A DNA stretch of 64,000 nucleotides, taken from the NCBI GenBank assembly GCA_937929805.1, contig CALFUT010000028.1, positions 1 through 64,000 on the forward strand, in the 5' to 3' direction. Origin of the DNA: an uncultured Pirellulaceae bacterium (GTDB lineage Bacteria > Planctomycetota > Planctomycetia > Pirellulales > Pirellulaceae). A program made the translations under genes and the position numbers. This document shows, piece after piece, positions 1 through 64,000 of this stretch. A model generated the notes under the pieces. It had not been told where the DNA came from. It saw only the letters and a program-made list of their open reading frames with translations, and did not search any database. How positions within the stretch are numbered: position 1 is the stretch's first letter; each line of letters begins with the position of its first letter.

Positions 1-1
1 G

Positions 2-184
2 GACGTTGGGATTCTGGAAGTAAAACGGCGAGGCGTCGAGCAAGCCGCCGGAGATTCATTCTTAAAACTGAAGCTATCCGGCAGTCAGCCAGCGACTGTC
101 ATCTTGACCCGATTCGACGGCAAGCGGGTTGCGATCATCGCCCATCGAGTCTCAGGGTATGCAAACAAAACAGACGGACAATAA
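2..184 (+). CDS. C-terminal fragment of an unidentified protein (5' end outside window)
   Basis: An open frame runs from the first complete codon at position 2 to TAA at 182-184 and encodes 60 residues, beginning DVGILEVKRRGVEQAAG. The start lies upstream of the window. The fragment is mixed polar and hydrophobic (KLKLSGSQPATVILTRFDG) and looks like the beta-rich end of a larger protein. No motif identifies a family. Its codon use resembles that of its neighbours. It converges on the ThuA gene, leaving about 75 bases between the two stops. The call rests only on the open frame at the window edge. Confidence 0.45.
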   Translation, partial: DVGILEVKRRGVEQAAGDSFLKLKLSGSQPATVILTRFDGKRVAIIAHRVSGYANKTDGQ

Positions 185-260
185 GGTCGGCTCGTTTCCT
201 AGCGAAGGTTGATTACGCCCGAGCCCACGTGCAAGTCAGACTGCCCGCCCGCTCCTTGCG

Positions 261-1274
261 CTACTGCGCGGGGACGGGTGCTTTCGGCGGACTCGCCTTT
301 TGCTTTTTCTTCGGGCGTTTCTTTTTCGGATCGAGGTTGGCGTTGATTTCTTCGGCGGAGACAGTTGAGCTGACGCCGTCGGCGGGAACGTCGACCTTCG
401 CAATCCACAGCATGGTGTTCAGCACGACTTTGCGAAAGTTGTCGTCTTGCCAGTTGTCGTGATAGTGGCCACCGGTAAACCCAAAGCCTCGCCCACCGTC
501 AGGTCGCTCGACCGTCCATAGCATTGCTTCCGCCCTGCCTTTGGTTGCGACAATATGTTTGTAAGGACCTTTTGGGTGAACATACGGACCGTTTCGAATT
601 GCGTCGCTAGGGCTGGCGAACAGGATCGGCACGAATGTTGTTCCATCGTTTTTATATGGCTCGTTGCCCGGAATGTCAGAAATAAAACGCATGTTGAAGT
701 ACCACTCATCTTTGATCTGGAACGGTTTGACTCCTCGAGTAACCTCATGATCTGGCAGGTGTGAAAAATTTGGCTCCCAAATTGGATTGCAAGAGAACAT
801 GGTTTCATAGTGTCCGCCAATCCAACGTTTGAACTCTTCACCCGCCGCTTCCGGATCGATGTCGACGCCGTAGTGCATGAATCCGATGCCGACTCCTTTT
901 GCCGCCCGCTTGTTGATAAGCTCCAAACGTCTGCCTTCTTCTTGAACGACTTCGTGTCGTCGCCCGCCGTCCATGTAAAACACGATTGCATCTGCCGATT
1001 CGAGAATCGACTCGTCAGCCGGCCACCCGTTCTTCAAGACAGTCGTGTTCAAGCCATTTACATTGGCCAAGCATTTTTTTAGCAGCATCGCACCCGCGTT
1101 GAATTCGTGAATCCGCGGGGCATGAGATGGCTTGCCGGCCATAATCAAAAGGTTGCGATCTTGCCCGTGACAATGAACTGAGCTAGACCCGAGAAATAAC
1201 GCAACCAAGATCGTCCATTTCCACAATGCGTTAGGCAGCAAGCAAGCAAATTTAGAGCTCATGGAAACGCCCAT
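261..1274 (-). CDS. Secreted ThuA-domain protein (trehalose-utilisation-like)
   Basis: 337 residues. The first ~38 form a signal peptide (WKWTILVALFLGSSSVHCHG), so the protein is exported. Residues ~40-290 match the ThuA family, a class I glutaminase-like flavodoxin fold. Visible blocks are LLIMAGKPSHAPRIHEF, ADAIVFYMDGG, GIGFMHYGVDI, the EWYFNMRF segment and GRGFGFTGGHYHDNW. Family members occur widely in planctomycete carbohydrate-degradation regions; their reaction is unsettled, and a link to sugar metabolism is inference. The C-terminal ~25 residues are Lys/Pro rich (DPKKKRPKKKQK) and are not part of the fold. An ATG at 1262 (MSSKF) is an alternative start; neither start has a clear ribosome site. 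The gene stands alone. Confidence 0.85.
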   Translation of the reverse strand: MGVSMSSKFACLLPNALWKWTILVALFLGSSSVHCHGQDRNLLIMAGKPSHAPRIHEFNAGAMLLKKCLANVNGLNTTVLKNGWPADESILESADAIVFYMDGGRRHEVVQEEGRRLELINKRAAKGVGIGFMHYGVDIDPEAAGEEFKRWIGGHYETMFSCNPIWEPNFSHLPDHEVTRGVKPFQIKDEWYFNMRFISDIPGNEPYKNDGTTFVPILFASPSDAIRNGPYVHPKGPYKHIVATKGRAEAMLWTVERPDGGRGFGFTGGHYHDNWQDDNFRKVVLNTMLWIAKVDVPADGVSSTVSAEEINANLDPKKKRPKKKQKASPPKAPVPAQ

Positions 1275-1626
1275 TTTCAGAGAGGATTATATTTAGGCAG
1301 CAAGACGCAAGACCTTACTCAATTGTAACATCAAAGTATCCTGCTCCAAACCGAAAGCTCGCCGGGGCGATTCAAAGTAGATGCCCGATCCCGTATCACT
1401 AAAACGCAGCTGGGTCGGTGTGTGGACGCTTTGCCGAGACAAAATTGAACACCGCGTTATAGCGAACCGGGAAGCTACTGAAGTCGCAATGCCCTCACCA
1501 ACTTCGATGCTTGGGCTCGATTTGCTGTCGCGATTGGAACTTTAAATCCCAAATCACGACGACGAACGTTTTCTCAATATCTCTGCTTGTCTGCACGATC
1601 TTGCCGACCGACATCACGATTGCTCA
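1275..1626. other. Intergenic, no gene seen
   Basis: 352 bases between the ThuA start and the stop of the next minus-strand gene. Short open frames cross it but lack homology, ribosome sites and codon character. No strong hairpin or repeat was seen. It presumably holds the ThuA promoter. Confidence 0.5.
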
Positions 1627-1827
1627 TCATTCAAAAGGTGCCGACTCGACATCGGTGACGGGCGAGATGATCCGCATTCGGTTATGCGTTTCATCGGTCA
1701 TCACAAGTGCCATTGCTCCATTGAATTCGAACTTCCAGAAACCCGGTTCGTCCTCGATCATCTTCGTCGCGCATTGCCGGATCAGCTGACCAAGTCGCTC
1801 GTTGTCCATCGATGCCGGGGCGACCAT
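1627..1827 (-). CDS. Small conserved-looking hypothetical protein
   Basis: 66 residues from the ATG at 1827 (MVAPASMDNERLGQLIRQ) to TGA at 1627. This start is chosen because AAAGGAG lies six bases upstream of it. The frame stays open for 12 more codons to an ATG that overlaps the upstream stop, but that site has no Shine-Dalgarno sequence. The protein is soluble, with a helical start and a beta-rich end (FWKFEFNGAMALVMTDETHNRMRII). The pattern vaguely recalls YbjN/CesT-like chaperone folds, but that is a guess. It lies directly downstream of a small membrane protein gene (32-base gap) and is probably co-transcribed with it. Confidence 0.6.
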   Translation of the reverse strand: MVAPASMDNERLGQLIRQCATKMIEDEPGFWKFEFNGAMALVMTDETHNRMRIISPVTDVESAPFE

Positions 1828-1859
1828 GGTTTTCTCCTTTTGTTCAGAACGATTTGTTT

Positions 1860-2126
1860 TCAATCTCTATTTCCCCAACGCCAGCGTGGCGGTTCACCTT
1901 TGCACCAAGCGACGCCCACTAACATACACGCTGCCGCAAAAATAATCGCAACGGTCGCTCCGATGGAACCGCCCGAGAGCCATCCTGAGCTGCAACAGAC
2001 GGCAATGAAAATGGCGAATGTCAGCCAGCCCTCCCACGTCACGGGGAATCCCCAGCCCCAGCCGTATGATTTTGCGGGGAACCAGTAACGAGTAGCCACA
2101 GCGGTTTGTTGGGTGTTGTCAGTCAT
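1860..2126 (-). CDS. Small membrane protein, two predicted membrane spans
   Basis: 88 residues. GGAGGAAA lies just upstream of the ATG, a strong ribosome site that supports the start. An N-terminal Trp/Gly-rich segment (YWFPAKSYGWGWGFPVTWEG) is followed by two hydrophobic spans, about residues 34-52 and 54-74, and a short basic tail (PPRWRWGNRD). This is consistent with an inner-membrane hairpin. No family was recognised. It is the first gene of a two-gene unit with the 66-residue protein downstream. Confidence 0.7.
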   Translation of the reverse strand: MTDNTQQTAVATRYWFPAKSYGWGWGFPVTWEGWLTFAIFIAVCCSSGWLSGGSIGATVAIIFAAACMLVGVAWCKGEPPRWRWGNRD

Positions 2127-2236
2127 CGAATTTCCTCCGGAGATTGCGTTATTGGGCTCATTTGTCAGCGAGCGTTCATTTGACTCGTAACTGGTTCGTC
2201 GGAAGATCCCGAATATTGCCGAATTAATCTTTTGCC

Positions 2237-2572
2237 TCAGTCGGAATCGTGGTTGAGCTTCGAGGCCGAATTACCAGTAGAGCGATGATAAATCCGACAA
2301 AGCCACCAAGGTAGCTCGCGTTGTGCATGTGCGCGACACGCAGCAAACACGAGCGGCGTCCAATGACCATCTTCGCTGGGCCCGTGAATGTCCGCGCCGT
2401 AGTCAAGCAACAGTTGGGCAACCGCCGATTGACCACGGCTCGCAGCAACGTGCAAGGGTGTTAGGTTTTTTGCGTCACGAGCGGCGACAAGCTTCGCATC
2501 CTTGTCCAGAAGTTTCTTGACGGCGACAACGTCTCCATGAAAGGTTGGCGCGAAGATGGGATGATTTGCCAA
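2237..2572 (-). CDS. Short ankyrin-repeat protein, probably truncated
   Basis: 111 residues. Repeat 1 covers ~5-37 (FAPTFHGDVVAVKKLL), repeat 2 ~38-70 (LTPLHVAASRGQSAVAQLLL, then DYGADI), and repeat 3 breaks off after TPLVFAACRAHAQRE. The remaining residues (WWLCRIYHRSTGNSASKLNHDSD) do not fit the ankyrin consensus, and another frame stays open across the same stretch, which suggests decay or a frameshift near 2320. Ankyrin repeats mediate protein binding; no partner can be inferred. The stop of the upstream NPYAAP membrane protein gene lies only 3 bases before this start, so the two are probably co-transcribed. Confidence 0.6.
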   Translation of the reverse strand: MANHPIFAPTFHGDVVAVKKLLDKDAKLVAARDAKNLTPLHVAASRGQSAVAQLLLDYGADIHGPSEDGHWTPLVFAACRAHAQRELPWWLCRIYHRSTGNSASKLNHDSD

Positions 2573-2575
2573 GGT

Positions 2576-3100
2576 TCAAACAGACATTAAGGCCGAGAAG
2601 CTGAGGTAGTTATTGTGGGCCCAAAGGATACACCCAATAAAGACTGTTAACAGAGCCCACGGGCTCTTGTTTGTCTTGTAAAAATACGTGCCGACAAGAG
2701 CCAAGACAATGCCGGGAAACACGAGGAAGCCGTGTGAACTGTAGAATTTGAGCGTCGGATGAATGCCGAAACTCATCGACACCGGGCTGGAAACGACACC
2801 CGCGAAGGTGCGGGACAAAATGTCGTTTTGCGTACGAACTTGATCGTCATGGTGAAAGTAGTCAAGCTCGGCCGAGATGTACGAGCCAACGATGATTCCA
2901 AGGCAGGCGGAAGCAAGTAGCAGCCCCCTTGGACGCCACTTGGTAGAAGACGAGGGCCCTAGTTGTTCAGGCGCAGCGTACGGATTTTGAGTTTGAGCCA
3001 TGGCGTCGCGTTGATCTCGTGCTTGCTTGTTATCCGTAAACTGATCCCAGTCCAAGTCTTTGACAATCCTCGCGTGTGGCGTTGCCTTGTTTGCTTCCAC
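2576..3100 (-). CDS. Membrane protein of the NPYAAP type, unknown function
   Basis: 174 residues from the GTG at 3100, or 141 from the ATG at 3001 (MAQTQNPYAAPEQLG). The motif NPYAAP near the N-terminus is common in planctomycete membrane proteins of unknown function and favours the shorter start; neither site has a convincing ribosome-binding sequence. After the proline-rich start there are about four hydrophobic segments (LLLASACLGIIVGSYI, GFLVFPGIVLALVGTYF, WALLTVFIGCILW and a weaker one near FAGVVSSPVSM). It probably sits in the inner membrane. It lies 22 bases downstream of the ABC permease gene on the same strand and may be read with it. Confidence 0.6.
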   Translation of the reverse strand: MEANKATPHARIVKDLDWDQFTDNKQARDQRDAMAQTQNPYAAPEQLGPSSSTKWRPRGLLLASACLGIIVGSYISAELDYFHHDDQVRTQNDILSRTFAGVVSSPVSMSFGIHPTLKFYSSHGFLVFPGIVLALVGTYFYKTNKSPWALLTVFIGCILWAHNNYLSFSALMSV

Positions 3101-3122
3101 GCCTAGCAGAGATCGGATGCAT

Positions 3123-5372
3123 TTATTCGCTCATCTTTCCCAGCCAACGCTCGAATCGAGACGGTTGCCGGGAGCTTCGGGCAGCGGCGGTCGAGTGATC
3201 GAATCTCAGGAACCAACCAATCAAGGCTAGGCCAATCACCGACATGATAATCCCGGGAAGAATCCCGTATTGAAAAGTCACCCCGTCGTTCGTGTAAAGA
3301 ATTTGGGACAACAAATGCGAGGACTTAATTGTCTCGGCCGGTACAATCCCAATCATTGCGGTTAGCCCGTTGTGAGTCGCATGGAACAGGATGCAAGGGA
3401 TCAGGCTGCGAGTCTGCACGGCAATGATCCCAAGAATAACACCCGCGACTGATGTGATCATCGTTTGTTGGATGACGCTATGTGCGACACCAAACAGCAG
3501 GCTGGTCAGCAAAATCGCGTGCCACTTGTTTCGCATTGATTGAAAACCAGACAAGATAAACCCGCGGTAGGCAAGTTCTTCCATCACGGCAGGAGCCACC
3601 GCAAAGACCAGTAGGATTGCCCACCAAGACGGGGCTCCATCGAGAATCGTCTGCACGCTTGACTGCAGCGCCATTAGTTCCGGCCCGGGTGGATAGATGG
3701 TCATGACCAACGCCGTGAACCACATCAAAAGTGGATTCAAGCAGATCGCGGCCAGCACGGCCGCGCAGGCAGCCGGGATGGTGCACGGTCGAAGTCGCAA
3801 CGACTTGCGGGGACTGCGTGTCAACATGATCGCCATAAACAATGCTGGAACAGCGACCGCTGTGACCAAAATGATGACCGTTTGCAAGCTGAAGCTTGAC
3901 CAATCCGTGGCGGGCGTTGCAGCAATGCTGACGAAGAACTTGATCACTAGAATCATCAGGCCGCACAGGATCGCGTTACCCAATGACGGTAACTCGTGAC
4001 GTTCTCGCATGATGTGGCCCAACCATTTGCCGATCCCAAACCGTTCGCTGGCTCGGAATAGAACCGATTCACTGTTGAATTGATGAACAACCCAGCGGAT
4101 CGCCATCCAGCAGCAGAGCAAGGTCGTCAGCACCACCGGCGCACCAAACTGAGCCGCAAAAGAATATTGGCCCTCCATTAAGTGCCGCAGCAGAAGCATC
4201 AAGCCGCTGACGGGAATCAAGCTGGTTCCCAGATCGAGTTGAGACCCGGGCAACATGGGAACCATCATCAGCGGCATGGAAAACATCAGCAGCGGGACCA
4301 AATAGTACTGACCTTCCTTGCTGCTTTGAGCGAACGCGGCGGCCGCGAGGGCAATGGCACTGAACAAAGCAGAAATGGGAACGAGTGCCAACAACAACCA
4401 GCCGATGCTGTGGACAGGCGGTGTACCGAAGGTGGCCATTGCTCCAACCTTCGATGCGAGCATGATTCCGGTGATCGCCATGCTGATCAGATTTAGCAAC
4501 GACGTGGCCATGCTGAAAGTCATCACGGTCAGCAATTTTCCAATCGCAATCTCAGAGCGTTCGGCCGGGCTACTGAGCAATGTCTCAAACGTGCCGCGTT
4601 CTTTTTCGCCGGCGCATAGATCGATGGCGGGATAGAACGCTCCGGTCAGACACCAAATCATGACGATAAACGGCAGGATCTTTGACCAAGCGGCCGCTCT
4701 TTTGCCAACTTTGTTGGCGACATCTGACGTTTCCATCACGATGCCCGAGTTAATCGATGCTGGAACATCGTTTGCGGCAAGTAGTTGATTGGTCCATGCA
4801 TTTTTCCAGTTTCCAAGAACCGAGGCAATTCGTTCACCGGCAATTCGCGACCGATCACTGGCCGAATCGACAAAGACCAGCACATCTGGCCCAGTTGCTT
4901 TCTGCGAACCGGATGCGAGCAAGTCCGTTTGTTCGGGGGATTCAATGGGGTTCGTAAAGAACACCGCCGCATCGTATTTTCGTGCTTTTAGTTCTTTCTG
5001 TATGAGTTGGTCGATCAGGTCGCGAGCCTGTTCATTGTCTGATTTTCTAAACTCGCGGATGTATTTTTCTAGTTCTTGGGTGGGTTCATCTAGAACCTCG
5101 GTATCGATCAGTTGCGCAGTTTTCGCATCGACCCAGTCCCCTGAAATATTTCCGCCTTCCAGCAACGCGGGCTCCGCCGGCAGGTTTTCCGAACCCATGA
5201 TCCAGATTCGTGTTGGGTGCTCGCGCATGAACTGAGCGACCTGCAGCATGGCCATGCCCAGCAACGGATACAGCAACATGGGCATGATCACGACTGTGAA
5301 AAGCGTTCTGCGATCGCGCAGCTGGTCTCGCATCTCACGACGAAAAATCAGGTTGACGTTGGACCATTTCAT
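3123..5372 (-). CDS. ABC-2 permease fused to a CPBP (CAAX-type) intramembrane protease
   Basis: 749 residues from the ATG at 5372 (MKWSNVNLIFRREMRDQLRD). The N-terminal half is a NatB/ABC-2 export permease: first span at LFTVVIMPMLLYPLLG, a large extracytoplasmic loop, then a cluster of spans containing GEKERGTFETLLSSP. The C-terminal ~200 residues are a CPBP glutamic-type protease with E598-E599-x3-R603 (EELAYRGF), FGVAHS and HATHNG. All three motifs carry the residues expected for activity. The frame is open to a TTG at 5432 that overlaps the ATPase stop, but the ATG start gives the normal permease N-terminus. With the upstream ATPase it should form a complete exporter. Coupling of export to proteolysis is inference from the fusion, which recurs in planctomycetes. 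Confidence 0.9.
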   Translation of the reverse strand: MKWSNVNLIFRREMRDQLRDRRTLFTVVIMPMLLYPLLGMAMLQVAQFMREHPTRIWIMGSENLPAEPALLEGGNISGDWVDAKTAQLIDTEVLDEPTQELEKYIREFRKSDNEQARDLIDQLIQKELKARKYDAAVFFTNPIESPEQTDLLASGSQKATGPDVLVFVDSASDRSRIAGERIASVLGNWKNAWTNQLLAANDVPASINSGIVMETSDVANKVGKRAAAWSKILPFIVMIWCLTGAFYPAIDLCAGEKERGTFETLLSSPAERSEIAIGKLLTVMTFSMATSLLNLISMAITGIMLASKVGAMATFGTPPVHSIGWLLLALVPISALFSAIALAAAAFAQSSKEGQYYLVPLLMFSMPLMMVPMLPGSQLDLGTSLIPVSGLMLLLRHLMEGQYSFAAQFGAPVVLTTLLCCWMAIRWVVHQFNSESVLFRASERFGIGKWLGHIMRERHELPSLGNAILCGLMILVIKFFVSIAATPATDWSSFSLQTVIILVTAVAVPALFMAIMLTRSPRKSLRLRPCTIPAACAAVLAAICLNPLLMWFTALVMTIYPPGPELMALQSSVQTILDGAPSWWAILLVFAVAPAVMEELAYRGFILSGFQSMRNKWHAILLTSLLFGVAHSVIQQTMITSVAGVILGIIAVQTRSLIPCILFHATHNGLTAMIGIVPAETIKSSHLLSQILYTNDGVTFQYGILPGIIMSVIGLALIGWFLRFDHSTAAARSSRQPSRFERWLGKMSE

Positions 5373-5428
5373 AGGTGATGTAGGGAAAGATGTGTGGGTC
5401 AAAAAGTGAATCGCACAAGTGCGAGCAG

Positions 5429-6214
5429 TCAAACTGCGGCGGTTTTTGTTTTTTCTTGAGCGTCGCTCAAATGGTGCTCAGCTTCTGACGCTGAGATCAA
5501 CTGATAGAACATTTCTTCCAAGTCGTCTTCTTGGTGCTTGGCAGCCAGTTCGTCGAGCGTTCCCTCTGTCAGGATTTTGCCACGATTCATGATGGCGACT
5601 CGATCGCATAAACGCCCTACTTCGCTCATGATATGCGAAGAAAAGATGATGCACTTTCCGTGGTCCCGCAGCTGTTCGACGGTGCTGAGTACCTGCCGTG
5701 CGACCAAGATATCTAGGCCGAGCGTCGCTTCGTCAAAAATTAACACCGGCGGATTGTGAATCATCGCCCGAGCGATGTTGACCTTTTGTCGCATGCCGGT
5801 CGACATCTTGCTGCCAAGCGTATTTCTAAGTTCGTTCATTTGAAAACGTTCGAACAGTGACTCCATCTGGATTTGCAAATAATCGGCTTCCATCCCGTAA
5901 AGTTGGCCGAAGTACTGAACCATCTCCCACGCCGTCATGCGATCGTAAATGGCCGTGTTGGTCGACACGAAACCAATCTGATGACGAACCTGCCTAGGGT
6001 TGTCAGAAACTTCAAATCCGTTGACCGACGCGGTGCCAGCTGTCGGTTTTAAAACGGTACTCAGGATTCGCAACGCGGTGGTCTTCCCCGCGCCGTTGGG
6101 TCCCAGCAACCCATAAACCTGACCAGGCATCGCGTCAAAACTGATTTCATCAAGAGCGACAAAGTCGCCGGCCAAATCGCGGTAGGTTTTGGTTAGACCT
6201 CGAACGTGTATCAT
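5429..6214 (-). CDS. ABC transporter ATP-binding protein (NatA-like)
   Basis: 261 residues. Walker A is GPNGAGKTT near residue 40, the signature is STGMRQKVNIARA, and Walker B is VLIFDEATLGLD followed by the H-loop SSHIMSEVGR. The usual Pro of DEPT is Ala here, which should not abolish activity. The order and similarity match NatA-type ATPases that power Na+ or drug export. The start ATG at 6214 gives MIHVRGLTKTYRDLAG, the usual beginning. A C-terminal tail (~230-261) is family-variable. The permease-protease gene follows with a 56-base gap; an alternative TTG start for it would overlap this stop. The pair is an operon transcribed leftward. Confidence 0.92.
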   Translation of the reverse strand: MIHVRGLTKTYRDLAGDFVALDEISFDAMPGQVYGLLGPNGAGKTTALRILSTVLKPTAGTASVNGFEVSDNPRQVRHQIGFVSTNTAIYDRMTAWEMVQYFGQLYGMEADYLQIQMESLFERFQMNELRNTLGSKMSTGMRQKVNIARAMIHNPPVLIFDEATLGLDILVARQVLSTVEQLRDHGKCIIFSSHIMSEVGRLCDRVAIMNRGKILTEGTLDELAAKHQEDDLEEMFYQLISASEAEHHLSDAQEKTKTAAV

Positions 6215-6458
6215 GGCGTCGCATCGGGTTGAGAGAATACGGTAGGTCGACAGGGATTTGCCGACGCAACCGAAAGCGCAGGCGGGCCCGATTTTTCTTA
6301 CCGTTTCCTGAGTCGGATCCGATGGTCATGTTTGGGGCCGCGCAAGTGTAGCTCACAAACACGGCGGAGGCGTTCGCGACCAACTGGTCAGCGTGGTCGT
6401 GCTGAATGTCGGACCCATTTTTCTAAAAATAGTTGCTCAAGGAGCCTGCGGAAGCACC

Positions 6459-7883
6459 ATGGATTCCATCCCAACACCCGGTTCACACGATACTTCACTC
6501 AACATGGGCTACACAGACGAGGTCGTTTTGCCCGTTGGTAATCAGCCCGCATCGTTTTCAGTGGGCATTGAGGACACGGCGGAAGCTAGTGTGCACAATC
6601 AGAATGATGAGTATATTCCGCGCAAGCCGGCTTCGTTAAAAGAAGCGGGGCTGTTGCCGAACGACCTATTCCCGCTTGTGCTGAAGCTGTTGTTTTTGCA
6701 CGGCAACAAGACGGGTATGCAGATTTGCAATCAGATCAAAATACCATTCCCGCTGCTCACGCCGATCATGGAGGCACTGAAAGCAGATTTGCTGGTTGGT
6801 CACAAGATTTCGGCGGGTGTCTCAGATTATGAATACGAACTTTCACCAAAAGGTGTCGAACAGGCACGGCTGCACATCAAACGCAACAGCTATTGCGGCG
6901 CGGCACCGGTGGGCATTGAGGTTTACAACGCAGCCGTTGCTCGGCAGTCGATCAAGAACCTGCGTCCGACATTTGAACAGGTCCGCAGTGCGTTGAACGA
7001 CATGGTGGTGACCGACTTGGTTGTCAGCCAGCTTGGCCAAGCGATCAATTCCGGGCGCAGTCTGTTTCTGTTTGGTGCACCGGGTAACGGCAAGACCATG
7101 CTTGCCAAACGCGCGATCCGGTCAGTTGACGAGATTATCTGGATTCCACGATCACTGACTGTCGGTGGAGAGGTCATTCGCCTGTTTGACCCGAGTGTTC
7201 ACGAAGCGGCTCCATTGCCTCCGTCGTCGGGAATTACGCATGATTTGGAAGTGGACGAGCGGTGGATTCGAATCAAGCGACCAACCATCGTGGTGGGTGG
7301 CGAGTTGGAAATGAAGCATTTGGAGGCGACACTCAATCCCGTAACCGGCATCATTGAGGCGCCGGTTCATGTAAAAAGTAACTGCGGTTGCTTAGTTGTC
7401 GATGACTTCGGTCGTCAACAGATTTCAACGACCGAGCTACTCAACCGCTGGATCGTACCAATGGAATCAGGTCATGACTTTTTGAACCTGCCATCGGGCC
7501 GACAGATTTCTCTGCCATTTGAGCAGTTGCTGATTTTCTCGACCAACTTGGAGCCAACCAAGCTTTGTGACGAGGCGTTTCTACGTCGAATTCCATACAA
7601 GGTAGAAGTTTTCGATCCGTCCGAGGAACAGTTTCGAGCGTTGTTCGACAAACTGCTGAACGATCACGGGTTCCAAATCGAAGACGGAGTCGTCGATCAC
7701 TTGATCGAGTATCACTACAAACGCGTGTCACGTCCTTTCCGCTTCTGCCATCCGTTGGATCTGCTGAACCAAGCACGGGACTTTTGCGAATTCCATCGCC
7801 GTCCATTATTTTTCAGCCGCGATGTTGCCGAACTGGCCGTGCTGAACTACTTCAGCGGGATGGCGGGTCAGTTGACCATTTGA
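6459..7883 (+). CDS. AAA-family ATPase with N-terminal winged-helix-like region
   Basis: 474 residues from the ATG at 6459 (MDSIPTPGSHDT); AAGGAG lies about 14 bases upstream, rather far away. Residues ~65-135 look like a winged helix (LFPLVLKLLFLHGNKTGMQI ... YELSPKGVEQARLHI). The ATPase core begins ~165: Walker A GAPGNGKT at 206-213, Walker B LVVDDFG about 310-316, a sensor-1-like LLIFSTNLEP, and an arginine-containing FLRRIPYKVEV. The family resembles the McrB/RavA-like group of MoxR-type ATPases, which remodel protein complexes. The substrate is unknown. It is transcribed divergently from the ABC operon and ends 3 bases from the converging GH5 gene. A longer reading starts at 6393. Confidence 0.85.
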   Translation: MDSIPTPGSHDTSLNMGYTDEVVLPVGNQPASFSVGIEDTAEASVHNQNDEYIPRKPASLKEAGLLPNDLFPLVLKLLFLHGNKTGMQICNQIKIPFPLLTPIMEALKADLLVGHKISAGVSDYEYELSPKGVEQARLHIKRNSYCGAAPVGIEVYNAAVARQSIKNLRPTFEQVRSALNDMVVTDLVVSQLGQAINSGRSLFLFGAPGNGKTMLAKRAIRSVDEIIWIPRSLTVGGEVIRLFDPSVHEAAPLPPSSGITHDLEVDERWIRIKRPTIVVGGELEMKHLEATLNPVTGIIEAPVHVKSNCGCLVVDDFGRQQISTTELLNRWIVPMESGHDFLNLPSGRQISLPFEQLLIFSTNLEPTKLCDEAFLRRIPYKVEVFDPSEEQFRALFDKLLNDHGFQIEDGVVDHLIEYHYKRVSRPFRFCHPLDLLNQARDFCEFHRRPLFFSRDVAELAVLNYFSGMAGQLTI

Positions 7884-7886
7884 GCG

Positions 7887-9332
7887 TCAGTTGTTGAAAC
7901 CCGTTGGAAGTAAAGATCGCAGCAGCGACGTGCGCCATTCTTGATTGACGGGATCGTAGAATCCAAAGTCAACAAACGCAAACTCCCAATAAGCCCAATC
8001 AATTCCAAGGACGTTTGCAGTGTGACGAACGGAACGATTCCAGTTTTCGCGATTGGTCAAATCGGCTTCCCGATAGGCTCCGAATTCACCCAAGTGAAGT
8101 GGGATTTTGTTTTCAATTGCCCAATCTCTGGCCATTAGGAAGTCGCGGCGGATGACATTGGTTTGCGTCGTCATTGCGAAGTCCCAAGCGTCATTTTGCT
8201 TGAACCGAAGCAACGAGATAATCATTGGAATTTGGCTTTCCGGGGAGAAATTCTGAATCGCGATGTCTCGCAATTCAAAACCGGGCGGCAGGTTGTCGAA
8301 TTCTACGACATGGATTTCTGGGGCCTTAGGCGTGGCGGTCGATTGCACTGGGTATAAGATCGTGTTGTCGCCATCAAAGATCATGACCTGCAATGAGAAA
8401 GGCCGATTGACGCGAAACTGGATCGCCTGCGGATCTACAATTGGAGAATCGCGGTGGATATTGAAACCGGCCCAGCCTTCTTGGTAAGTAACTTTCAAGC
8501 CCGAACCCGTGTTGTCGACTTTGGTGCCCCACGAGTAATTCTGCCATGGCGGTGCTAGTTGGTCCGCGAAGGGACGCCAAGTTGTTCCGAGGGGCGGTGC
8601 CGGATCAATCCATCGCGCTCCTTGGTGGGTGAAAGGAAAAGGGTCGTAATAATGAATGCTCGCGATCAGATTCGGGTCGTTCGGGACTTGCAGTTTAGCC
8701 AAGGAGTGAAGCGAGTTAAAATTGACCGGGCCAATCACTACCTTGCGTGTCGGGTTGGTTGATCGGATGACGTTGAGAGCATCGACTAACAATGCATTCC
8801 ACAACGCTGGTGTTTTACTGAACTCACCATGTGGCTCGTTAAGGATTTCGAAATGCAGCCAATCACCACGGTCTGCATAACGAGTTGCAATTTGATCCCA
8901 GATCGCCAAAAACCGAGCGGACTCGCCGACTGGGTCGGCATCCAATTCATCGTGATGGTGATCGTTAAGGATAACCTTGACATTGATCGCCTCGGCCATC
9001 GCCAGCACTTCATCGATGCGAGCAAAAAAGACTGGGTCCACGGTGTATGGAGCTTCAGTCGATGCGTGGTGAGTCCAGCTGACAGGTAAACGAATGTGGT
9101 CGAATCCTCTCTCGGCGACCCGGTCGAAGAAATCGGGTTGAACGGTCAGCCCCCATGCTCCTTCGAAAGGAGCTTCCAGCATGTTGCCAAAATTGACTCC
9201 CTTACCAAGGCCGGCGGAAAGAACGTTCTGCGCTTTCGCTTCTCTGCCGCCTGTTGCCAACAGCAACGTAACACATAGAAGTGATGCAATTCGAGGAAGA
9301 GACAACTGGCTAACTCGGCGGTGAGAATTCAT
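7887..9332 (-). CDS. Secreted glycoside hydrolase family 5 (cellulase-like), copy 1
   Basis: 481 residues from the ATG at 9332. A signal peptide ends near residue 34 (LLCVTLLLATGGREAKA). The GH5 barrel begins GLGKGVNFGNMLEAP. The acid/base is E166 in FEILNEPHGE and the nucleophile E416 in HLGEFGAY. His/Asn residues of the active site are visible in HIRLPVSW and ILNDHHHDEL. The two glutamates are ~250 residues apart, much more than usual, because a beta-rich segment (~250-380: NYSWGTKVDNTGSGLKVTY and on) is inserted in the barrel. It probably cleaves beta-1,4- or related beta-glucans outside the cell; the substrate is not determined. It is a close paralogue of the next gene upstream (9762-11204). 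Confidence 0.9.
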   Translation of the reverse strand: MNSHRRVSQLSLPRIASLLCVTLLLATGGREAKAQNVLSAGLGKGVNFGNMLEAPFEGAWGLTVQPDFFDRVAERGFDHIRLPVSWTHHASTEAPYTVDPVFFARIDEVLAMAEAINVKVILNDHHHDELDADPVGESARFLAIWDQIATRYADRGDWLHFEILNEPHGEFSKTPALWNALLVDALNVIRSTNPTRKVVIGPVNFNSLHSLAKLQVPNDPNLIASIHYYDPFPFTHQGARWIDPAPPLGTTWRPFADQLAPPWQNYSWGTKVDNTGSGLKVTYQEGWAGFNIHRDSPIVDPQAIQFRVNRPFSLQVMIFDGDNTILYPVQSTATPKAPEIHVVEFDNLPPGFELRDIAIQNFSPESQIPMIISLLRFKQNDAWDFAMTTQTNVIRRDFLMARDWAIENKIPLHLGEFGAYREADLTNRENWNRSVRHTANVLGIDWAYWEFAFVDFGFYDPVNQEWRTSLLRSLLPTGFNN

Positions 9333-9761
9333 GGTGGAGATCGGGAGGATTGCAATAACCGGGCGGTCAAGAATTGACGCAAGTCCGATTATAACTGATG
9401 AACTCCGCTTGCACACGCACGCCGCTAATTGTCTTGCGAAAGCCGAGTAACGCGACATTATTCCCTTAATCTTGGTGCTATTTATTCCGAGAAATTCAAA
9501 AACGGGCGGTTGCGAGCGAGACCTGTCCTTCAGGTGCTCAAGATTTTCTGCCGATCCAAAAGACCCGCCGAGGACATGGATGCCGCTCGAGTTGCGTGGT
9601 GACCCTGAAGTCTTTGCGCAGGGAACGGAAGGTCGTTCCCGCGTTTATTAAGCCGACCAACGCCGTGAATTGACGTGCACGCATGCTTTCTGGTGTGCGA
9701 GCGTTTCACCGTGACACGGTGCCGTTCCGCTGAAGCTAGGTTGTCGGGCGTTAGCTTTCGC
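9333..9761. other. Intergenic between tandem GH5 genes
   Basis: 429 bases between the stop of GH5 copy 2 and the start of copy 1. No convincing coding frame. The part nearest copy 2 (about 9640-9770) is GC-rich and recalls the dispersed intergenic sequences of planctomycetes. The promoter of copy 1 must lie here if the genes are not co-transcribed. Confidence 0.45.
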
Positions 9762-11204
9762 CTACGGTCTTGAAAACGGCAGCAGTGCACGCAAGAGATC
9801 GGTGTGCCAGACTTGGTTAACCGCGTCGTAGACTCCAAAGTTGGGAGTCCCGAACTCCCAATAAGCCCAGTCGATGCCCAACACGTTGGCCGTGTTGCGA
9901 ATCGAACGAGTCCAGCTCAGCCGGTCCTCCAACGCGCCTGCTTGGTACGCCCCGAATTCACCTAGATGAAGTGGGATGTTGTTCTCGATGGCCCAGTCTC
10001 TGGCAACGCGAAAATCGAGTCTTTGGATATTCGTTTTTGTTGTCATGATGTAAGACCAAGCGTCGTTTTGCTTGATTCGAAGTGCCGAGAAAATGATCGG
10101 TATCTTGCTGCTGGGCGTAAAGTTCTGAATCGCGACTTGATCAAGTTGAAAACCCGGAGGCAGGTTGTCGAAATTCACGGTGTACAGTTTCTCGTTACCG
10201 GGAGTCGCTGTCGATTGAACAGGGTACTCAATACGATCGTCTCCATCGATAGCGATGACTTGAAGTCGATACGGTCGGTTGATGCGAAACTGAACTGCTT
10301 GCGGATTAAGGATTGGCGAATCGGGGTTGATCGCGAAACCGGCCCAGCCTTGTTCGTAAGTGACCCGAAAACCCGAACCAGTAGAATCGACCCTAGTGTT
10401 CCATGAATAGTTTTGCCAAGGTTTCGTGAAATCGAAATAGAACGGACGCCACGAGACACCCGGCGGAAGCGGAAAATCGAACCAAGGCGTTCCTTGGTGC
10501 GTGAATGAAAACGGTGAGTAATAATGGACGCTGGCGATTAGATTTGAATCGTTTGGGAGTTCCAATTGATCGAGGGCGTAGATCGAATTGAAGTCGACGG
10601 AAGCGATCAATACCTTGCGGGTCGGGTTCGTGGCCCGTATGACGTCCAGCGTTTCTGCCTGTAATGCGTTCCACATCTGTGGATTTTGATTGAACACTCC
10701 ATGAGGCTCATTGAGGATCTCGAACAGCAACCAGTTCCCTCGATCGGCGTAGCGAGTTGCAATCTGATCCCAGATCGCTAGGAATCGTGGGCTTTCTGCG
10801 ACCGGATCCGCATCCAGTTCCTCATGATGTTGATCGTTAAGGATTAACTTCAGATTGGCCGCTTCTGCCATCGCCAGCACTTCGTCCATGCGATCAAAAA
10901 ACTCGGGATCGACCGTGTAAGGTGGGTCGGTCAGAGCATGATATGTCCAGCTGACCGGCAAGCGAATGTGATCAAAACCTGCTTCAATCACTCTTGCAAA
11001 ATATTCGGGCTCTACGGTTAGTTCCCAAGCTCCTTCGTAAGGGGCATCGAGCATGTTGCCGAAGTTGATTCCCTTGCCAAGGCCGGCCGAAGGGGCTTTT
11101 TGAGCATCTACTTCTCCGTTAACCGACGCCAGCAGTAACACGCTGCACAGAAAAGATGAAATTTGAATGAAGCGGAATTGGTCGATCGTGTAGCGAGAGT
11201 TCAT
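9762..11204 (-). CDS. Secreted glycoside hydrolase family 5 (cellulase-like), copy 2
   Basis: 480 residues from the ATG at 11204 (MNSRYTIDQFRFIQ). A signal peptide (FLCSVLLLASVNGEVDA) is followed by a GH5 barrel aligned residue for residue with the neighbouring copy: GLGKGINFGNMLDAP, acid/base E166 in FEILNEPHG and the nucleophile in HLGEFGAYQ near 416. It has the same beta-rich insertion (NYSWNTRVDSTGSGFRVTY). The barrel sequences are roughly 70% identical by eye, so this is a tandem duplication. Differences cluster in loops (DHHHDELD versus DQHHEELD; THHASTEAP versus TYHALTDPP), which may tune the substrate range. Location: exported. No regulator is adjacent. Confidence 0.9.
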   Translation of the reverse strand: MNSRYTIDQFRFIQISSFLCSVLLLASVNGEVDAQKAPSAGLGKGINFGNMLDAPYEGAWELTVEPEYFARVIEAGFDHIRLPVSWTYHALTDPPYTVDPEFFDRMDEVLAMAEAANLKLILNDQHHEELDADPVAESPRFLAIWDQIATRYADRGNWLLFEILNEPHGVFNQNPQMWNALQAETLDVIRATNPTRKVLIASVDFNSIYALDQLELPNDSNLIASVHYYSPFSFTHQGTPWFDFPLPPGVSWRPFYFDFTKPWQNYSWNTRVDSTGSGFRVTYEQGWAGFAINPDSPILNPQAVQFRINRPYRLQVIAIDGDDRIEYPVQSTATPGNEKLYTVNFDNLPPGFQLDQVAIQNFTPSSKIPIIFSALRIKQNDAWSYIMTTKTNIQRLDFRVARDWAIENNIPLHLGEFGAYQAGALEDRLSWTRSIRNTANVLGIDWAYWEFGTPNFGVYDAVNQVWHTDLLRALLPFSRP

Positions 11205-11428
11205 GGTGAGTACTTGAAGAAGCGGTTGCCGTGGTGAATCAGAATTATACCTCGCACATTCCGTCTTCAAGCATATTCTGTTTTAGCCTGTCCAAAAACT
11301 GGCAGATGATGCATTCTCGCAACATGCCAGTCGCGTTTGTTGTGCGAAGCCCAACGCCAATTGTTCTGCGAAGTCACCATGCTCTCTTCTGGATAGGGAG
11401 CAAGTCATTTTTTCAAGGGCCAAAGTGA

Positions 11429-12049
11429 TTACCGGCCTGGACTACCAATCAAGGACATAAACTCAGCCCGTGTGGCGGGATCGTCACGAAAGTCGCCTCG
11501 AAGCGAGCTGGTGATCGTCAGGCTGCCTGGCTTTTTGACGCCGCGAATCGACATGCATGAATGCTCGGCACTGACAACGACGCCCACCCCAGACGTATTC
11601 AGATGACTGGAAACCAGATCGGCGATCGTTTGAGTCATTCGCTCTTGAACCTGAGGCCGGCGCGCAACTTCTTCCACCACGCGAGCAATTTTGCTTAGCC
11701 CGGTCACCTTTCCCTCGGGAAGGTAAGCGACGTGTGCAACGCCGGAAAACGGCAGCAGGTGATGTTCGCACATGCTGGTGAATGTGATATCACGGACCAG
11801 CACCATTTCGTCGTACGATTCGGTGAACGTAACTTCAAGATGTCGTGCCGGATCAAGCCGCAGGCCTTCGAACATTTCGGCATACATTTTGGCAACGCGA
11901 CGCGGTGTTTCCAGCAGTCCATCACGATCGGGATCTTCCCCGACGGCTTCCAGAATCATCCGAACGGCCAGTTTCATTTTTTCGAGGTCAACATCGGACC
12001 GATCGGAGGAATTTTCCACAGCAAGCATTTTCAAAAAAAGTTGTGACAT
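11429..12049 (-). CDS. folE: GTP cyclohydrolase I
   Basis: 206 residues from the ATG at 12049; a TTG at 12088 would add 13. The enzyme converts GTP to 7,8-dihydroneopterin triphosphate, the first step of folate (and queuosine-type) synthesis, in the cytoplasm. Family hallmarks are [16 protein letters not shown], the zinc ligands in [11 protein letters not shown] and later [10 protein letters not shown], and [20 protein letters not shown]. All zinc and catalytic residues (Cys, His, His, Cys) are present, so it is the zinc-dependent type IA. It has its own gaps on both sides (224 bases to GH5 and ~150 to the phosphoesterase). Folate genes pabA and pabB lie 5-8 kb away. Confidence 0.95.
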
Positions 12050-12199
12050 TCGAGAATCCAGTGTTTCATTCTCCACTCGGTTCGGCAACCGGGAATCGTT
12101 CCGAATCGCTAGGAAGTGTGGAAAATGGTCGACGGCCCGCCGTAAAAACTGGGCACCTGATTGTAACCCTGCCCGCCAGACAACTCTGGGGACTGGCTC

Positions 12200-13897
12200 T
12201 CAATGAGCCACCGGTTCGGCCGCTGGTTTTATAGGGTTCGTGTCTGATTTTTTGTCGCCTAAGGCAGAGGTTACTCGGATACTCCGCTGTGAGTAAAACG
12301 TTCGTCCATGCATGTCGGTCGTTCGTACACGAATGAGATGAACGCCGGCAGGAAGTTCTTGATCAATCAGGCCACCCCAAAGATGACTGCATTGGCTGGG
12401 CCTAATTAACGAAGGAACGATTGCCGGTTTGACGTTTTTTTCGGCAGCCATAATCGCCTGATAGTGCGGATCGGCAACAAATTTCTGATCGAGTCTTCTC
12501 CATTCCGATTCTTGGTCGATCGCCATTTCCACTTTTGATTTGCTCGATCCGTTAAACACATTGACCCAGACCTCGGTGGCAGCGGACTCGGCGGTGGACA
12601 CGACATTAGGTACATTGATTCGCATCTGGTAGTCGGCCGGATGACCCGCTCCCTTGAAATCCAGCAAGTATCGATCTGGTTTGAATGTCATGATCGAATA
12701 TCCATTCGGCGCACCGTCGCGCATGGTGGAATGAGGGATGCCGCGATCGTCTTTCGCCCCGGACCACCAAGCACCGCTAACCGTTACGTTGACAATGTGA
12801 TGATGGTCTCGGTCGCCGTTGAAACCATCCTGCTTGCCTAAAAAGTGATGGGTCTGCGCGTGCGTATGGGCGGAAACGGAAACGCACAACGGACGCTTTT
12901 CGATCAGTCGATACAGATCCTGCCGATCCTCGGTGCCGACGATGGGGGCGTGCATCAATAAAACCACCATCTGGTTTTCCGGAATCATGGCAAGATCACG
13001 CTCGACGAACTGCAGTTGCTGCGAGCCAAATTGGGCAAAGAATTTCTTGACGTCTGGAGAGTCTTTGGGTGACTGCCAGTCGATGTTGTCAAGCACGATA
13101 AAGTGAGCGTTGCCGTGGTCGAACGAATAGTAAGTCGGTCCGTAGATCGATTCGAAGGTCTCGTTGATCTCGTCGCGATTCTTCCCGTCCAAATTCAGAT
13201 CGTGATTCCCGATCAAGTTGTGCCATGGGATACCAATCAGCCCAACGACTTGGTTGAGTGGTTCAAGTGTTTCCAAATTATCAAACGCAAGGTCGCCAAG
13301 CGAAACACCGAACGCGTGGTTGCAACCGATCAGTTCAGCAACGACATCCTGCGCAATGTAGTCGACCTCGGTCATGTTGCGAGGCTGAGGATCCCCGAAC
13401 AGAACGATCCGAAAGCTTTCTGGCTCGGGCACCGCGTACATCGGAAAATCAATGGAGGCAGGTAGCTGTCCGGTCGGCTCAGAGCCAGCGTACTTTAGCT
13501 TGGGCGAGCCATCCGGTTTATGAATGTAATAGAACTGAGGCAGATTATTTGCGTCCAGCGGAGAACGAAACCCGGTCGGCTTGATCACAAAGATGATCGA
13601 GCCATTTCGGACCGGAAGCTCGTACTTTCCACCGGCTCCCGTGGTCACGATCTCTTGCCCGTTGGAAACTTTCACTCCAACGAACGGTTGATCGGCGGAC
13701 CCAAATCTTTTATCGCCGTCGACGTCTACGAATACTCTTCCGCGAGCCATCGGCAGCGTGGGTGGCATGGGCACCTCTGCGTCTGCGGCTGGTTCAGCAT
13801 CAGGTGCTTGAGCCAAACCAATGCTTCCAATCAGCAGGCACGAAATCATCAGAGCCAGAGCAAAGGTTGACTTGGTTAGTCGTTCTCGTAGGTGCAC
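12200..13897 (-). CDS. Secreted calcineurin-like metallophosphoesterase
   Basis: 565 residues from a GTG at 13897. A signal peptide (FALALMISCLLIGSIGLAQA) precedes a beta-sandwich region ~50-140 (GRVFVDVDGDKRFGSADQPF, ATGGKY-like), of the kind annotated MetallophosN. The phosphoesterase domain has the metal-binding blocks FGDPQPRN, SLGDLAFDN, LIGNHDLN, LLMHAPI and SVSAHTHAQTHH, so both metal sites appear complete. The last ~150 residues match the C-terminal domain seen in such proteins (ending near IRVRTTDMHGRTFYSQRSI). Substrates of this group are phosphate mono- or diesters; the specific one is unknown. Probably periplasmic or surface-located. Confidence 0.88.
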   Translation of the reverse strand: MHLRERLTKSTFALALMISCLLIGSIGLAQAPDAEPAADAEVPMPPTLPMARGRVFVDVDGDKRFGSADQPFVGVKVSNGQEIVTTGAGGKYELPVRNGSIIFVIKPTGFRSPLDANNLPQFYYIHKPDGSPKLKYAGSEPTGQLPASIDFPMYAVPEPESFRIVLFGDPQPRNMTEVDYIAQDVVAELIGCNHAFGVSLGDLAFDNLETLEPLNQVVGLIGIPWHNLIGNHDLNLDGKNRDEINETFESIYGPTYYSFDHGNAHFIVLDNIDWQSPKDSPDVKKFFAQFGSQQLQFVERDLAMIPENQMVVLLMHAPIVGTEDRQDLYRLIEKRPLCVSVSAHTHAQTHHFLGKQDGFNGDRDHHHIVNVTVSGAWWSGAKDDRGIPHSTMRDGAPNGYSIMTFKPDRYLLDFKGAGHPADYQMRINVPNVVSTAESAATEVWVNVFNGSSKSKVEMAIDQESEWRRLDQKFVADPHYQAIMAAEKNVKPAIVPSLIRPSQCSHLWGGLIDQELPAGVHLIRVRTTDMHGRTFYSQRSIRVTSALGDKKSDTNPIKPAAEPVAH

Positions 13898-14238
13898 GTT
13901 GAAATCTCGTTAGTCAGTAGGGTACGCTGGATAATCAATTTGGTAGTTTGCGGAAGACAGGAAAGCTTGCCGTCTGGCGATGTCGATCTGCCGCAGCGGA
14001 GCCAGTTTGGCTGATGCTGATTGTGCATTCAATGCGTGCCAGCATTGCATCGCTAATTCGTTGGTAAAACGCGTGTTTGCGAACATCGATGGCTTGATGC
14101 ATCCGCAAAAAACCACTAATTCGGGTAACAGATTGAACCGTATCCGCGTGACGTGCCGATCGGAAAAAAAGCAGTCCCTTCTTTCCCTGCCTTTGTTGCT
14201 CGCCCATCTCCTCTTCGTTTCGATCTTCTGAGGTTGTT
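13898..14238. other. Divergent intergenic region
   Basis: 341 bases between the phosphoesterase start (minus) and the lipoprotein start (plus). Open frames on the minus strand here overlap the lipoprotein and have no protein-like composition. Promoters for both genes are expected; no certain -35/-10 pair can be named. Confidence 0.45.
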
Positions 14239-14772
14239 ATGTTCTCACGCCGATTCCAAGTTCTGATGCTGATCATTGCGGTAGGCCCAATGTGTGGATG
14301 CTCGTTTTCGTCCCGAGGTTTAGGATCGTTCGCGGCGCACGGGCCATGCAAAACTTTGGGCTTGGATGTTCGTCCCGGTCAAGGTGCACCCGGCCCCGAT
14401 ATTTGTCTTCATGATCGATGCCTTGGTTGGATGGTTGCCCGCAACAAGGGACCGTTTTATCACTTGATGCAAGGAACCACAGATCCGGGTTGTGGCAATG
14501 GAAATTGCCGGAGCTTGGTGGGGGGCTCGCACACGATTGTTGAGCAGTTTCCTGACGCCAACGGCAGTAGCAATCCGGTAATTAATCAGACAGCGTTTGG
14601 CGTGGGAGGTCCCGTTGGGGCAGCCAGTCCGACTCCGGCCGTTGCACCAACTCAGGCAGTTGCAGCAACGACAACGCCGGTAACTCGTCAGCGGTCAGTC
14701 GCGTCGAGGCGTCCAACCAGTTCCAAGCCAGCCAACCGCCTAGCCCAGCAACGCTTTGACCCGTTTCGGTAG
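14239..14772 (+). CDS. Hypothetical lipoprotein
   Basis: 177 residues. The N-terminus is a lipoprotein signal (LMLIIAVGPMCGC) with the lipobox Cys at about residue 21, so it should be membrane-anchored outside the cytoplasm. The mature part has several Cys (PCKTLGLD, DICLHDRCLGW, DPGCGNGNC), a region around residues 37-95 that could be a small disulfide-rich or metal-binding fold, and a Thr/Ala/Pro-rich low-complexity tail (PTPAVAPTQAVAATTTPVT). Similar Cys-containing short lipoproteins are common in planctomycetes. Function not recognised. It is followed 92 bases later by another plus-strand gene. Confidence 0.65.
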   Translation: MFSRRFQVLMLIIAVGPMCGCSFSSRGLGSFAAHGPCKTLGLDVRPGQGAPGPDICLHDRCLGWMVARNKGPFYHLMQGTTDPGCGNGNCRSLVGGSHTIVEQFPDANGSSNPVINQTAFGVGGPVGAASPTPAVAPTQAVAATTTPVTRQRSVASRRPTSSKPANRLAQQRFDPFR

Positions 14773-14864
14773 GCGGCATCGGTTGTGGGCGGTCAAAGTC
14801 ATGACTAAGATGAATTTGTTCTCGTTTTAGTCTGACTGTTTCTACACTTGGCCCAAAGTTTATC

Positions 14865-15278
14865 GTGTCCTCTGAATTCACAGACGCTCAGTTGGAAGCG
14901 TATCTCGATGAATCGCTCGACTCACAGGTGGCTGCCGAACTTGAGCAAGCTTGCCGTGATGACTCGGAATTGTTGAGTCGTCTTTCTGCAATCAATCGCC
15001 GGCGTGACGAAGGTGTGCATACGTTGGGCGAGATCTGGCGTCGGCACCAAGTGGGTGTGCCTTCGCCCGAAGAGGCCAACGATTTTCTTTCCGGGAAGCT
15101 AAGTCAGGACCAATCCGACTACATCCGCTTCCGTCTGGATGTGCTGAAGTGCCGTTTCACTTCGGCTTTGGTTGAAGCGACCGAGCAGCAGTTGGCGGAC
15201 TCGGGCGAGCAATCGAAGACTCGCCGCGAAAAGTATTTTCAGAACAGTGCCGATCTATTGCCAAAAATCGACGAATAA
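14865..15278 (+). CDS. Small hypothetical protein, possible anti-sigma-like
   Basis: 137 residues from the GTG at 14865. The N-terminal half (FTDAQLEAYLDESLDSQVAA, then RDDSELLSRLSAINRRRDEG) resembles the helical N-terminus of planctomycete anti-sigma/zinc-finger-like proteins, but the Cys/His ligands of a true zf-HC2 domain are absent, so that is only a resemblance. The second half (SPEEANDFLSGKLSQDQSDY) is helical and ends in a charged tail. No membrane span. It is the second of two plus-strand genes and converges on dapA with 68 bases between stops. Confidence 0.6.
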   Translation: MSSEFTDAQLEAYLDESLDSQVAAELEQACRDDSELLSRLSAINRRRDEGVHTLGEIWRRHQVGVPSPEEANDFLSGKLSQDQSDYIRFRLDVLKCRFTSALVEATEQQLADSGEQSKTRREKYFQNSADLLPKIDE

Positions 15279-15346
15279 GCATTCTGCCCAGTCGGAATTC
15301 ATCGCCCGCTCTGGCACCCCGTTTTTGCTCAATGGTTGTCTTCCAA

Positions 15347-16249
15347 CTAAACGGCGACTGCTTCAATCAGTCCGTAGGTCGCCAACGTTTTTCGTAACGC
15401 GTTCAATTGATCGGCAGTGATCGGCGTCATCGGCAAACGCATCTCGCCAGTGTCTCGGCCTAGTTCGGCCATGGCCGCTTTCAGCGGCGTTGGATTGGTG
15501 GCCAGGCCCAACATGTCACGGCAGAGCGGGAACAGTTTGTGGTGCCAGCGTTCTGCTTCTTTGACGTCTCCTGATCGGAAGGCGTTGACCAGTGCAATCA
15601 TGTCACGAGGCACAATGTTTCCGACCACCGAGACGACACCTTCGCCGCCGATCGACATTAGCGGAAGCGTCAGGCTGTCGTCACCGCTAAGGACGGTCAA
15701 GTCCGTCAACGACAGAACCTGTGACGCTTGGTCAAGCGAGCCAGTCGCCTCCTTGACCATCGTAACGTTCTTGAACTCAGCGATTCGAGCGATGGTTTCA
15801 GGCTCGATGTTCTTCCCCGTTCGGCCAGGAATGTTGTACAGGCAGATCGGAATGTTTACCGCTTCGGCGACCGCTTTGTAATGTTGGTAGAAACCTTCTT
15901 GAGTCGGCTTGTTGTAATACGGAGCCACTTGCAACGAAGCGTCGGCACCTTCTTTGGCGGCCCATTCCGTCAGGCTGATCGCTTCATTGGTGCTGTTGGA
16001 GCCAGTGCCCGCCATGACTTTGGCGCGACCTGCGACGATCTGAATCGTCTCCGAGATCACCCGTTCATGTTCCGGATGCGAAAGCGTTGGCGATTCGCCG
16101 GTCGTGCCAACGGGAACGAGACAATCGGTGCCCGCTTCGATCTGAAATTCGATCTGCTTCCGCAGTGTTTCGACATCAACTTTTCCGTCGACAAACGGAG
16201 TGACGATTGCGACTGAAAGACCGGCGAAATCTGAACCTCTGCGTGCCAT
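15347..16249 (-). CDS. dapA: 4-hydroxy-tetrahydrodipicolinate synthase
   Basis: 300 residues from the ATG at 16249 ([20 protein letters not shown]); GGAG precedes it at 9-10 bases. The enzyme condenses pyruvate with aspartate semialdehyde in lysine and diaminopimelate synthesis. Visible are the phosphate/pyruvate loop GTTGESPTL, the catalytic Tyr in LYNIPGRTG and the Schiff-base Lys in [10 protein letters not shown]. The length equals the family norm. An upstream extension to 16399 is open but is not DapA-like and is better read as leader. It may be transcribed with pdxJ, which ends ~240 bases upstream. Confidence 0.95.
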
Positions 16250-16488
16250 GATGGGCTCCGTGCGCAGACAAAGCGTCTGCTGAAAATGTGGGACAAAAAA
16301 TGGAAGTCTAATCAAGCGGACATGATACGACTTGGCGAGTTGAATTTCCAGAGGCGAAACGGTTTCTGAGGCAAGTGGCAGGACGAACTCGAGCGGCATA
16401 TCGAAAGAATGTGCCGAGGTTTCAAGATCCTGATCAGTAGGTTTAAACTTGCCTGGTTCCTAACCGATGCACGCGACCCGGGCGACCA

Positions 16489-17205
16489 TCAAAGATTGCA
16501 CAAACGTTTCATTTCGCGGACCGCTTCTTGCATGCCGACGAAAACAGATCGAGACACGATGCTGTGCCCGATGTTCAGTTCCAGCATGCCCTCAATTTGA
16601 GCCACGGGGACCACGTTGGTGTAAGTCAAACCGTGGCCCGCGTGAAGTTGCATTTTCGTTGAGCCAACGACCGCTGCCGCTGTTTCGAGTATCTGCAATT
16701 GGGCAGCTCGTTCGTCTGAGGTCTTTGCGTTGGCGTAGGTGCCGGTGTGTAGTTCGACCGCATCGGCCCCCAGTTTTGCGGACAGTTCGATCTGACTCTG
16801 GTCGGGATCGATGAACAGGCTGACGAAGATTCCCGCATCCTGCAGCTGCTTGATCGCACGGTCAACTCGGTCTCGATTGGCAACAATGTCCAGTCCGCCC
16901 TCGGTAGTGACTTCCTCGCGTTTCTCCGGCACCAAGCAGACTTGATCCGGCAGCGTCTTGACCGCCAAATCCAACATGGTCGGCTCGCACGCACATTCCA
17001 GATTCATTTTGACGTTCACCGTATCACGTAACACGCGTACGTCGCGGTCTTGAATATGACGCCGGTCCTCGCGTAGGTGAACCGTGATCTGGTCGGCTCC
17101 GCCCAGTTCAGCCATGGCGGCCGCCCAGACCGGATCGGGTTCGGTCGTCTGCCGAGCCTGACGAATGGTTGCTACGTGGTCGATATTGACGCCAAGTTTG
17201 ATCAT
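16489..17205 (-). CDS. pdxJ: Pyridoxine 5'-phosphate synthase
   Basis: 238 residues, the family length. PdxJ joins 1-deoxy-xylulose 5-phosphate with 3-amino-acetone phosphate to give pyridoxine 5'-phosphate (DXP-dependent vitamin B6 pathway). Recognised blocks are [15 protein letters not shown] at the start, [40 protein letters not shown], and the C-terminal [13 protein letters not shown] and [15 protein letters not shown]. Phosphate-binding and catalytic His/Glu residues are all in place. Transcribed leftward from a start at 17205; pabA lies upstream on the same strand with a gap of ~125 bases. Confidence 0.96.
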
Positions 17206-17331
17206 TGGAAATCTAGCTGGGAAAAAAGAAAAAGTTTAACGCGAGTTGCTACCAAGGATAGGCAATGTTAACGCCGCAGCGAAATGGGGGATCCGTAGAT
17301 GACAATCGTCGGGGTCAGCAGGTTCGCCCAT

Positions 17332-18006
17332 TCACAGCCTACTTGGATGCCGTGCTGCCGCAGCGGGTTCAGGGTGCCGGTTCTCCAGATGCGACAGTTT
17401 TGCGCAAACGTCACGGCCTCCACCGATTTCATTGGCACATCCTGCGATCAATAGAAAGTTTTGCAAAATCTGGTGCCCGTGCTCAGTCAAAATGGATTCG
17501 GGATGAAACTGGACTCCCACGACCGGCAACGATTCATGTTCGACCGACATCACGACTTCATCTTTGGTGGTGGAAGTGACCTTCAGTTGTTTCGAAAGAG
17601 AACCACGCTCGGCGACCAAAGAATGGTACCGTCCAACCGAAAAACGATTAGGCATGTTCTCGAATAAAGGTGAACCGGTATGCGTGATCTCGCTGGAGCG
17701 GCCATGCATCGGTAGCCGAGCCGGAATAATCTTCCCGCCCATCGCTTGAACGATCGCTTGGTGACCAAGGCAAACGCCAAGGATGGGAATCGAGCCCGCA
17801 AACGCTCGGACAACTTGGACACTGACTCCCGCTTCGTTTGGCGTGCACGGGCCGGGTGAAATCACGATTGCATCGGGCGCGAGCTTGCGAATTTCCGAGA
17901 CATCGATCGCGTCGTTGCGAACGGTCCGCGTTTTGGTTCCCAGTTGCCGGAAGTAGCGGGCAAGGTTGTGAACAAAACTGTCGTAGTTGTCGATTACCAG
18001 AATCAT
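17332..18006 (-). CDS. pabA: Aminodeoxychorismate/anthranilate synthase glutamine amidotransferase component
   Basis: 224 residues from the ATG at 18006 (MILVIDNYDSFVHNLARYF), the canonical start. It is a class I glutamine amidotransferase that supplies ammonia to the synthase subunit: oxyanion motif SPGPCTPNEAG, nucleophile Cys in GVCLGHQA, and His-Glu in FHPESIL. It partners with the PabB-like gene just upstream, so folate (para-aminobenzoate) synthesis is the likely role; such subunits can also serve tryptophan synthesis. The last ~25 residues (LSHLENRHPEPAAAARHPSRL) are an unusual tail. No Shine-Dalgarno sequence precedes the start: the leader is a CCTCC-containing heptamer repeat. Confidence 0.93.
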   Translation of the reverse strand: MILVIDNYDSFVHNLARYFRQLGTKTRTVRNDAIDVSEIRKLAPDAIVISPGPCTPNEAGVSVQVVRAFAGSIPILGVCLGHQAIVQAMGGKIIPARLPMHGRSSEITHTGSPLFENMPNRFSVGRYHSLVAERGSLSKQLKVTSTTKDEVVMSVEHESLPVVGVQFHPESILTEHGHQILQNFLLIAGCANEIGGGRDVCAKLSHLENRHPEPAAAARHPSRL

Positions 18007-18010
18007 GTTC

Positions 18011-18087
18011 GAGGTCGGAGGTCGGAGGTCGGAGGTCGGAGGTCGGAGGTCGGAATGCGGAGGTCGGAATGCGGAGGTCGGAATGCC
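18011..18087. repeat. Heptamer tandem repeat in the pabB-pabA gap (11 units)
   Basis: On the plus strand, six GAGGTCG units are followed by strict alternation GAATGCG / GAGGTCG / GAATGCG / GAGGTCG / GAATGCC, all in seven-base register. The array fills nearly all of the 97-base gap between the pabB stop (18104) and the pabA ATG (18006). In the pabA mRNA the complement is read, giving repeated CCUCC, the same sense as the 16S anti-Shine-Dalgarno core. Similar short GAGGTCG-type arrays are known in planctomycete genomes. It is too short in unit length to be a CRISPR. Confidence 0.95.
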
Positions 18088-18103
18088 CGGTCCGTCTTGT
18101 GGT

Positions 18104-19600
18104 TCATTTTGAAACGGGTCTTGTGGCGTCGATGGCAGCGAGCATCCCGGCCGCCTTGGTCCACGTTTCTTCGTATTCAGCTGCCGGATCGGATTGCACC
18201 ACGATACCGCCACCCACTGGAATCTGCCACCAACCGTCTTTGGCCGTGATCGACCGGATCAAAATGCTCAGATCCGCGTTGCCGTCAAAACCTAGATAGC
18301 CCAGCGATCCGCAGTAGGCGCCTCGTGCGGTCGGTTCAAGCTGAGCGATAATCTCCATGGCTCGCACTTTGGGTGCTCCCGTGATTGAGCCACCTGGGAA
18401 CACGGCCTCGATTACATCGATCGCGTCGCAGTCCTTTTTCAGCTTGCCCTCGATCGCCGAAACCAAATGCAGCACGTTCTGGTATTGCTCGATCGTGCAA
18501 TACTGAGTGACCTCGATCGACATGTCGTCACAGACTCGCGACAAATCGTTTCTCATCAAGTCAACGATCATCGTGTTTTCGGCTCGATCCTTTTCGCTTG
18601 CTAAGAGCTGACGTTGCGAATCGAGATCAGCCTGTGGCGTTCCTGTTCGGCGGCGAGTTCCCTTGATGGGCCTTGTTTCCACTATGCTGTCGCGTATTGA
18701 AACAAAACGCTCGGGGGAGGCACTGATGATCTGCGCGTTCGGAGCATCGGCTTGTTTGGAAGTTGGGAAATCGAAGTAACCGCTAAACGGAGCCGGATTG
18801 CAGGCACGCAGGCGATGGTACAGTTCAGCTGATCCGCACGTTGCCCGATGGAGCAACCGTTGCGCTAAGTTGATTTGAAAGACGTCTCCCGCGCGGATGT
18901 AGTCGATCGAGCGTTTGACCGCGTCGATGTATTGATCGCGACCGAAATTACTGGTCAGTCCGTCCGGCCCGTCCGTCGGATACTGCGGCGCAAGCGGTTC
19001 CTTGTTGTGTGCCGCTGCTGTGAAATTTGAATTCGAGTCATCTTGTTCCTCAGCCGTTTGCAGCCAGTCGATGAATTGCTTGGCCCGCTGACTGGCTCGC
19101 TTGGTCCGGGCAGCCATTTCGGTTTCGGGCATGCCTTGCGAAATGATCCAAGCGCGTCCCTGTTCGTGATCCCAAGCAATGACGACATCGTAACAGCCTA
19201 ACGCAACAGCGGGAATGTTGAACTGATCAAATTTGGTCGGCGGAATGTTCTCGAACGAACGATTTAAGTCGTAGCTCAGTAGGCCAGCCCAACCTCCCTG
19301 CATCGGCGGCAGATCGGGAATGGTCTCGCATCGCCACTCAGTCAGCGAACGGCGAAGCTTTTTCAACGGATTGGCAGCACCAACCTCCTTAATGACCCAA
19401 TCAAATGGATCTGCCATCAGAAAGCCGAAGCGCCCTAATGGTTCGCCGGTCGACGTCGCGATCTGCATCGAGCTGTCCAGCAGCAAACAACCGGGTTGGT
19501 ATCGCAGTGCATTAAACGCGTCCACGACACTTGGGGCGGGCTGGAGTTCTTGGACAATCGCTCCTTGGAGGGCGTTCGGATTGAGTTCTTTTTCAGGCAA
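18104..19600 (-). CDS. pabB: Aminodeoxychorismate synthase component I
   Basis: 498 residues from a TTG at 19600; an in-frame TGA lies five codons upstream, so no ATG is possible for the full domain. The enzyme makes 4-amino-4-deoxychorismate from chorismate for folate. The N-terminal domain spans ~20-190; the chorismate-binding domain from ~225 holds FGRDQYIDAVKRSIDYIRAG and DVFQINLAQ. The diagnostic PIKGTRRR has the PabB-type Lys instead of TrpE's PIAGTR. Further blocks are ENTMIVDLMRNDLSRVC, FPGGSITGAPK and YCGSLGYLGFDG. PabA follows on the same strand, so the two make a complete complex. Confidence 0.93.
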   Translation of the reverse strand: MPEKELNPNALQGAIVQELQPAPSVVDAFNALRYQPGCLLLDSSMQIATSTGEPLGRFGFLMADPFDWVIKEVGAANPLKKLRRSLTEWRCETIPDLPPMQGGWAGLLSYDLNRSFENIPPTKFDQFNIPAVALGCYDVVIAWDHEQGRAWIISQGMPETEMAARTKRASQRAKQFIDWLQTAEEQDDSNSNFTAAAHNKEPLAPQYPTDGPDGLTSNFGRDQYIDAVKRSIDYIRAGDVFQINLAQRLLHRATCGSAELYHRLRACNPAPFSGYFDFPTSKQADAPNAQIISASPERFVSIRDSIVETRPIKGTRRRTGTPQADLDSQRQLLASEKDRAENTMIVDLMRNDLSRVCDDMSIEVTQYCTIEQYQNVLHLVSAIEGKLKKDCDAIDVIEAVFPGGSITGAPKVRAMEIIAQLEPTARGAYCGSLGYLGFDGNADLSILIRSITAKDGWWQIPVGGGIVVQSDPAAEYEETWTKAAGMLAAIDATRPVSK

Positions 19601-19965
19601 GTCGTAAGTAGTTCAGGAGGTTGGCTTTGGGTGGAAGTGGTAAGGCTTGAAGCACCGCCGTGTCGCGCAGCCGGTTTGGGGCTGGGCTGATTTTTCAGCA
19701 AAGCGGTTCGGCGACCGAATAAATGAGCCATCGCTCACGTAACACGGGATTCTAAGTCGTTCGAGTATCCTCAAGAAACGCGTTTGCAGACAAACGAGAG
19801 TCAGATCGTGGGCTCAAAAATCGTCGCGGGCGTGGGTCGAAACGTACAATCATTGTATCTTGATCGGGTTCACGTTGGTAAGTGCTGTCGAAAAGGTTCT
19901 GTCGCTGCCGATAAAGATAATCGTGCCCCGTCTCGTTGAAACTTCCTGCTGTTGAAAGGCCATTG
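19601..19965. other. Divergent intergenic region
   Basis: 365 bases between pabB (minus) and the M20 hydrolase (plus). No plausible small gene; open frames here are extensions of shadows. Promoters for both directions are expected. Confidence 0.45.
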
Positions 19966-21093
19966 ATGAAAGCCTTGCGTTACGCAAAGCGACTTGTCAG
20001 CTTCGACACCACCAGTCATCTGTCGAATCGTTTGATCTGCAAATATCTGGAGATGAAACTGACCAAGCACGGGTTCTTCGTCGAGAAAACCGAGTACGTG
20101 GATCAAGCGGGTGTTCGAAAGCAGAACGTGATCGCAAAAATCGGACGCGGCAAAGGCGGTCTGGCCTATTTTGCTCATTCGGACGTTGTCCCGGCATGCA
20201 ACTGGTTTGATGGGACTCCGGGGCCGTTTGAGCCTACCGTCATGCAGGATCGTTTGTATGGTCGCGGAAGTTGCGACATGAAGGGCTCGATCGCTTGCAT
20301 GTTGGCCGCCGCCCAGCGTTTTGGGCCGGATGATCTGAAGCGGCCGCTGTATTTTGTTGTGACTGCGGATGAGGAAACCGGATTCGCCGGCGCTCGATCG
20401 GTCGTAAGCGACAGCAAGATCTATCGTGAAATCGTCGACAACGGAACACGGGCCATCATAGGCGAGCCGACCTCGCTGGACGTTGTCTATGCTCATAAGG
20501 GCATCTACGAAATCACCGCAACTTCGGCCGGCCGAGCTGGTCACTCAAGTACTCGCGAAGGGGTCAACGCCAACGTCGCGATGATTCCGTTTCTGCAAGA
20601 TTTAAATCAGTTGCGTTCCGTGACGGAATCTGACCCCGTATGGCAGAACAATCTGTTCGATCCGCCGACGCTGACGATGAACATTTGCATCAAAGACAAC
20701 GCGGAAGCCCCGAACGTGACGCCATCGAAAAGTGTCTGCGTCACGTCCCTACGACCGATGCCGGGTGTCGATGTCGAGCCACTGATCGAAAAGCTGGTCG
20801 ATTCGGCTCAGCGGAACAGTTTGCAGTTGGAGGTTCAGCGTCACGGAGCCCCGATGCTGACCGATGCCGGTTCCGAATTTGTTGCGGGTTCACTTGAGTT
20901 GGCGGACAGGCGGAAGCCTCGGTCAGCTTGTTACGGCACAGATGGCGGCGTTTTCACGGAAATTGAAAACAAGATCGTTTTAGGGCCCGGAAGTATCGAT
21001 CAGGCTCACACCCACGACGAGTGGATCTCGCTAGAACAGCTTGAGAAAGGAACAGAGCTGTTTGGCCGCATGATCCGGCTCTGGTGTGGTTGA
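19966..21093 (+). CDS. M20-family hydrolase, acetylornithine deacetylase-like
   Basis: 375 residues from the ATG at 19966; AAAGG lies 8 bases upstream. Zinc ligands and catalytic residues of the M20 family are visible: YFAHSDVVPA, GRGSCDMKGSIA, TADEETGFAGA (catalytic Glu pair), IIGEPTS, the dimerisation domain AGHSSTREGVNAN, and the terminal His in IDQAHTHDEW. The sequence is closest to ArgE/DapE-type deacylases, which remove an acyl group from ornithine or diaminopimelate precursors. The adjacent ArgA-like acetyltransferase gene supports an ArgE role; other acyl-amino acids cannot be excluded. Cytoplasmic, no signal peptide. Confidence 0.85.
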   Translation: MKALRYAKRLVSFDTTSHLSNRLICKYLEMKLTKHGFFVEKTEYVDQAGVRKQNVIAKIGRGKGGLAYFAHSDVVPACNWFDGTPGPFEPTVMQDRLYGRGSCDMKGSIACMLAAAQRFGPDDLKRPLYFVVTADEETGFAGARSVVSDSKIYREIVDNGTRAIIGEPTSLDVVYAHKGIYEITATSAGRAGHSSTREGVNANVAMIPFLQDLNQLRSVTESDPVWQNNLFDPPTLTMNICIKDNAEAPNVTPSKSVCVTSLRPMPGVDVEPLIEKLVDSAQRNSLQLEVQRHGAPMLTDAGSEFVAGSLELADRRKPRSACYGTDGGVFTEIENKIVLGPGSIDQAHTHDEWISLEQLEKGTELFGRMIRLWCG

Positions 21094-21183
21094 GTTTTAG
21101 TTAGGGCGGAGATCGTCGAACTCTCTTTGTAAGCGCAAGCTTTGATCGTGAAAATATTCATCTTCATTTTTTAAGTTGACATC

Positions 21184-21663
21184 ATGGAAGACAATTCTGT
21201 CTCGATCCGCGACGCAAAATCGGATGACCTTGCGGCCGTGCAAGAGTTCCTGCAGCCTTACATGGATTCTCAGCACTTGTTGCAGCGAACGTCGATTGAA
21301 TTGGAGCTATTGCTCAAGCATGCGTTCGTCGCCTTTGTTTCGAACGCTGGTTCTCAAAGCGGAAGTCAACGCGAAAGCGATCCGGCTGCCGATCAAACCG
21401 TCGTCGGATTTGTAGCGTTAGAAATCTACTCAAAAAAATTAGCCGAGATCCAATGCCTTGCGGTGGATGAGCAATTTCGGCGACAGGGAGTCGGGCGAGA
21501 ATTAGTGCGCCGATGTGTCCAGCGAGCGGGCGACGAAAAGGTGAAGGAGTTGTTGGCGATTTCCAGTTCCGAGGAAATGTTAATGGCGTGCGGATTTGAT
21601 TACGCCCTGCCCAATCAAAAACGAGCGTTCTTCCTTCAACCGGGCGAACCCACGGACGAGTGA
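21184..21663 (+). CDS. GNAT acetyltransferase, N-acetylglutamate synthase-like
   Basis: 159 residues. The fold signature includes IRDAKSDDLAAVQEFL, PYMDSQHLLQRTSIELELLL, VVGFVALEIYSKKLAEIQCL, and the acetyl-CoA loop RRQGVGRELV. The order and wording resemble the acetyltransferase half of ArgA, which makes N-acetylglutamate for arginine synthesis. A ~20-residue Ser/Gln insert (NAGSQSGSQRESDPAADQ) sits before the central strand. It follows the ArgE-like gene by ~90 bases on the same strand. Short stand-alone NAGS proteins are known in other bacteria. The exact substrate is inferred from similarity and context. Confidence 0.75.
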   Translation: MEDNSVSIRDAKSDDLAAVQEFLQPYMDSQHLLQRTSIELELLLKHAFVAFVSNAGSQSGSQRESDPAADQTVVGFVALEIYSKKLAEIQCLAVDEQFRRQGVGRELVRRCVQRAGDEKVKELLAISSSEEMLMACGFDYALPNQKRAFFLQPGEPTDE

Positions 21664-21710
21664 ACCGGGGAACGAGCATCCGGCGAACGGGTGGCTTGCC
21701 GCGCGAGTGA

Positions 21711-21760
21711 CGTTTTGAGCAAATGGCGTTTGAGCAAATGGCGTTTGAGCAAATGACGTT
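21711..21760. repeat. Short tandem repeat (15-16 base units, three copies plus partial)
   Basis: Units CGTTTTGAGCAAATGG, CGTTTGAGCAAATGG and CGTTTGAGCAAATGA follow each other and end in a partial CGTTTTG. It lies just after the GNAT gene. No coding role is apparent. Confidence 0.9.
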
Positions 21761-21781
21761 TTGTACGAATGAATCGCTGAA

Positions 21782-21831
21782 TTTCAGGGCCGAAGGCCCG
21801 GCGCTATGCCAGCCTAGGGCAACGCCCTAGG
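21782..21831. repeat. Intergenic repeat with two small hairpins
   Basis: Two perfect hairpins occur in 45 bases: GGGCC-GAA-GGCCC (21787-21799) and CCTAGGGC-AAC-GCCCTAGG (21813-21831). The sequence type is familiar from dispersed intergenic elements of pirellulalean genomes; only one copy occurs in this window. Confidence 0.7.
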
Positions 21832-21906
21832 AATGGAAAAAAACGCGCCAAACCTCAAAGGGGCTGTGATTTTTTGTGCCAGGCGTTTCAGTAAGTGGTT
21901 CGCGCC

Positions 21907-21971
21907 GTTCGTAGTAGCGGCTTCAGTCGCTTGAAAACGACAACCGAAAGCCTAAAGGCTTTACTACGAAC
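21907..21971. repeat. 65-base element with 10-base inverted ends
   Basis: It begins GTTCGTAGTA and ends with the exact complement TACTACGAAC; inside are GCGGCTTCAGTCGC and AAGCCTAAAGGCTT. The inverted ends and the imperfect internal hairpins suggest a small palindromic (REP/MITE-like) unit. One copy in the window. Confidence 0.8.
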
Positions 21972-22064
21972 CTTGCTCTAAAAAATTACGGCCTCAAAGG
22001 GGCGTCCCTAACTGCATTGGCATACTCCACAACTCCAAAACTCACGCCCCGCTTCACCAATCCA

Positions 22065-22805
22065 TCAACCAAACACGATCAAGTACCCCAGCCCAAAGAT
22101 TCCTGCGTCCACGATCAAGTGACTGATCCACGGGATACTCAACTTGCCGCTGCTGCGATACAGCCACGCCCAAATGGCTCCGCCGATGCCAACACAAAAC
22201 GAGAACAGCCACGTCAGCGGCGAACTCCAACCGAAAAACGTGGCCAGCAAAATCACGTGATGAGCAGCAAAGCCGGCGCTGGAGATCAAGTTCGCGTTGA
22301 GTGTGCTTGTCATCGAATTTAATCGATCGAAAACGAACCAACGCCAGTAGTACTCTTCCAGAAACGAGTGAAAGACAGCATAAAAAACGCCCAACGCCAG
22401 AAACTTCAGCGGCGTGCTCAGGTTCATGCCGGCAACTTTTTCATTCACCTTTTCGACGACCACGTTGGCGGTCTCGCTGCCGGAAAGAAAGAAGAACCAA
22501 GCAATCGCCATGGACGCGACGACCAGAATTCCAAACAGGACGCCGAGTATCCAGTTTTTTCGGTTTAGTTCGGGTGCGTTTCTACTGACGCCCCCGCGGG
22601 ACAGACGTTCGCGATGAAACAGCCAGATGAAAACGATCGGAAACAAAAACTGGATGGTTTTGCCGATCGCGTAGGCGGCTTGTTGCAAAGCCGCCGGTGC
22701 TTTTGCTAACAGCACAAAGTAAACCAGCGTGACGACGGTCGGCAGCGCGATGGCGAAAGCGACGGCCGGCAAATCAAAACGATGCGTTCGAGTGTGTTCA
22801 TTCAT
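22065..22805 (-). CDS. CPBP-family intramembrane metalloprotease
   Basis: 246 residues with about seven hydrophobic segments. CPBP motifs: E150-E151-x3-R155 in FLEEYYWRWFVF, GFAAHHVILL (His 182/183) and HLIVDAG near the C-terminus. All catalytic residues of the glutamic-type fold (EExxxR, FxxxH, HxxxD/N) are present, so it is likely an active intramembrane protease or a CAAX-like enzyme; bacterial members often act in bacteriocin self-immunity or protein sorting, but the substrate is unknown here. The start overlaps the end of the aminotransferase gene by 8 bases (22798-22805), so the two genes are translationally linked. Confidence 0.85.
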   Translation of the reverse strand: MNEHTRTHRFDLPAVAFAIALPTVVTLVYFVLLAKAPAALQQAAYAIGKTIQFLFPIVFIWLFHRERLSRGGVSRNAPELNRKNWILGVLFGILVVASMAIAWFFFLSGSETANVVVEKVNEKVAGMNLSTPLKFLALGVFYAVFHSFLEEYYWRWFVFDRLNSMTSTLNANLISSAGFAAHHVILLATFFGWSSPLTWLFSFCVGIGGAIWAWLYRSSGKLSIPWISHLIVDAGIFGLGYLIVFG

Positions 22806-23973
22806 GGTCAGCCGCCGCTTTGATGGATGAGTCTAACTTTTGAAAAGTCATTTCAATCTGACCAATCGTGTCTGCACCGGACAACAAGATTGGGTGATGC
22901 AGTAAAACGGTTTGCTCGATCGCCGTTTTGCAATTTTGAAGTGGACCCACTTTGCGACAACGTCGTTCGGATCGATTTAAGAACCCGCGAAAACCGGTTC
23001 CTATTGGCAGCCCTTCCGCTTGAGCCGCCGCAAGCCATTGGTCGCGTGACCATGGTTCGCAATTCAGCTGGAACGGCACCTTGAAAAAAGCAGGCGCTAT
23101 GTCAACGTCAGAAGATTGAGGTTGGATCCCTGACAAGGTCGCCAGCGACTCAGTGAACGTCTGCAATCGCAACGCGTTTTCCGTTCGCCTGGCATTTAGG
23201 TCGTCCAAAGCTTTGATTTGCGGCGTGAGAACAATTGCCTGTAATTGCGAAAGCGGATAGGCCTCGTTCCCGCGATCGTTTGCGATTTTGACGCGTTGAG
23301 CAATTCGCGAATCATTGGTCAGCACCGCGCCGCCGCGTCCTGCCGACAAAAGTTTGCTGCCACCGAAGCTCAGGACCGAAATGTCACCGAGTGCCCCCAG
23401 TGGTTGGCCATCAAACCGGCCGCCGGGAGCCTGACAAACGTCCTCGATGATTTGAACGTCACCGCGACCAAGTTGATTCAGCGTTTCGCGAAGCGTCGGG
23501 ATGTTGGTAACTTGGCCGTGCAGATGAGAAATCAAGATCGAGTGGGTCTTTTCGGAAAGCGATTCTTTCACCGCGTCGAAGTCCATGACCCAACCGCCCG
23601 CAATGACGTCGACCAGCACCGGCGTTGCGCCAACGGCCTCGATTGCGCGGAAGTTGCCCGGAAAATCGTAGCCGGCAAGGACAACTTCGTCGCCCGGTTT
23701 GGTTCCTGTGCCGCGCAAAGCCAGTTCGACGGCAACGGTTCCGCTGCTACAACAGACAACGTGTTCGCGTCCAAAATATTGACTCAGTTGTTGATTCAGC
23801 TCGTCCAGCCACGGACCGTGATAGACGCCCCAAGTGTGATCGGCCATCGCTTGATCAATCGCGGATCGAATTTCTTCGTTTGCGATCGGCCAAGCGGGCG
23901 GGGCTTGCGTGATCGAGGGCGTTCCACCGTCGATCGCGAGCTTCAATGGGTTGGGTTCGTTCAACTGCGCCAA
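22798..23973 (-). CDS. DegT/DnrJ/EryC1/StrS-family aminotransferase
   Basis: 391 residues from a TTG at 23973 (start codon TTG, no ribosome site seen). PLP-dependent, fold type I: SSGTVAVELALRG at 77-89, Asp178 in IIEDVCQAPG, and the Schiff-base Lys207 in SFGGSKLLSAGRGG. Such enzymes transfer an amino group to nucleotide- or deoxy-keto sugars for glycans or antibiotics. No sugar-pathway neighbours are in the window, so the substrate is open. The C-terminal barrel (FRGFLNRSERRCRKVGP) is intact. It is transcribed divergently from the CobW-like gene and overlaps the following CPBP gene. Confidence 0.88.
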   Translation of the reverse strand: MAQLNEPNPLKLAIDGGTPSITQAPPAWPIANEEIRSAIDQAMADHTWGVYHGPWLDELNQQLSQYFGREHVVCCSSGTVAVELALRGTGTKPGDEVVLAGYDFPGNFRAIEAVGATPVLVDVIAGGWVMDFDAVKESLSEKTHSILISHLHGQVTNIPTLRETLNQLGRGDVQIIEDVCQAPGGRFDGQPLGALGDISVLSFGGSKLLSAGRGGAVLTNDSRIAQRVKIANDRGNEAYPLSQLQAIVLTPQIKALDDLNARRTENALRLQTFTESLATLSGIQPQSSDVDIAPAFFKVPFQLNCEPWSRDQWLAAAQAEGLPIGTGFRGFLNRSERRCRKVGPLQNCKTAIEQTVLLHHPILLSGADTIGQIEMTFQKLDSSIKAAADHE

Positions 23974-24062
23974 TCTGACTGACTGTCAGCCTGATCCATT
24001 CGTGATAAAGTATTCTTCCTGCCGCTAGTCACCAAGTCTACTCAATTCAGGTCGTCCTCAAC

Positions 24063-25160
24063 ATGCTCAAGCCCATCCGTTTTTTGATGATCGGCGGATT
24101 TCTGGGTGCCGGGAAGACGACCACGATCGCTCGACTGGCCAGTCACTACGTTTCTGAAGGGCAGAACGTTGCCATCGTCACCAACGATCAGGCGTACGAT
24201 CTGGTGGATACTCATACCCTACGCGCTGGTGGGTTTCACGTGGGCGAAGTCCCCGGCGCGTGTTTCTGCTGCAAGTTTGATGATCTCGTGGGGACGATTG
24301 GCGACCTATCTGAGCAATCGGTTCCGGATATCGTGATCGCCGAACCGGTCGGAAGTTGTACCGATCTGGTGGCGACCGTGATCGAGCCCATGCAGCAACT
24401 GTTTGGGGATCGGTTCGAGCTGGGGCCGCTGGTCGTTTTGCTTAAGCCAGAACACGGACGGAAAATCTTGTGCTCAACCTCCGGGCGGGGATTTTCCCCC
24501 AAGGCGGAGTACATCTTTTTGAAACAGCTGGAAGAAGCGGATGCCATCGCCGTCAATAAGATCGACAAGCTCACTCCGGAAAGACAGCAGGAATTGTTGG
24601 ACCGTTTAGCGGATCGATTTCCTGACACGTCCGCGTTCGGGGTTAGTGCCCGAGACGGTGACGGCTTTGAAAAGCTGATCGATGCGTCGTCAGGATCGCG
24701 AAAAAATCAATCCAATGCGATGCCGATGGACTATGGCACTTACGCTGAAGGCGAGGCGGAGCTTGGGTGGCTCAATGGTCAGATTGCCGCGACGGCAGAC
24801 GAAAAATTTTCGCTGGATGACGTGACGCTGGCGATCGTTAGCTCGATGGAGAAGCGATTGACCACCGAGAATTGCGAAGTGGCTCATTTGAAAGTGCTCG
24901 GGCAGACCTTGAACGATGCGGCGGTGGCCAACGTGGTCGGCGGCGGTTCCCAACCCGAGTTGAGCCTCGCCAGCGAGATCAAGACGTTGAATGCCGAGCT
25001 GCTGGTCAACGCCCGAGTCGCTGCGGACCCCGAATTGTTGGAATCGATTGTGCACGCGGCTGCGGCCGACGTGCAGGAATCGCTCGGAGTTTCGCTGAAG
25101 GTTGGAAATATCCAACGTTTCCGCCCTGCTCCGCCCCAACCGACTCACGGCCGCGAGTGA
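24063..25160 (+). CDS. CobW/G3E-family GTPase (metal chaperone-like)
   Basis: 365 residues. Walker A GGFLGAGKTT (11-20), the metal-binding CxCC motif as C67-F-C-C70 in PGACFCCKFDDL, Walker B-like VIAEPVGSCTD, and the base-specificity motif NKIDKLTPE. G3E GTPases of this kind deliver metals (Zn, Co, Ni) or assemble metal enzymes. The usual CobW C-terminal domain is poorly recognisable; the C-terminal ~120 residues appear different from the standard form, as in a planctomycete subgroup. The client metal or protein is not indicated by neighbours. Cytoplasmic. The ATG at 24063 gives the expected N-terminus with GAGKTT within 20 residues. Confidence 0.88.
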   Translation: MLKPIRFLMIGGFLGAGKTTTIARLASHYVSEGQNVAIVTNDQAYDLVDTHTLRAGGFHVGEVPGACFCCKFDDLVGTIGDLSEQSVPDIVIAEPVGSCTDLVATVIEPMQQLFGDRFELGPLVVLLKPEHGRKILCSTSGRGFSPKAEYIFLKQLEEADAIAVNKIDKLTPERQQELLDRLADRFPDTSAFGVSARDGDGFEKLIDASSGSRKNQSNAMPMDYGTYAEGEAELGWLNGQIAATADEKFSLDDVTLAIVSSMEKRLTTENCEVAHLKVLGQTLNDAAVANVVGGGSQPELSLASEIKTLNAELLVNARVAADPELLESIVHAAAADVQESLGVSLKVGNIQRFRPAPPQPTHGRE

Positions 25161-25294
25161 TAGCACGCTCTGCTGGCGTGTCGGTCGCGTTGACGCTGCC
25201 GTGGCAATTCAGGTAATTCATAGCTCCCGGATTGCGCGCTGAAAAACGCACCGAATGCAGTTGCCTGCGCGTGGTCCAAATTCGAACGGTGGTT

Positions 25295-27460
25295 ATGGAT
25301 TTTGGCGGTTCTCAACTCGATACTCAGCAGCCGTGCGGCCGCCCCGTGCGCCTGCCGATCGTTGCGCTGCTGACGGCGATTGTCATGACAGTCGGTTGTC
25401 GAATGACGGCGGAGCAAACCATTCGAAAAGTGGCGACGGTTGCTAGTTGGGGGCAGCGCGACGTGATCGACGTGAAGCCTCGCAAGTCGCCGATCGCACT
25501 TCCGGCCCGGAACTGGTTCGCCAAAGCACCTCAGCCGTCACCAAGAACCGAGCAACTGCTGCGAAAGTTTAACGTGCTTGAGCAGTACCAGAACGATCCC
25601 GATTCGGTGATCGCGTGGCTGCGAAAGTTGGTGGCTCAATCGCCGGTCATGCAGGAAGTGCACGCACTTGCGGAGCTTTCTCAGCAGCAAGCTCGGTGGT
25701 CTCTTCAGCGTGGCAATCGTGGCCGCGCGATTCGAATGTACTCGGCCGCGCTGCAGCACTCGTACCAGTTCCTTTTTGCGCCTCAGTTGGATGTCGAGCG
25801 AAACGCTTATGATCCGCAGTTTCGCAGCATGTGTGACATCTACAATCAGTCCCTCGAGTCATTGCTGCGTGTTGTTTGTGACAACGGCACCTTTGTTCCC
25901 GGCCAGTCGATGACGGTTGAAGACGATCAGCAGGAAATCGAGTTCGAAGTTCGTATCAACGGCCGCTGGGAGAACGAGCGATTCGAAAAGTTCGAACTGG
26001 TCGGCGACTATCAAACGCGTGGCTTTGAGAATGAGTACCGAACCTACGGGCTGGGCGTGCCATTGATTGCGGTGCGAGAACGACATGCCGCGCAGACTCC
26101 TGTCGAGAAATATTATCCTCCCGATTTGACCCTGGCGCTGACGGCGTTCTGTCACTTCGAGAACTCGGTCCCCAACCAAAGCCCGTTAACAGAAGATTCC
26201 GGTGCGACGGTCAAGCACCGCGCGGTGCTGACCTTGTACGATCCGCTGGAAAACCCAACGATCGAGACTCATGCTAAAACGGTACCACTTCAGAGCGATA
26301 CGACCACGCCGCTTGCCTATCATTTGGATGATCCGCTTCTCAATACGGGCGTACTGGCAACCGCTTCGTTGCTGAATGCAGAAACGACTGAAAAGATTCA
26401 CGGCATGTACATGCTGGAACCTTACGATCCGAACAAGATCCCCGTGGTGATGGTTCACGGGCTGTGGTCGAGCCCGGTGACGTGGGCTCACATGTTCAAC
26501 GACCTGCGAGCCAATGGTGACATTCATAAAAACTATCAGTTCTGGTTCTATAGTTATTCCACCGCGCAGCCGTTTTGGGTTTCCGCGATGCGGATGCGAC
26601 AGGACTTGATTCGAATTCGTGAGGAGCTTGATCCCCAAGGTTATTCAAAATCACTCGATCAGATGGTTTTGGTTGGGCACAGCATGGGCGGGTTGATCTC
26701 CAAGATGCAAACCATCAGCAGCGGAGATCGATTCTGGCGGCACGTGAGTGATGTTCCAATCGATTCGTTGAAGGCGGATCGCGATACGATCGACCGAGTG
26801 CGAAACGTGTTTTTCTTCGAACCGGTCAGCGCCGTGAAACGAGTGGTCACGATCGCCAGCCCGTTCTCGGGAAGCGAGTTTGCAAATGGGACGGCTCGAT
26901 GGTTCAGCCATAAATTTTTCACGCTGCCTTCCTTCCAGACGAGCGATTTCGAGAAGTTGATTTCTCAAAATCCGAACGCGTTTGCCGATCCGGATCTGTT
27001 GACGGCTCGAACGAGTGTCGATTCCCTGTCGGTCGATTCGCCCATGATCGAGGAACTGAGATTGTCGACTGCCTCGGATGAGGTGACGTTCAACAATATC
27101 ATCGGTCGGTTGCCGAAAAAGAAGGTGCTCGCAAAAGGAGCGTCGGAGGGCAGTGATGGAATCGTTTCGGTCGAAAGTGCACGGAACGACCATTGCGAGT
27201 CAGAGGTGTTTGTGCCCGAGGAGCATTCGCACGTGCATCAACATGCCGCCTGTATCTATGAAGTGCAGCGGATTTTGCTGGCGAACCTAGCGAACCTGCA
27301 TCGGATTGAGGGGCGAACGATCCCAGTGATTCCATTTGCGGAAGGTCAGGGTCAGAGCCAGCAGGCTTTGCCGTCGATTCAACCGTCCGTTTCACCGGTA
27401 CACGTTGCTGACCAAGTGGTTCCTGTCGTGCCAGCGGATTCTTCGTCGCGACGACGGTGA
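25295..27460 (+). CDS. Lipoprotein alpha/beta hydrolase (PGAP1/lipase-like)
   Basis: 721 residues from the ATG at 25295. A lipoprotein signal (VALLTAIVMTVGC) puts the lipid-anchored Cys near residue 35. After a helical region (~60-220) the hydrolase domain follows: oxyanion part VVMVHGLWSSPVTW, nucleophile S463 in VGHSMGGLIS, and His candidates in HVHQHAACIYEVQ near 660. The type matches alpha/beta hydrolases related to PGAP1 and lipases; the substrate (lipid or peptide ester) is unknown. Membrane-anchored outside the cytoplasm. A Pro/Ser-rich tail (SIQPSVSPVHVADQVVPV) ends the protein. The frame extends upstream to 25232 without a ribosome site. Confidence 0.85.
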   Translation: MDFGGSQLDTQQPCGRPVRLPIVALLTAIVMTVGCRMTAEQTIRKVATVASWGQRDVIDVKPRKSPIALPARNWFAKAPQPSPRTEQLLRKFNVLEQYQNDPDSVIAWLRKLVAQSPVMQEVHALAELSQQQARWSLQRGNRGRAIRMYSAALQHSYQFLFAPQLDVERNAYDPQFRSMCDIYNQSLESLLRVVCDNGTFVPGQSMTVEDDQQEIEFEVRINGRWENERFEKFELVGDYQTRGFENEYRTYGLGVPLIAVRERHAAQTPVEKYYPPDLTLALTAFCHFENSVPNQSPLTEDSGATVKHRAVLTLYDPLENPTIETHAKTVPLQSDTTTPLAYHLDDPLLNTGVLATASLLNAETTEKIHGMYMLEPYDPNKIPVVMVHGLWSSPVTWAHMFNDLRANGDIHKNYQFWFYSYSTAQPFWVSAMRMRQDLIRIREELDPQGYSKSLDQMVLVGHSMGGLISKMQTISSGDRFWRHVSDVPIDSLKADRDTIDRVRNVFFFEPVSAVKRVVTIASPFSGSEFANGTARWFSHKFFTLPSFQTSDFEKLISQNPNAFADPDLLTARTSVDSLSVDSPMIEELRLSTASDEVTFNNIIGRLPKKKVLAKGASEGSDGIVSVESARNDHCESEVFVPEEHSHVHQHAACIYEVQRILLANLANLHRIEGRTIPVIPFAEGQGQSQQALPSIQPSVSPVHVADQVVPVVPADSSSRRR

Positions 27461-27677
27461 TTTATAGAACGCTTGGGATGAGAACGGCGTCTGTTTAGAG
27501 CTGCGTTCGGAATGGCGAACCGCATTGCGCGAAGCACCTTGATTGGGCGTTGCCAGACAGCAGCGAAGCTGGGGCATCCATGCCGGCCAGTTTGCGCGAA
27601 GGTGAAAGATGAGGTCGTGATCAATCACGAACTGGATACCAACGAACCGATAGCAATGAAGAGGTTCGTTGGCAATG

Positions 27678-28124
27678 CTATTTCTTGACTCGGGATACTG
27701 CGTTATCGGCTGCGATCCGGTCGACAATCTCCTTGAGTCGATTGTGCTTCAAAACGCGCGGCAGCCGGCCTTCGTAGCGAATCGTTCCGGCGTCGTTTTC
27801 GCTTTGCAGGCGATTGATCAAGTCGTTTGAACGCCGATGCTTTCGAGGTGAAGGTTGGTCCGATGTGAATTGGACGGTTTGACTGTCGTCTGATCCTGAT
27901 TCGGTTTCACTGTCTGACCCAAACACGATCGTGAATTCGGCCGGGTGTTCTTCTTGATCTTCACGCGGACTAGGTTCCGCATCAAGTTCGCCTCGAACCA
28001 CTTTGATGTCGCGGGGTGCCTCGATGCCCAGTCGTACCGTGTTGCCGCGAGTCTTCAAGATGGTGATCTTAATTTGATCACCGATCAAAACTTCCTGATT
28101 TTGTTTCCGTGAAAGAATCAACAT
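27678..28124 (-). CDS. csrA: CsrA-family translational regulator with long C-terminal extension
   Basis: 148 residues from the ATG at 28124, chosen because AAAGGAG (complement of 28132-28138) lies 7 bases upstream. Residues 1-49 are CsrA (MLILSRKQNQEVLIGDQIKI ... APRDIKVVRGEL) including Arg44, which contacts GGA motifs in target mRNA. CsrA proteins of ~60-70 residues bind 5' leaders and repress or stabilise them. Here ~100 extra residues follow: an acidic Ser/Glu/Asp segment (51-85) and a basic part (RKHRRSNDLINRL, HNRLKEIVDRI). A longer reading to 28208 is open but unsupported. No flagellar neighbours are present. Confidence 0.88.
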   Translation of the reverse strand: MLILSRKQNQEVLIGDQIKITILKTRGNTVRLGIEAPRDIKVVRGELDAEPSPREDQEEHPAEFTIVFGSDSETESGSDDSQTVQFTSDQPSPRKHRRSNDLINRLQSENDAGTIRYEGRLPRVLKHNRLKEIVDRIAADNAVSRVKK

Positions 28125-28537
28125 TGATACACTCCTTTGTGAATTGATTGTCGCATGTGTAAAAAACGCTCCCGTGGTTCGCTGTTCTACACATTGAAAA
28201 ACTCCCAAGTCCGAACCGTCGATCCTTGAGTGAATCCTTCTGTTGCACTCTGCGTGCCATATCCGATTTACGGGACAATCAATTCACAGAACTCCAGTCT
28301 TTTCATGGAGTTTTGTAAGAAATAGCTGAGTGCTAGCGTTGTGAATTGAAAATGGTGCATGCCAAGACTGAAAAAATTGCAGGGTCGCGGCTGCCAAAAG
28401 TGATCCTTCGTCCCGCCGCGATTCAATGTTGGCAGGAAAAGGTTCTGCCAAACAGAATGCGTGTCCGTGACACTACGTCATTTGCCAAAGCCTTCCCCGA
28501 AAACATGTTTTAAAGACATGTCCCATAGCACATTTCG

Positions 28538-28562
28538 AAGACAAGTCTCGAAGGCTTGTCTT
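28538..28562. repeat. 8-base-stem hairpin
   Basis: AAGACAAG and CTTGTCTT are perfect complements around a nine-base loop (TCTCGAAGG). It lies in the csrA upstream region; no T-run follows, so a terminator role is unlikely. Confidence 0.7.
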
Positions 28563-28721
28563 GGTCGGGAATCCATGCGGATAGAAAACAGGCCCGCCAA
28601 CAGAACGCGTCCCGTTAGGAACGCGATGCCGGTGGAAACTTGCTGACCGTCTGGAAAATCATTGACCTTCGAGCCCTTTCGCAGCCAGCCAAATCACGAT
28701 TCGGTTTGCTGTGGACTTTAA

Positions 28722-28792
28722 AACGCTGAGCCGCCGAGAGCGCAGAGGAAATTGCTCTTCTCCGAACTCTGCGTTCTCTCCGCCTCCGCGTT
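28722..28792. repeat. Imperfect 26-base inverted repeat (AACGC...CGCAGAG type)
   Basis: The left arm (28722-28747) starts AACGCTGAG and ends CGCAGAG; the right arm (28767-28792) starts CTCTGCG and ends CCGCGTT. About 21 of 26 positions pair around a 19-base loop. Arms of this AACGCAGAG...CTCTGCG type form a widespread family of dispersed intergenic repeats. Confidence 0.8.
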
Positions 28793-28907
28793 TCATCAAT
28801 CTGTTTCGCGATTTTTGGCGTCAAAGCTCAAGCTTTGTGACGTAGCGAGAAGCGTTGCCGATCGGGCATTTGCTTCCTGCGTCTTAACCGACTGGTGACT
28901 GACTCGC

Positions 28908-29666
28908 TTACAGCGAGTTGCGTTTGGTCAGTTCGTCACGCATGCGAGCTGCGGATTCATAATCCTCTTTTTCGATCGCGGCTTCGAGTCGCTCTTTCAA
29001 AGTCGGCCCGACATCGTATTTCGTTCGCAGCCCCTCACGGAACTCGACAAGACGCTCGACCAATTCATCTTCGTCGAATTGTTCTTCCGCTTCGTATTCG
29101 ACGAACAATTCGCGAAGTTTTTCTAGGCCCACGTTCACTTCCTCGATCGCCAGCTCAACTGCGCCTTGATCGTCGAAATTTTCGTCGTCCTCATCCAAAC
29201 GCGAAAGCGCTGCGGCCTGAGTGCGATGATAGAGTACGAATGGCCGGTACTGTTCGTGAGAGATCGTCCAGTTTTCATCGGGCGAGAATTTCTTGCAGAA
29301 ATCCATCAGGCCTAAGGTGTGGTCGGCATCTTTGACGGCGTTGGAGAACTCCTTCAGCTGCAACCAGCAGACGCGACGGTGGTAAAATTGAACGAACTCA
29401 CGGTCAATTTCGAGGCAATCGTCATCGTCCAACTCAAACGCGGTCGTCTCAATGTCCGACTTCTTCTTTAGAAATTCGTAATACGTGTTCGAGTTGTTGG
29501 GACGAATGCCATCCGGTCGACCTTCGGTTTCCAGCTGTAGCACTCCCATATCGACCCGCATTTGTAAAACTCGACGCTGGCTTGATTCAAGCATCCGCAC
29601 GTTGATGTTCATCGGGTCGAAGGGCCACTCCTTCAAAATCTCGTCGATAATCTGTTCGTTATCCAT
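28908..29666 (-). CDS. UVR-motif (UvrB/UvrC motif) protein of unknown role
   Basis: 252 residues. The last ~35 are a UVR helical hairpin (LKERLEAAIEKEDYESAARM), the motif by which UvrB and UvrC (and ClpC/McsA) bind partners. The N-terminal part (EEILKEWPF-like, NINVRMLESSQRRVLQMRVD) and the long acidic centre (AFELDDDDCLEIDREFVQFY, FDDQGAVELAIEEV) are helical. Similar proteins occur throughout planctomycetes and are annotated by the motif only. No nuclease domain, so repair activity cannot be claimed. No membrane span. The start ATG at 29666 is the usual one; no strong ribosome site. Confidence 0.85.
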   Translation of the reverse strand: MDNEQIIDEILKEWPFDPMNINVRMLESSQRRVLQMRVDMGVLQLETEGRPDGIRPNNSNTYYEFLKKKSDIETTAFELDDDDCLEIDREFVQFYHRRVCWLQLKEFSNAVKDADHTLGLMDFCKKFSPDENWTISHEQYRPFVLYHRTQAAALSRLDEDDENFDDQGAVELAIEEVNVGLEKLRELFVEYEAEEQFDEDELVERLVEFREGLRTKYDVGPTLKERLEAAIEKEDYESAARMRDELTKRNSL

Positions 29667-29814
29667 CTGCCAAAATTCTTAGTCCATCGGCTGCGGACCA
29701 CACGCTGGGGTTCGCACTGTAGAAAATTATAACACGGAGAGAGTTTTTTCGCTTCCCTGATCATCGGGGCCACATCTGTCAGGACGAATTTTTTGTCGAT
29801 CTAAAATGACGCAT

Positions 29815-30237
29815 TCATCCATCAAACCGAACATTACGGCGTCCCGATTTCGTCTCTGATCGCCGTCGTTTCTGATCAAGCCGTCTTCGATTTGCGGCTT
29901 TCGATCGCTTCCTTGGCTTTCGCTTTTTGGGTGGATCGATGACGGTCAGGATCAGCTGACGAAGCTTGTTCTGAACATCTGCAAGATTGCGGGGTTGGTC
30001 TCGATATCGATGGCTGGTGAGGATTAACTGGCCATCCTTGCTGATACGGTTTCCAAACCGAGCTAAGAATCGCTGTCTGACGTCTGCAGGCAAGGATGGG
30101 GTCGCACGAATGTCCCAGCGCAGCGTGACCTTCGAGTTGACTTTGTTGACGTTTTGACCACCGGGGCCGGGCGATCGCGAGAACGTCAATTGAAACTCAG
30201 ACCGAGGAATGACGATCGTGTCGCTGACAATTAGCAT
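29815..30237 (-). CDS. arfB: Peptidyl-tRNA hydrolase ArfB (ribosome rescue)
   Basis: 140 residues. The GGQ catalytic motif at 26-28 in SPGPGGQNVNKV marks the class I release factor-like family without codon-recognition domains. It ends in a basic tail (KKRKPRKRSKAANRRRLDQK), which in ArfB/YaeJ enters the mRNA channel of stalled ribosomes. The protein frees non-stop ribosomes by hydrolysing peptidyl-tRNA. All family landmarks are present (NKVNSKV, SRYRDQ-like HRYRDQPRN). Stand-alone gene; an 11-base tandem repeat begins 34 bases upstream of its start. Confidence 0.94.
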   Translation of the reverse strand: MLIVSDTIVIPRSEFQLTFSRSPGPGGQNVNKVNSKVTLRWDIRATPSLPADVRQRFLARFGNRISKDGQLILTSHRYRDQPRNLADVQNKLRQLILTVIDPPKKRKPRKRSKAANRRRLDQKRRRSETKSGRRNVRFDG

Positions 30238-30270
30238 TCGCTTTTTGACTCGTGCTTCGTAAATTGATAA

Positions 30271-30314
30271 CGCTGAGATTGCGCTGAGATTGCGCTGAGA
30301 TTGCGCTCAGATTG
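30271..30314. repeat. 11-base tandem repeat, four copies
   Basis: CGCTGAGATTG three times and then CGCTCAGATTG, without gaps, upstream of arfB. Eleven-base spacing puts the units on one face of DNA. The function is not known. Confidence 0.95.
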
Positions 30315-30519
30315 CGCCGACACTGGCGGCTCGATTCATGCGTTGCAAATCAAGTCAGCATCACACGCCCGCCAGCATTCTAATGGAACGATGGCCTGGT
30401 CAAACGAATCATTGGCGTCTAGCCGCGGAAACTCTGGGCTGTTTTCGAACCTTGGAAGAACGCGTTTTTGAAGAAGGCCCATAACGCGTCGATCCTGACA
30501 CGCAGAGACCAAATCAGGT

Positions 30520-31383
30520 TCACTCAGGCAGCCGCAATGGGGCTGTCGGAAGTGTTTGCCTAGGCGATGGCTGAACTGGCTGCACTGGAAGTTGTCGAAG
30601 GTAGTCGGAAGCCAGATCTAACCGGTCAAAATAATCGATTCCCTCGACTCCTTCACCATGGACTTCCAGTTCGATCGGTCCGTCGTAATTCAAGGCATCG
30701 AGTTTCGTTACCCACGCGGCGATGTCGACTGTCCCCTGCCCCGGCAGCAACCTTGACTCCTTGGTTTCGGATGCGCTCATTCGATCTGAAAGCTGCACGA
30801 GGTTGATCCGGTCGGCGAACCGCTCCAGCCGATTCATTGTGGGGGCATTGAGTCCTGCGTAGTACAAATCAAGCACCAAGCCAAGCTGGCGCGGATCGAA
30901 GGTGTCGAGCAGCTGATCTACTTGAGAGAAGGAGTGGATGAAGGTCCAAGGCGAGTCGACAAAACCGGGAATTAGTTCAATCGAGAGCCTTACACCAAAG
31001 TCCTCCGCCACTGGACCAATTTCTTGCAAAGCCGATTCAAGTAGACGAAACGCATGCGAGTTTGTGTGATTGTTTCGGGCACCCGGATGAACAATCAGCG
31101 TCCCGGCATTCATTTTACTGGCCAAGCTGATGGCGTCGATCGCGTCATCGACCGCGTCGATGAAACTACGTCCATCGCTACCCGTAAACCCACCCGCCCA
31201 GTTAAGGCTGGACACGGTTAAAGAGCTGTCGTACAGCATATCGATCGCCTCACGATGCCCGAAGTCATCGATCTTGCGTCGCCAAATACCGATCGAGTCA
31301 AAGCCAAGGGCCTGATAACGGAGCAAGTCTTCTTCGAACGTCCACTTAAATGTCGTGAATTGACTGACCGAAATCTGCCGCAT
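30520..31383 (-). CDS. Sugar phosphate isomerase/epimerase (xylose isomerase-like TIM barrel)
   Basis: 287 residues from the ATG at 31383 (MRQISVSQFTTFKWTFEEDL); GGAG is 9 bases upstream. The AP endonuclease 2/xylose isomerase-like barrel shows FDSIGIWRRKIDDFG, GTLIVHPGARNNHTN, LSIELIPGF, LGLVLDLYYAGLN, INLVQLSDRM, and a metal-type GPIELEVHG. His, Glu and Asp residues placed like the metal ligands of the family are present. Such proteins isomerise or epimerise sugars or inositols; the substrate is unknown. No signal peptide. The frame is open to 31425 but that extension lacks a ribosome site. Confidence 0.85.
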   Translation of the reverse strand: MRQISVSQFTTFKWTFEEDLLRYQALGFDSIGIWRRKIDDFGHREAIDMLYDSSLTVSSLNWAGGFTGSDGRSFIDAVDDAIDAISLASKMNAGTLIVHPGARNNHTNSHAFRLLESALQEIGPVAEDFGVRLSIELIPGFVDSPWTFIHSFSQVDQLLDTFDPRQLGLVLDLYYAGLNAPTMNRLERFADRINLVQLSDRMSASETKESRLLPGQGTVDIAAWVTKLDALNYDGPIELEVHGEGVEGIDYFDRLDLASDYLRQLPVQPVQPSPRQTLPTAPLRLPE

Positions 31384-32435
31384 GGGGATGCTCCAAGAGT
31401 TCAAGAATTCAACCGATTGTGGCACCGGTTTCCGTCAGTTGAAAAGTATGCCTCTCATCCCAAAGTCTGTAAACCTGACTTTGAAAAAAAGTGTGAGTTG
31501 ACTTTCATGTTCGAAGCGTGTTGATCTCCAAAACTGAAAATCCGTGAAGTATTTTTTTTGATGGCACGAAAGATGGGCAATGTTCGAACACTTGTAAATC
31601 TGGACGGCCTTTCCCGATAGCTAAAGGCTGAAGTGGATTGGTCGCAGTGCAACGATTTCGCGACACTCAGGTTTTCGTCGAATGAAAATCGAAATGCTAT
31701 GTTCGCACGGTTGGGCCTCACTTTGGGTGGGCTGCTGAGCGTGGTGCGGCTTGTGTCAAACTGTGGTGGCGGGTGTAACGCTCACCTCTGCTTGCAAGCC
31801 TTGATCTGACGCAAATTGAAAATCTGACGCAAATCGAAAACGTTCGCTTTCGAGTAAGGGAAACCGATCCCCGAGTTTCTAAGTGTCGGCTTCGACACGG
31901 ATTTGTTTTCAAGTCTAAGTGCGCAAAATCGATGCGAGTGAAGTTGGGAGTTTTGCTTAGCCCAAATATGTCACCCAAGATGTAGCCGTAACACGCAAAC
32001 ACCTGTGCAGCCGGAACTTCGGGCTCACTTCGGTCTCTATTCAAAGGTAGCTTCGAATCACAGACTGTTTTCAAGCCTTTTGAGTTTACACCGTTACGGC
32101 AGTGTTTGGCCGTGTTTTCGAGACCTTGTTGCCGGCTTACGAAATATCCGGGCTAGCCGGAGTTTCTTTTCATTGGCCCAATGCTTTCACTCAATGCAAG
32201 CAACTCGTTACTGAAGGTTAGCTATTCTTTGTGTGCCAAAGACGTACAATTCCGAATACGTGATCCGGGGTGTTCGACATCGCTTTTCTTCGAATTTGAA
32301 TTCGGATCACTCGGTTTGACGTAGGGCGTATGCCTTTGTCGAATCCTTTTCTTTGCCAACTCCTTGATCTTTGCACTTTGAACTCTTGGTGAAGTCCGAT
32401 CGCCCGGAACAGGTCCGCACGCAAGGAGTGTCGCG
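31384..32435. other. Long intergenic region, no gene recognised
   Basis: 1,052 bases between the TIM-barrel isomerase (minus) and the BON protein (plus). Several open frames of 60-120 codons cross it on both strands, but none has a family motif, a ribosome site or codon use like the neighbours. An 18-base tandem pair lies at 31804-31839. Decayed gene remnants are possible. Confidence 0.5.
31804..31839. repeat. 18-base direct tandem repeat, two copies
   Basis: ATCTGACGCAAATTGAAA is followed at once by ATCTGACGCAAATCGAAA, a single base difference, within the long non-coding region. Confidence 0.9.
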
Positions 32436-32732
32436 ATGACGTCGATACAGCGCAAAGTCGGTTCGGTTAGTGGAAACGCTAAGTCCCGTTGGAACGGTGA
32501 CCTTCAAACCCGAGTTACCGATTATCTAATCGATCGAGATGAGCATGCTTTTCGATCGCTGCAAGTCGAGACCGATCAGGGGACGGTTACCTTGACCGGC
32601 CTCGTCCGAAGCTATTACGAAAAACAGGTTGCCGGTTCGTGTGTGAACGTGTCGGGCGTGCTGAACCTGATAAACAATCTGACGGTGCCTGAGTGGGACG
32701 AAGACGCGAGCGAATTCCCGTTCAAGCTGTGA
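32436..32732 (+). CDS. BON-domain protein
   Basis: 98 residues with a BON domain over ~25-85: LQTRVTDYLIDRDEHAFRSL, VETDQGTVTLTGLVRSYYEK, and the closing SGVLNLINNLTVPEW. BON domains (as in OsmY) bind phospholipid or sit beside membranes, often in stress or outer-membrane proteins. There is no signal peptide, so it is probably cytoplasmic or peripheral. The start ATG at 32436 is preceded by AAGGAG about 10 bases upstream (GCAAGGAGTG), a good ribosome site. No operon partner. Confidence 0.85.
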   Translation: MTSIQRKVGSVSGNAKSRWNGDLQTRVTDYLIDRDEHAFRSLQVETDQGTVTLTGLVRSYYEKQVAGSCVNVSGVLNLINNLTVPEWDEDASEFPFKL

Positions 32733-32813
32733 TCGGATGGCGTTGAGAATGGGGATGAGTGCACGTCATCCCAAGTGGGCGGGCGATCTTGGTTTCCCGT
32801 GGCGTTTAGCGAT

Positions 32814-34601
32814 CTACCGAATGTCTGGCCATGCTGAATTGGCAGTTGATGAAATGTTCTCGCGCGTTTGTTCCAGCCACTGTGTCGCGACTTGAGCGGT
32901 TGAGTCGAGCGATTGCAGTGCCTCATCAATTTGGCTGACAAGATCAACCGCTTGTCGTTCCGCGGTGTCTTTCCATTGCTGCCTTCGTTTCGCAAGGTGA
33001 TGGCGTTGGATGTCTTCGCTGACCTGATTCATCGATTGAGCGAATCGATTTCCAAGGTCGCTTTCGATCGTCATCCGGTAGTTATCCATCGTTCCCGAAA
33101 GTGTAACACGCGTGTCAAAATGATTGAAAGCGCTTAGCTCTTGATTGAGTCGTATCGCCATTTCAGGGCCACCCGCGATGGAGTGTAACTGGTCGACATG
33201 CATCGAAACGTTTGAGTGTCGGAAGGTCAGATCTCCTGCCAGAGAATCTCCAATTGCTTTCAGTCTCACGTCGGCTTGCAGTTTCATGTCGGGGCCTACG
33301 GTCACCAACATGCTGCGATCGCTTCCTAGCGGTTTGTGCGAAATTTTCAAATCCGGGCAGCGGACTTCCAACGTGTCAGCAGGTGATTCCGAACGCCGAT
33401 CCAATTTGCATTTTACGACAAAGTGATTTTGACCTTGGGCTCGCAAATCGAAAGAGGTTGGTTGGCTGTGGAGAGCCGGTTGGCTGCAAAGATGATTGAG
33501 CTTGCCCGCAAAGTTCAAGAATTGTCCCGCGAAATGCCCGGTTCCCTCGATGTCCAATTCTTCAATCAGAAAATCTGGCGGAACGGATTGGCCCGCGCGA
33601 GAAGGCATGGCAACGTTGATCCCTCGGATAGGCGTGGGACGAAAGTCTTGTTCCATGTTGGGCACGGCCTCTCGAAACCAGCGAAACCATCGAATGATTT
33701 CATCGGCGCGGGCTCGTTGTGAGCGGACCAGCAACATTTGCGTGATGGAATCTCCATCGAACGATCGAATGCTGGCGAGCTGTTCAATTGCCCGCAGATC
33801 AGCTTGCTGAGCCGCGGTCAGCTTCGATTTGTCTGAGTCCGCCTGCAACCGCATGGCGGCCAGACGATCTTGAATGGTTTCGGTCTGCTGTACCAACGAG
33901 CTAATTTGCGACAGCGTCGATCGGAAGTCCTGGCGCAGTGGGTTGTCGTCTCGATCGTTGAACGATTCTTTCAGTTGATCGATCCGTTGATTGATCTCCT
34001 GTAGCTGCTTGCTGGTTTGGGCCAGCACCGGCGACCAACTGTTGGCCATGGTCTCGATCTGGCTAGTCGATTGCAGCGATGGAGGTTCATTGCTGACGAT
34101 TTGTTCCTGAAGCCGATCAAGCCACACGGTTTCTGATGCGGTGATCTCCGAAGTCAGCTCGATTTCGTTGGTGATTGCCGAAGGTAGCCGCGGTTCAGGG
34201 ACGTCATTGGTCGCAACTGTTTTTGGTCTGAGAGGTATGTCACTTTGCAGTTCGCCGGAATCGGTTCTGGGCGATCCGAAGCGCAGATTACTCGTTCTTC
34301 CGCCGGTGATCTTGATTTTTTTTCGCAGCAATGATGTGAAGTCTAGGTCCATGTAGGCCATGTCCGCCTGAAACAGGTTCAGATCCGGATCACGCGGGTC
34401 CGCAACCTGAAGCTCTTCAACAAATACTTTGCCCTCGTTCAGGTTGAGTCGCAATTGCCCAACGTCAACTTTAGCTCCGGTAACGGCCTGAGCATGCGAC
34501 ACCAACGCGCGGCGCATCAGTGAATCAGTGCTCAGCCAGACGACCAATCCGATCAGAGCGATAATGATCAGTCGAGGAAACAGGTAAGTCCAACTTCTCA
34601 T
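32814..34601 (-). CDS. TIGR03545-family protein (uncharacterised, membrane-anchored)
   Basis: 595 residues. One N-terminal membrane segment (LIIIALIGLVVWLSTDSLM) and a large extracytoplasmic part. The opening (VDVGQLRLNLNEGKVFVEEL) and the DLDFTSLLRKKIKITGG block resemble AsmA-like domains; the middle is coiled-coil (LQEINQRIDQLKESFNDRDD, LAAMRLQADSDKSKLTAAQQ). The family TIGR03545 is uncharacterised and is known for lying next to TIGR03546, exactly as here (six-base gap). AsmA-like proteins are linked to lipid transport to the outer membrane; extending that to this gene is inference. Confidence 0.8.
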   Translation of the reverse strand: MRSWTYLFPRLIIIALIGLVVWLSTDSLMRRALVSHAQAVTGAKVDVGQLRLNLNEGKVFVEELQVADPRDPDLNLFQADMAYMDLDFTSLLRKKIKITGGRTSNLRFGSPRTDSGELQSDIPLRPKTVATNDVPEPRLPSAITNEIELTSEITASETVWLDRLQEQIVSNEPPSLQSTSQIETMANSWSPVLAQTSKQLQEINQRIDQLKESFNDRDDNPLRQDFRSTLSQISSLVQQTETIQDRLAAMRLQADSDKSKLTAAQQADLRAIEQLASIRSFDGDSITQMLLVRSQRARADEIIRWFRWFREAVPNMEQDFRPTPIRGINVAMPSRAGQSVPPDFLIEELDIEGTGHFAGQFLNFAGKLNHLCSQPALHSQPTSFDLRAQGQNHFVVKCKLDRRSESPADTLEVRCPDLKISHKPLGSDRSMLVTVGPDMKLQADVRLKAIGDSLAGDLTFRHSNVSMHVDQLHSIAGGPEMAIRLNQELSAFNHFDTRVTLSGTMDNYRMTIESDLGNRFAQSMNQVSEDIQRHHLAKRRQQWKDTAERQAVDLVSQIDEALQSLDSTAQVATQWLEQTRENISSTANSAWPDIR

Positions 34602-34607
34602 GGGTCG

Positions 34608-35108
34608 CTAACTTTCCTGAAGAGATGCAGTGTGAACGACTGGGAACTCTTCCGAGGGATCAAAAGATTGATCGCTAGTTGAATGTTTAGGGATTCGAGG
34701 ATCACGATAGAGCGCGTGAGCAATCAAGTAGGCGGGGATCGCCGACAAAATCCCGATGGTGGTCAGTCCCATGACGACCGTGTTGTTGAGCCGGGTCCAT
34801 GCGAAGAGGGGCAATTCGAACGCTTCAACCAAATAGCTTAGAGCCGTTGTGTTGCTCAGCACGATTTGCCCGATGCTGTGAGCGAACGCGTCCATGCAAA
34901 AGCTAAGCACGGAACCAATTGCGATCGCGATCAACGTAGCGCCTAAATTCACGGGCAAAAGCAGCGTGAACAAACCGATGCCCCACGGCAAAAGTGAATC
35001 TTTGGGAATCAGCCCGATCATCAATCCGAGACAAATGCCCAACGCAAATTGTGCTCGAAAATTTCCGGTAATTGCGTGGCGACCCGGGGTCCTGCCAAAA
35101 AGGATCAT
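34608..35108 (-). CDS. TIGR03546-family membrane protein (uncharacterised)
   Basis: 166 residues from the ATG at 35108 (MILFGRTPGRHAITGNFRAQ), preceded by AGGG; a GTG at 35153 gives 15 more. Hydrophobic stretches are FALGICLGLMIGLIP, IGLFTLLLPVNLGATLIAIAIG, and VMGLTTIGILSAIPAYLIAHAL, so three to four spans. The DUF2062-like pattern and adjacency to the TIGR03545 gene identify the pair. They are transcribed leftward as one operon. The role is unknown; an envelope function together with the downstream protein is likely. Confidence 0.8.
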   Translation of the reverse strand: MILFGRTPGRHAITGNFRAQFALGICLGLMIGLIPKDSLLPWGIGLFTLLLPVNLGATLIAIAIGSVLSFCMDAFAHSIGQIVLSNTTALSYLVEAFELPLFAWTRLNNTVVMGLTTIGILSAIPAYLIAHALYRDPRIPKHSTSDQSFDPSEEFPVVHTASLQES

Positions 35109-35437
35109 CGCATCCCTGCTTTTTTGCACTCTTACAAACTTTGGACTGCGCACAGCATCATGCGGTGCGATTTATCAAATCCATACGATTAAGCGTTTTA
35201 GCGAAACGATTTTTTTGTGTCGATGCGAGTTCTGCATTTGCTGGCAAATTGGTAAGGCCCTGCAACGGCATGCTAATTTTTCTGGCCAACGCCATGTCCA
35301 GATGGAGCTTTCGATCCGTGATGCTAGCGAGCGATATAGGGCTGGTTCCATTTTGCCCCAATCAACTATTTTCTGCGGAGTGTAGTGTGGCTACTCAATC
35401 ATCATCAAGTTAATTAAACACGCGGGAGCGACCTCGG

Positions 35438-35722
35438 ATGAGTTCACAAGATTTGTATGCGGACGGAATTGGCGAAATTACACTTTCGGGCGGAATGGTT
35501 CGCATGGACTTGGTCACCTTGAAAGGGTCTCAGTCGAAATCGGACGAGAAGCCAAAGCTTGAGGTCTCTCAGCGAGTGATTATGCCACCGGACGGATTCC
35601 TTCGCAGCTTTAGTGCGATGGAAAATCTGGTTAAGCAGCTGATTGATGCGGGATTGGTTAAGCCTCGTGACCAGCAGGCAAGTGCCGGTGGAGGCGGAGC
35701 AGACGCACCCGCCAAGTTTTAA
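35438..35722 (+). CDS. Small conserved hypothetical protein
   Basis: 94 residues. GGGAG lies about nine bases before the ATG. The fold looks beta-rich then helical: YADGIGEITLSGGMVRMDLV, LEVSQRVIMPPDGFLRSFSA, then MENLVKQLIDAGLV and a Gly/Ala tail. The block with VIMPPDGFLRSF recurs in small proteins of several phyla, recalling DUF3467-type sequences; no function is known. It is followed 20 bases later by the BASS transporter gene and may be in the same transcript. Confidence 0.7.
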   Translation: MSSQDLYADGIGEITLSGGMVRMDLVTLKGSQSKSDEKPKLEVSQRVIMPPDGFLRSFSAMENLVKQLIDAGLVKPRDQQASAGGGGADAPAKF

Positions 35723-35742
35723 AGCTGCGTAGTTTTCTGTTG

Positions 35743-36693
35743 ATGGCCGCAGATGTGATCGCAAAAGCTACCAACTTATTTTGGCTGTGGACGATGCTTG
35801 GCGTCGCATGGGCGTGGCTGATCCCCGAGCACTTCAGTTGGTTTGCTCGGTATATCAGTCTCGGGCTGGGTGTGATCATGCTGGGGATGGGACTGACCCT
35901 TTCGTTTGATGACTTTCGGTCTGTCTTCAGGCAGCCGAAAGCAATCGGCATCGGCGTCGTCGCTCAGTTTCTGATCATGCCAACGATAGGATTTTCAATC
36001 GCGAAGGTTGCGGGCTTATCGCCGGGGCTATCTGCCGGTTTGGTGCTAGTTAGCTGCTGCCCCGGAGGCACGGCCAGCAATGTGATCGCTTACCTTTCTC
36101 GCGCGAATGTCGCGCTGAGTGTTTTGATGACCATGTGCTCGACTCTGTTGGCCGTGGTTTTGACGCCGGCGTTGGCGGGTTGGTTGGCTGGCGAATTCGT
36201 GCAAGTTGATGTGCAACAATTGTTGATCAAGACGCTCACGGTGGTGCTGCTGCCGGTAATTGGCGGTTTAATGTTGAATCAGTTTGCCGGTCGGTGGGTG
36301 CAGCCAATCAAGAATTTCTCGCCACTGGTATCTGTTGTCGTCATCGTGCTGATCGTCGGCTGCGTTATTGCACTCAAGAAAACAGAAATTATCGATGCGG
36401 GTTTGCCGCTGCTCGTTGCGATTCTTGCGCTTCACGTTTCCGGATTTGCGATGGGGTACGTGTTCGCGTTCCTTGGAGGATTCGGCGAGGACTATCGGCG
36501 AACGGTCAGCATCGAAGTTGGCATGCAGAACTCGGGCCTTGGAGCGGAACTTGCGACCGCGTTGAGCGATCCGTTGGCTCCGGTGCCGTCTGCAATTTCG
36601 GCGTTTTTTCATTGCTTGATCGGCAGTTTTCTAGCCGGAGTGTGGCGGTTGAAGCCAGTCGAGGAAGAGCCGGAAGCGGAGCATGGAAAGTGA
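35743..36693 (+). CDS. Bile acid:sodium symporter-family (BASS) transporter
   Basis: 316 residues from the ATG at 35743. About nine or ten membrane spans. Family motifs include MLGMGLTLSFDDFR, VLVSCCPGGTASNVIAYLSR (Na+-binding crossover region), and the second crossover SIEVGMQNSGLGAELAT. Prokaryotic BASS proteins move organic anions (pantoate, pyruvate, keto acids, sulfated compounds) with sodium across the inner membrane; the substrate here is not indicated. A short charged tail (VEEEPEAEHGK) follows the last span. It converges on the large membrane protein gene, leaving 55 bases between stops. Confidence 0.9.
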   Translation: MAADVIAKATNLFWLWTMLGVAWAWLIPEHFSWFARYISLGLGVIMLGMGLTLSFDDFRSVFRQPKAIGIGVVAQFLIMPTIGFSIAKVAGLSPGLSAGLVLVSCCPGGTASNVIAYLSRANVALSVLMTMCSTLLAVVLTPALAGWLAGEFVQVDVQQLLIKTLTVVLLPVIGGLMLNQFAGRWVQPIKNFSPLVSVVVIVLIVGCVIALKKTEIIDAGLPLLVAILALHVSGFAMGYVFAFLGGFGEDYRRTVSIEVGMQNSGLGAELATALSDPLAPVPSAISAFFHCLIGSFLAGVWRLKPVEEEPEAEHGK

Positions 36694-36748
36694 TCGCGAC
36701 TGATGTCGATCCAAGCTCGTTTGGGTCAGGAAGCCAAATGGATGTCGG

Positions 36749-38518
36749 TCAATCTTCCGGCCTAGTTAACGCAAAAACCACGTAAGTCGATTTCTCGTTG
36801 GGATCGGTTGGATAGATTTGATTCAACTTGGTCTCCTCGAGAGTTGCATCAACTTGGTATTGAGGGATCAGTAAATGAGTCGCTTGGTAGTGCTTCGCTA
36901 GGTCGAGCAATTGCTCATCTGTGTATCGCAGCAAACCGTTGGCAAATTGCAGTTGCGGGTTGTGCAGCGTGGCGATCCGTTGACGCCACTCGATGATGTT
37001 CGCCGCGTCTTGAGGGACATCTTTCCACGCCACGATTTCGGTGCGATGAGCGTACCACTTGAACGTTTGCTGTTGCGCGGGCGTGATGAAAACGGCATCC
37101 GTCGGAGTATTGGTCTGAATCCAACGGCAGACCTTTCTCCAATTCTGCCACGTGTCGATGGTGCGTTTTTTCGACCCCTCATAGGTTGGCAAAGTTCGGT
37201 CGGCGACGGGACGCGCGTCCGAGTAGTTTTCAAAAATCATCAAGCCGGTGGCGACTGTGATGATCGCTGCAAAAACAAACGGCATGTTGCGGTGAAACTT
37301 TCGTTGCCCAAATACAAGCCATTTGCTCAGCACCAGACAACATGCCAGCGAGAGCACTGCCGGAATGGCGAAGTCAGCAATCCGAAACCAGTAAAATCGC
37401 AGCAGGCCCGCAGCGCGGGTCGACGCCCAGTCGTTTTGCTCAGCAAAACCACTTAGCAAGAGACCGCTGTATGAAATGATCAGGGTTCCAACCGCAAACC
37501 AAACGAACGGTTGCAATCGGCGGCTTAGGCTTTTCGAGTCCTTTTTGATCCAGAACGTTAGCCATGTTCCGAACAGTAGGAGCAGAGAAAACCGAGCAAC
37601 ACGATCGGCAGGGAACGCGGAAAATGTCAGGTGATGAGAAATTCGAACATTCACGTAGATCGAATGCGCCATGGCGGTCTCGGCGGCGCTCGCATCGTGA
37701 TCGGCCAACAGTGGCGGTAACGCGGCGGCAATGATCAGGCCCGCCGTGATCAAGATGGATTTCCAGTGAGTGCGGGCATGGTCTGAAATGGCTGCGACTG
37801 GGATCGTGCTACCGCTTTTTGGCTTCATGCACAACACAAACGAAAACGCGGCGGCCAGCAAAGCCCAGCCTCCGACGAGAACGTGGAAAAGTGATGCGAT
37901 TCCAAGCAAGGGCCATACTTGATGCCACTTTTTTTCGCCAAGCTTCGCAAGAGCCAATATCACGAACGCGTACGCAAGGCCTTTTCCTTCAAAACCGCCG
38001 ACAACCCATTCGCCCGCAAGATGAAAACGCTCGTTCAGCAGCAGGAAGAACATCGCGGATAGGACCGAGAACATTCTCAGCTGAATGACGGATCGGCTTA
38101 AGCGTTGCCACGCTAACGCCAACGCGGTCCACGTTAGGATTCGCCCCACCCATGCGAAAGCCGAAAGTGACAAAAACTTGGACAACCATCCAAAGGCAAT
38201 GTAAAACAGCCAATGGGAAAAAGACGAAGACAGGAAAAGATCGTTGGGGCACCAAGCCGGGTTCCAGAAATGTTTTGCCTTGGTCAGGTAATGCGATTCG
38301 TTTACGTCGGGCGGCAACTGCCCGGCAACTGCGGAAAAAACCAGCAAGATCAATGCCGTTTCCAGCACCGTCCAAGCGGAGGGAGCCGCCCGACCGAGTC
38401 GCGTGACGATGCTCCGGTCACTCGTGGGCAAAATTTGACCACCTGTTGACCCTTTGCGGTCTGAGTTAATCTGGAACCACAGTTGATTCGCTTGATCGGT
38501 GAAAATGCGTGAGTGCAT
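36749..38518 (-). CDS. Large multi-span membrane protein (DUF6798-like)
   Basis: 589 residues from the ATG at 38518. About ten to twelve spans (VLETALILLVFSAVAGQLPP, WLFYIAFGWLSKFLSLSAFA, LGIASLFHVLVGGWALLAAA, PAVLSLACCLVLSKWLVFG, FVFAAIITVATGLMIFENYS). After the last span, ~120 residues outside the membrane contain WIQTNTPTDAVFITPAQQQT and YQATHLLIPQYQ. The type resembles planctomycete proteins in the glycosyltransferase-like (GT-C fold) group, though no catalytic Asp motif is obvious near the N-terminus. Function unknown. It is divergent from selD with a 66-base gap that must hold both promoters. Confidence 0.75.
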   Translation of the reverse strand: MHSRIFTDQANQLWFQINSDRKGSTGGQILPTSDRSIVTRLGRAAPSAWTVLETALILLVFSAVAGQLPPDVNESHYLTKAKHFWNPAWCPNDLFLSSSFSHWLFYIAFGWLSKFLSLSAFAWVGRILTWTALALAWQRLSRSVIQLRMFSVLSAMFFLLLNERFHLAGEWVVGGFEGKGLAYAFVILALAKLGEKKWHQVWPLLGIASLFHVLVGGWALLAAAFSFVLCMKPKSGSTIPVAAISDHARTHWKSILITAGLIIAAALPPLLADHDASAAETAMAHSIYVNVRISHHLTFSAFPADRVARFSLLLLFGTWLTFWIKKDSKSLSRRLQPFVWFAVGTLIISYSGLLLSGFAEQNDWASTRAAGLLRFYWFRIADFAIPAVLSLACCLVLSKWLVFGQRKFHRNMPFVFAAIITVATGLMIFENYSDARPVADRTLPTYEGSKKRTIDTWQNWRKVCRWIQTNTPTDAVFITPAQQQTFKWYAHRTEIVAWKDVPQDAANIIEWRQRIATLHNPQLQFANGLLRYTDEQLLDLAKHYQATHLLIPQYQVDATLEETKLNQIYPTDPNEKSTYVVFALTRPED

Positions 38519-38584
38519 CAGATCTTTCGTGTCTTTCGCTTCGTCAAAAACTGCCGTCTTGTTCGTTTCCGTAGTCGCTGACCC

Positions 38585-40792
38585 ATGCACAAAAAAATCG
38601 GTCGCAACAACATCGTATTGCTGGGCGTTGGACACACCAACGCTCATGTCGTGCGCATGTGGAAAATGCAACCGCTCGCCGGCGCCGAGCTAATCTGCGT
38701 TTCAAATTTTCCGGTGGCCACCTACTCCGGTATGTTACCCGGAGTTCTTGCGGGGCAGTATCCGGTATCCGCGATGGAGATCGATCTAGTGCGACTTTGT
38801 CAGTCGGCCGGGGCTCGGCTGATCGTGAGTGAAGTCACCGGGCTGGATCTGGAAAAGCAACGAATTGAGTTTCGTGATCGTCCGCCGCTGCCGTACCAAC
38901 TGTTGTCGATCGGGATCGGCTCTAGGCCGACGTTTTCCGGCGTTGAACTCGCCAGTGATGATGCTTTGGTTGCAGTTAAGCCAATGCAAACGTTCTTGCC
39001 GAGACTGCAACAGCGGATCGGGGCGGTGGAAGCAGCCAAGCCAAATCAGCCGGTCAAGATCGGGATCGTTGGAGGTGGCATTGGTAGCATCGAGATCGCA
39101 TTCTGCCTGAATCAAAGGTTCAAACAGTCGGGTCAATCGAATGTGGAATTGTCCTTGATCACGGGAGGCGACCGAGTCGGTACCGCGATATCGGATGCGT
39201 CGGCACAACTTGTTCAAGAACAATTGGACCAACAGGGCATTGGTGTTCACGCTGGGCATCGCGTAACGAAAGTGGATACGGACTCAATTGAGTTGACCAA
39301 TGGCGATCGATTGGACGCGGATGTGATCATTTGGGCGACGGGAGCTGCGGCTCCGGCGTTACTGGAAAAGTTTGACCTGCCCAAGGACGATCGTGGCTTC
39401 TTGTCGACGCGTCGCACATTGCGAGTGGTTGATCATGACCGCATTTTCTCGGTCGGTGACACGGGAACAATCCAAGACGATCCGACCTTGAAAGCCGGTG
39501 TGTTTGCGGTTCGGCAAGGGCCGATCCTGTGGGATAACCTTCGCCGGTCACTTTGGAAACGACCGCTGGTTAACTACGTTCCTCAACGGCGATTTCTAAA
39601 ACTGATCAACACGGCCGACGGAAAATCGATCGCAGAGTACTCAAAGATCACGCGATACACTGGATGGGCGTGGCGGTTGAAAGATCGCATCGATCGTCGC
39701 TTCATGGCGATGTACCAAAACTACGAACCGATGCCCATGAATCCTGACGCTCAGGATTTTAGCTCGGACGAAGCCATGCGGTGCCTTGGATGCGGCGGGA
39801 AAATCGGCAGCGAGCTGCTAAGCGAGGTATTGTCCGAGCTTGATGTTCCCGACCATCCTGATGTGCGAATCGGTTTAAAGAACCCCGACGACGCGGCGGT
39901 GATGACGACTCACGACAATCAAGTCACTGTTACGACGGACTTTTTTGCCAGCCCAGTCGAGGATCCGTATCTTGCCGGACGCATTGCTTTGCTGAATTCG
40001 GCCAGCGACTGCTTCGTGATGGGAGCTCAACCGACGGGTGCTCTTGCGATCGTGCAATTACCGCTGGGGCATCCTCGCGGGCAACTGGAAATCATGCGTG
40101 AGCTGATGGCGGGAAGCGTCGAAGAGTTAAGAAAGATGGATGCGACGATCGTTGGTGGTCATTCGATCGAAGGGCCTCGGCTGCTGGCGGGGTACACGAT
40201 CCTTGGTCGCCAATTGACCGATCCCATGACCAAAGGCATGCTCAAGCCGGGCGATCATCTGGTTTTGTCCAAACCTGTTGGCAGCGGCGTTGCATTGGCG
40301 GCGCTGATGCAGTGCCGGCTGCCGGGGGCAGCTTATCAACCGTTGATCGAAGCGATGCTGCAGAGCAATCAGATTGCTTTGCGTTTAATCACCGAGGGAC
40401 TGGTGACTGGAATCACAGACGTGACAGGGTTCGGGCTGGCAGGACATCTGGCTGAAATGCTCAAGAGTAGCGGTTTGTCGGCGGAGATTCGCATAAGCGA
40501 CATCCCAGTTCTGGCGGGTGTTCAAGAGTTGATCGACCAAGGTATCGAGAGCACATTGACGCCCGACAATCGCAAGGTGGCCAGTAAAGTGGATCTCCAA
40601 ATCGAAGATGTTAAATCGACTCGATTTACCGCCCTGTTTGATCCACAGACATGTGGCGGTTTGCTGATGGGCGTCAGCGATTCCAAGCTTGAATCGGTGA
40701 TGAGGACTTTGGGTGAATCCGGTTTTGAACAGGCAACGGTCATCGGGAGCGTCACTGAGTCTTGCGATGGGAACGCGTTGACGGTCGAGTGA
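38585..40792 (+). CDS. selD: Selenide, water dikinase fused to an NDH-like FAD oxidoreductase
   Basis: 735 residues. Residues 1-~385 are a pyridine-nucleotide-disulfide/NADH dehydrogenase-like flavoprotein: NIVLLGVGHTNAHVV, IGIVGGGIGSIEIA, ADVIIWATGAAAP, RIFSVGDTGTI. Residues ~395-735 are SelD, which makes selenophosphate from selenide and ATP. The catalytic Cys403 and Lys406 lie in CLGCGGKIG (E. coli Cys17 and Lys20). Further blocks are TTDFFASPVEDPY, TIVGGHSIEGP, ITDVTGFGLAGHLAEM and DPQTCGGLLMG. The NDH-SelD fusion is known in other bacteria; the first domain may reduce selenium. Selenophosphate serves selenocysteine or 2-selenouridine in tRNA. A putative selenoprotein gene lies 17 kb downstream. 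Confidence 0.95.
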   Translation: MHKKIGRNNIVLLGVGHTNAHVVRMWKMQPLAGAELICVSNFPVATYSGMLPGVLAGQYPVSAMEIDLVRLCQSAGARLIVSEVTGLDLEKQRIEFRDRPPLPYQLLSIGIGSRPTFSGVELASDDALVAVKPMQTFLPRLQQRIGAVEAAKPNQPVKIGIVGGGIGSIEIAFCLNQRFKQSGQSNVELSLITGGDRVGTAISDASAQLVQEQLDQQGIGVHAGHRVTKVDTDSIELTNGDRLDADVIIWATGAAAPALLEKFDLPKDDRGFLSTRRTLRVVDHDRIFSVGDTGTIQDDPTLKAGVFAVRQGPILWDNLRRSLWKRPLVNYVPQRRFLKLINTADGKSIAEYSKITRYTGWAWRLKDRIDRRFMAMYQNYEPMPMNPDAQDFSSDEAMRCLGCGGKIGSELLSEVLSELDVPDHPDVRIGLKNPDDAAVMTTHDNQVTVTTDFFASPVEDPYLAGRIALLNSASDCFVMGAQPTGALAIVQLPLGHPRGQLEIMRELMAGSVEELRKMDATIVGGHSIEGPRLLAGYTILGRQLTDPMTKGMLKPGDHLVLSKPVGSGVALAALMQCRLPGAAYQPLIEAMLQSNQIALRLITEGLVTGITDVTGFGLAGHLAEMLKSSGLSAEIRISDIPVLAGVQELIDQGIESTLTPDNRKVASKVDLQIEDVKSTRFTALFDPQTCGGLLMGVSDSKLESVMRTLGESGFEQATVIGSVTESCDGNALTVE

Positions 40793-40839
40793 TTGGCTCG
40801 ACCGCAACACATAAATTTGGCAAGGTACCGGTGGTCTTG

Positions 40840-41838
40840 CTACTGCGGAGCCGAAAATCCCAAGTTACCGACAAGGGTGAAGGCATCGTTTAGAACGTCG
40901 GCGGCACCGTCCGCATTGAAATCGCCGCCGCTCCAAGATACGCCGTCAACAGACCCTAGGCTTGCAACCAATGCGAAAGCGTCATTCAAAACGTCGACAG
41001 ATCCATCCAAGTTGGCGTCGCCAAAGAGCGTTCCGGACAGGCCTGTTGAAGTTTGAACATGCTGCGTCACCAGAATTTCATGATCCGCCAGTGTGACCAT
41101 CGCATCGCCGTTCAGGTCCAGTTCGGCCAAGTCACCCGCGGCTGCTTGGTCTAGGTTCCCCACAAATGCATCGATGTCTTCGGCGTCAACATCTCCATCG
41201 TCGTCGAAGTCACCAATCAGGTCAGGCACATCTTCCTGAACAGTGTAATCAGCGGGGCTGTTGATTTCACTGTTTTCGGCACCAGCGTTTAACGAGATGC
41301 TGGTCGTTGAGTCGCCAACCGAAACCCAAGCGTTCTGATCCGACCAAACAACATCTTGCGCGATACTGCTTCTTGCGTCCGCCGAGTTATTGTCTAAACC
41401 GCCTTCACTGAATTGCAAAAAGTCGGCAATGTTTGCCCCTATGCCGAAAGGAGTTTGGAAATAGAACTGAATGGCGTACGCTCCTTCTGCATCCAGCGGT
41501 GTGGCAAAGTTGCCCATTGAGGAAATATTGAATTCGTTGCTCGCTGACGCATCGTTGTTGTACATCAAAAAGATGGATTCGCCGGCAGCTAAGGTAATCC
41601 CAGAAAAGCCCCCCGCCGAGCTGTAGCGAAACGCTGAGTCTTCATCGTGGGTGCAGAACCGCCAGCCGGCAAGCGATTGATCGGTGTCACCGAAATTGTG
41701 GACCTCAACCGTTTGGTTGGCCAAGTCAACCGTTCGAATTTGGATGTTTCGAACCGGATTAGTGATTTGTGCCGACGAGTTTGAGCAGGTCGAAAGGATG
41801 GTTGTCAGAACGACGACGATGGTTTTAGTTGGATTCAT
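40840..41838 (-). CDS. Secreted lamin-tail-domain protein with dockerin-like C-terminus
   Basis: 332 residues from the ATG at 41838. Signal peptide (KTIVVVLTTILSTCSNSSA). Residues ~25-160 resemble a lamin tail domain (VRNIQIRTVDLANQTVEVHN, LAGWRFCTHDEDSAFRYSS, TLAAGESIFLMYNN), a beta fold often found in secreted nucleases and adhesins. The end has Ca-binding type dockerin repeats: GDFDDDGDVDAEDIDAFVGN, GDANLDGSVDVLNDAFALVA and GGDFNADGAADVLNDAFTLV, then GNLG. The last two units are near copies of those at the end of the 48433 gene. Probably exported and held at the surface or in an extracellular assembly; the ligand is unknown. Confidence 0.8.
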   Translation of the reverse strand: MNPTKTIVVVLTTILSTCSNSSAQITNPVRNIQIRTVDLANQTVEVHNFGDTDQSLAGWRFCTHDEDSAFRYSSAGGFSGITLAAGESIFLMYNNDASASNEFNISSMGNFATPLDAEGAYAIQFYFQTPFGIGANIADFLQFSEGGLDNNSADARSSIAQDVVWSDQNAWVSVGDSTTSISLNAGAENSEINSPADYTVQEDVPDLIGDFDDDGDVDAEDIDAFVGNLDQAAAGDLAELDLNGDAMVTLADHEILVTQHVQTSTGLSGTLFGDANLDGSVDVLNDAFALVASLGSVDGVSWSGGDFNADGAADVLNDAFTLVGNLGFSAPQ

Positions 41839-42380
41839 TTGACTTCTGGCTCTTAAGATATAGGAAACACGTCTTTCCATTAGATGTCGTCAAATGTTCG
41901 TAGTCTTGCAAACATTTGAAAAATAATAAGATAAATCTTCGGCACTGCATAAACTGTTGGCTGAGATACGAAATTCGACCAGCGTAGGCTTCTGTCAGAT
42001 ATTACCATTGTTATTGAAACTTCTCGCTCAACGCCACCATTTTTGTCAATGGACGGGGCGTAAGCATCTCTGACTAATGGGTTTCAACCGCGAATGAACG
42101 CAGATAAACGCGAATAGAAATTCAGGTTTCTATTCATGTCCGTTGGCGTTCTTTTCGTTGGTGTTTCGGCAGTTGCCTCGACCTCGAAGGTTCAAAGTGG
42201 TGGCGTTCACCGAGGACTGACTTGTCATTTCCACATAAAAGTACCGGTCTGCCGGTGCTGGTTGGCGACTCCTACGGTCCTGCGAAGCGATTTGGCGTGG
42301 GGTTATCATGGACTTATGATAACCCTTTAGGGTTTGGGCCCAAACATTTGTCGCTTCTTGGAATCAAGGTGTTTTGAATT
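41839..42380. other. Divergent intergenic region with a dispersed inverted repeat
   Basis: 542 bases between the lamin-tail gene (minus) and the SGNH hydrolase (plus). No gene seen. It contains the element at 42086-42163 and, near 42307-42335, a small region with ATGATAACCC and GGTTTGGGCCCAAAC. Confidence 0.5.
42086..42163. repeat. Imperfect inverted repeat, AACCGCGAATG type
   Basis: The left arm has AACCGCGAATGAACGCAG and GCGAATAGAAA; the right arm has TTTCTATTCATG and GGCGTTCTTTTCGTTGGTG, pairing imperfectly around TTCAGG. Arms of this AACCGCGAA...GAATAGAAA form belong to a dispersed intergenic repeat type found in many bacteria. Confidence 0.75.
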
Positions 42381-43136
42381 ATGGATCGCAGAAAGCTTAT
42401 TAAATTCGTCGCCGGCACCGTTGCGGGATCCTGTGTGATTGGTACCAGCCGTTATGTCGCGGCTTCCGAGGAATCAGAGCCTGCCGGTAAGTTTGGCGAT
42501 GGCGCCGTCGTATTGTTTCAAGGTGATTCAATCACCGACGCCGGTCGCGACAAGAAGAATCGTGCTGACCGACCGAACGATGCTCGGGCACTTGGCGACG
42601 GCTATCCATTTGTGATCGCCGGGCAATTGTTGCGTCAGCACCCGACGAAGAAGCTCAAGTTCTTCAATCGAGGAAGTAGCGGCAACAAGGTTCCCGATCT
42701 GCAAAAGCGTTGGAAGAAAGACTGCATCGAGATGAAGCCAGATGTGCTGAGCATCTTGGTGGGAGTCAATGACATCTGGCACAAGATGGCCGGGCGGTAC
42801 GATGGAACGGTGGAAGACTATCGAAAGGGATTTTCCGATTTGCTGGAACAGACTCGGGCCGAACTTCCGAAAGTTCAGCTTGTGATTTGTGAGCCGTTCG
42901 CGTTGCGTTGCGGAGCGGTCGAGGATTCATGGTTCCCGGAGTTCGACGAACGTCGCCAGGTGGCGGCTGATGTTGCTAAGGACGCGGGAGCGATTTGGGT
43001 TCCGTTTCAAAAAATGTTCGAAACGGCGATTGAGGCAGGGACCGATCCCCAAGTCTGGGCCGCCGACGGAGTTCATCCGACCTTGGCGGGTCATGCGTTG
43101 ATGGCCGAGACTTGGCGTCAATGCGTTGGCGTGTAG
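42381..43136 (+). CDS. SGNH/GDSL hydrolase, exported
   Basis: 251 residues. The N-terminus MDRRKLIKFVAGTVAG has a twin-arginine followed by a short hydrophobic stretch, so Tat-type export is likely, with cleavage near residue 28. The hydrolase has the four SGNH blocks: nucleophile S50 in FQGDSITDAG, Gly in FFNRGSSGNKV, Asn in VGVNDIWHK, and Asp/His in ADGVHPTLAGHALM. Such enzymes remove acyl or acetyl groups from sugars or lipids; planctomycete copies are usually counted as carbohydrate esterases. The substrate is not determined. The gene stands alone; a terminator on the other strand lies beyond its end. Confidence 0.9.
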   Translation: MDRRKLIKFVAGTVAGSCVIGTSRYVAASEESEPAGKFGDGAVVLFQGDSITDAGRDKKNRADRPNDARALGDGYPFVIAGQLLRQHPTKKLKFFNRGSSGNKVPDLQKRWKKDCIEMKPDVLSILVGVNDIWHKMAGRYDGTVEDYRKGFSDLLEQTRAELPKVQLVICEPFALRCGAVEDSWFPEFDERRQVAADVAKDAGAIWVPFQKMFETAIEAGTDPQVWAADGVHPTLAGHALMAETWRQCVGV

Positions 43137-43207
43137 CGAGTGAGTCGGTTTGGTTCATGCGGGCGATTAGTCAGTGCAACCATAAATCGCCATGAAAATA
43201 GAGCCAC

Positions 43208-43239
43208 AAAAAAAGCGTCCTGCATAGCAGGACGCTTTT
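43208..43239 (-). terminator. Intrinsic terminator of the rplM-rpsI operon
   Basis: A perfect 13-base stem with a three-base loop (AAAAGCGTCCTGC / GCAGGACGCTTTT, 43211-43239). Read on the minus strand, it ends in seven T bases (complement of 43208-43214). It lies 43 bases past the rpsI stop. On the plus strand the trailing T run is short, so the minus direction is preferred. Confidence 0.9.
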
Positions 43240-43281
43240 GAGTTTGCTTGATCGTCGCAAGGCGACTTTGCGGTTGATGCT

Positions 43282-43689
43282 CTAACGCTTCGAGAACTGA
43301 GAGCTTCGACGAGCACCGTGGAGACCCGGCTTCTTACGCTCTTTCATACGTGAGTCGCGTGTGAGGAAACCACCATCGCGAAGTGCGTTGAAATGCTCGG
43401 AGTCATAATTAACTAAAGCACGAGCGATCCCCATTCGGCAGGCACCGGCTTGGCCAGTCGTTCCGCCGCCGGAAACCGTGATGCGAACGTCGACACCATC
43501 TGTCGTGCCCGTGGCAGCCAACGTGTCCTTGATGTGTCGCTGGTCTTGCAGCACTGAGAAGAAGTCTTCCAATGGCTTGCCATTGATGACGATCGAACCT
43601 GAGCCCGACTTGACGCGAACGCGAGCAACCGATGACTTACGACGTCCAGTGCCTAATGCTTCGCCCGTTTTTTGATCTACTTTTGCCAT
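43282..43689 (-). CDS. rpsI: 30S ribosomal protein S9
   Basis: 135 residues, normal for S9. Recognised by GTGRRKSSVARVRVKSGSG, the FFSVLQDQ region, GGGTTGQAGACRMGIARAL, LTRDSRMKERKKPG and the terminal SSQFSKR that reaches the P-site tRNA. Small-subunit protein near the decoding centre. It follows rplM by 59 bases on the same strand, the classical L13-S9 operon, and is closed by the terminator at 43208-43239. A short N-terminal extension (MAKVDQKTGEAL) is mild. Confidence 0.98.
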   Translation of the reverse strand: MAKVDQKTGEALGTGRRKSSVARVRVKSGSGSIVINGKPLEDFFSVLQDQRHIKDTLAATGTTDGVDVRITVSGGGTTGQAGACRMGIARALVNYDSEHFNALRDGGFLTRDSRMKERKKPGLHGARRSSQFSKR

Positions 43690-43748
43690 GAAATCAGAAA
43701 ATTCTAAGATTCAAATAGTGATGGGATGCTCTATCGTGACTCAAGCAA

Positions 43749-44219
43749 TCAAGATTGCTGAGCCGCTTTGTTGGAGCGATGGAAAGTGAACGGCTGAGGA
43801 TCCTGCGCTTGATGTGGATGCTCACTGCCGGCATAAATTTTCAACTTGGACAACATCTGTCGGCCGATCTTGTTCTTCGGCAGCATCCGACGTACAGCAT
43901 CGTGCATCACCTTTTCGGGGCGACGCTGGATGCGATCAGATGCTTTTTCACTGCGCTGGCCGGTGTAACCGGTGTACCAGCGGTACTCTTTCTGAGCCCA
44001 CTTGTTACCGGTGAATTTGACCTTGTCGCAGTTGGTCAGGACCACAAAGTCGCCCGTGTCCATGTTCGGACTGTAATTAGGTCGATGCTTGCCCATCAAA
44101 ACAGTGGCGATATCGGAAGCCATGCGACCAACGATTTGGTCGGTGCCATCAACGATGTACCAATTCTTTTCACCGAGTTCGGTATCTGTCTGCGGGTTGT
44201 ATGATTTCGTGCCGGGCAC
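43749..44219 (-). CDS. rplM: 50S ribosomal protein L13
   Basis: 156 residues from the GTG at 44219 (VPGTKSYNPQTDTELGEKNW), chosen because GGAGAAG ends just before it with a six-base spacer; a TTG at 44231 would include that ribosome site in the coding region. L13 blocks: NWYIVDGTDQIVGRMASDIA, GKHRPNYSPNMDTGDFVVLT, RWYTGYTGQRSEK, RRPEKVMHDAVRRMLPKNK, GRQMLSKLKIYAG. Large-subunit assembly protein. First gene of the L13-S9 operon. Confidence 0.97.
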   Translation of the reverse strand: MPGTKSYNPQTDTELGEKNWYIVDGTDQIVGRMASDIATVLMGKHRPNYSPNMDTGDFVVLTNCDKVKFTGNKWAQKEYRWYTGYTGQRSEKASDRIQRRPEKVMHDAVRRMLPKNKIGRQMLSKLKIYAGSEHPHQAQDPQPFTFHRSNKAAQQS

Positions 44220-44803
44220 AATCTTCTCCAAGCCTGCGAAGGCATTTCAGTTTTAACATAGTGAGAGGCGAGCAATCCAAGTCCGCGTTCAGCCGACATT
44301 CCTTGCGGGCCATCGCGATAAGATCAAACGGTTACCGAGCGTAGCGGCAGCCCAACGCAATGTCTTGCGACATCGAGCCACCGTAGCGAGCGGATTTTTG
44401 GAAGCAGAATCCAGCTGGAATCGGCCCAAAGTCCTCAAATCAGAATCGCAAAGTTTAACGACATCCCCGATCGCTCACAAGGGTTAACCGGGGCAAAATG
44501 TCGTTGTTTTCCCGCGAAAGAACCGCTTCCAATCTGTCGGAAGAAGTGACCCGTTCGAAGGGTCAGACTTTGCGAACCGACCCAACATCGTCACCCCGGC
44601 GACGAGACCGGGATGAGTTGTCACAAAATCCGGTTAGACGACACAATCGACCCATTTTAACATTCAAAACGTTGATTTTGTGCCGTTCAACCACGGCCGA
44701 AACGTTTTCGATCGCGGGATAACCCACATTCTGACGTGAACTCGCTCGATTGGCCGATTGGCCGAGCTGAGAATCTAAACTGAGAATGGGATGAGACTTA
44801 ATC
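44220..44803. other. Intergenic region, no gene seen
   Basis: 584 bases between rplM (minus) and the small plus-strand gene. Open frames 44498-44722 (+) and 44563-44856 (-) overlap each other, are rich in Arg and Ser, and have no family match. The promoter of rplM-rpsI is expected near 44220-44300. Confidence 0.5.
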
Positions 44804-45175
44804 GTGGAACCGACGGACGGAATGAACACCGGATCGACTGAAGCTTGGGCCGCCAATTTGTTGGGACAACCGGCGTTGGGGCTGTTTGTGGCTCCCGAGG
44901 CTGATTCGTACGCTGCCCCCGAGGTCGAGCCACCGATTTCGGCGGAGGTGATCGACGCGTTTTCCGCAGCGACGGGTTGGGTGATCGGTTTTGAAGAATC
45001 TAGTGCCAGTTTCGAGCAGCGGGTGCAGGAAGGCAGTCCTCATCCTACCGGCGGCAAGCTGAAGATTATCGACATGAGCCCCAGTTGGCCTGCGAGAACC
45101 CCAACGGCTCATCGGGCCAAATGCGATCGGTTTGTTGCCGCGCTGAACGAGCTAATTTCCTTCGACGGCGAGTGA
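44804..45175 (+). CDS. Hypothetical protein, possible stand-alone sensory/phosphatase N-domain
   Basis: 123 residues from the GTG at 44804 (an ATG at 44822 is the alternative). The composition is protein-like: LLGQPALGLFVAPEADSYAA, PPISAEVIDAFSAATGWVIG, KLKIIDMSPSWPARTPTAHR, AKCDRFVAALNELI. The last two blocks resemble, from memory only, N-terminal regions preceding SpoIIE/PP2C phosphatase domains in planctomycetes, but no phosphatase domain follows. It might be a remnant or an independent small protein. No signal peptide or span. A tRNA gene lies about 200 bases downstream. Confidence 0.55.
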   Translation: MEPTDGMNTGSTEAWAANLLGQPALGLFVAPEADSYAAPEVEPPISAEVIDAFSAATGWVIGFEESSASFEQRVQEGSPHPTGGKLKIIDMSPSWPARTPTAHRAKCDRFVAALNELISFDGE

Positions 45176-45380
45176 TCGAACTTTCAAAGCCAAGGTCTTA
45201 GATCGGCGGGAGCCAACGGACTTCTTTGGGAGAGACGCGGGTTCGTGCCGGTTTTGCCGTTTAAGTTTTCGTGGCGGTTTGCTCCGACCGAAAAACGTTT
45301 TAGCTCGATGGTTTTTACGGGCGATCATCATCTTGACCAAAGCCCAGTCGGCTACCTAGACTGATGGCCTCGCACAGCAT

Positions 45381-45467
45381 GCGGTTGTGGCGGAATTGGC
45401 AGACGCGCTAGACTAAGGATCTAGTGACCTATTACTGGTCGTGGAGGTTCAAATCCTCTCAGCCGCA
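45381..45467 (+). tRNA. tRNA-Leu, anticodon AAG
   Basis: 87 bases. The acceptor stem GCGGTTG pairs with CAGCCGC (one G-T pair), the discriminator is A, and CCA is not encoded. The anticodon stem CTAGA/TCTAG encloses the loop CTAAGGA, giving anticodon AAG. A long variable arm (GACC...GGTC) and the T-arm (GGAGG-TTCAAAT-CCTCT) mark a class II leucine tRNA. Anticodon A34 in Leu tRNAs is uncommon in bacteria. Confidence 0.9.
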
Positions 45468-45971
45468 CTTCGGTTTTCCCGTGTAGATCCAAAAAACACG
45501 GATGTCTATCTCTTCTTTATGACCTGTCGACGCTCGGCGGTGCTGCTTGGTTTCATGTTTGCGGGGTTCGGTTCGTACAGGATTTGCGCGGAAACAGGAT
45601 GCAATTCATCTGACTGACCTTTCGTTTGCCGGCAACACATCCAAAGCACATAGCTTTCCCGAATCAAGCTCACCTTTTCTCGAGCCTATCGAGTTGTGAG
45701 TAAAATTGGGGGCCAAACGACGGACGGAAAAGAAAAACACAGAGCGGCACAGTCGCTCTGTGTTTCGAGCCCAACCTTTGGGAACTTTTAGTAGACTCAA
45801 AAGAAATCCAGACAGGATTGACATGATGAACAGGATTTTGGCGTGCAAGAAATCCTGTCAATCATGTTGCTCCTGTCAAAACCTCAATGGTTGCAGCCTT
45901 GGAGCGAAAGACGACTGTGACTAAACCAACACGCTGGGAAGCCGCGGGCTCTATAAACACTACCCGCATCG
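45468..45971. other. Intergenic region with a dispersed inverted repeat
   Basis: 504 bases after tRNA-Leu. Minus-strand open frames (45606-45861) are byproducts of the repeat element at 45793-45878. No gene found. Confidence 0.5.
45793..45878. repeat. Dispersed GACAGGATT inverted repeat, copy 1
   Basis: The left arm GACAGGATTGACATGATG (45811-45838 in full) and the right arm (45850-45877) pair at about 23 of 28 positions. The flank GACTCAAAAGAAATCCAGA (45793-45811) also occurs, reversed, beside copy 2 at 54870-54958. Elements of this GACAGGATT...AATCCTGTC form are found between genes in many bacteria. Confidence 0.9.
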
Positions 45972-46583
45972 CTAAACTGACGCTGGGATCGCCGCACTAT
46001 GAGAAGGTGGTACTGGCACCGATGCCGCGGCAGTCTGGCCAGCTTGAGTGATTCGCTTGAGTCCCATGTTTTGCTGATCCTGCATGTTTGCTTCGACCTT
46101 CTCGACCCCGTCAGCAGTGATCGATAGTTGCCCACTTTCTTCACGCATGACCCATCCCTTTTGCTGAAAAAACCACAGGTGGAAATAGAGGACTTCGGCG
46201 GGGAGTCCCATCATCGATTCCAGCGTGCCGGTACCAATTCCGGGCGTCTTCATGTTGCGTCGGCGTTGAGCGTAAAAAAGAGACAGCATGCGTTGCCGAT
46301 CTGCTGCGTCACTACTCAAGTGACCCGTTTCCTGCATCAGTGCGGAGTTTTGGTCCCGCTGATATTCGTAGTCGGCATCGTATTCAGCGCGGGCGGCAGG
46401 ATCGGACAGAGTCTCGTACGCCTCGACCAGTTGCGAGAAAGTCTTTGCGTCTCCATGCTCGGAACTGTCGGGGTGATGGCGTTTCGCCAAGTAGCGAAAG
46501 ATGCGTTCGACGGTCGCCGTGGATGCGTTCGAGCTAACTTCAAGCAATTCGTAGTAGTCAACGAAATCTGGGTCGATGGCCAT
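45972..46583 (-). CDS. J-domain (DnaJ-like) protein with helical C-terminus
   Basis: 203 residues from the ATG at 46583 (MAIDPDFVDYYELLEVSSNA). The J domain is residues 8-75: YYELLEVSSNASTATVERIF, HPD at 37-39 in RHHPDSS, and FSQLVEAYETLSDPAARAEY. J domains stimulate the ATPase of DnaK. The Gly/Phe and Cys-rich regions of true DnaJ are missing, so this is a specialised co-chaperone. The C-terminal ~100 residues (LPAEVLYFHLWFFQQKGWVM, GQLSITADGVEKVEANM) look like a winged helix. Partner and client unknown. The frame extends upstream to 46622 without a ribosome site. Confidence 0.85.
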   Translation of the reverse strand: MAIDPDFVDYYELLEVSSNASTATVERIFRYLAKRHHPDSSEHGDAKTFSQLVEAYETLSDPAARAEYDADYEYQRDQNSALMQETGHLSSDAADRQRMLSLFYAQRRRNMKTPGIGTGTLESMMGLPAEVLYFHLWFFQQKGWVMREESGQLSITADGVEKVEANMQDQQNMGLKRITQAGQTAAASVPVPPSHSAAIPASV

Positions 46584-46934
46584 AACAAGATCAACAAATG
46601 AATGAACAGAAAACGCCCGCACTCAAGATCTTGATGCGGAAAATGCGTGACGTGGAATCGTAGGACGCATTTTTGGTTGCAAGCCAATGGGCGTCCAATT
46701 CATGTGAATTTCCGAATGGATCAGAACGGTTGTTCAGGCATTGCGGAATATTTAGGCGACAGGGCTGTAATCCGCGGCCGGATTGCGGATAGGATCTTGT
46801 TCGCCATCAGACCCAGCGGGGAACTGATCAGCGGCTTTTTCGTTCGCTTTTCAAGACTGTTAGTGATTAGCTTTTCTGTTAGAAAGTCGTGGCCAACGTG
46901 CGATGGCGGTAACGTGTTGTAGGAATGCAAGAAG
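46584..46934. other. Divergent intergenic region
   Basis: 351 bases between the J-domain gene (minus) and dinB (plus). Minor open frames only; no SOS box can be assigned with confidence near dinB. Confidence 0.45.
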
Positions 46935-48140
46935 TTGATCATCCATGTCGACATGGACGCTTTTTACGCGTCGGTTGAGATTCGTGACGCCCCGGAATTG
47001 CGTGGGCGTCCGGTGGTCGTTGGCGGTAGCTCATCGGGGCGAGGTGTGGTCTGTGCAGCCAGCTATGAAGCTCGAAAGTTCGGCGTTCACAGTGCGATGC
47101 CTGCTCGCCAAGCGATAAAGCGTTGTCCGAATGCTGTATTTCTAAAACCTCGGATGAGCCATTATGCAGTCGAGTCGCGAAAGATCCGCGAGATTTTTCA
47201 GCGGTACACGTCACTGGTCGAACCGTTGTCGCTTGATGAGGCATTCCTAGATGTTAGCGGCAGCGAGAGGCTGTTTGGTGACGGGGTGACGATTGCGAAG
47301 GCCATCAAGCAATCAATTCGCGACGAGTTGAATCTGCCCTGCTCTGCCGGAGTTGCTCCTAACAAATTTCTGGCCAAGGTTGCCAGTGATCTAGAAAAAC
47401 CAGATGGACTGACCGTGGTGCCGGCGGATGCCGTCGATGATTTTTTGGAACCGTTAAGTGTTTCTCGAGTTTGGGGTGTGGGCCCAAAGACGGAGGCACG
47501 ACTGCGTCCACTGGGAATTGATACGGTCGGTCAACTTCGTTCCCTGACGAAGAGTCAACTGGACCACGCGTTTGGAGCCAACGGGAATCACTTTTGGCGA
47601 TTGGCGCGTGGCTTGGATAGTCGTCCGGTTGTACCCGATCGCGTCGCTAAGTCTATTTCGCACGAGACGACATTTTCCCATGATGTTGATGACGCGGATG
47701 CATTGCGTGCGTGGCTACGAGAGCTGACCGATCAGGTTGGACGCAGGTTGCGGCGGCATGAGATCGTTGGTCGTACGGTCAAGTTAAAAATCAGGTACGA
47801 CGATTTTCGTACGCTTAGTCGCTCATGCACGATGCAAAAGCCAGAGTCATCCAGCGAAGCGTTGTGGCGTGAAGTTGCGCCGATGCTTGATCGGTTGCTG
47901 ACCGAGTCACAGCAAGCAGTTCGGCTGCTTGGGATGGGGATTGGTCAACTTAGTCAGCCCGGCAAGGTGCAGCAGCAATTGTTCGACGGTGAGGAATCGG
48001 GGCGTCAGCGTGAGTTGGACAAGACGCTCGACTCAATCCACGAACGGCTAGGGACGTCTGCCGTCAAACGAGCGTCCAGCGTCGAGCACGGGATCCGCTT
48101 TCGTTCAGGCCCAATGATCGACCCAAAAGATCAAAGTTGA
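46935..48140 (+). CDS. dinB: DNA polymerase IV
   Basis: 401 residues from a TTG at 46935; an in-frame TAG five codons upstream leaves no ATG. Y-family translesion polymerase. Catalytic Asp6 and Asp8 in HVDMDAFYASVE, Asp101-Glu102 in SLDEAFLDVSG, steric-gate Tyr11, the thumb HhH block VWGVGPKTEARLRPLGIDTV, and the little finger starting near RVAKSISHETTFSHD. No clamp-binding peptide of the usual QxxLF type is certain, but QQQLFDGEE at ~345 is a candidate beta-clamp motif. It copies past lesions at the cost of fidelity; often SOS-induced. Stand-alone gene. Confidence 0.95.
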   Translation: MIIHVDMDAFYASVEIRDAPELRGRPVVVGGSSSGRGVVCAASYEARKFGVHSAMPARQAIKRCPNAVFLKPRMSHYAVESRKIREIFQRYTSLVEPLSLDEAFLDVSGSERLFGDGVTIAKAIKQSIRDELNLPCSAGVAPNKFLAKVASDLEKPDGLTVVPADAVDDFLEPLSVSRVWGVGPKTEARLRPLGIDTVGQLRSLTKSQLDHAFGANGNHFWRLARGLDSRPVVPDRVAKSISHETTFSHDVDDADALRAWLRELTDQVGRRLRRHEIVGRTVKLKIRYDDFRTLSRSCTMQKPESSSEALWREVAPMLDRLLTESQQAVRLLGMGIGQLSQPGKVQQQLFDGEESGRQRELDKTLDSIHERLGTSAVKRASSVEHGIRFRSGPMIDPKDQS

Positions 48141-48432
48141 AGCATCGTTTCGAGTCCTGCGGGGTAGATCGCCTGTTGTTTGTGGCGAGTAGAGGCACCG
48201 AACGACGTCGATTCGGTTGCTCGCTTGGTGAGCTTGATCGGCAATGATGGCGGTTTATTTGGCATTGTTTGGCCATAAACAACGCGAAACGCGGTGCTTT
48301 GGGATCAGTAGCGTTAACTTCCAATTTTTTTTCATTAATCGGTTGATAAAGGGTGGCTGGTTACCTTAGAATTGGTTTCTTGAAACCAGTTTCACGCTTT
48401 CGAGCCGCATATATTCAACGAGAGATTGTTCT

Positions 48433-50031
48433 ATGAAAAAACAGCTTAAATTTTTAATTGCCGCCGGTGCCATAATGTTGATGCCCGGGCTCGCGCTTGG
48501 TCAAGCAACATTTACCGGTAGTGGCGACGGGTCGACTTGGAGCGATGCGGCCAACTGGGACGTGGGAGTACCCGCCGGTGCAGACGCAAACATTGGTGAT
48601 GGGTTTACTGTCACGCTCGCAACCGATCAGGCGGTCAACGACGTCAATCTGGTCGGCGATGCAAACACGGGCACTGCGGCTCCGGGCACGGCGACCCTAA
48701 ATCAAACTGCCGGAATTTTGACGACCGCCAGTTGGATGAAGATTGGAGGCGAAGTCGGTGGAACGACAAGCAATGGTACTTACAACCTTTCAGGCTCCGC
48801 CCAGGCAGTCGGGCAATCATTTGTTCAAGTCGGTTTCAACGGCGGAACTGGATTTCTTTCCATTTCTGATTCCGCCAACTTCGAGGCATCAGCCGGATTG
48901 AACATCGCAGGTGGAAATGTCGACGTCGCTGACGTTGGACAAAATTCCATTGGCACTTTAGAAGTTTCTGGTATGGCCACCGTTACTGCAGACCGGATCA
49001 ACATGGGTGGAGCAGGATCAACGGCAACCGTTAATCAGACAGGTGGAACCGTGACCTCGAACAACTGGGTTGCAATCGCCAATTTTGGTGCCGGCGGAAC
49101 AGCTACATACAACATCTCTGCGGGTTCGGTTTCGGCCAACAATGGTAATTTTGCGGTCGGACAAGAAGGCAATGGAACGCTTAACGTGTCGGGAACCGGC
49201 GCGGTATCGCAGGCTGGTTCCTTGTTCGCAGTTGGTGGGCTCTTGGAGCCGGGCGGCTTCAGTCAAGACGGTAACGGGGTGTTGAACATCACGGGGTCGT
49301 CAGCGACAGTCTCTGCTGTAAATGTTCAAGTTGCCGGAACTGCCACATCAACCGGTACCGTAAGTTGGACCGCGGACTCTGGTGGCGTAACAACGGTCGT
49401 GTCAAGCGGCAACACTGAGTTTGGCCCCGGTACTTCTAACCTAGTGTTGGACTTGTCAGCAGACCCAGCGTCGGCAACTGCGGGAACCGAGTATCTGTTG
49501 GTCGACAATAGCGCTGCGGTGACAGGAACGTTTACTGGAATCGCTGAAGGTTCGACCGTCAGCATTGGCGGTGGGAACACGGGAACGATTAGTTACGTCG
49601 GTGGGGCAGATGGATTTGACATCGTAGTCACTGCCGGGGCCGGGGGCTCGGTAACGGGCGACTTTGATGGCGATGGCGATGTCGACTGCGATGACGTCGA
49701 CTTGTTTGCAGGAACGTTTGGCTCGATCGCAGGTGGAGCACCGGCTGACAGGGATCTGACTGGCGACGGCACGGTTGACTTGGCTGACGCCCTTCTGCAC
49801 ATTGAAACCTTGGTTGTCACCATGCCAAACGGCGTGACGGGAACTATCCGAGGCGACATAAACTGCGACGGAACCGTCAATGTTTTGGGGGATGCGTTCC
49901 CGCTGGTCGGGAACTTGGGTACCAACAGTGGCGCCGTGTACACTCAAGGTGATCTTAACTTTGATGGAGTCGTCAACGTTTTGGGCGACGCATTTACGTT
50001 GGTTGGGAATTTGGGTATGTCCAATGATTAG
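48433..50031 (+). CDS. Secreted beta-repeat protein with dockerin-like C-terminus
   Basis: 532 residues. Signal peptide MKKQLKFLIAAGAIMLMPGL ending near residue 24. Residues ~25-395 are low-complexity beta-helix-like repeats rich in Gly, Thr, Ser and Asn (GTATLNQTAGILTTASWMKI, GGTATYNISAGSVSANN, GNGTLNVSGTGAVSQAG), similar to passenger domains of autotransporters and planctomycete surface proteins. The end has calcium-type dockerin units: GDFDGDGDVDCDDVDLFAGT, TGDGTVDLADALLHIE, GDINCDGTVNVLGDAFPLVG and GDLNFDGVVNVLGDAFTLVG, then NLGM. The last two match the tail of the gene at 40840. Likely exported and surface-associated; ligand unknown. Confidence 0.82.
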   Translation: MKKQLKFLIAAGAIMLMPGLALGQATFTGSGDGSTWSDAANWDVGVPAGADANIGDGFTVTLATDQAVNDVNLVGDANTGTAAPGTATLNQTAGILTTASWMKIGGEVGGTTSNGTYNLSGSAQAVGQSFVQVGFNGGTGFLSISDSANFEASAGLNIAGGNVDVADVGQNSIGTLEVSGMATVTADRINMGGAGSTATVNQTGGTVTSNNWVAIANFGAGGTATYNISAGSVSANNGNFAVGQEGNGTLNVSGTGAVSQAGSLFAVGGLLEPGGFSQDGNGVLNITGSSATVSAVNVQVAGTATSTGTVSWTADSGGVTTVVSSGNTEFGPGTSNLVLDLSADPASATAGTEYLLVDNSAAVTGTFTGIAEGSTVSIGGGNTGTISYVGGADGFDIVVTAGAGGSVTGDFDGDGDVDCDDVDLFAGTFGSIAGGAPADRDLTGDGTVDLADALLHIETLVVTMPNGVTGTIRGDINCDGTVNVLGDAFPLVGNLGTNSGAVYTQGDLNFDGVVNVLGDAFTLVGNLGMSND

Positions 50032-50077
50032 TGATGTTCTGCAAGGCCTGATTGGCTGATGTGGATTGAAAACTAAT

Positions 50078-50113
50078 AGCTCGGTTTCGATGTCTCGATG
50101 CCGAGCTTTTTCT
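50078..50113 (+). terminator. Probable terminator after the secreted repeat protein
   Basis: AGCTCGG (50078-50084) pairs with CCGAGCT (50101-50107), around a 16-base loop, and is followed by TTTTTCTT. It lies 46 bases past the stop at 50031. The large loop lowers certainty. Confidence 0.6.
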
Positions 50114-50326
50114 TGCGCGTGAGGCGTTTATTGTTCCAAGAAAGTTGTTGGCTCGACCTGGCCAGCCAAAAAACTGATGGACTCATCACGCGATTTGGAA
50201 AACGGGTTAATTAGCCAGTGTTAGCTGGGAAAAATATTCACGACGACGATTGTTGGTGCGCTCGGCCCGCATGTTAAACTGTAGACTTACGTTGAAACGC
50301 GGTTTGCAAAACAATTACCAGAAAAT

Positions 50327-53300
50327 ATGCCAAGTTTACAGACCCCGAATCTCAAACATTCTGCTATGAAAAACGGCTTTCTCTTTTTCGCGATTTTCGC
50401 ATGCGTACTCGGGTCCGCTTCGGTTGATGCTCAACAGTCAGATCAAATTGGCAAAGAAAAATCCGGCAACGATAAACAGACTCTGTTTGCCCGTGTTGAG
50501 GATTCGCAAACCGGTATCAATTTCATCAGCCGATTGCTTCCCGATCATGCCTTCGCCTACCTGTACCACTCTGGGATGACCTGTAGTGGTCTGGCAGCGG
50601 GAGACTTAAATGGCGACGCTCGTCCTGACTTAGTGCTTGCCAACGGGCCCGGTTCCAATGCCGTTTACCTGCAAACGAACACGAATTTTCAGTTTAAGGA
50701 CGTGACCGCTGACATGGGCCAAGCGTTTGTTGGAAAGGACTCGTGGGCGTCGGGCGTTGCTCTGGCGGACGTAGATAACGATGGAGATTTGGACATCTAT
50801 TTGTGCAATTACGAAGCCCCCAATCAGTTATTCCTCAATCAGGCATCGACCGATGGAAAAGTACAATTCGAAGAATGTGCGACGGTTGCCGGAATCGGCA
50901 TCACCGACGCGTCGCACTTTGCAAATTTTTGCGACTACGACAACGATGGGGATCTCGACTTTTATTTACTGACTAACCGAGTCGAATCGCCGGAAGGCGG
51001 TCTATCGAAACTGCCGGTGGAGTTTGAACGTCCGGGCGTGCCGACCCTGTTGCCGGGCTTGGAGCGATACTATGGCATTTGGAAAGTCGATTTTGACAAT
51101 TGGGGAGTAGAACCGGTGGGGCGGCCGGACTACCTGTTCCGGAACGACGGGCCTGACGAACAAGGCCGCCCTCGTTTTACCGATGTTACGAAGACAGCCG
51201 GGATTGCCGGGCGAGGTGACGGGCTGTCGTGCACTTGGTTCGATTTCGACCTAGACGGCGATTCCGACCTGTACGTGTGCAACGATTTTATTTCCGAGGA
51301 CCGCTTCTACGTGAACAATGGTGACGGTACGTTTTCCAATCGAGTCAGCGAAACCATGGCGCACACGACTTGGTTTTCGATGGGGTCCAACTTTGGCGAT
51401 CTTGATAACGACGGCGATTTTGACTTGATGGTCGCCGACATGGCGGCAACCAGTCACTACAAATCGAAAGTGACGATGGGAATCATGGGCGGCATGGAGC
51501 AGCAGCGTGCCAACAACTCCAACCCACCGCAGTACATGCGTAATGCGTTGCACTTGAATGAGTCGAACGGAACGTTTCGCGAAGCTGCTTTCCTAGCAGG
51601 GCTTTCCAGTTCCGACTGGACGTGGGCCGTTAAATTGAACGACTTCGATTCTGACGGTCGGCTGGATGTGTTTCTGACCAATGGCGTCCCCCGAGAAATG
51701 AATCACTCGGACATTACCATCACCCAAGACATGCTCGTTGGAAAACACATGTGGGAGTTCTTTAAGGATGGCGAGATGCGGAAGGAGCAGAATCTCGCAT
51801 TTCGCAACGAGGGAGAACTCAAGTTTACTGACACCAGCAAAGATTGGGGGCTCGATCATGTTGGTGCTAGTTACGGAGCGGCAACGGCTGACTTTGACGG
51901 CGACGGTGACCTAGATTTGGTGGTGATGAACCTCGAGGAAAACGTTGCCGTTTATGAGAACAAGAGTGAAGGCAATTCTTGGTTGACGATCGGGCTCAAG
52001 GGAGTAACCGCAAACCGTTTCGGAGTCGGGGCGACCATCGAATTAATCGCGGGCGAACAGAAGTGGATTCGGCAGTTGCAGCCCGGTGTCGGTTATCATT
52101 CTTACGATCAGCCAATTTTGCATTTCGGTTTGGGGACGCTTGAACAAGTCGACCGTGCGATCGTGTACTGGCCCGGTGGTGAAAGGCAGGTTGTCGAAGA
52201 TCTGCAACTCAATCAACACCATGAAATTGCGCAATCGCAAGGTTCGCAGGATAAGTCTGTTGATGACTCCGACGCCGTCGAGGATTCTCCAATGTTCAAA
52301 GAATCTTTGGCGTTGGAAGATCTGTGGCATCAAGAAAATGACTTCGATGACTTTGGGCGACAGTTGTTGTTGCCGCATGAGCTTTCTAGCGAAGGGCCCT
52401 GCATGGCTTGGGCGGACGTGAATGGTGACTCGCACGCCGATGTTTTTGTTGGCAGTTCCGCAGGCAGTATCGCGGAACTTCGACTGGGCGATGGCAGAGG
52501 CAACTTCACGCCAGTGATGAGTTCCGTCTTCGCGAAAGATGCCGCTGCCGAAGACTCCGCCGCGCAGTTCGCGGATCTCGATGGAGACGGTGACCTAGAC
52601 CTGATCGTTGGGCGAGGGAGCTATGAGTTTGAAGCGGGGGACGCGTTGCAGCGAAACGCAATCTTTCTTAACGATGGCAGTGGAAAGTTCACTGAGTTGG
52701 CGGCAGACAAGTTCCCCGATACCGCCACCAATACGGGCGCGATTGCGATCTGCGATCTTGATCAAGACGGTGATGTGGACATGTTTTTGGGGACTCGCGT
52801 TCGAAATGGCGAGTACCCACTGTCGAACGCCAGCGAGATTTGGATGAACGAGAACGGGCAGTTCGTGGTCGCTACGAACGATGTTGTTTCAGGGCTGGAC
52901 GACTTAGGCATGGTGACAGATGCAAATTGGGCAGACATCGATGGCGATGGTTGGCAAGATCTAATCGTTTCACGTGAATGGAATTCGATTGCTGTCTTTT
53001 ACAATGACAATGGGAAACTGAGTTTGTCCAAGGATACGGGTGCGTTGGCGAAGCGAACCGGTTGGTGGGGCGCAGGTAGTTGCGGAGACATCGATGGTGA
53101 CGGGGATGTCGATATCTTGGGCTCCAATGTCGGCTTGAATACCAAATACAAAGCCAATTTGAAGAAACCGATGGTTGTCTTCTACGGCGATTTTGATGGC
53201 AGTGGAAAATCTCATATCGTTGAAGGGAAACAAGAGGGGAATGTCTGCTACCCGGAACGAGGACGAAGTTGTTCCTCCAACGCGATGCCGTTTATTCGAG

Positions 53301-53770
53301 AGAAGTTTAAAACGTTTCACGACTTTGGAAAAGCTTCGTTGGTGGACGTCTACGGAGACGATAAACTGAACGCCGCATCGCGGTTTGAAACCAACACGTT
53401 CGAGCATGGCGTGTTCATCAATGATGGAACCGGGAAGTTCGAATTTCGAGCGTTGCCACGAATCTGCCAGATCGCTCCCTCGCGGTCCAACACGCTTGCT
53501 GACCTAGATAACGATGGTGACTTAGACATCGTGTTGGGCCAGAACTTTTTCGGACCTCAAGCCGAAACGGGGCGATACGATGGTGGGCTCAGCCAAGTTT
53601 TGCGCAACAACGGACAGGGGCAGTTCAGCCCTGTTTCTGCATTTAAAAGCGGGGTCTCTGTGCGTGAGGCAGTCACGGCGACTGAAGTCTGTGACGCAAA
53701 CAATGATGGGAAACCAGATATCGTCTTCGCGGTAAACAATGGACCAGTCAGAATATTTCAGGGGAACTGA
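50327..53770 (+). CDS. CRTAC1-family protein (FG-GAP repeats around an ASPIC/UnbV domain), exported
   Basis: 1,147 residues; a signal peptide is clear from the internal ATG at 50366 (MKNGFLFFAIFACVLGSASV). Two sets of FG-GAP/VCBS beta-propeller repeats flank one ASPIC/UnbV domain. The first set (~75-540) has DLNGDARPDLVLANG, DVDNDGDLDIYLCN and DFDLDGDSDLYVCN; ASPIC is at ~555-650 (ATIELIAGEQKWIRQLQPG, IVYWPGGERQVVEDL). The second set (~680-1140) has DLDGDGDLDLIVGRGSYEFE, DIDGDGDVDILGSN and DLDNDGDLDIVLGQN, all calcium-binding DxDxDGxxD loops. Such proteins are surface or adhesion factors in planctomycetes; binding partners are unknown. The Sel1 gene follows with no gap. Confidence 0.9.
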   Translation: MPSLQTPNLKHSAMKNGFLFFAIFACVLGSASVDAQQSDQIGKEKSGNDKQTLFARVEDSQTGINFISRLLPDHAFAYLYHSGMTCSGLAAGDLNGDARPDLVLANGPGSNAVYLQTNTNFQFKDVTADMGQAFVGKDSWASGVALADVDNDGDLDIYLCNYEAPNQLFLNQASTDGKVQFEECATVAGIGITDASHFANFCDYDNDGDLDFYLLTNRVESPEGGLSKLPVEFERPGVPTLLPGLERYYGIWKVDFDNWGVEPVGRPDYLFRNDGPDEQGRPRFTDVTKTAGIAGRGDGLSCTWFDFDLDGDSDLYVCNDFISEDRFYVNNGDGTFSNRVSETMAHTTWFSMGSNFGDLDNDGDFDLMVADMAATSHYKSKVTMGIMGGMEQQRANNSNPPQYMRNALHLNESNGTFREAAFLAGLSSSDWTWAVKLNDFDSDGRLDVFLTNGVPREMNHSDITITQDMLVGKHMWEFFKDGEMRKEQNLAFRNEGELKFTDTSKDWGLDHVGASYGAATADFDGDGDLDLVVMNLEENVAVYENKSEGNSWLTIGLKGVTANRFGVGATIELIAGEQKWIRQLQPGVGYHSYDQPILHFGLGTLEQVDRAIVYWPGGERQVVEDLQLNQHHEIAQSQGSQDKSVDDSDAVEDSPMFKESLALEDLWHQENDFDDFGRQLLLPHELSSEGPCMAWADVNGDSHADVFVGSSAGSIAELRLGDGRGNFTPVMSSVFAKDAAAEDSAAQFADLDGDGDLDLIVGRGSYEFEAGDALQRNAIFLNDGSGKFTELAADKFPDTATNTGAIAICDLDQDGDVDMFLGTRVRNGEYPLSNASEIWMNENGQFVVATNDVVSGLDDLGMVTDANWADIDGDGWQDLIVSREWNSIAVFYNDNGKLSLSKDTGALAKRTGWWGAGSCGDIDGDGDVDILGSNVGLNTKYKANLKKPMVVFYGDFDGSGKSHIVEGKQEGNVCYPERGRSCSSNAMPFIREKFKTFHDFGKASLVDVYGDDKLNAASRFETNTFEHGVFINDGTGKFEFRALPRICQIAPSRSNTLADLDNDGDLDIVLGQNFFGPQAETGRYDGGLSQVLRNNGQGQFSPVSAFKSGVSVREAVTATEVCDANNDGKPDIVFAVNNGPVRIFQGN

Positions 53771-54853
53771 GTGACTCGATCTTCGTTCAGAATCGGTAGC
53801 AACGTGTCGCGAATCGTCTTGGTGGCGATTGTCGCGATCGTCTGCCAACGAACCGCGTTCTCGCGTGATGTTGTAAATTTCACGCGAGACTCGACGACTA
53901 ACGAAATGGCCGCAAACTACAGCATCATCGAGGTGCGTGAAGCCATTTCCCAGTGTCGGGCCGGCGACTTTGCGAAAGCAGTTCTTGTCTTAGAAAAATA
54001 CGCCAACAAAAACGATATCGGAGCCACTTATGTGCTCGCAAACCTGTACCTAGATGGCCTTGGAGTTGAAAAGTCAGAGGAAACGGCAATCGAATTGCTC
54101 AATAAGAACGTTGCTGGCGACCATACCCCATCCATGGTCAAGCTGGGACTGATCAAAGAGACTCAATCGCCAGCGGAGGCGATGCAACTTTACAAACAAG
54201 CTTCCGCCAGTAACGACTCGATGGCTCAATTGAGGCTTGGAGAGATTTTCGAAAAGGGAGCATTGGGTACCCGTGCCAACCAAAAGCAGGCATTCAGGTA
54301 TTACGAAAAAGCGCATCAGGCGAAGAACGCGATGGGAACGTTTCACGTGGCCCGCTGCTATGACGAAGGTGTAGGCGTGTCGCCCAATGCGCTTGAGTCG
54401 ACTCGACTTTTTCGGCAGGCAGCGATGTCAGGTGCCGGGTTGGCCAATGCGGTCGTGGCACGTCGATACTTTGAAGGCAAAGGGGTGGACGCCGATCCCG
54501 TTGCCGCAATCGGTTGGCTGACGCGTGGGAGTCAAGCGGGCTCTACCGAAGCGATGGTTCTGCTAGGTGAGAGATTCGAAAACGGAGACGTGATCGGGAA
54601 AGACATCAATCGTGCCGGCCAGCTGTACAGCACGGCGACTAAATTGGGTGACCCGGTCGGTGCCTACCGACTTGCGATGCTCTACAAGAATGGGGTTGGC
54701 ACCAAGCCGGATCCGGTGAGGGCATACGTGTTACTTCACGGTGCCAAAGCTTACCCCAAGGCGGCCGAGGCATTGAAACAGCTTGCTGAAACGCTGTCCG
54801 AGGAACAGATCGCTTTCGCGCAGAAGAAAATCGATCAAGCGGGTAAAAAATAG
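53771..54853 (+). CDS. Sel1-repeat protein, exported
   Basis: 360 residues from the GTG at 53771, directly after the TGA of the CRTAC1 gene, so coupled translation is likely. The N-terminus (IVLVAIVAIVCQRTAFS) is a probable signal peptide. Residues ~55-345 are Sel1-type TPR repeats: ATYVLANLYLDGLGVEKSEE, MAQLRLGEIFEKGAL, GTFHVARCYDEGVGVSPNAL, AYRLAMLYKNGVGTKPDPVR. Sel1 solenoids mediate protein contacts, often on the cell surface. It may support the neighbouring beta-propeller protein; that is inference from the zero gap. No enzymatic motif. Confidence 0.85.
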   Translation: MTRSSFRIGSNVSRIVLVAIVAIVCQRTAFSRDVVNFTRDSTTNEMAANYSIIEVREAISQCRAGDFAKAVLVLEKYANKNDIGATYVLANLYLDGLGVEKSEETAIELLNKNVAGDHTPSMVKLGLIKETQSPAEAMQLYKQASASNDSMAQLRLGEIFEKGALGTRANQKQAFRYYEKAHQAKNAMGTFHVARCYDEGVGVSPNALESTRLFRQAAMSGAGLANAVVARRYFEGKGVDADPVAAIGWLTRGSQAGSTEAMVLLGERFENGDVIGKDINRAGQLYSTATKLGDPVGAYRLAMLYKNGVGTKPDPVRAYVLLHGAKAYPKAAEALKQLAETLSEEQIAFAQKKIDQAGKK

Positions 54854-54869
54854 CGGTGCAGCAGTTGCT

Positions 54870-54958
54870 GTTTGGACAGGATTAACATCATCGACAGGAT
54901 GTTTTGCATGAAAAAATCCTGTTCATCTTGTTAATCCCATCTGGATTTCTTTTGAGTC
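54870..54958. repeat. Dispersed GACAGGATT inverted repeat, copy 2 (inverted relative to copy 1)
   Basis: GACAGGATTAACATCATCG (from 54875) pairs with a right arm containing AATCCTGTTCATCTTG. The reversed flank TCTGGATTTCTTTTGAGTC (54940-54958) equals the left flank of copy 1 at 45793. The whole element aligns with copy 1 when inverted. Confidence 0.9.
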
Positions 54959-55009
54959 GCCTTGGGTGATCAATCTGTGGAATGGGGGCGGCTTGGCTAC
55001 TGTTCACGG

Positions 55010-57892
55010 TTACTGAGTTTTTACTTCAAACCAGTTGAGGTTCCACTGGTTGCCGACCGAGCGAAAACGTAGTTTGTGCTGGCCTTCACTCAAAGAAAAA
55101 CTCTGACTGGATTGAGTCTGATAAGTTTGCCAGCCTCCTGTTTTTGGGACCGCTTGTTTGTCGATGACTTTTTCGCCAACAAGCACTTCAAATCCCTCGC
55201 TGCCGGTTTCAGAGGCTAGACGGTAGTCGATCGTATACTGACCGGCTTGGTCGACTCGAATTTCGTACTCAACAAAGTCGTCCAGATCGAAGTGGCCAAG
55301 ATTCTTACCGCCGCCGGAATCACCGCAGTCTTCTGTTTGAGCTCCTTCTACGGCTGCGTACGACTCTGCCTCAATTCGCGAGGGAACTGCGATTGGTTGC
55401 TGAGCCGTGAGAACTTGATCACTGCGATAACTTTCCGTTGCGTCGTTGTTGGCGGTTACCGAGTAAAAATAGCGTTGATCCGAGTTCTCTGGCGAATCTG
55501 TAAAAGTGGTGTCCGTCAGATCTTCAGCAACACATTGCCCTCGTTTTCCAGATTCGGTGGCGCGGTAGACGTTGTAACGAATATCTTCCCCGTCAGTCGC
55601 GTCCCAATTGAGTTGCACACCGCCGTCGCTTTCGATCAACTTCAAATTGGCCGGAGGCTGGATGTTTTGCGATTTGACCGAGCCGTCCCAGAACTCATGT
55701 TTCACCCAGTCGACTTCCATCACCCATTCGCCTGTCATCGGCGCGTCAGTGATCTTTGCGTAGTTCAGGATGGCAAACATTGGCTCCGGGTAGTTGTCGC
55801 CTTCGCCCACATTTCGATGAACCTCAGCCCCGTCAACGCGGTAGACTAGGTCGCTACCCGCCCACTCGACCGAGTACTCATGGTACTCATCAAGTGTGGT
55901 TTCGATCCCAGTTCGCAAAGTCTTCCAGTCGCCGTTGTCACGACCAACGCACTTGATCGCACCGGTTGTGAAGTGGTCAGCTTCGCCAGCGCCGTAGTGT
56001 TCAAAAATGTCGATCTCGCCCGAGCCAGTCAGCGGCCACGGGACGTTCTCGTCTGGCTCTTGAACAGGCGGCTCATTGTTCTGGGCACCCAGAATCCACC
56101 ACGCTGGGAACATGCCATCCTTGCCATTGCCGATCGTTCTTAGCCGCGCCGTCCAACGACCTTTGACGAATTCCTTTTTGTTTTTTGAACAGATGCGACC
56201 GGCGACGTATTCGGTTTCCGGATGTTGGTCACCTTTTTTGTCGCAATTGTCACACGCCTGCTTGTTACCGATGTTCACGACCTTCACCTTCAAAGTGCCA
56301 TCACTGACCTCTCGAGTGCCAAACTTGTTGTCGGGGACATAACATTGTTTTTCATTGTTTACCCAGATCATCTGGTCCTGCCAATTGTCAGCATTGAATG
56401 TGTCAAAGTCGTCAAAGAAATCAGTCGTCCATCCACCCGGCAGTTGGTGCAGCAAGGTTTGCATGGCTCGAGCGGGGATCGTGACGCTTGTCTCTTGGCT
56501 GCCAATGAAAAGTCGGTAGCTGACTGCTTCGTCACTCAAGTTCAACACCACGGTTGCCAGTTCCTGATTCAAGTTTACGAAGCTGGTGGTTTGCAAAACG
56601 CTGCGGCTGCTGACCGCACTAACACGCCGAGCGTTGGGGCGAATGAATTTTGAGAAATGACCAAGGTAGTAATATGTGGGCGTGTAAATCAGTTTGCCAG
56701 TTTCGCGGTCTGCATGAATCGGCGCGAAGCAAAAGTTGCTAACGTGATTGGGGCCTCCTGTATCATCAAGCAAAATATTCCAGTCGGTCCAACCGCTTGC
56801 TCCTGCGTTCAAGTCGTTCACGATCGAGTTCCCGTAACGCTCGGCGTTGGGCCAATGTTGGTAGCGAGCCTTGTCAAAACCTTCGACGGTGAATTCAGTT
56901 CCTAGCAAATTGACCTTGGGGAACGCCCGATGAATTTCGGCCAGATTGCCGAACATAGGTTCGCCCCCCGTCCAAGTTTCGTACCAGTGAAAGCCGACGC
57001 CCCACACGTACTTGGCAGCTTCGGGGTCTCCAAGGATCGTATTCGTTCGATGAGTTACCAGATCACGATTGTGGTCCCAGACGATGATCTTCTTGTCCCC
57101 CAGATTTTCCTTCTGCAGGATCGGCCCAAGGTGGTTTTTCAAGAAGTCTCGTTCCTCCTCCGCGGTATAAATCATGGATTCCCACCGCTGCGTTGCCATC
57201 GGTTCGTTTTGAACCGTGATACCCCAAATGGGAATGCCTTCGGCCTCGTATGCGTGGATGAACTTGGTGAAGTACGTTGCCCATGCGTCACGGAACTCTG
57301 GTAGCAGTTTTCCGCCTTGCAGCATGTTACCGGAGTCCTTCATGAACGCCGGGGCACTCCACGGACTGGCAAACGTTGTCAGCTTGCCACCCGCTGTCGC
57401 GATCGCTTCCTTGATCATCGGAATACGATTCACTTTGTCGGGAGCAATGTCAAAGGTTTTCAGATCCTTGTCACCCTCTTCGACATAGGTGTAGCTGCGG
57501 CTACCAAAGTCTGAGCTGTGAATCGTTGTTCTCAGCAAGCTGTAGCCCAGTCCATTTTCCGCATCAAAGTACGCCTTCATGAACTCTCGCTGGGTCGCTT
57601 GATCAAGCCGTGAGTAAACCTCAGCGCTGGCGTCAGTGATTGCTCCTCCAAAGCCCAGCACCGTTTGATCCAGATTCTCTGGATTGACAAAAATCGCGAT
57701 CTCGGTCTCTAGAGGTTGAACGGCCGGACGCAGTTCCAGAGGATCGCCCAGCGTCAGCCTGAGGTCGGTATCTTTGGCGGTGGTGTAGACTTGGATGGAC
57801 CCGTGGGAAGTTGGCTCCGTGGCAGTCGCAGGGTGGTGCAGGAGGGCTGTTATTAGAACGAGTACTGTGGGATGTAAAACTCGCTTCATCAT
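55010..57892 (-). CDS. Four-module secreted enzyme: GH30, GH16, FN3-like and CBM6
   Basis: 960 residues from the ATG at 57892 (MMKRVLHPTVLVLITALLHH), a signal peptide. Residues ~35-480 are a GH30 domain with acid/base E230 (TVQNEP) and nucleophile E333 (LGTEF). Residues ~490-740 are GH16 with the EIDIFE motif (E626, D628, E631) in SGEIDIFEHYG and the FPAWWI block. Next comes an FN3-like segment (PPANLKLIESDGGVQLNWDA, then YNVYRATES) and a C-terminal CBM6 (RIEAESYAAVEGAQTED, GHFDLDDFVEYEIRVDQAGQ). GH30 cuts beta-1,6- or glucosyl bonds and GH16 beta-1,3-glucans such as laminarin; combined they suggest branched beta-glucan breakdown. Exported. Confidence 0.92.
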   Translation of the reverse strand: MMKRVLHPTVLVLITALLHHPATATEPTSHGSIQVYTTAKDTDLRLTLGDPLELRPAVQPLETEIAIFVNPENLDQTVLGFGGAITDASAEVYSRLDQATQREFMKAYFDAENGLGYSLLRTTIHSSDFGSRSYTYVEEGDKDLKTFDIAPDKVNRIPMIKEAIATAGGKLTTFASPWSAPAFMKDSGNMLQGGKLLPEFRDAWATYFTKFIHAYEAEGIPIWGITVQNEPMATQRWESMIYTAEEERDFLKNHLGPILQKENLGDKKIIVWDHNRDLVTHRTNTILGDPEAAKYVWGVGFHWYETWTGGEPMFGNLAEIHRAFPKVNLLGTEFTVEGFDKARYQHWPNAERYGNSIVNDLNAGASGWTDWNILLDDTGGPNHVSNFCFAPIHADRETGKLIYTPTYYYLGHFSKFIRPNARRVSAVSSRSVLQTTSFVNLNQELATVVLNLSDEAVSYRLFIGSQETSVTIPARAMQTLLHQLPGGWTTDFFDDFDTFNADNWQDQMIWVNNEKQCYVPDNKFGTREVSDGTLKVKVVNIGNKQACDNCDKKGDQHPETEYVAGRICSKNKKEFVKGRWTARLRTIGNGKDGMFPAWWILGAQNNEPPVQEPDENVPWPLTGSGEIDIFEHYGAGEADHFTTGAIKCVGRDNGDWKTLRTGIETTLDEYHEYSVEWAGSDLVYRVDGAEVHRNVGEGDNYPEPMFAILNYAKITDAPMTGEWVMEVDWVKHEFWDGSVKSQNIQPPANLKLIESDGGVQLNWDATDGEDIRYNVYRATESGKRGQCVAEDLTDTTFTDSPENSDQRYFYSVTANNDATESYRSDQVLTAQQPIAVPSRIEAESYAAVEGAQTEDCGDSGGGKNLGHFDLDDFVEYEIRVDQAGQYTIDYRLASETGSEGFEVLVGEKVIDKQAVPKTGGWQTYQTQSSQSFSLSEGQHKLRFRSVGNQWNLNWFEVKTQ

Positions 57893-58073
57893 CGAATGCT
57901 CGCTTAACGTTTCAGAAATGTCCGTCGGGAAATGTCGTCGACTAATGCGGTTGCCCATACGGTCGTAGATCGAATGAAACCGGTTTCTTTGAATTGCTGT
58001 TGAGTATAGCATAGCCGGCAGTAAACAGTTTTGTAGTGGTGCCCCCGCTGATTGGTATGGTTAGAATTCTGTG

Positions 58074-60533
58074 ATGAACAGCACCTTTTTTCTATCAGAC
58101 GGGCGGTCGGTGCACGCTGCACGATTTTTAGTTCTAGTCCTCGCTCATTTTCTATTAGGCTGCGGGCAGGATGCCGGCTCTCCAACAACCCCAGCCGGTT
58201 CGTTGAAAAAAGTTGGGGAAATTGCGTGGGTCAGCGAACTCAACCGCGCCGAGAATCTGATTCTTCAACTGACGCCCCAGCTGAACACTTACAGTGAACA
58301 AGTCACCTCGCGGCGTGGGCCGGAGGTGGATGGTGCGGCCGTTTCGGGCTGGCAACCATTGCTCGATCAAATGCAATCGTTCGAGCACGCGAAATTCAAT
58401 TTTGTGGCGGGGGAGTTTTCGCGAAACAATCCCAGCCGATTTGAAACGCAGGTTAACTTTGAAGGTTTGGCCACGACAAAGTCTGGCCGCTGGAGCGCGA
58501 TCCGAACCAAGCAAAAAGTTGTGTGGGCCGCCGAAAGCAATGGTGAGCAAGTCGCGAGCGATTGGAAAGTTATCGATTGGGAGCAACCGGAATTCCAAAT
58601 TTCGGAACGTGATCAGCTCATGTTTCGAGATGTGACGACTTCGGCAATTCCTGTCGAAGAGCAGCCATCGCTTTTAAAACCGGCGCACGATCAGTTTATT
58701 ATTCGAAGTTTTCGAGGAGAAAAACTAGAGCTTCCCTATCCCGAGCTGGAACCATATTTCTCAACCGACGCCACGATGTGTCACCCGTCAGTTTCCATGG
58801 TCGATATTAACGGTGACGGTTGGGACGACCTGTATTTGATGACACGATGGGAGAAAAATCGATTATTTGTTAATCAACAAGACGGGACCTTCAAAAACGA
58901 AGCGGAACGTTATGGGTTGGATATTGGGCTGACGAGCTGTGCGATTTTCGCTGACTTTGATAACGACGGGGACAAAGATGTTTTCCTCGGACGTTGTTTT
59001 GAATCATCACTCTTGTTGGTTAACGAAGACGGAAAGTTTGTCGACCGAACGAAAGCGAACATTGCGGGCCCGTTGCCGGGCTTCATTACTTCCGCCTCTG
59101 CCGCCGACTACAACAATGATGGACAGCTCGATTTGTATCTGTGCAGTTACACTTCCATTGGATCGCATATAAGTAACGTCGAAACGGCGGCCAAGTTCAT
59201 GCCTCTGCCTCATGCTGAGGCCTTGATCGATTGGTTCACCAAGGCGTCGCCTGCAGATTTATGGCTCGATCGTCCGGGGCCTCCAAACCGACTGTTGAAG
59301 AACGTTGGCGGCGGCAAGTTCAAAAAGTCGGCCGTGATACAAGAGGTGTGGGCCAACACGTTTCAATCAACGTGGTCTGACTACGATCAAGACGGGGACG
59401 TTGATCTGTACCTGAGTAACGATTTTGCTCCTGACTATTTATTTCGCAACGATGGAGAGCTTGGGTTTTCCGATGTGACGTTACGCGTTGGTGAAAAAGC
59501 GATGCGAGGGTACGGCATGGGCGTGACTTGGGGCGATTACGACGGAGATGGTTGGCAGGATTTGTACGTGTCAAATATGTACAGCAAGGCGGGCAAAAGA
59601 ATCATTGGCCAAATGCGGGCCGAGCTCGATGAACGCTATCTGCTGTCTGCCAATGGGAATCGACTCTTCAAGAACCAGCATGGGCGAAAGTTTGATTTGG
59701 TTTCCGGCGAGGGACCGACCGACATCCAAGTCACGAAAGCCGGTTGGTCGTGGGGCGGTCAGTTTTGTGACTTCGACAACGACGGTTGGCTGGACCTGTA
59801 CGTCGCGAGCGGTTTCTATACGGCTCCGCAAGAAATTACTTGCCACACCGATTTGTGAAGTCAATATTGGCGCACGGTCGTGCGTACTGACGAAAACTTG
59901 GACACGGCAGTTCGAAATCAGGATTCATGGGAAGGACGAACCCACCACGGGCAAATTGACGATCCAATCAATCAATCGTTCAGTGGTGAAGAGCGGAATC
60001 GTTGGTATCACAACCGCCCCAGCGGTAATGGGCGCAATCTGCAAGAACGCTCGATCCTGTCAGGGCTTGATTCAATCAGCGACGGGCGAGCCTTTGCGAT
60101 TGGCGATTTTAATCACGATGGTCGACCGGATATCGCCCTTTGCAACGCAAACGCTCCGTTGTTGCAGATCTTTGAAAACCAGATCGATGACAACCACAAC
60201 TTTGTCGCTTTGCGTTTCGAGGGTTCGGCGACCCAAGAACCTGCCTCCGGGCCAGTTTCCAACCGTGACGGATACGGGACAACCGTAAAGCTAACGCTTG
60301 ACAACGGTCGAACGATTCTACGCGAGTTCCGTTGTGGCGAGGGCTTTGCTGCGCAGAACAGCGACACGATGCTGGTTGGGATCGGTGAAGCCGAAACGGT
60401 TTCCCAACTTTCAGTCAGATGGCCATCTGGGGTCACGCAAGTGTTTGGCCCGATCCAACGTGGGAACCTGCTGAATCTGAACGAAAACGTGCCGTCTAGC
60501 CAGTCCGTCCCGAAATCTTACGCGGAAAGATAA
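58074..60533 (+). CDS. CRTAC1-family lipoprotein with in-frame TGA: candidate selenoprotein (Sec595)
   Basis: 819 residues if TGA at 59856-59858 is read as Sec595. From the ATG at 58074 a lipobox (LAHFLLGCG) is followed by FG-GAP repeats: DINGDGWDDLYLMTR, DFDNDGDKDVFLGRCF, DYNNDGQLDLYLC, DYDQDGDVDLYLSND. The upstream frame ends EITCHTDL, then TGA, then SQYWRTVV and on, in the same frame, through DFNHDGRPDIALCN into an ASPIC/UnbV domain (TTVKLTLDNGRTILREFRCG, VRWPSGVTQVFGP), stop at 60533. C590 and U595 make CxxxxU. A SECIS-like hairpin starts right after the TGA and SelD is in the same window. The downstream frame has no ribosome site of its own. If not Sec, this is a gene cut by one nonsense codon. 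Surface or periplasmic role. Confidence 0.8.
59860..59891 (+). promoter_or_regulatory. SECIS-like hairpin immediately after the TGA codon
   Basis: Upper stem GCGCAC (59870-59875) with GTGCGT (59880-59885), six pairs including one G-U, closing the loop GGTC (59876-59879). Lower stem GTCA (59860-59863) with TGAC (59888-59891). The GGTC loop begins 17 bases after the TGA; in E. coli fdhF the same loop, GGUC, begins 18 bases after. No bulged U sits directly below the loop, but a U-rich internal loop (AATATTG) is on the 5' side. Confidence 0.7.
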
Positions 60534-60617
60534 TGTGCCGGCTCGGCTTGGTTGGTCCAGTTTCGCGACTTTACGTTGGCTCTCAAGCCCAGCCAGCGGA
60601 GTCAAGCACCGCTAGCC

Positions 60618-61064
60618 CTATTTTTCACTGGTTAGATTGAAATCGATGGGCGGATTATTTCCGGGCTTCACCGTCGCGGTCAGAGGCGTCCTTTGCCTAT
60701 CTTGATACTTCTTGTCAAGCATTTCCTTCCGACCTGCTACAGCCTCCCGTTTTTCTCCAGTTCTCTCGTAGACGCCGGCCTTGACTTCTTCAATCGCAGT
60801 TGAAATGGTCACTTTGTGGCTGCCAACGGAGGCACCTTTTTGATTGGCCGTGTATCGCAACGAATAATGTCCCTCGCTGTCGGTCGAACCAATACTGCCT
60901 CGCCCACCTGACGGGTAAAAGCCGATCAAGGCGTTAGGAAGGGGATCTCCATCTAAGGTAACGGTTCCCTCGACGTAACCAAAGTCGCCACCACCGCCAC
61001 AGCCAGTGAATGCGATGCACAAAACGGATAAAGCTGCGAAAGAAGTGATGGCACGTCGTTTCAT
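60618..61064 (-). CDS. Transthyretin-like (carboxypeptidase-regulatory-like) lipoprotein
   Basis: 148 residues from the ATG at 61064 (MKRRAITSFAALSVLCIAFT). Lipobox GC near residue 22 (IAFTGC), so it is lipid-anchored. The mature part is one beta domain: GYVEGTVTLDGDPLPNALIG, GSTDSEGHYSLRYT, VGSHKVTISTAIEE, as in planctomycete lipoproteins that accompany DUF1559 genes. Function not established; a cell-surface or pilus-like role is often assumed. It follows the DUF1559 gene on the same strand with a terminator-like hairpin between. A 15-residue upstream extension is unsupported. Confidence 0.85.
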   Translation of the reverse strand: MKRRAITSFAALSVLCIAFTGCGGGGDFGYVEGTVTLDGDPLPNALIGFYPSGGRGSIGSTDSEGHYSLRYTANQKGASVGSHKVTISTAIEEVKAGVYERTGEKREAVAGRKEMLDKKYQDRQRTPLTATVKPGNNPPIDFNLTSEK

Positions 61065-61118
61065 CTTTTGGAACCAATGATTGAAATCGAGAAAAAAATT
61101 GTAAGGCATTCAAGCCAC

Positions 61119-61149
61119 AAAAAAGCGGTGCGACTGTTCGGTCGCACCG
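61119..61149 (-). terminator. Terminator between the DUF1559 and lipoprotein genes
   Basis: CGGTGCGAC (61126-61134) and GTCGCACCG (61141-61149) form a perfect nine-base stem with a six-base loop. On the minus strand it is followed by CTTTTTTG. It would stop or attenuate readthrough from the DUF1559 gene into the lipoprotein gene. Confidence 0.88.
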
Positions 61150-61206
61150 TCGAATGGTTTTGTTAAGCAAAGAGCAGATTGCAAACGAGAACCAACAAGT
61201 TTTGGT

Positions 61207-62265
61207 TTAGAATTCTACGTTGACCTCTCCGCCATTGCGAGTGCCTGCAAACTCGTACGCGTCGGCACTGATAGAATCTGGCACAAACGTAACCGACCCA
61301 TCAGCGCGGCCGAAGTTAGCACCGCCGGGGTGGCTGCTTGAAAATGGAACCCATTGCTGTTGGTCACGAGTGATTCCCGCACCTGAATCAACATACGCCG
61401 AGTTAAGGTTGTATCCAACGCGACCGTCCGTCGGCCCCAGCGAGGAGTTCAACCAATGGACTCGACGCGTCCCACACCATAAACCGGCACCGCGTGTAAA
61501 CGACTGGCCACTCGGTGTTTCGCCATCGGCACCATCGCGTTCGCCCACCAAGAACGTGTTGCTGGATCCATCAGTGATGTCGCCAAAGGTAACATCCGAG
61601 TTGTGGAATAAGATCCCGGGAAACTCGAAATCGAGTCTCAGATCGTCCGTTGCGATCGATTGTGTGGAACCGTCAATCGTGTACTCCGATGCGTTGTCAA
61701 TTTCGCGCAGATCATGGGGTAGTTTAGGACCTACAACACCAACGTAATTACTTTTTCCTGCGAAGTTTCCACCCTGTTCAAGCGAATCCATTCCTCCGCG
61801 TACTGTATTGATCTGCTCCAATGGGCAAGAAGGGCAAATGAAAACGGGCAGAGTTTGATTCTCGAGATAAACTCTTGGCGTGATTGAGGGATCAAATGAT
61901 CGAGGGACGGTGAACGAATCAGACACACTCGATAGCTGATCAAAAATAGCATTTTGCTCCATGAATGGGAGGATGATCGTACTCCAGTTAAACCCTTTTC
62001 CTAGCAAGATCTGAGTATCGGTAACGCCGGGACCGGACGGCATTCCTTCAACGCCAGCTGGAAAGTGCTGGTTCGCGCTTTCGTAGTTGATCATTGCCAG
62101 AGACATCTGTCGCATCTGGTTTTGACACTGAGATCGACGTGCAGCTTCGCGAACTTGCTGGACAGCAGGAAGCAACATTCCAATCAGGATACCGATAATC
62201 GCGATCACGACTAGCAACTCGACCAGCGTGAAACCTTTAACGCGATGAAACTGTTTTTTGGACAT
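61207..62265 (-). CDS. DUF1559 (SBP_bac_10-type) pilin-like protein
   Basis: 352 residues from the ATG at 62265 (MSKKQFHRVKGFTLVELLVV); AAGG lies ~9 bases upstream. The N-terminus GFTLVELLVVIAIIGILIGM is a prepilin-like signal with the Phe/Glu pair (F, E5) for cleavage and methylation; after it comes QVREAARRSQCQNQMRQMSL. The C-terminal part holds the DUF1559 end motif HPGGANFGRADGSVTFV. These proteins are abundant in planctomycetes and probably form or decorate surface fibres, though this is not proved. It is followed by the transthyretin-like lipoprotein gene. A long upstream open frame (62400) is leader, not protein. Confidence 0.95.
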   Translation of the reverse strand: MSKKQFHRVKGFTLVELLVVIAIIGILIGMLLPAVQQVREAARRSQCQNQMRQMSLAMINYESANQHFPAGVEGMPSGPGVTDTQILLGKGFNWSTIILPFMEQNAIFDQLSSVSDSFTVPRSFDPSITPRVYLENQTLPVFICPSCPLEQINTVRGGMDSLEQGGNFAGKSNYVGVVGPKLPHDLREIDNASEYTIDGSTQSIATDDLRLDFEFPGILFHNSDVTFGDITDGSSNTFLVGERDGADGETPSGQSFTRGAGLWCGTRRVHWLNSSLGPTDGRVGYNLNSAYVDSGAGITRDQQQWVPFSSSHPGGANFGRADGSVTFVPDSISADAYEFAGTRNGGEVNVEF

Positions 62266-62709
62266 GGGAAAAAGCCTTAGAAAGAATGATAAGGAGGGTA
62301 CTCGAAAAATAATGAAACCGGTTGCAATGGAACGCAACCCGTAAGTAAGACCGCGTAATTGTAGCACCCGCAACGGAAAAGTCACACCGCAAAGGATCAC
62401 ATGTTTTGACTTAAGGTCTTTAGTGGTAGGGAAACTAACATTAGGAATGTGTCGAGGAATCTGTAGGGTTCTCGGCCGTGCTTACGGTCGAAGGTGATCA
62501 GATCTCCCGAAAATGTAGGTTGCGAAAGTTGTTTTCACCGGACATTTTGCCAATCGCAGGAAAATTGAAAGGTGCGAGAACGACAGAGTAAAACCATCGG
62601 TTCGTATGCGGCAACCCTCGTTCTCCCAGCAATTGAAACCAATGTCAAAACTAGCTTAGGTTGAATCCCCGCTTCGGTTAGCAGCTTGCGATGTGATGTT
62701 GAAGCGTCA
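62266..62709. other. Intergenic region
   Basis: 444 bases between the stop of pyrF and the start of the DUF1559 gene, both on the minus strand. Open frames here are shadow readings. It must hold the DUF1559 promoter. Confidence 0.45.
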
Positions 62710-63636
62710 TTACAGGTTGCCGGCCGATGTGTTCTCAGCGATTTGCCGATTCGTTTCGATCGTCGCCTGCTCAATCGCGGCTTGCCACGATCCGGCTCCC
62801 GCGAACTGATCACGCTCGTATGCGAATATGATTGCTCGCGAGCTGTTAATCACCGCTCCCAAACCGTTCTCGTCAAACGCTCCGGCGACGTCCGCCGCGG
62901 TGCCTCCTTGAGCCCCCAAGCCAGGAACCAAAAACAGCGTGTTGGGCATCAAGGACCGAAGCTCGGTCAACTGTTGCGGGTGGGTGGCTCCGATGACCGC
63001 GCCGACACTTCCGTAGCCGCTTTGCCCCAAGTCGGCTGCTGCGAGCGTTTGGACGTGATCGGCGACCATGGCGTACAACGGCTGCCCGTCAACTTTTTGT
63101 TCTTGAAAAGTCTTGCTACCCGGGTTCGAAGTCTTCACCAAGACGAACAATCCTGCCCCTCGCTCGGTCGCAATTTTAGTAAACGGCGTCAGGCTGTCGT
63201 CGCCAAGGTACGGATTGATCGTTAGCGAATCGCAGCCCCAAACGCTGGCGGGCTTGCGTCCCAAAAATGCGTCCGCATAAGCCGCTGCCGTTGATCCGAT
63301 GTCACCTCGTTTCGCGTCCATGATTACAATCAGTCCTGCTGCGTGAGCGTAGTCAACGACTTCCGCTAAAGCCAACATTCCAAGCGGCCCTAACTGTTCA
63401 AAGAATGCGGCCTGAGGTTTTACGGCTGGCACGAGCGGTCCGACGACATCGATCACGCCCTTGCAGAACTCGGCCGTAATCCGAGCCCGGTCTTCTTGTG
63501 TTGTTTCGATCGACGATACGCTAACTTTCAGCGTCGCCGGCAGTTGGTCAAAACGAGGATCGAGCCCAACCACCAACGGAGATTTTGTTTGCTTGATCTT
63601 TTGATTCAGGCGATCGGCAAAGTGAGAAGATGACAT
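62710..63636 (-). CDS. pyrF: Orotidine 5'-phosphate decarboxylase
   Basis: 308 residues from the ATG at 63636 (MSSSHFADRLNQKIKQTKSP). Last step of UMP synthesis: OMP to UMP. It is a type 2 PyrF, with VVGLDPRFDQLP, QAAFFEQLGP, the catalytic VIMDAKRGDIGSTAAAYADA (Asp/Lys/Asp), NPYLGDDSLTPF and VPGLGAQGGTAADV. Longer than class 1 enzymes (~230 residues), as expected. The upstream extension to 63708 is not PyrF-like. It follows the TcdA-like gene with an ~80-base gap on the same strand. Confidence 0.95.
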   Translation of the reverse strand: MSSSHFADRLNQKIKQTKSPLVVGLDPRFDQLPATLKVSVSSIETTQEDRARITAEFCKGVIDVVGPLVPAVKPQAAFFEQLGPLGMLALAEVVDYAHAAGLIVIMDAKRGDIGSTAAAYADAFLGRKPASVWGCDSLTINPYLGDDSLTPFTKIATERGAGLFVLVKTSNPGSKTFQEQKVDGQPLYAMVADHVQTLAAADLGQSGYGSVGAVIGATHPQQLTELRSLMPNTLFLVPGLGAQGGTAADVAGAFDENGLGAVINSSRAIIFAYERDQFAGAGSWQAAIEQATIETNRQIAENTSAGNL

Positions 63637-63714
63637 GAAGGATTTACTTATTTGTATTGTGGGGTTTGAATGATTGTGTGCCAACGTTGAACAAGTTTCG
63701 GCGACCAAGCAATG

Positions 63715-64000
63715 TTAGTTTTCCGTGATTCCTCGTACCACCACCGACGTTGCAGCCATCCCAAACGCAGCGGTGACAAAACCCGCCGTGCCATAAATGA
63801 TTCGGCGTTTCTCGCACGCGTGAGGCGAATCTTCGGCATGAGGGCAGATGCAACGAAAACCATCCGCGTCCCAGTCGGGTGTTTCAGGTTGCCGGATCTC
63901 TTCTTCAGAAAACACGACCGGCAGTCCGACGGTTTGGGAAGCATCAAAGCCACGCCGGGTCAGTTCTTTTCGCAGCACCCGAGCCAACGGGTCGTGCTTC
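63715..64000 (-). CDS. C-terminal part of a ThiF-family protein (TcdA-like), 5' end outside window
   Basis: About 95 residues are visible, ending at 63715 and open to the window edge: the end encodes KHDPLARVLRKELTRRGFD, followed by VGLPVVFSEEEI, CPHAEDSP, and YGTAGFVTAAFGMAATSVVV. This order is typical of tRNA threonylcarbamoyladenosine dehydratase (TcdA/CsdL), which cyclises t6A at position 37 of tRNAs, though the same C-terminal part occurs in related ThiF/HesA members. The adenylation motifs are outside the window, so the assignment is tentative. The gene continues beyond 64000. Confidence 0.72.
   Translation of the reverse strand, partial: KHDPLARVLRKELTRRGFDASQTVGLPVVFSEEEIRQPETPDWDADGFRCICPHAEDSPHACEKRRIIYGTAGFVTAAFGMAATSVVVRGITEN

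Follow-up and report, generated by a model that had tools for sequence, protein, structure and literature searches.

Selenocysteine (Sec) incorporation in bacteria is directed by an in-frame UGA codon, a hairpin with a G-first loop located 16-37 nt from it and the SelA/SelB/SelC/SelD machinery. In PMC13188914, the bSECIS model is defined by a loop of 3-9 nt with a G in its first two places, an upper stem of 4-16 bp, a distance of 16-37 nt from the UGA and an MFE <=-7.5. Two Sec-using planctomycetes are covered by PMC4807772. On the protein side, two systems are close to the locus analyzed here. Murine CRTAC1 (9etn) shares its FG-GAP/ASPIC-UnbV fold, whereas the stretch expected to hold the Sec insert is left unaligned. 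The TlpA/ResA/DsbE oxidoreductases, including NF041054 with its WAxxUGC motif, resemble the C-terminal CxxC domain of many relatives of the protein. However, Sec is placed in the propeller and not in a thioredoxin domain, and the protein described here does not carry that domain.

The window is a stretch of 64,000 nucleotides from an uncultured Pirellulaceae bacterium (contig CALFUT010000028.1). Its selenoprotein gene candidate (Table 1) runs from an ATG at 58074 to a TAA at 60531-60533. The preliminary description had reported a single TGA splitting an otherwise intact gene, which is confirmed: residues 596-819 (224 in number) follow without a stop and include the UnbV_ASPIC domain. It had also noted a GTG within the hairpin as the downstream start, and indeed the in-frame start listed there, among ORFs >=120 aa, is GTG 59880 in the 3′ arm. 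The UGA lies in frame within a conserved coding sequence. Five FG-GAP_3 stretches and UnbV_ASPIC (733-797) are detected by Pfam in the read-through protein and, together with the fold comparison, these repeats and the ASPIC/UnbV domain place it among CRTAC1 proteins. The signal peptide ends in L27-L28-G29-C30, which we take to be lipobox-like. Around 4 kb upstream, at 50327-53770, lies a stop-free CRTAC1 paralogue of 1147 aa that shows a gap in the alignment column of Sec. The minus-strand neighbour (55010-58012) codes for a GH30 glycoside hydrolase of 1000 aa that also has GH16-like and CBM6 regions.

Table 1. Positions in the window of the candidate selenoprotein gene, its predicted elements and selD
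Feature	Coordinates	Strand	Details and evidence
Gene for predicted Sec-containing CRTAC1 (FG-GAP/ASPIC-UnbV) lipoprotein	58074..60533	+	819 residues with TGA read as Sec; Pfam FG-GAP_3 E 1.4e-43, UnbV_ASPIC E 6.4e-14
Putative signal peptide, ending in lipobox-like L27-L28-G29-C30	58074..58163	+	By eye from translation
Cys590 codon (TGC), candidate in-chain resolving Cys	59841..59843	+	5 residues upstream of Sec; sequence
TGA codon, predicted to be read as selenocysteine (residue 595)	59856..59858	+	Translation, alignments; column invariant in 34/34 rows of alignment A1
Putative bacterial SECIS	59859..59891	+	Lower stem GUCA/UGAC, 59860-59863 with 59888-59891; upper stem GCGCAC 59870-59875 with GUGCGU 59880-59885; loop GGUC 59876-59879; TGA-loop spacing 17 nt
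ASPIC/UnbV domain 3′ of TGA	60270..60464	+	Residues 733-797; Pfam
selD: selenophosphate synthetase fused behind Pyr_redox_2 domain	38585..40792	+	735 aa; SelD E 2.6e-79, above cut-off

The decoding is of a known bacterial kind, and the protein family and its architecture are absent from the lists that were searched. Table 1 of PMC13188914 (2026) catalogues 119 families of prokaryotic selenoproteins and contains no CRTAC1, FG-GAP or UnbV protein, in agreement with the earlier remark that no characterised selenoprotein was known in this family. A full-text search limited to published articles and, for PMC4807772, to its main text returned no report of Sec for the UnbV/CRTAC1 family. The literature pairing selenoproteins with CRTAC1 or FG-GAP is, judged by title, medical or animal work. 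In NCBIfam, the sole match of the window protein is NF047539, below cut-off and away from the Sec. For the 34 rows of alignment A1, every one picked as a TGA form, no model of the Sec region occurs among the best 25 of 42 families, which are mostly of TlpA/ResA and TPR types.

The preliminary description had regarded a Cys or TGA at the Sec column of homologues as decisive. Among 63 aligned homologous frames, this column holds U in 42, Cys in four, a gap in seven and another residue in ten. The gaps and other residues are all confined to stop-free, more diverged paralogues. The four Cys rows (L063, L070, L071 and L073), which provide the Sec/Cys pair, read D-[YH]-C-[ST]-x-x-W; they come from two genomes and form one clade on the tree. 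GGTC is absent from the 60 nt counted from the Cys codon in these rows. Around Sec, the context D-x-U-S-x-x-W is near-invariant, and D593, U595, S596, W599, V602 and V603 are invariant across the 34 TGA forms of A1. The diverged relative L072 (G032:C168), a comparison frame that is not in A1, reads D-G-U-R-C-V-W; its TGA is present, its CxxC is absent and it shows an additional in-frame TGA upstream (GDULPD). In the paralogue clade L059, L061, L064 and L066 (frames of 1259-1305 aa), neither Sec nor Cys occupies the column; Pfam finds TPRs and no AhpC-TSA domain in L061, L064 and L066.

A pattern scan of a genome collection of 84,980 species gave at least 111 stretches with at least 116 places. 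At least 109 of the 116 places listed are CRTAC1 homologues (profile E <=8.1e-76), and the seven without a CRTAC1 match (L082, L083, L088, L123, L126, L164 and L176) are presumably chance matches. Among the matches listed, TGA forms span Planctomycetota, Verrucomicrobiota, Acidobacteriota, Latescibacterota, Myxococcales/Deltaproteobacteria and a few unplaced records. The pattern fixed TGA, TGG, M-G, GGYCGT and partly the base after TGA, which are no evidence in rows found this way; positions 17 and 27-30 were left free. Of the 392 genomes examined from the phylum, 40 contain the motif with TGA (by motif match alone) and none contains it with TAA instead; the backward-read control of these scans gave no matches for the TGA pattern and two for the TAA pattern. 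The sequence 3′ of the TGA shows dN/dS of 0.031-0.109 in five close pairs and 0.234 in one distant pair, dS being saturated in three of the nine pairs. In three genomes, TGA-bearing homologues stand three in tandem (G003:C101:65560-72896, G018:C32:23394-30787 and G020:C181:13289-20652). G025, from the same genus as the source genome, holds two or more TGA forms (L035 and L075 among them).

The hairpin of the window lies within the bSECIS limits given in PMC13188914, with a 4-nt GGUC loop, 6 bp, 17 nt and -11.9 kcal/mol over 53 nt. This energy is ordinary when compared with shuffles of the 53-nt stretch (z -0.35), and Rfam gave no match in 55000-64000 at E up to 1. That the hairpin exceeds chance follows from comparative evidence and not from single-sequence energy. 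The homologous hairpins fall into two groups with loop sizes one base apart. Group B comprises 86 distinct sequences; here an Arg codon ends in a third base that is synonymous in nearly every sequence and stands opposite the first base of the U+9 codon. This pair is A-U in 33 sequences, G-U in 28, G-C in 11, C-G in seven, U-A in three and U-G in one, with three mismatches. In all, the two bases pair in 83 of the 86 sequences; shuffles, which retained kinship, average 60.2, and none of 20,000 attained 83. For the 53 sequences of group A, positions 17 and 26 pair in 52, where shuffles average 48.4; 13 of 20,000 shuffles attained 52, again with kinship retained. Since the Arg base is synonymous and yet tracks its pairing partner, protein selection cannot explain this covariation. 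Among rows found by protein search alone, the loop is GGTC in 25 and GGCC in two of the 28 of group A; the 11 of group B show GGTC in five and other loops in six. Two Verrucomicrobiota sequences, L128 and L147, have a mismatch at the covarying pair, keep the TGA and lack CxxC downstream. The SECIS-like hairpin first noticed right behind the TGA is borne out as conserved and covarying, at a spacing of 17 nt.

The source genome (G000; 74 contigs, 95.6% complete) encodes the components of Sec synthesis and insertion. SelA is found with E 1.7e-145, SelB with 357 bits in a 648-aa frame and tRNA-Sec (selC) with 70.1 bits for a cut-off of 47. The search for selA, selB and selC proposed at the outset thus recovered all three, plus selD, which lies in the window itself. 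The SelD part is C-terminal to a pyridine nucleotide-disulphide oxidoreductase domain in this fusion. In a survey of 60 genomes, source genome included, the tRNA-Sec scores listed form two groups, >=62 bits and <=53.5 bits. An in-frame TGA, at any position, occurs in at least one homologue in 33 of the 60 among the matches listed, and all 33 have SelA (E <1e-30) or tRNA-Sec (>=60 bits). Three of them (G002, G003 and G019) combine TGA forms and tRNA-Sec, yet a full SelA match was not found. SelA and tRNA-Sec are both missing from 11 of the 60 genomes, none of which has a TGA form among the matches listed. Some machinery-bearing genomes (e.g. G006, G009 and G010) likewise show no TGA form among the matches listed.

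These observations bear on how the TGA is read. If a formerly intact gene had acquired a nonsense mutation, or if a base had been miscalled, a lone TGA in one draft genome, here an assembly of 74 contigs, would look the same. However, an identical TGA with its motif recurs in 148 distinct sequences from many assemblies, and this recurrence refutes a pseudogene or sequencing error; purifying selection acts 3′ of the TGA and TAA never takes its place in the 392 genomes, so that we consider this reading hardly credible. An ordinary near-cognate tRNA, for Trp or another amino acid, could also read through the stop, yielding little long protein and no selenium, and this would likewise conserve the downstream frame. 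Such read-through is very improbable nonetheless: the stop-free relatives nearest in motif carry Cys and not Trp, a covarying SECIS-type hairpin lies at 17 nt, and SelA or tRNA-Sec is present in 33 of 33 genomes with an in-frame TGA, at any position, in a listed homologue. If TGA coded for an amino acid throughout the genome, a TGA would also stand in frame in such a gene; this reassignment has the lowest probability of the three, practically nil. TGA serves as a normal stop in the window, terminating 22 of 42 non-overlapping ORFs >=150 codons, and the genome carries the Sec machinery; reassignment is thereby refuted for the source genome. Taken together, the conserved TGA site and RNA hairpin, the presence of the Sec machinery and the fusion of domains seen in relatives render Sec decoding very likely; on these genomic grounds, we regard a Sec reading of the TGA as close to certain. 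The initial assignment of Sec595 is supported by the TGA/Cys column of homologues, by selA/selB/selC/selD and by the covarying hairpin.

The AlphaFold model of the window protein, calculated with 34 sequences, reached a pLDDT of 87.5 and a pTM of 0.89. Residue 595 is predicted at the start of a helix (594-604), within an insert between propeller strands 574-579 and 643-647. Many invariant Asp residues are found in the propeller (A1). Asp residues of this kind are known from FG-GAP calcium sites. Among solved structures, the fold is closest to that of murine CRTAC1, 9etn, and the profile alignment to it skips profile positions 508-669, the expected place of the Sec insert.

Many relatives carry an additional C-terminal domain. 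In A1, Pfam detects an AhpC-TSA domain in 21 of 34 members, and NCBIfam detects TlpA in 20 and ResA in 19 of them. Domain searches covered these 34 members, and the CxxC counts are text searches within an interval. Of 85 pattern-found sequences whose tail is long enough, 79 carry a CxxC 215-330 residues beyond Sec, mostly at ~250-300. With the interval set to 215-340 residues, the motif is present in 99 of the 148 distinct sequences, and no Cys stands at U+2 or U-5 in any of these 99. A further 29 sequences lack CxxC and have an in-chain Cys, at U+2 only (26), at U-5 only (two) or at both (one). Neither feature is found in ten of the 148: in five the fetched sequence ends too early, a C-x-x-S stands in L108 and L177, and L128, L147 and L187 are true exceptions. 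The tails of the ten remaining sequences are too short to score for CxxC. The positions U+2 and U-5 were chosen post hoc from these same sequences, and the link between lack of CxxC and in-chain Cys was likewise noticed afterwards. Mapped onto a tree of 125 rows, the in-chain Cys requires few events, four changes of which two are forced by starred branches, and a sign test for independence is not significant. Of 14 comparison frames, 13 are without Sec (nine where the column holds neither Sec nor Cys, and four Cys forms) and none of these 13 shows a CxxC; the fourteenth is L072. The window protein itself does not belong to the TlpA/ResA-like proteins, as Pfam finds no thioredoxin-like CxxC domain in it.

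Cys at U-5 only is seen in the window protein and in L019, the row nearest to it (53% identity), and both are without downstream CxxC. As L019 is the sole other such case among 148, its lack of CxxC gives indirect support to the C590-x4-U595 arrangement suggested in the preliminary description. Two further placements of Sec in the C-terminal domain were considered and rejected. A second Sec at TGAs located at U+311 to U+455 was discarded, as none of the contexts listed is UxxC or WAxxUGC and these TGAs look like frame ends. Sec in the NF041054 (WAxxUGC) motif was also set aside: this model matches 10 of 34 members, and those positions are Cys in the downstream motifs listed.

We propose that SelB brings Sec-tRNA-Sec to the UGA, directed by the downstream hairpin. 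The product would be an 819-residue exported lipoprotein composed of an N-terminal helical/beta region, a CRTAC1-type beta-propeller and an ASPIC/UnbV domain. Sec595 probably acts in redox chemistry outside the cytoplasm; for most of the sequences analyzed, its partner would be the fused TlpA/ResA-like thioredoxin domain with its CxxC. In the lineage of the window this domain is absent, and C590 may resolve the Sec by forming a selenenylsulfide, C590-U595. That the gene is a selenoprotein operating by this mechanism as a whole is an explanation we hold with good confidence. Its parts are graded differently: a thiol or peroxide oxidoreductase role appears reasonably likely from the sequence comparisons, and the chances that C590 is the resolving Cys are about even. 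We infer catalysis, the C590-U595 pair, the location and the substrate. Sec might otherwise be decoded and serve a structural or metal-binding role, for example in a metal site on the propeller face, without redox catalysis. The wealth of invariant Asp in the propeller, as in FG-GAP calcium sites, and the unassigned substrate speak for such a role. However, the association of Sec with either a fused TlpA/ResA-like CxxC domain or a Cys close by agrees better with redox chemistry, and we regard the structural role as unlikely while giving it some weight.

Under the redox reading, the family may represent a large and hitherto unrecognised group of exported Sec oxidoreductases whose CRTAC1 propeller offers the Sec to a resolving thiol. 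The fused TlpA/ResA-like domain would be ancestral, replaced in some lineages including that of the window by a Cys at U+2 or U-5. We find slightly better than even chances for such a beta-propeller selenoenzyme, widespread in Planctomycetota, Verrucomicrobiota and Acidobacteriota. The TlpA/ResA-like fusion gives a concrete, testable redox hypothesis. If true, a widespread selenoprotein family would be gained, multi-copy in some genomes, whose genes seem split under the standard code. Sec would be placed in CRTAC1 propellers, a class known from animals, providing a clue to the chemistry of this fold. Lastly, selenium use would be underestimated in uncultured Planctomycetota, Verrucomicrobiota and Acidobacteriota.
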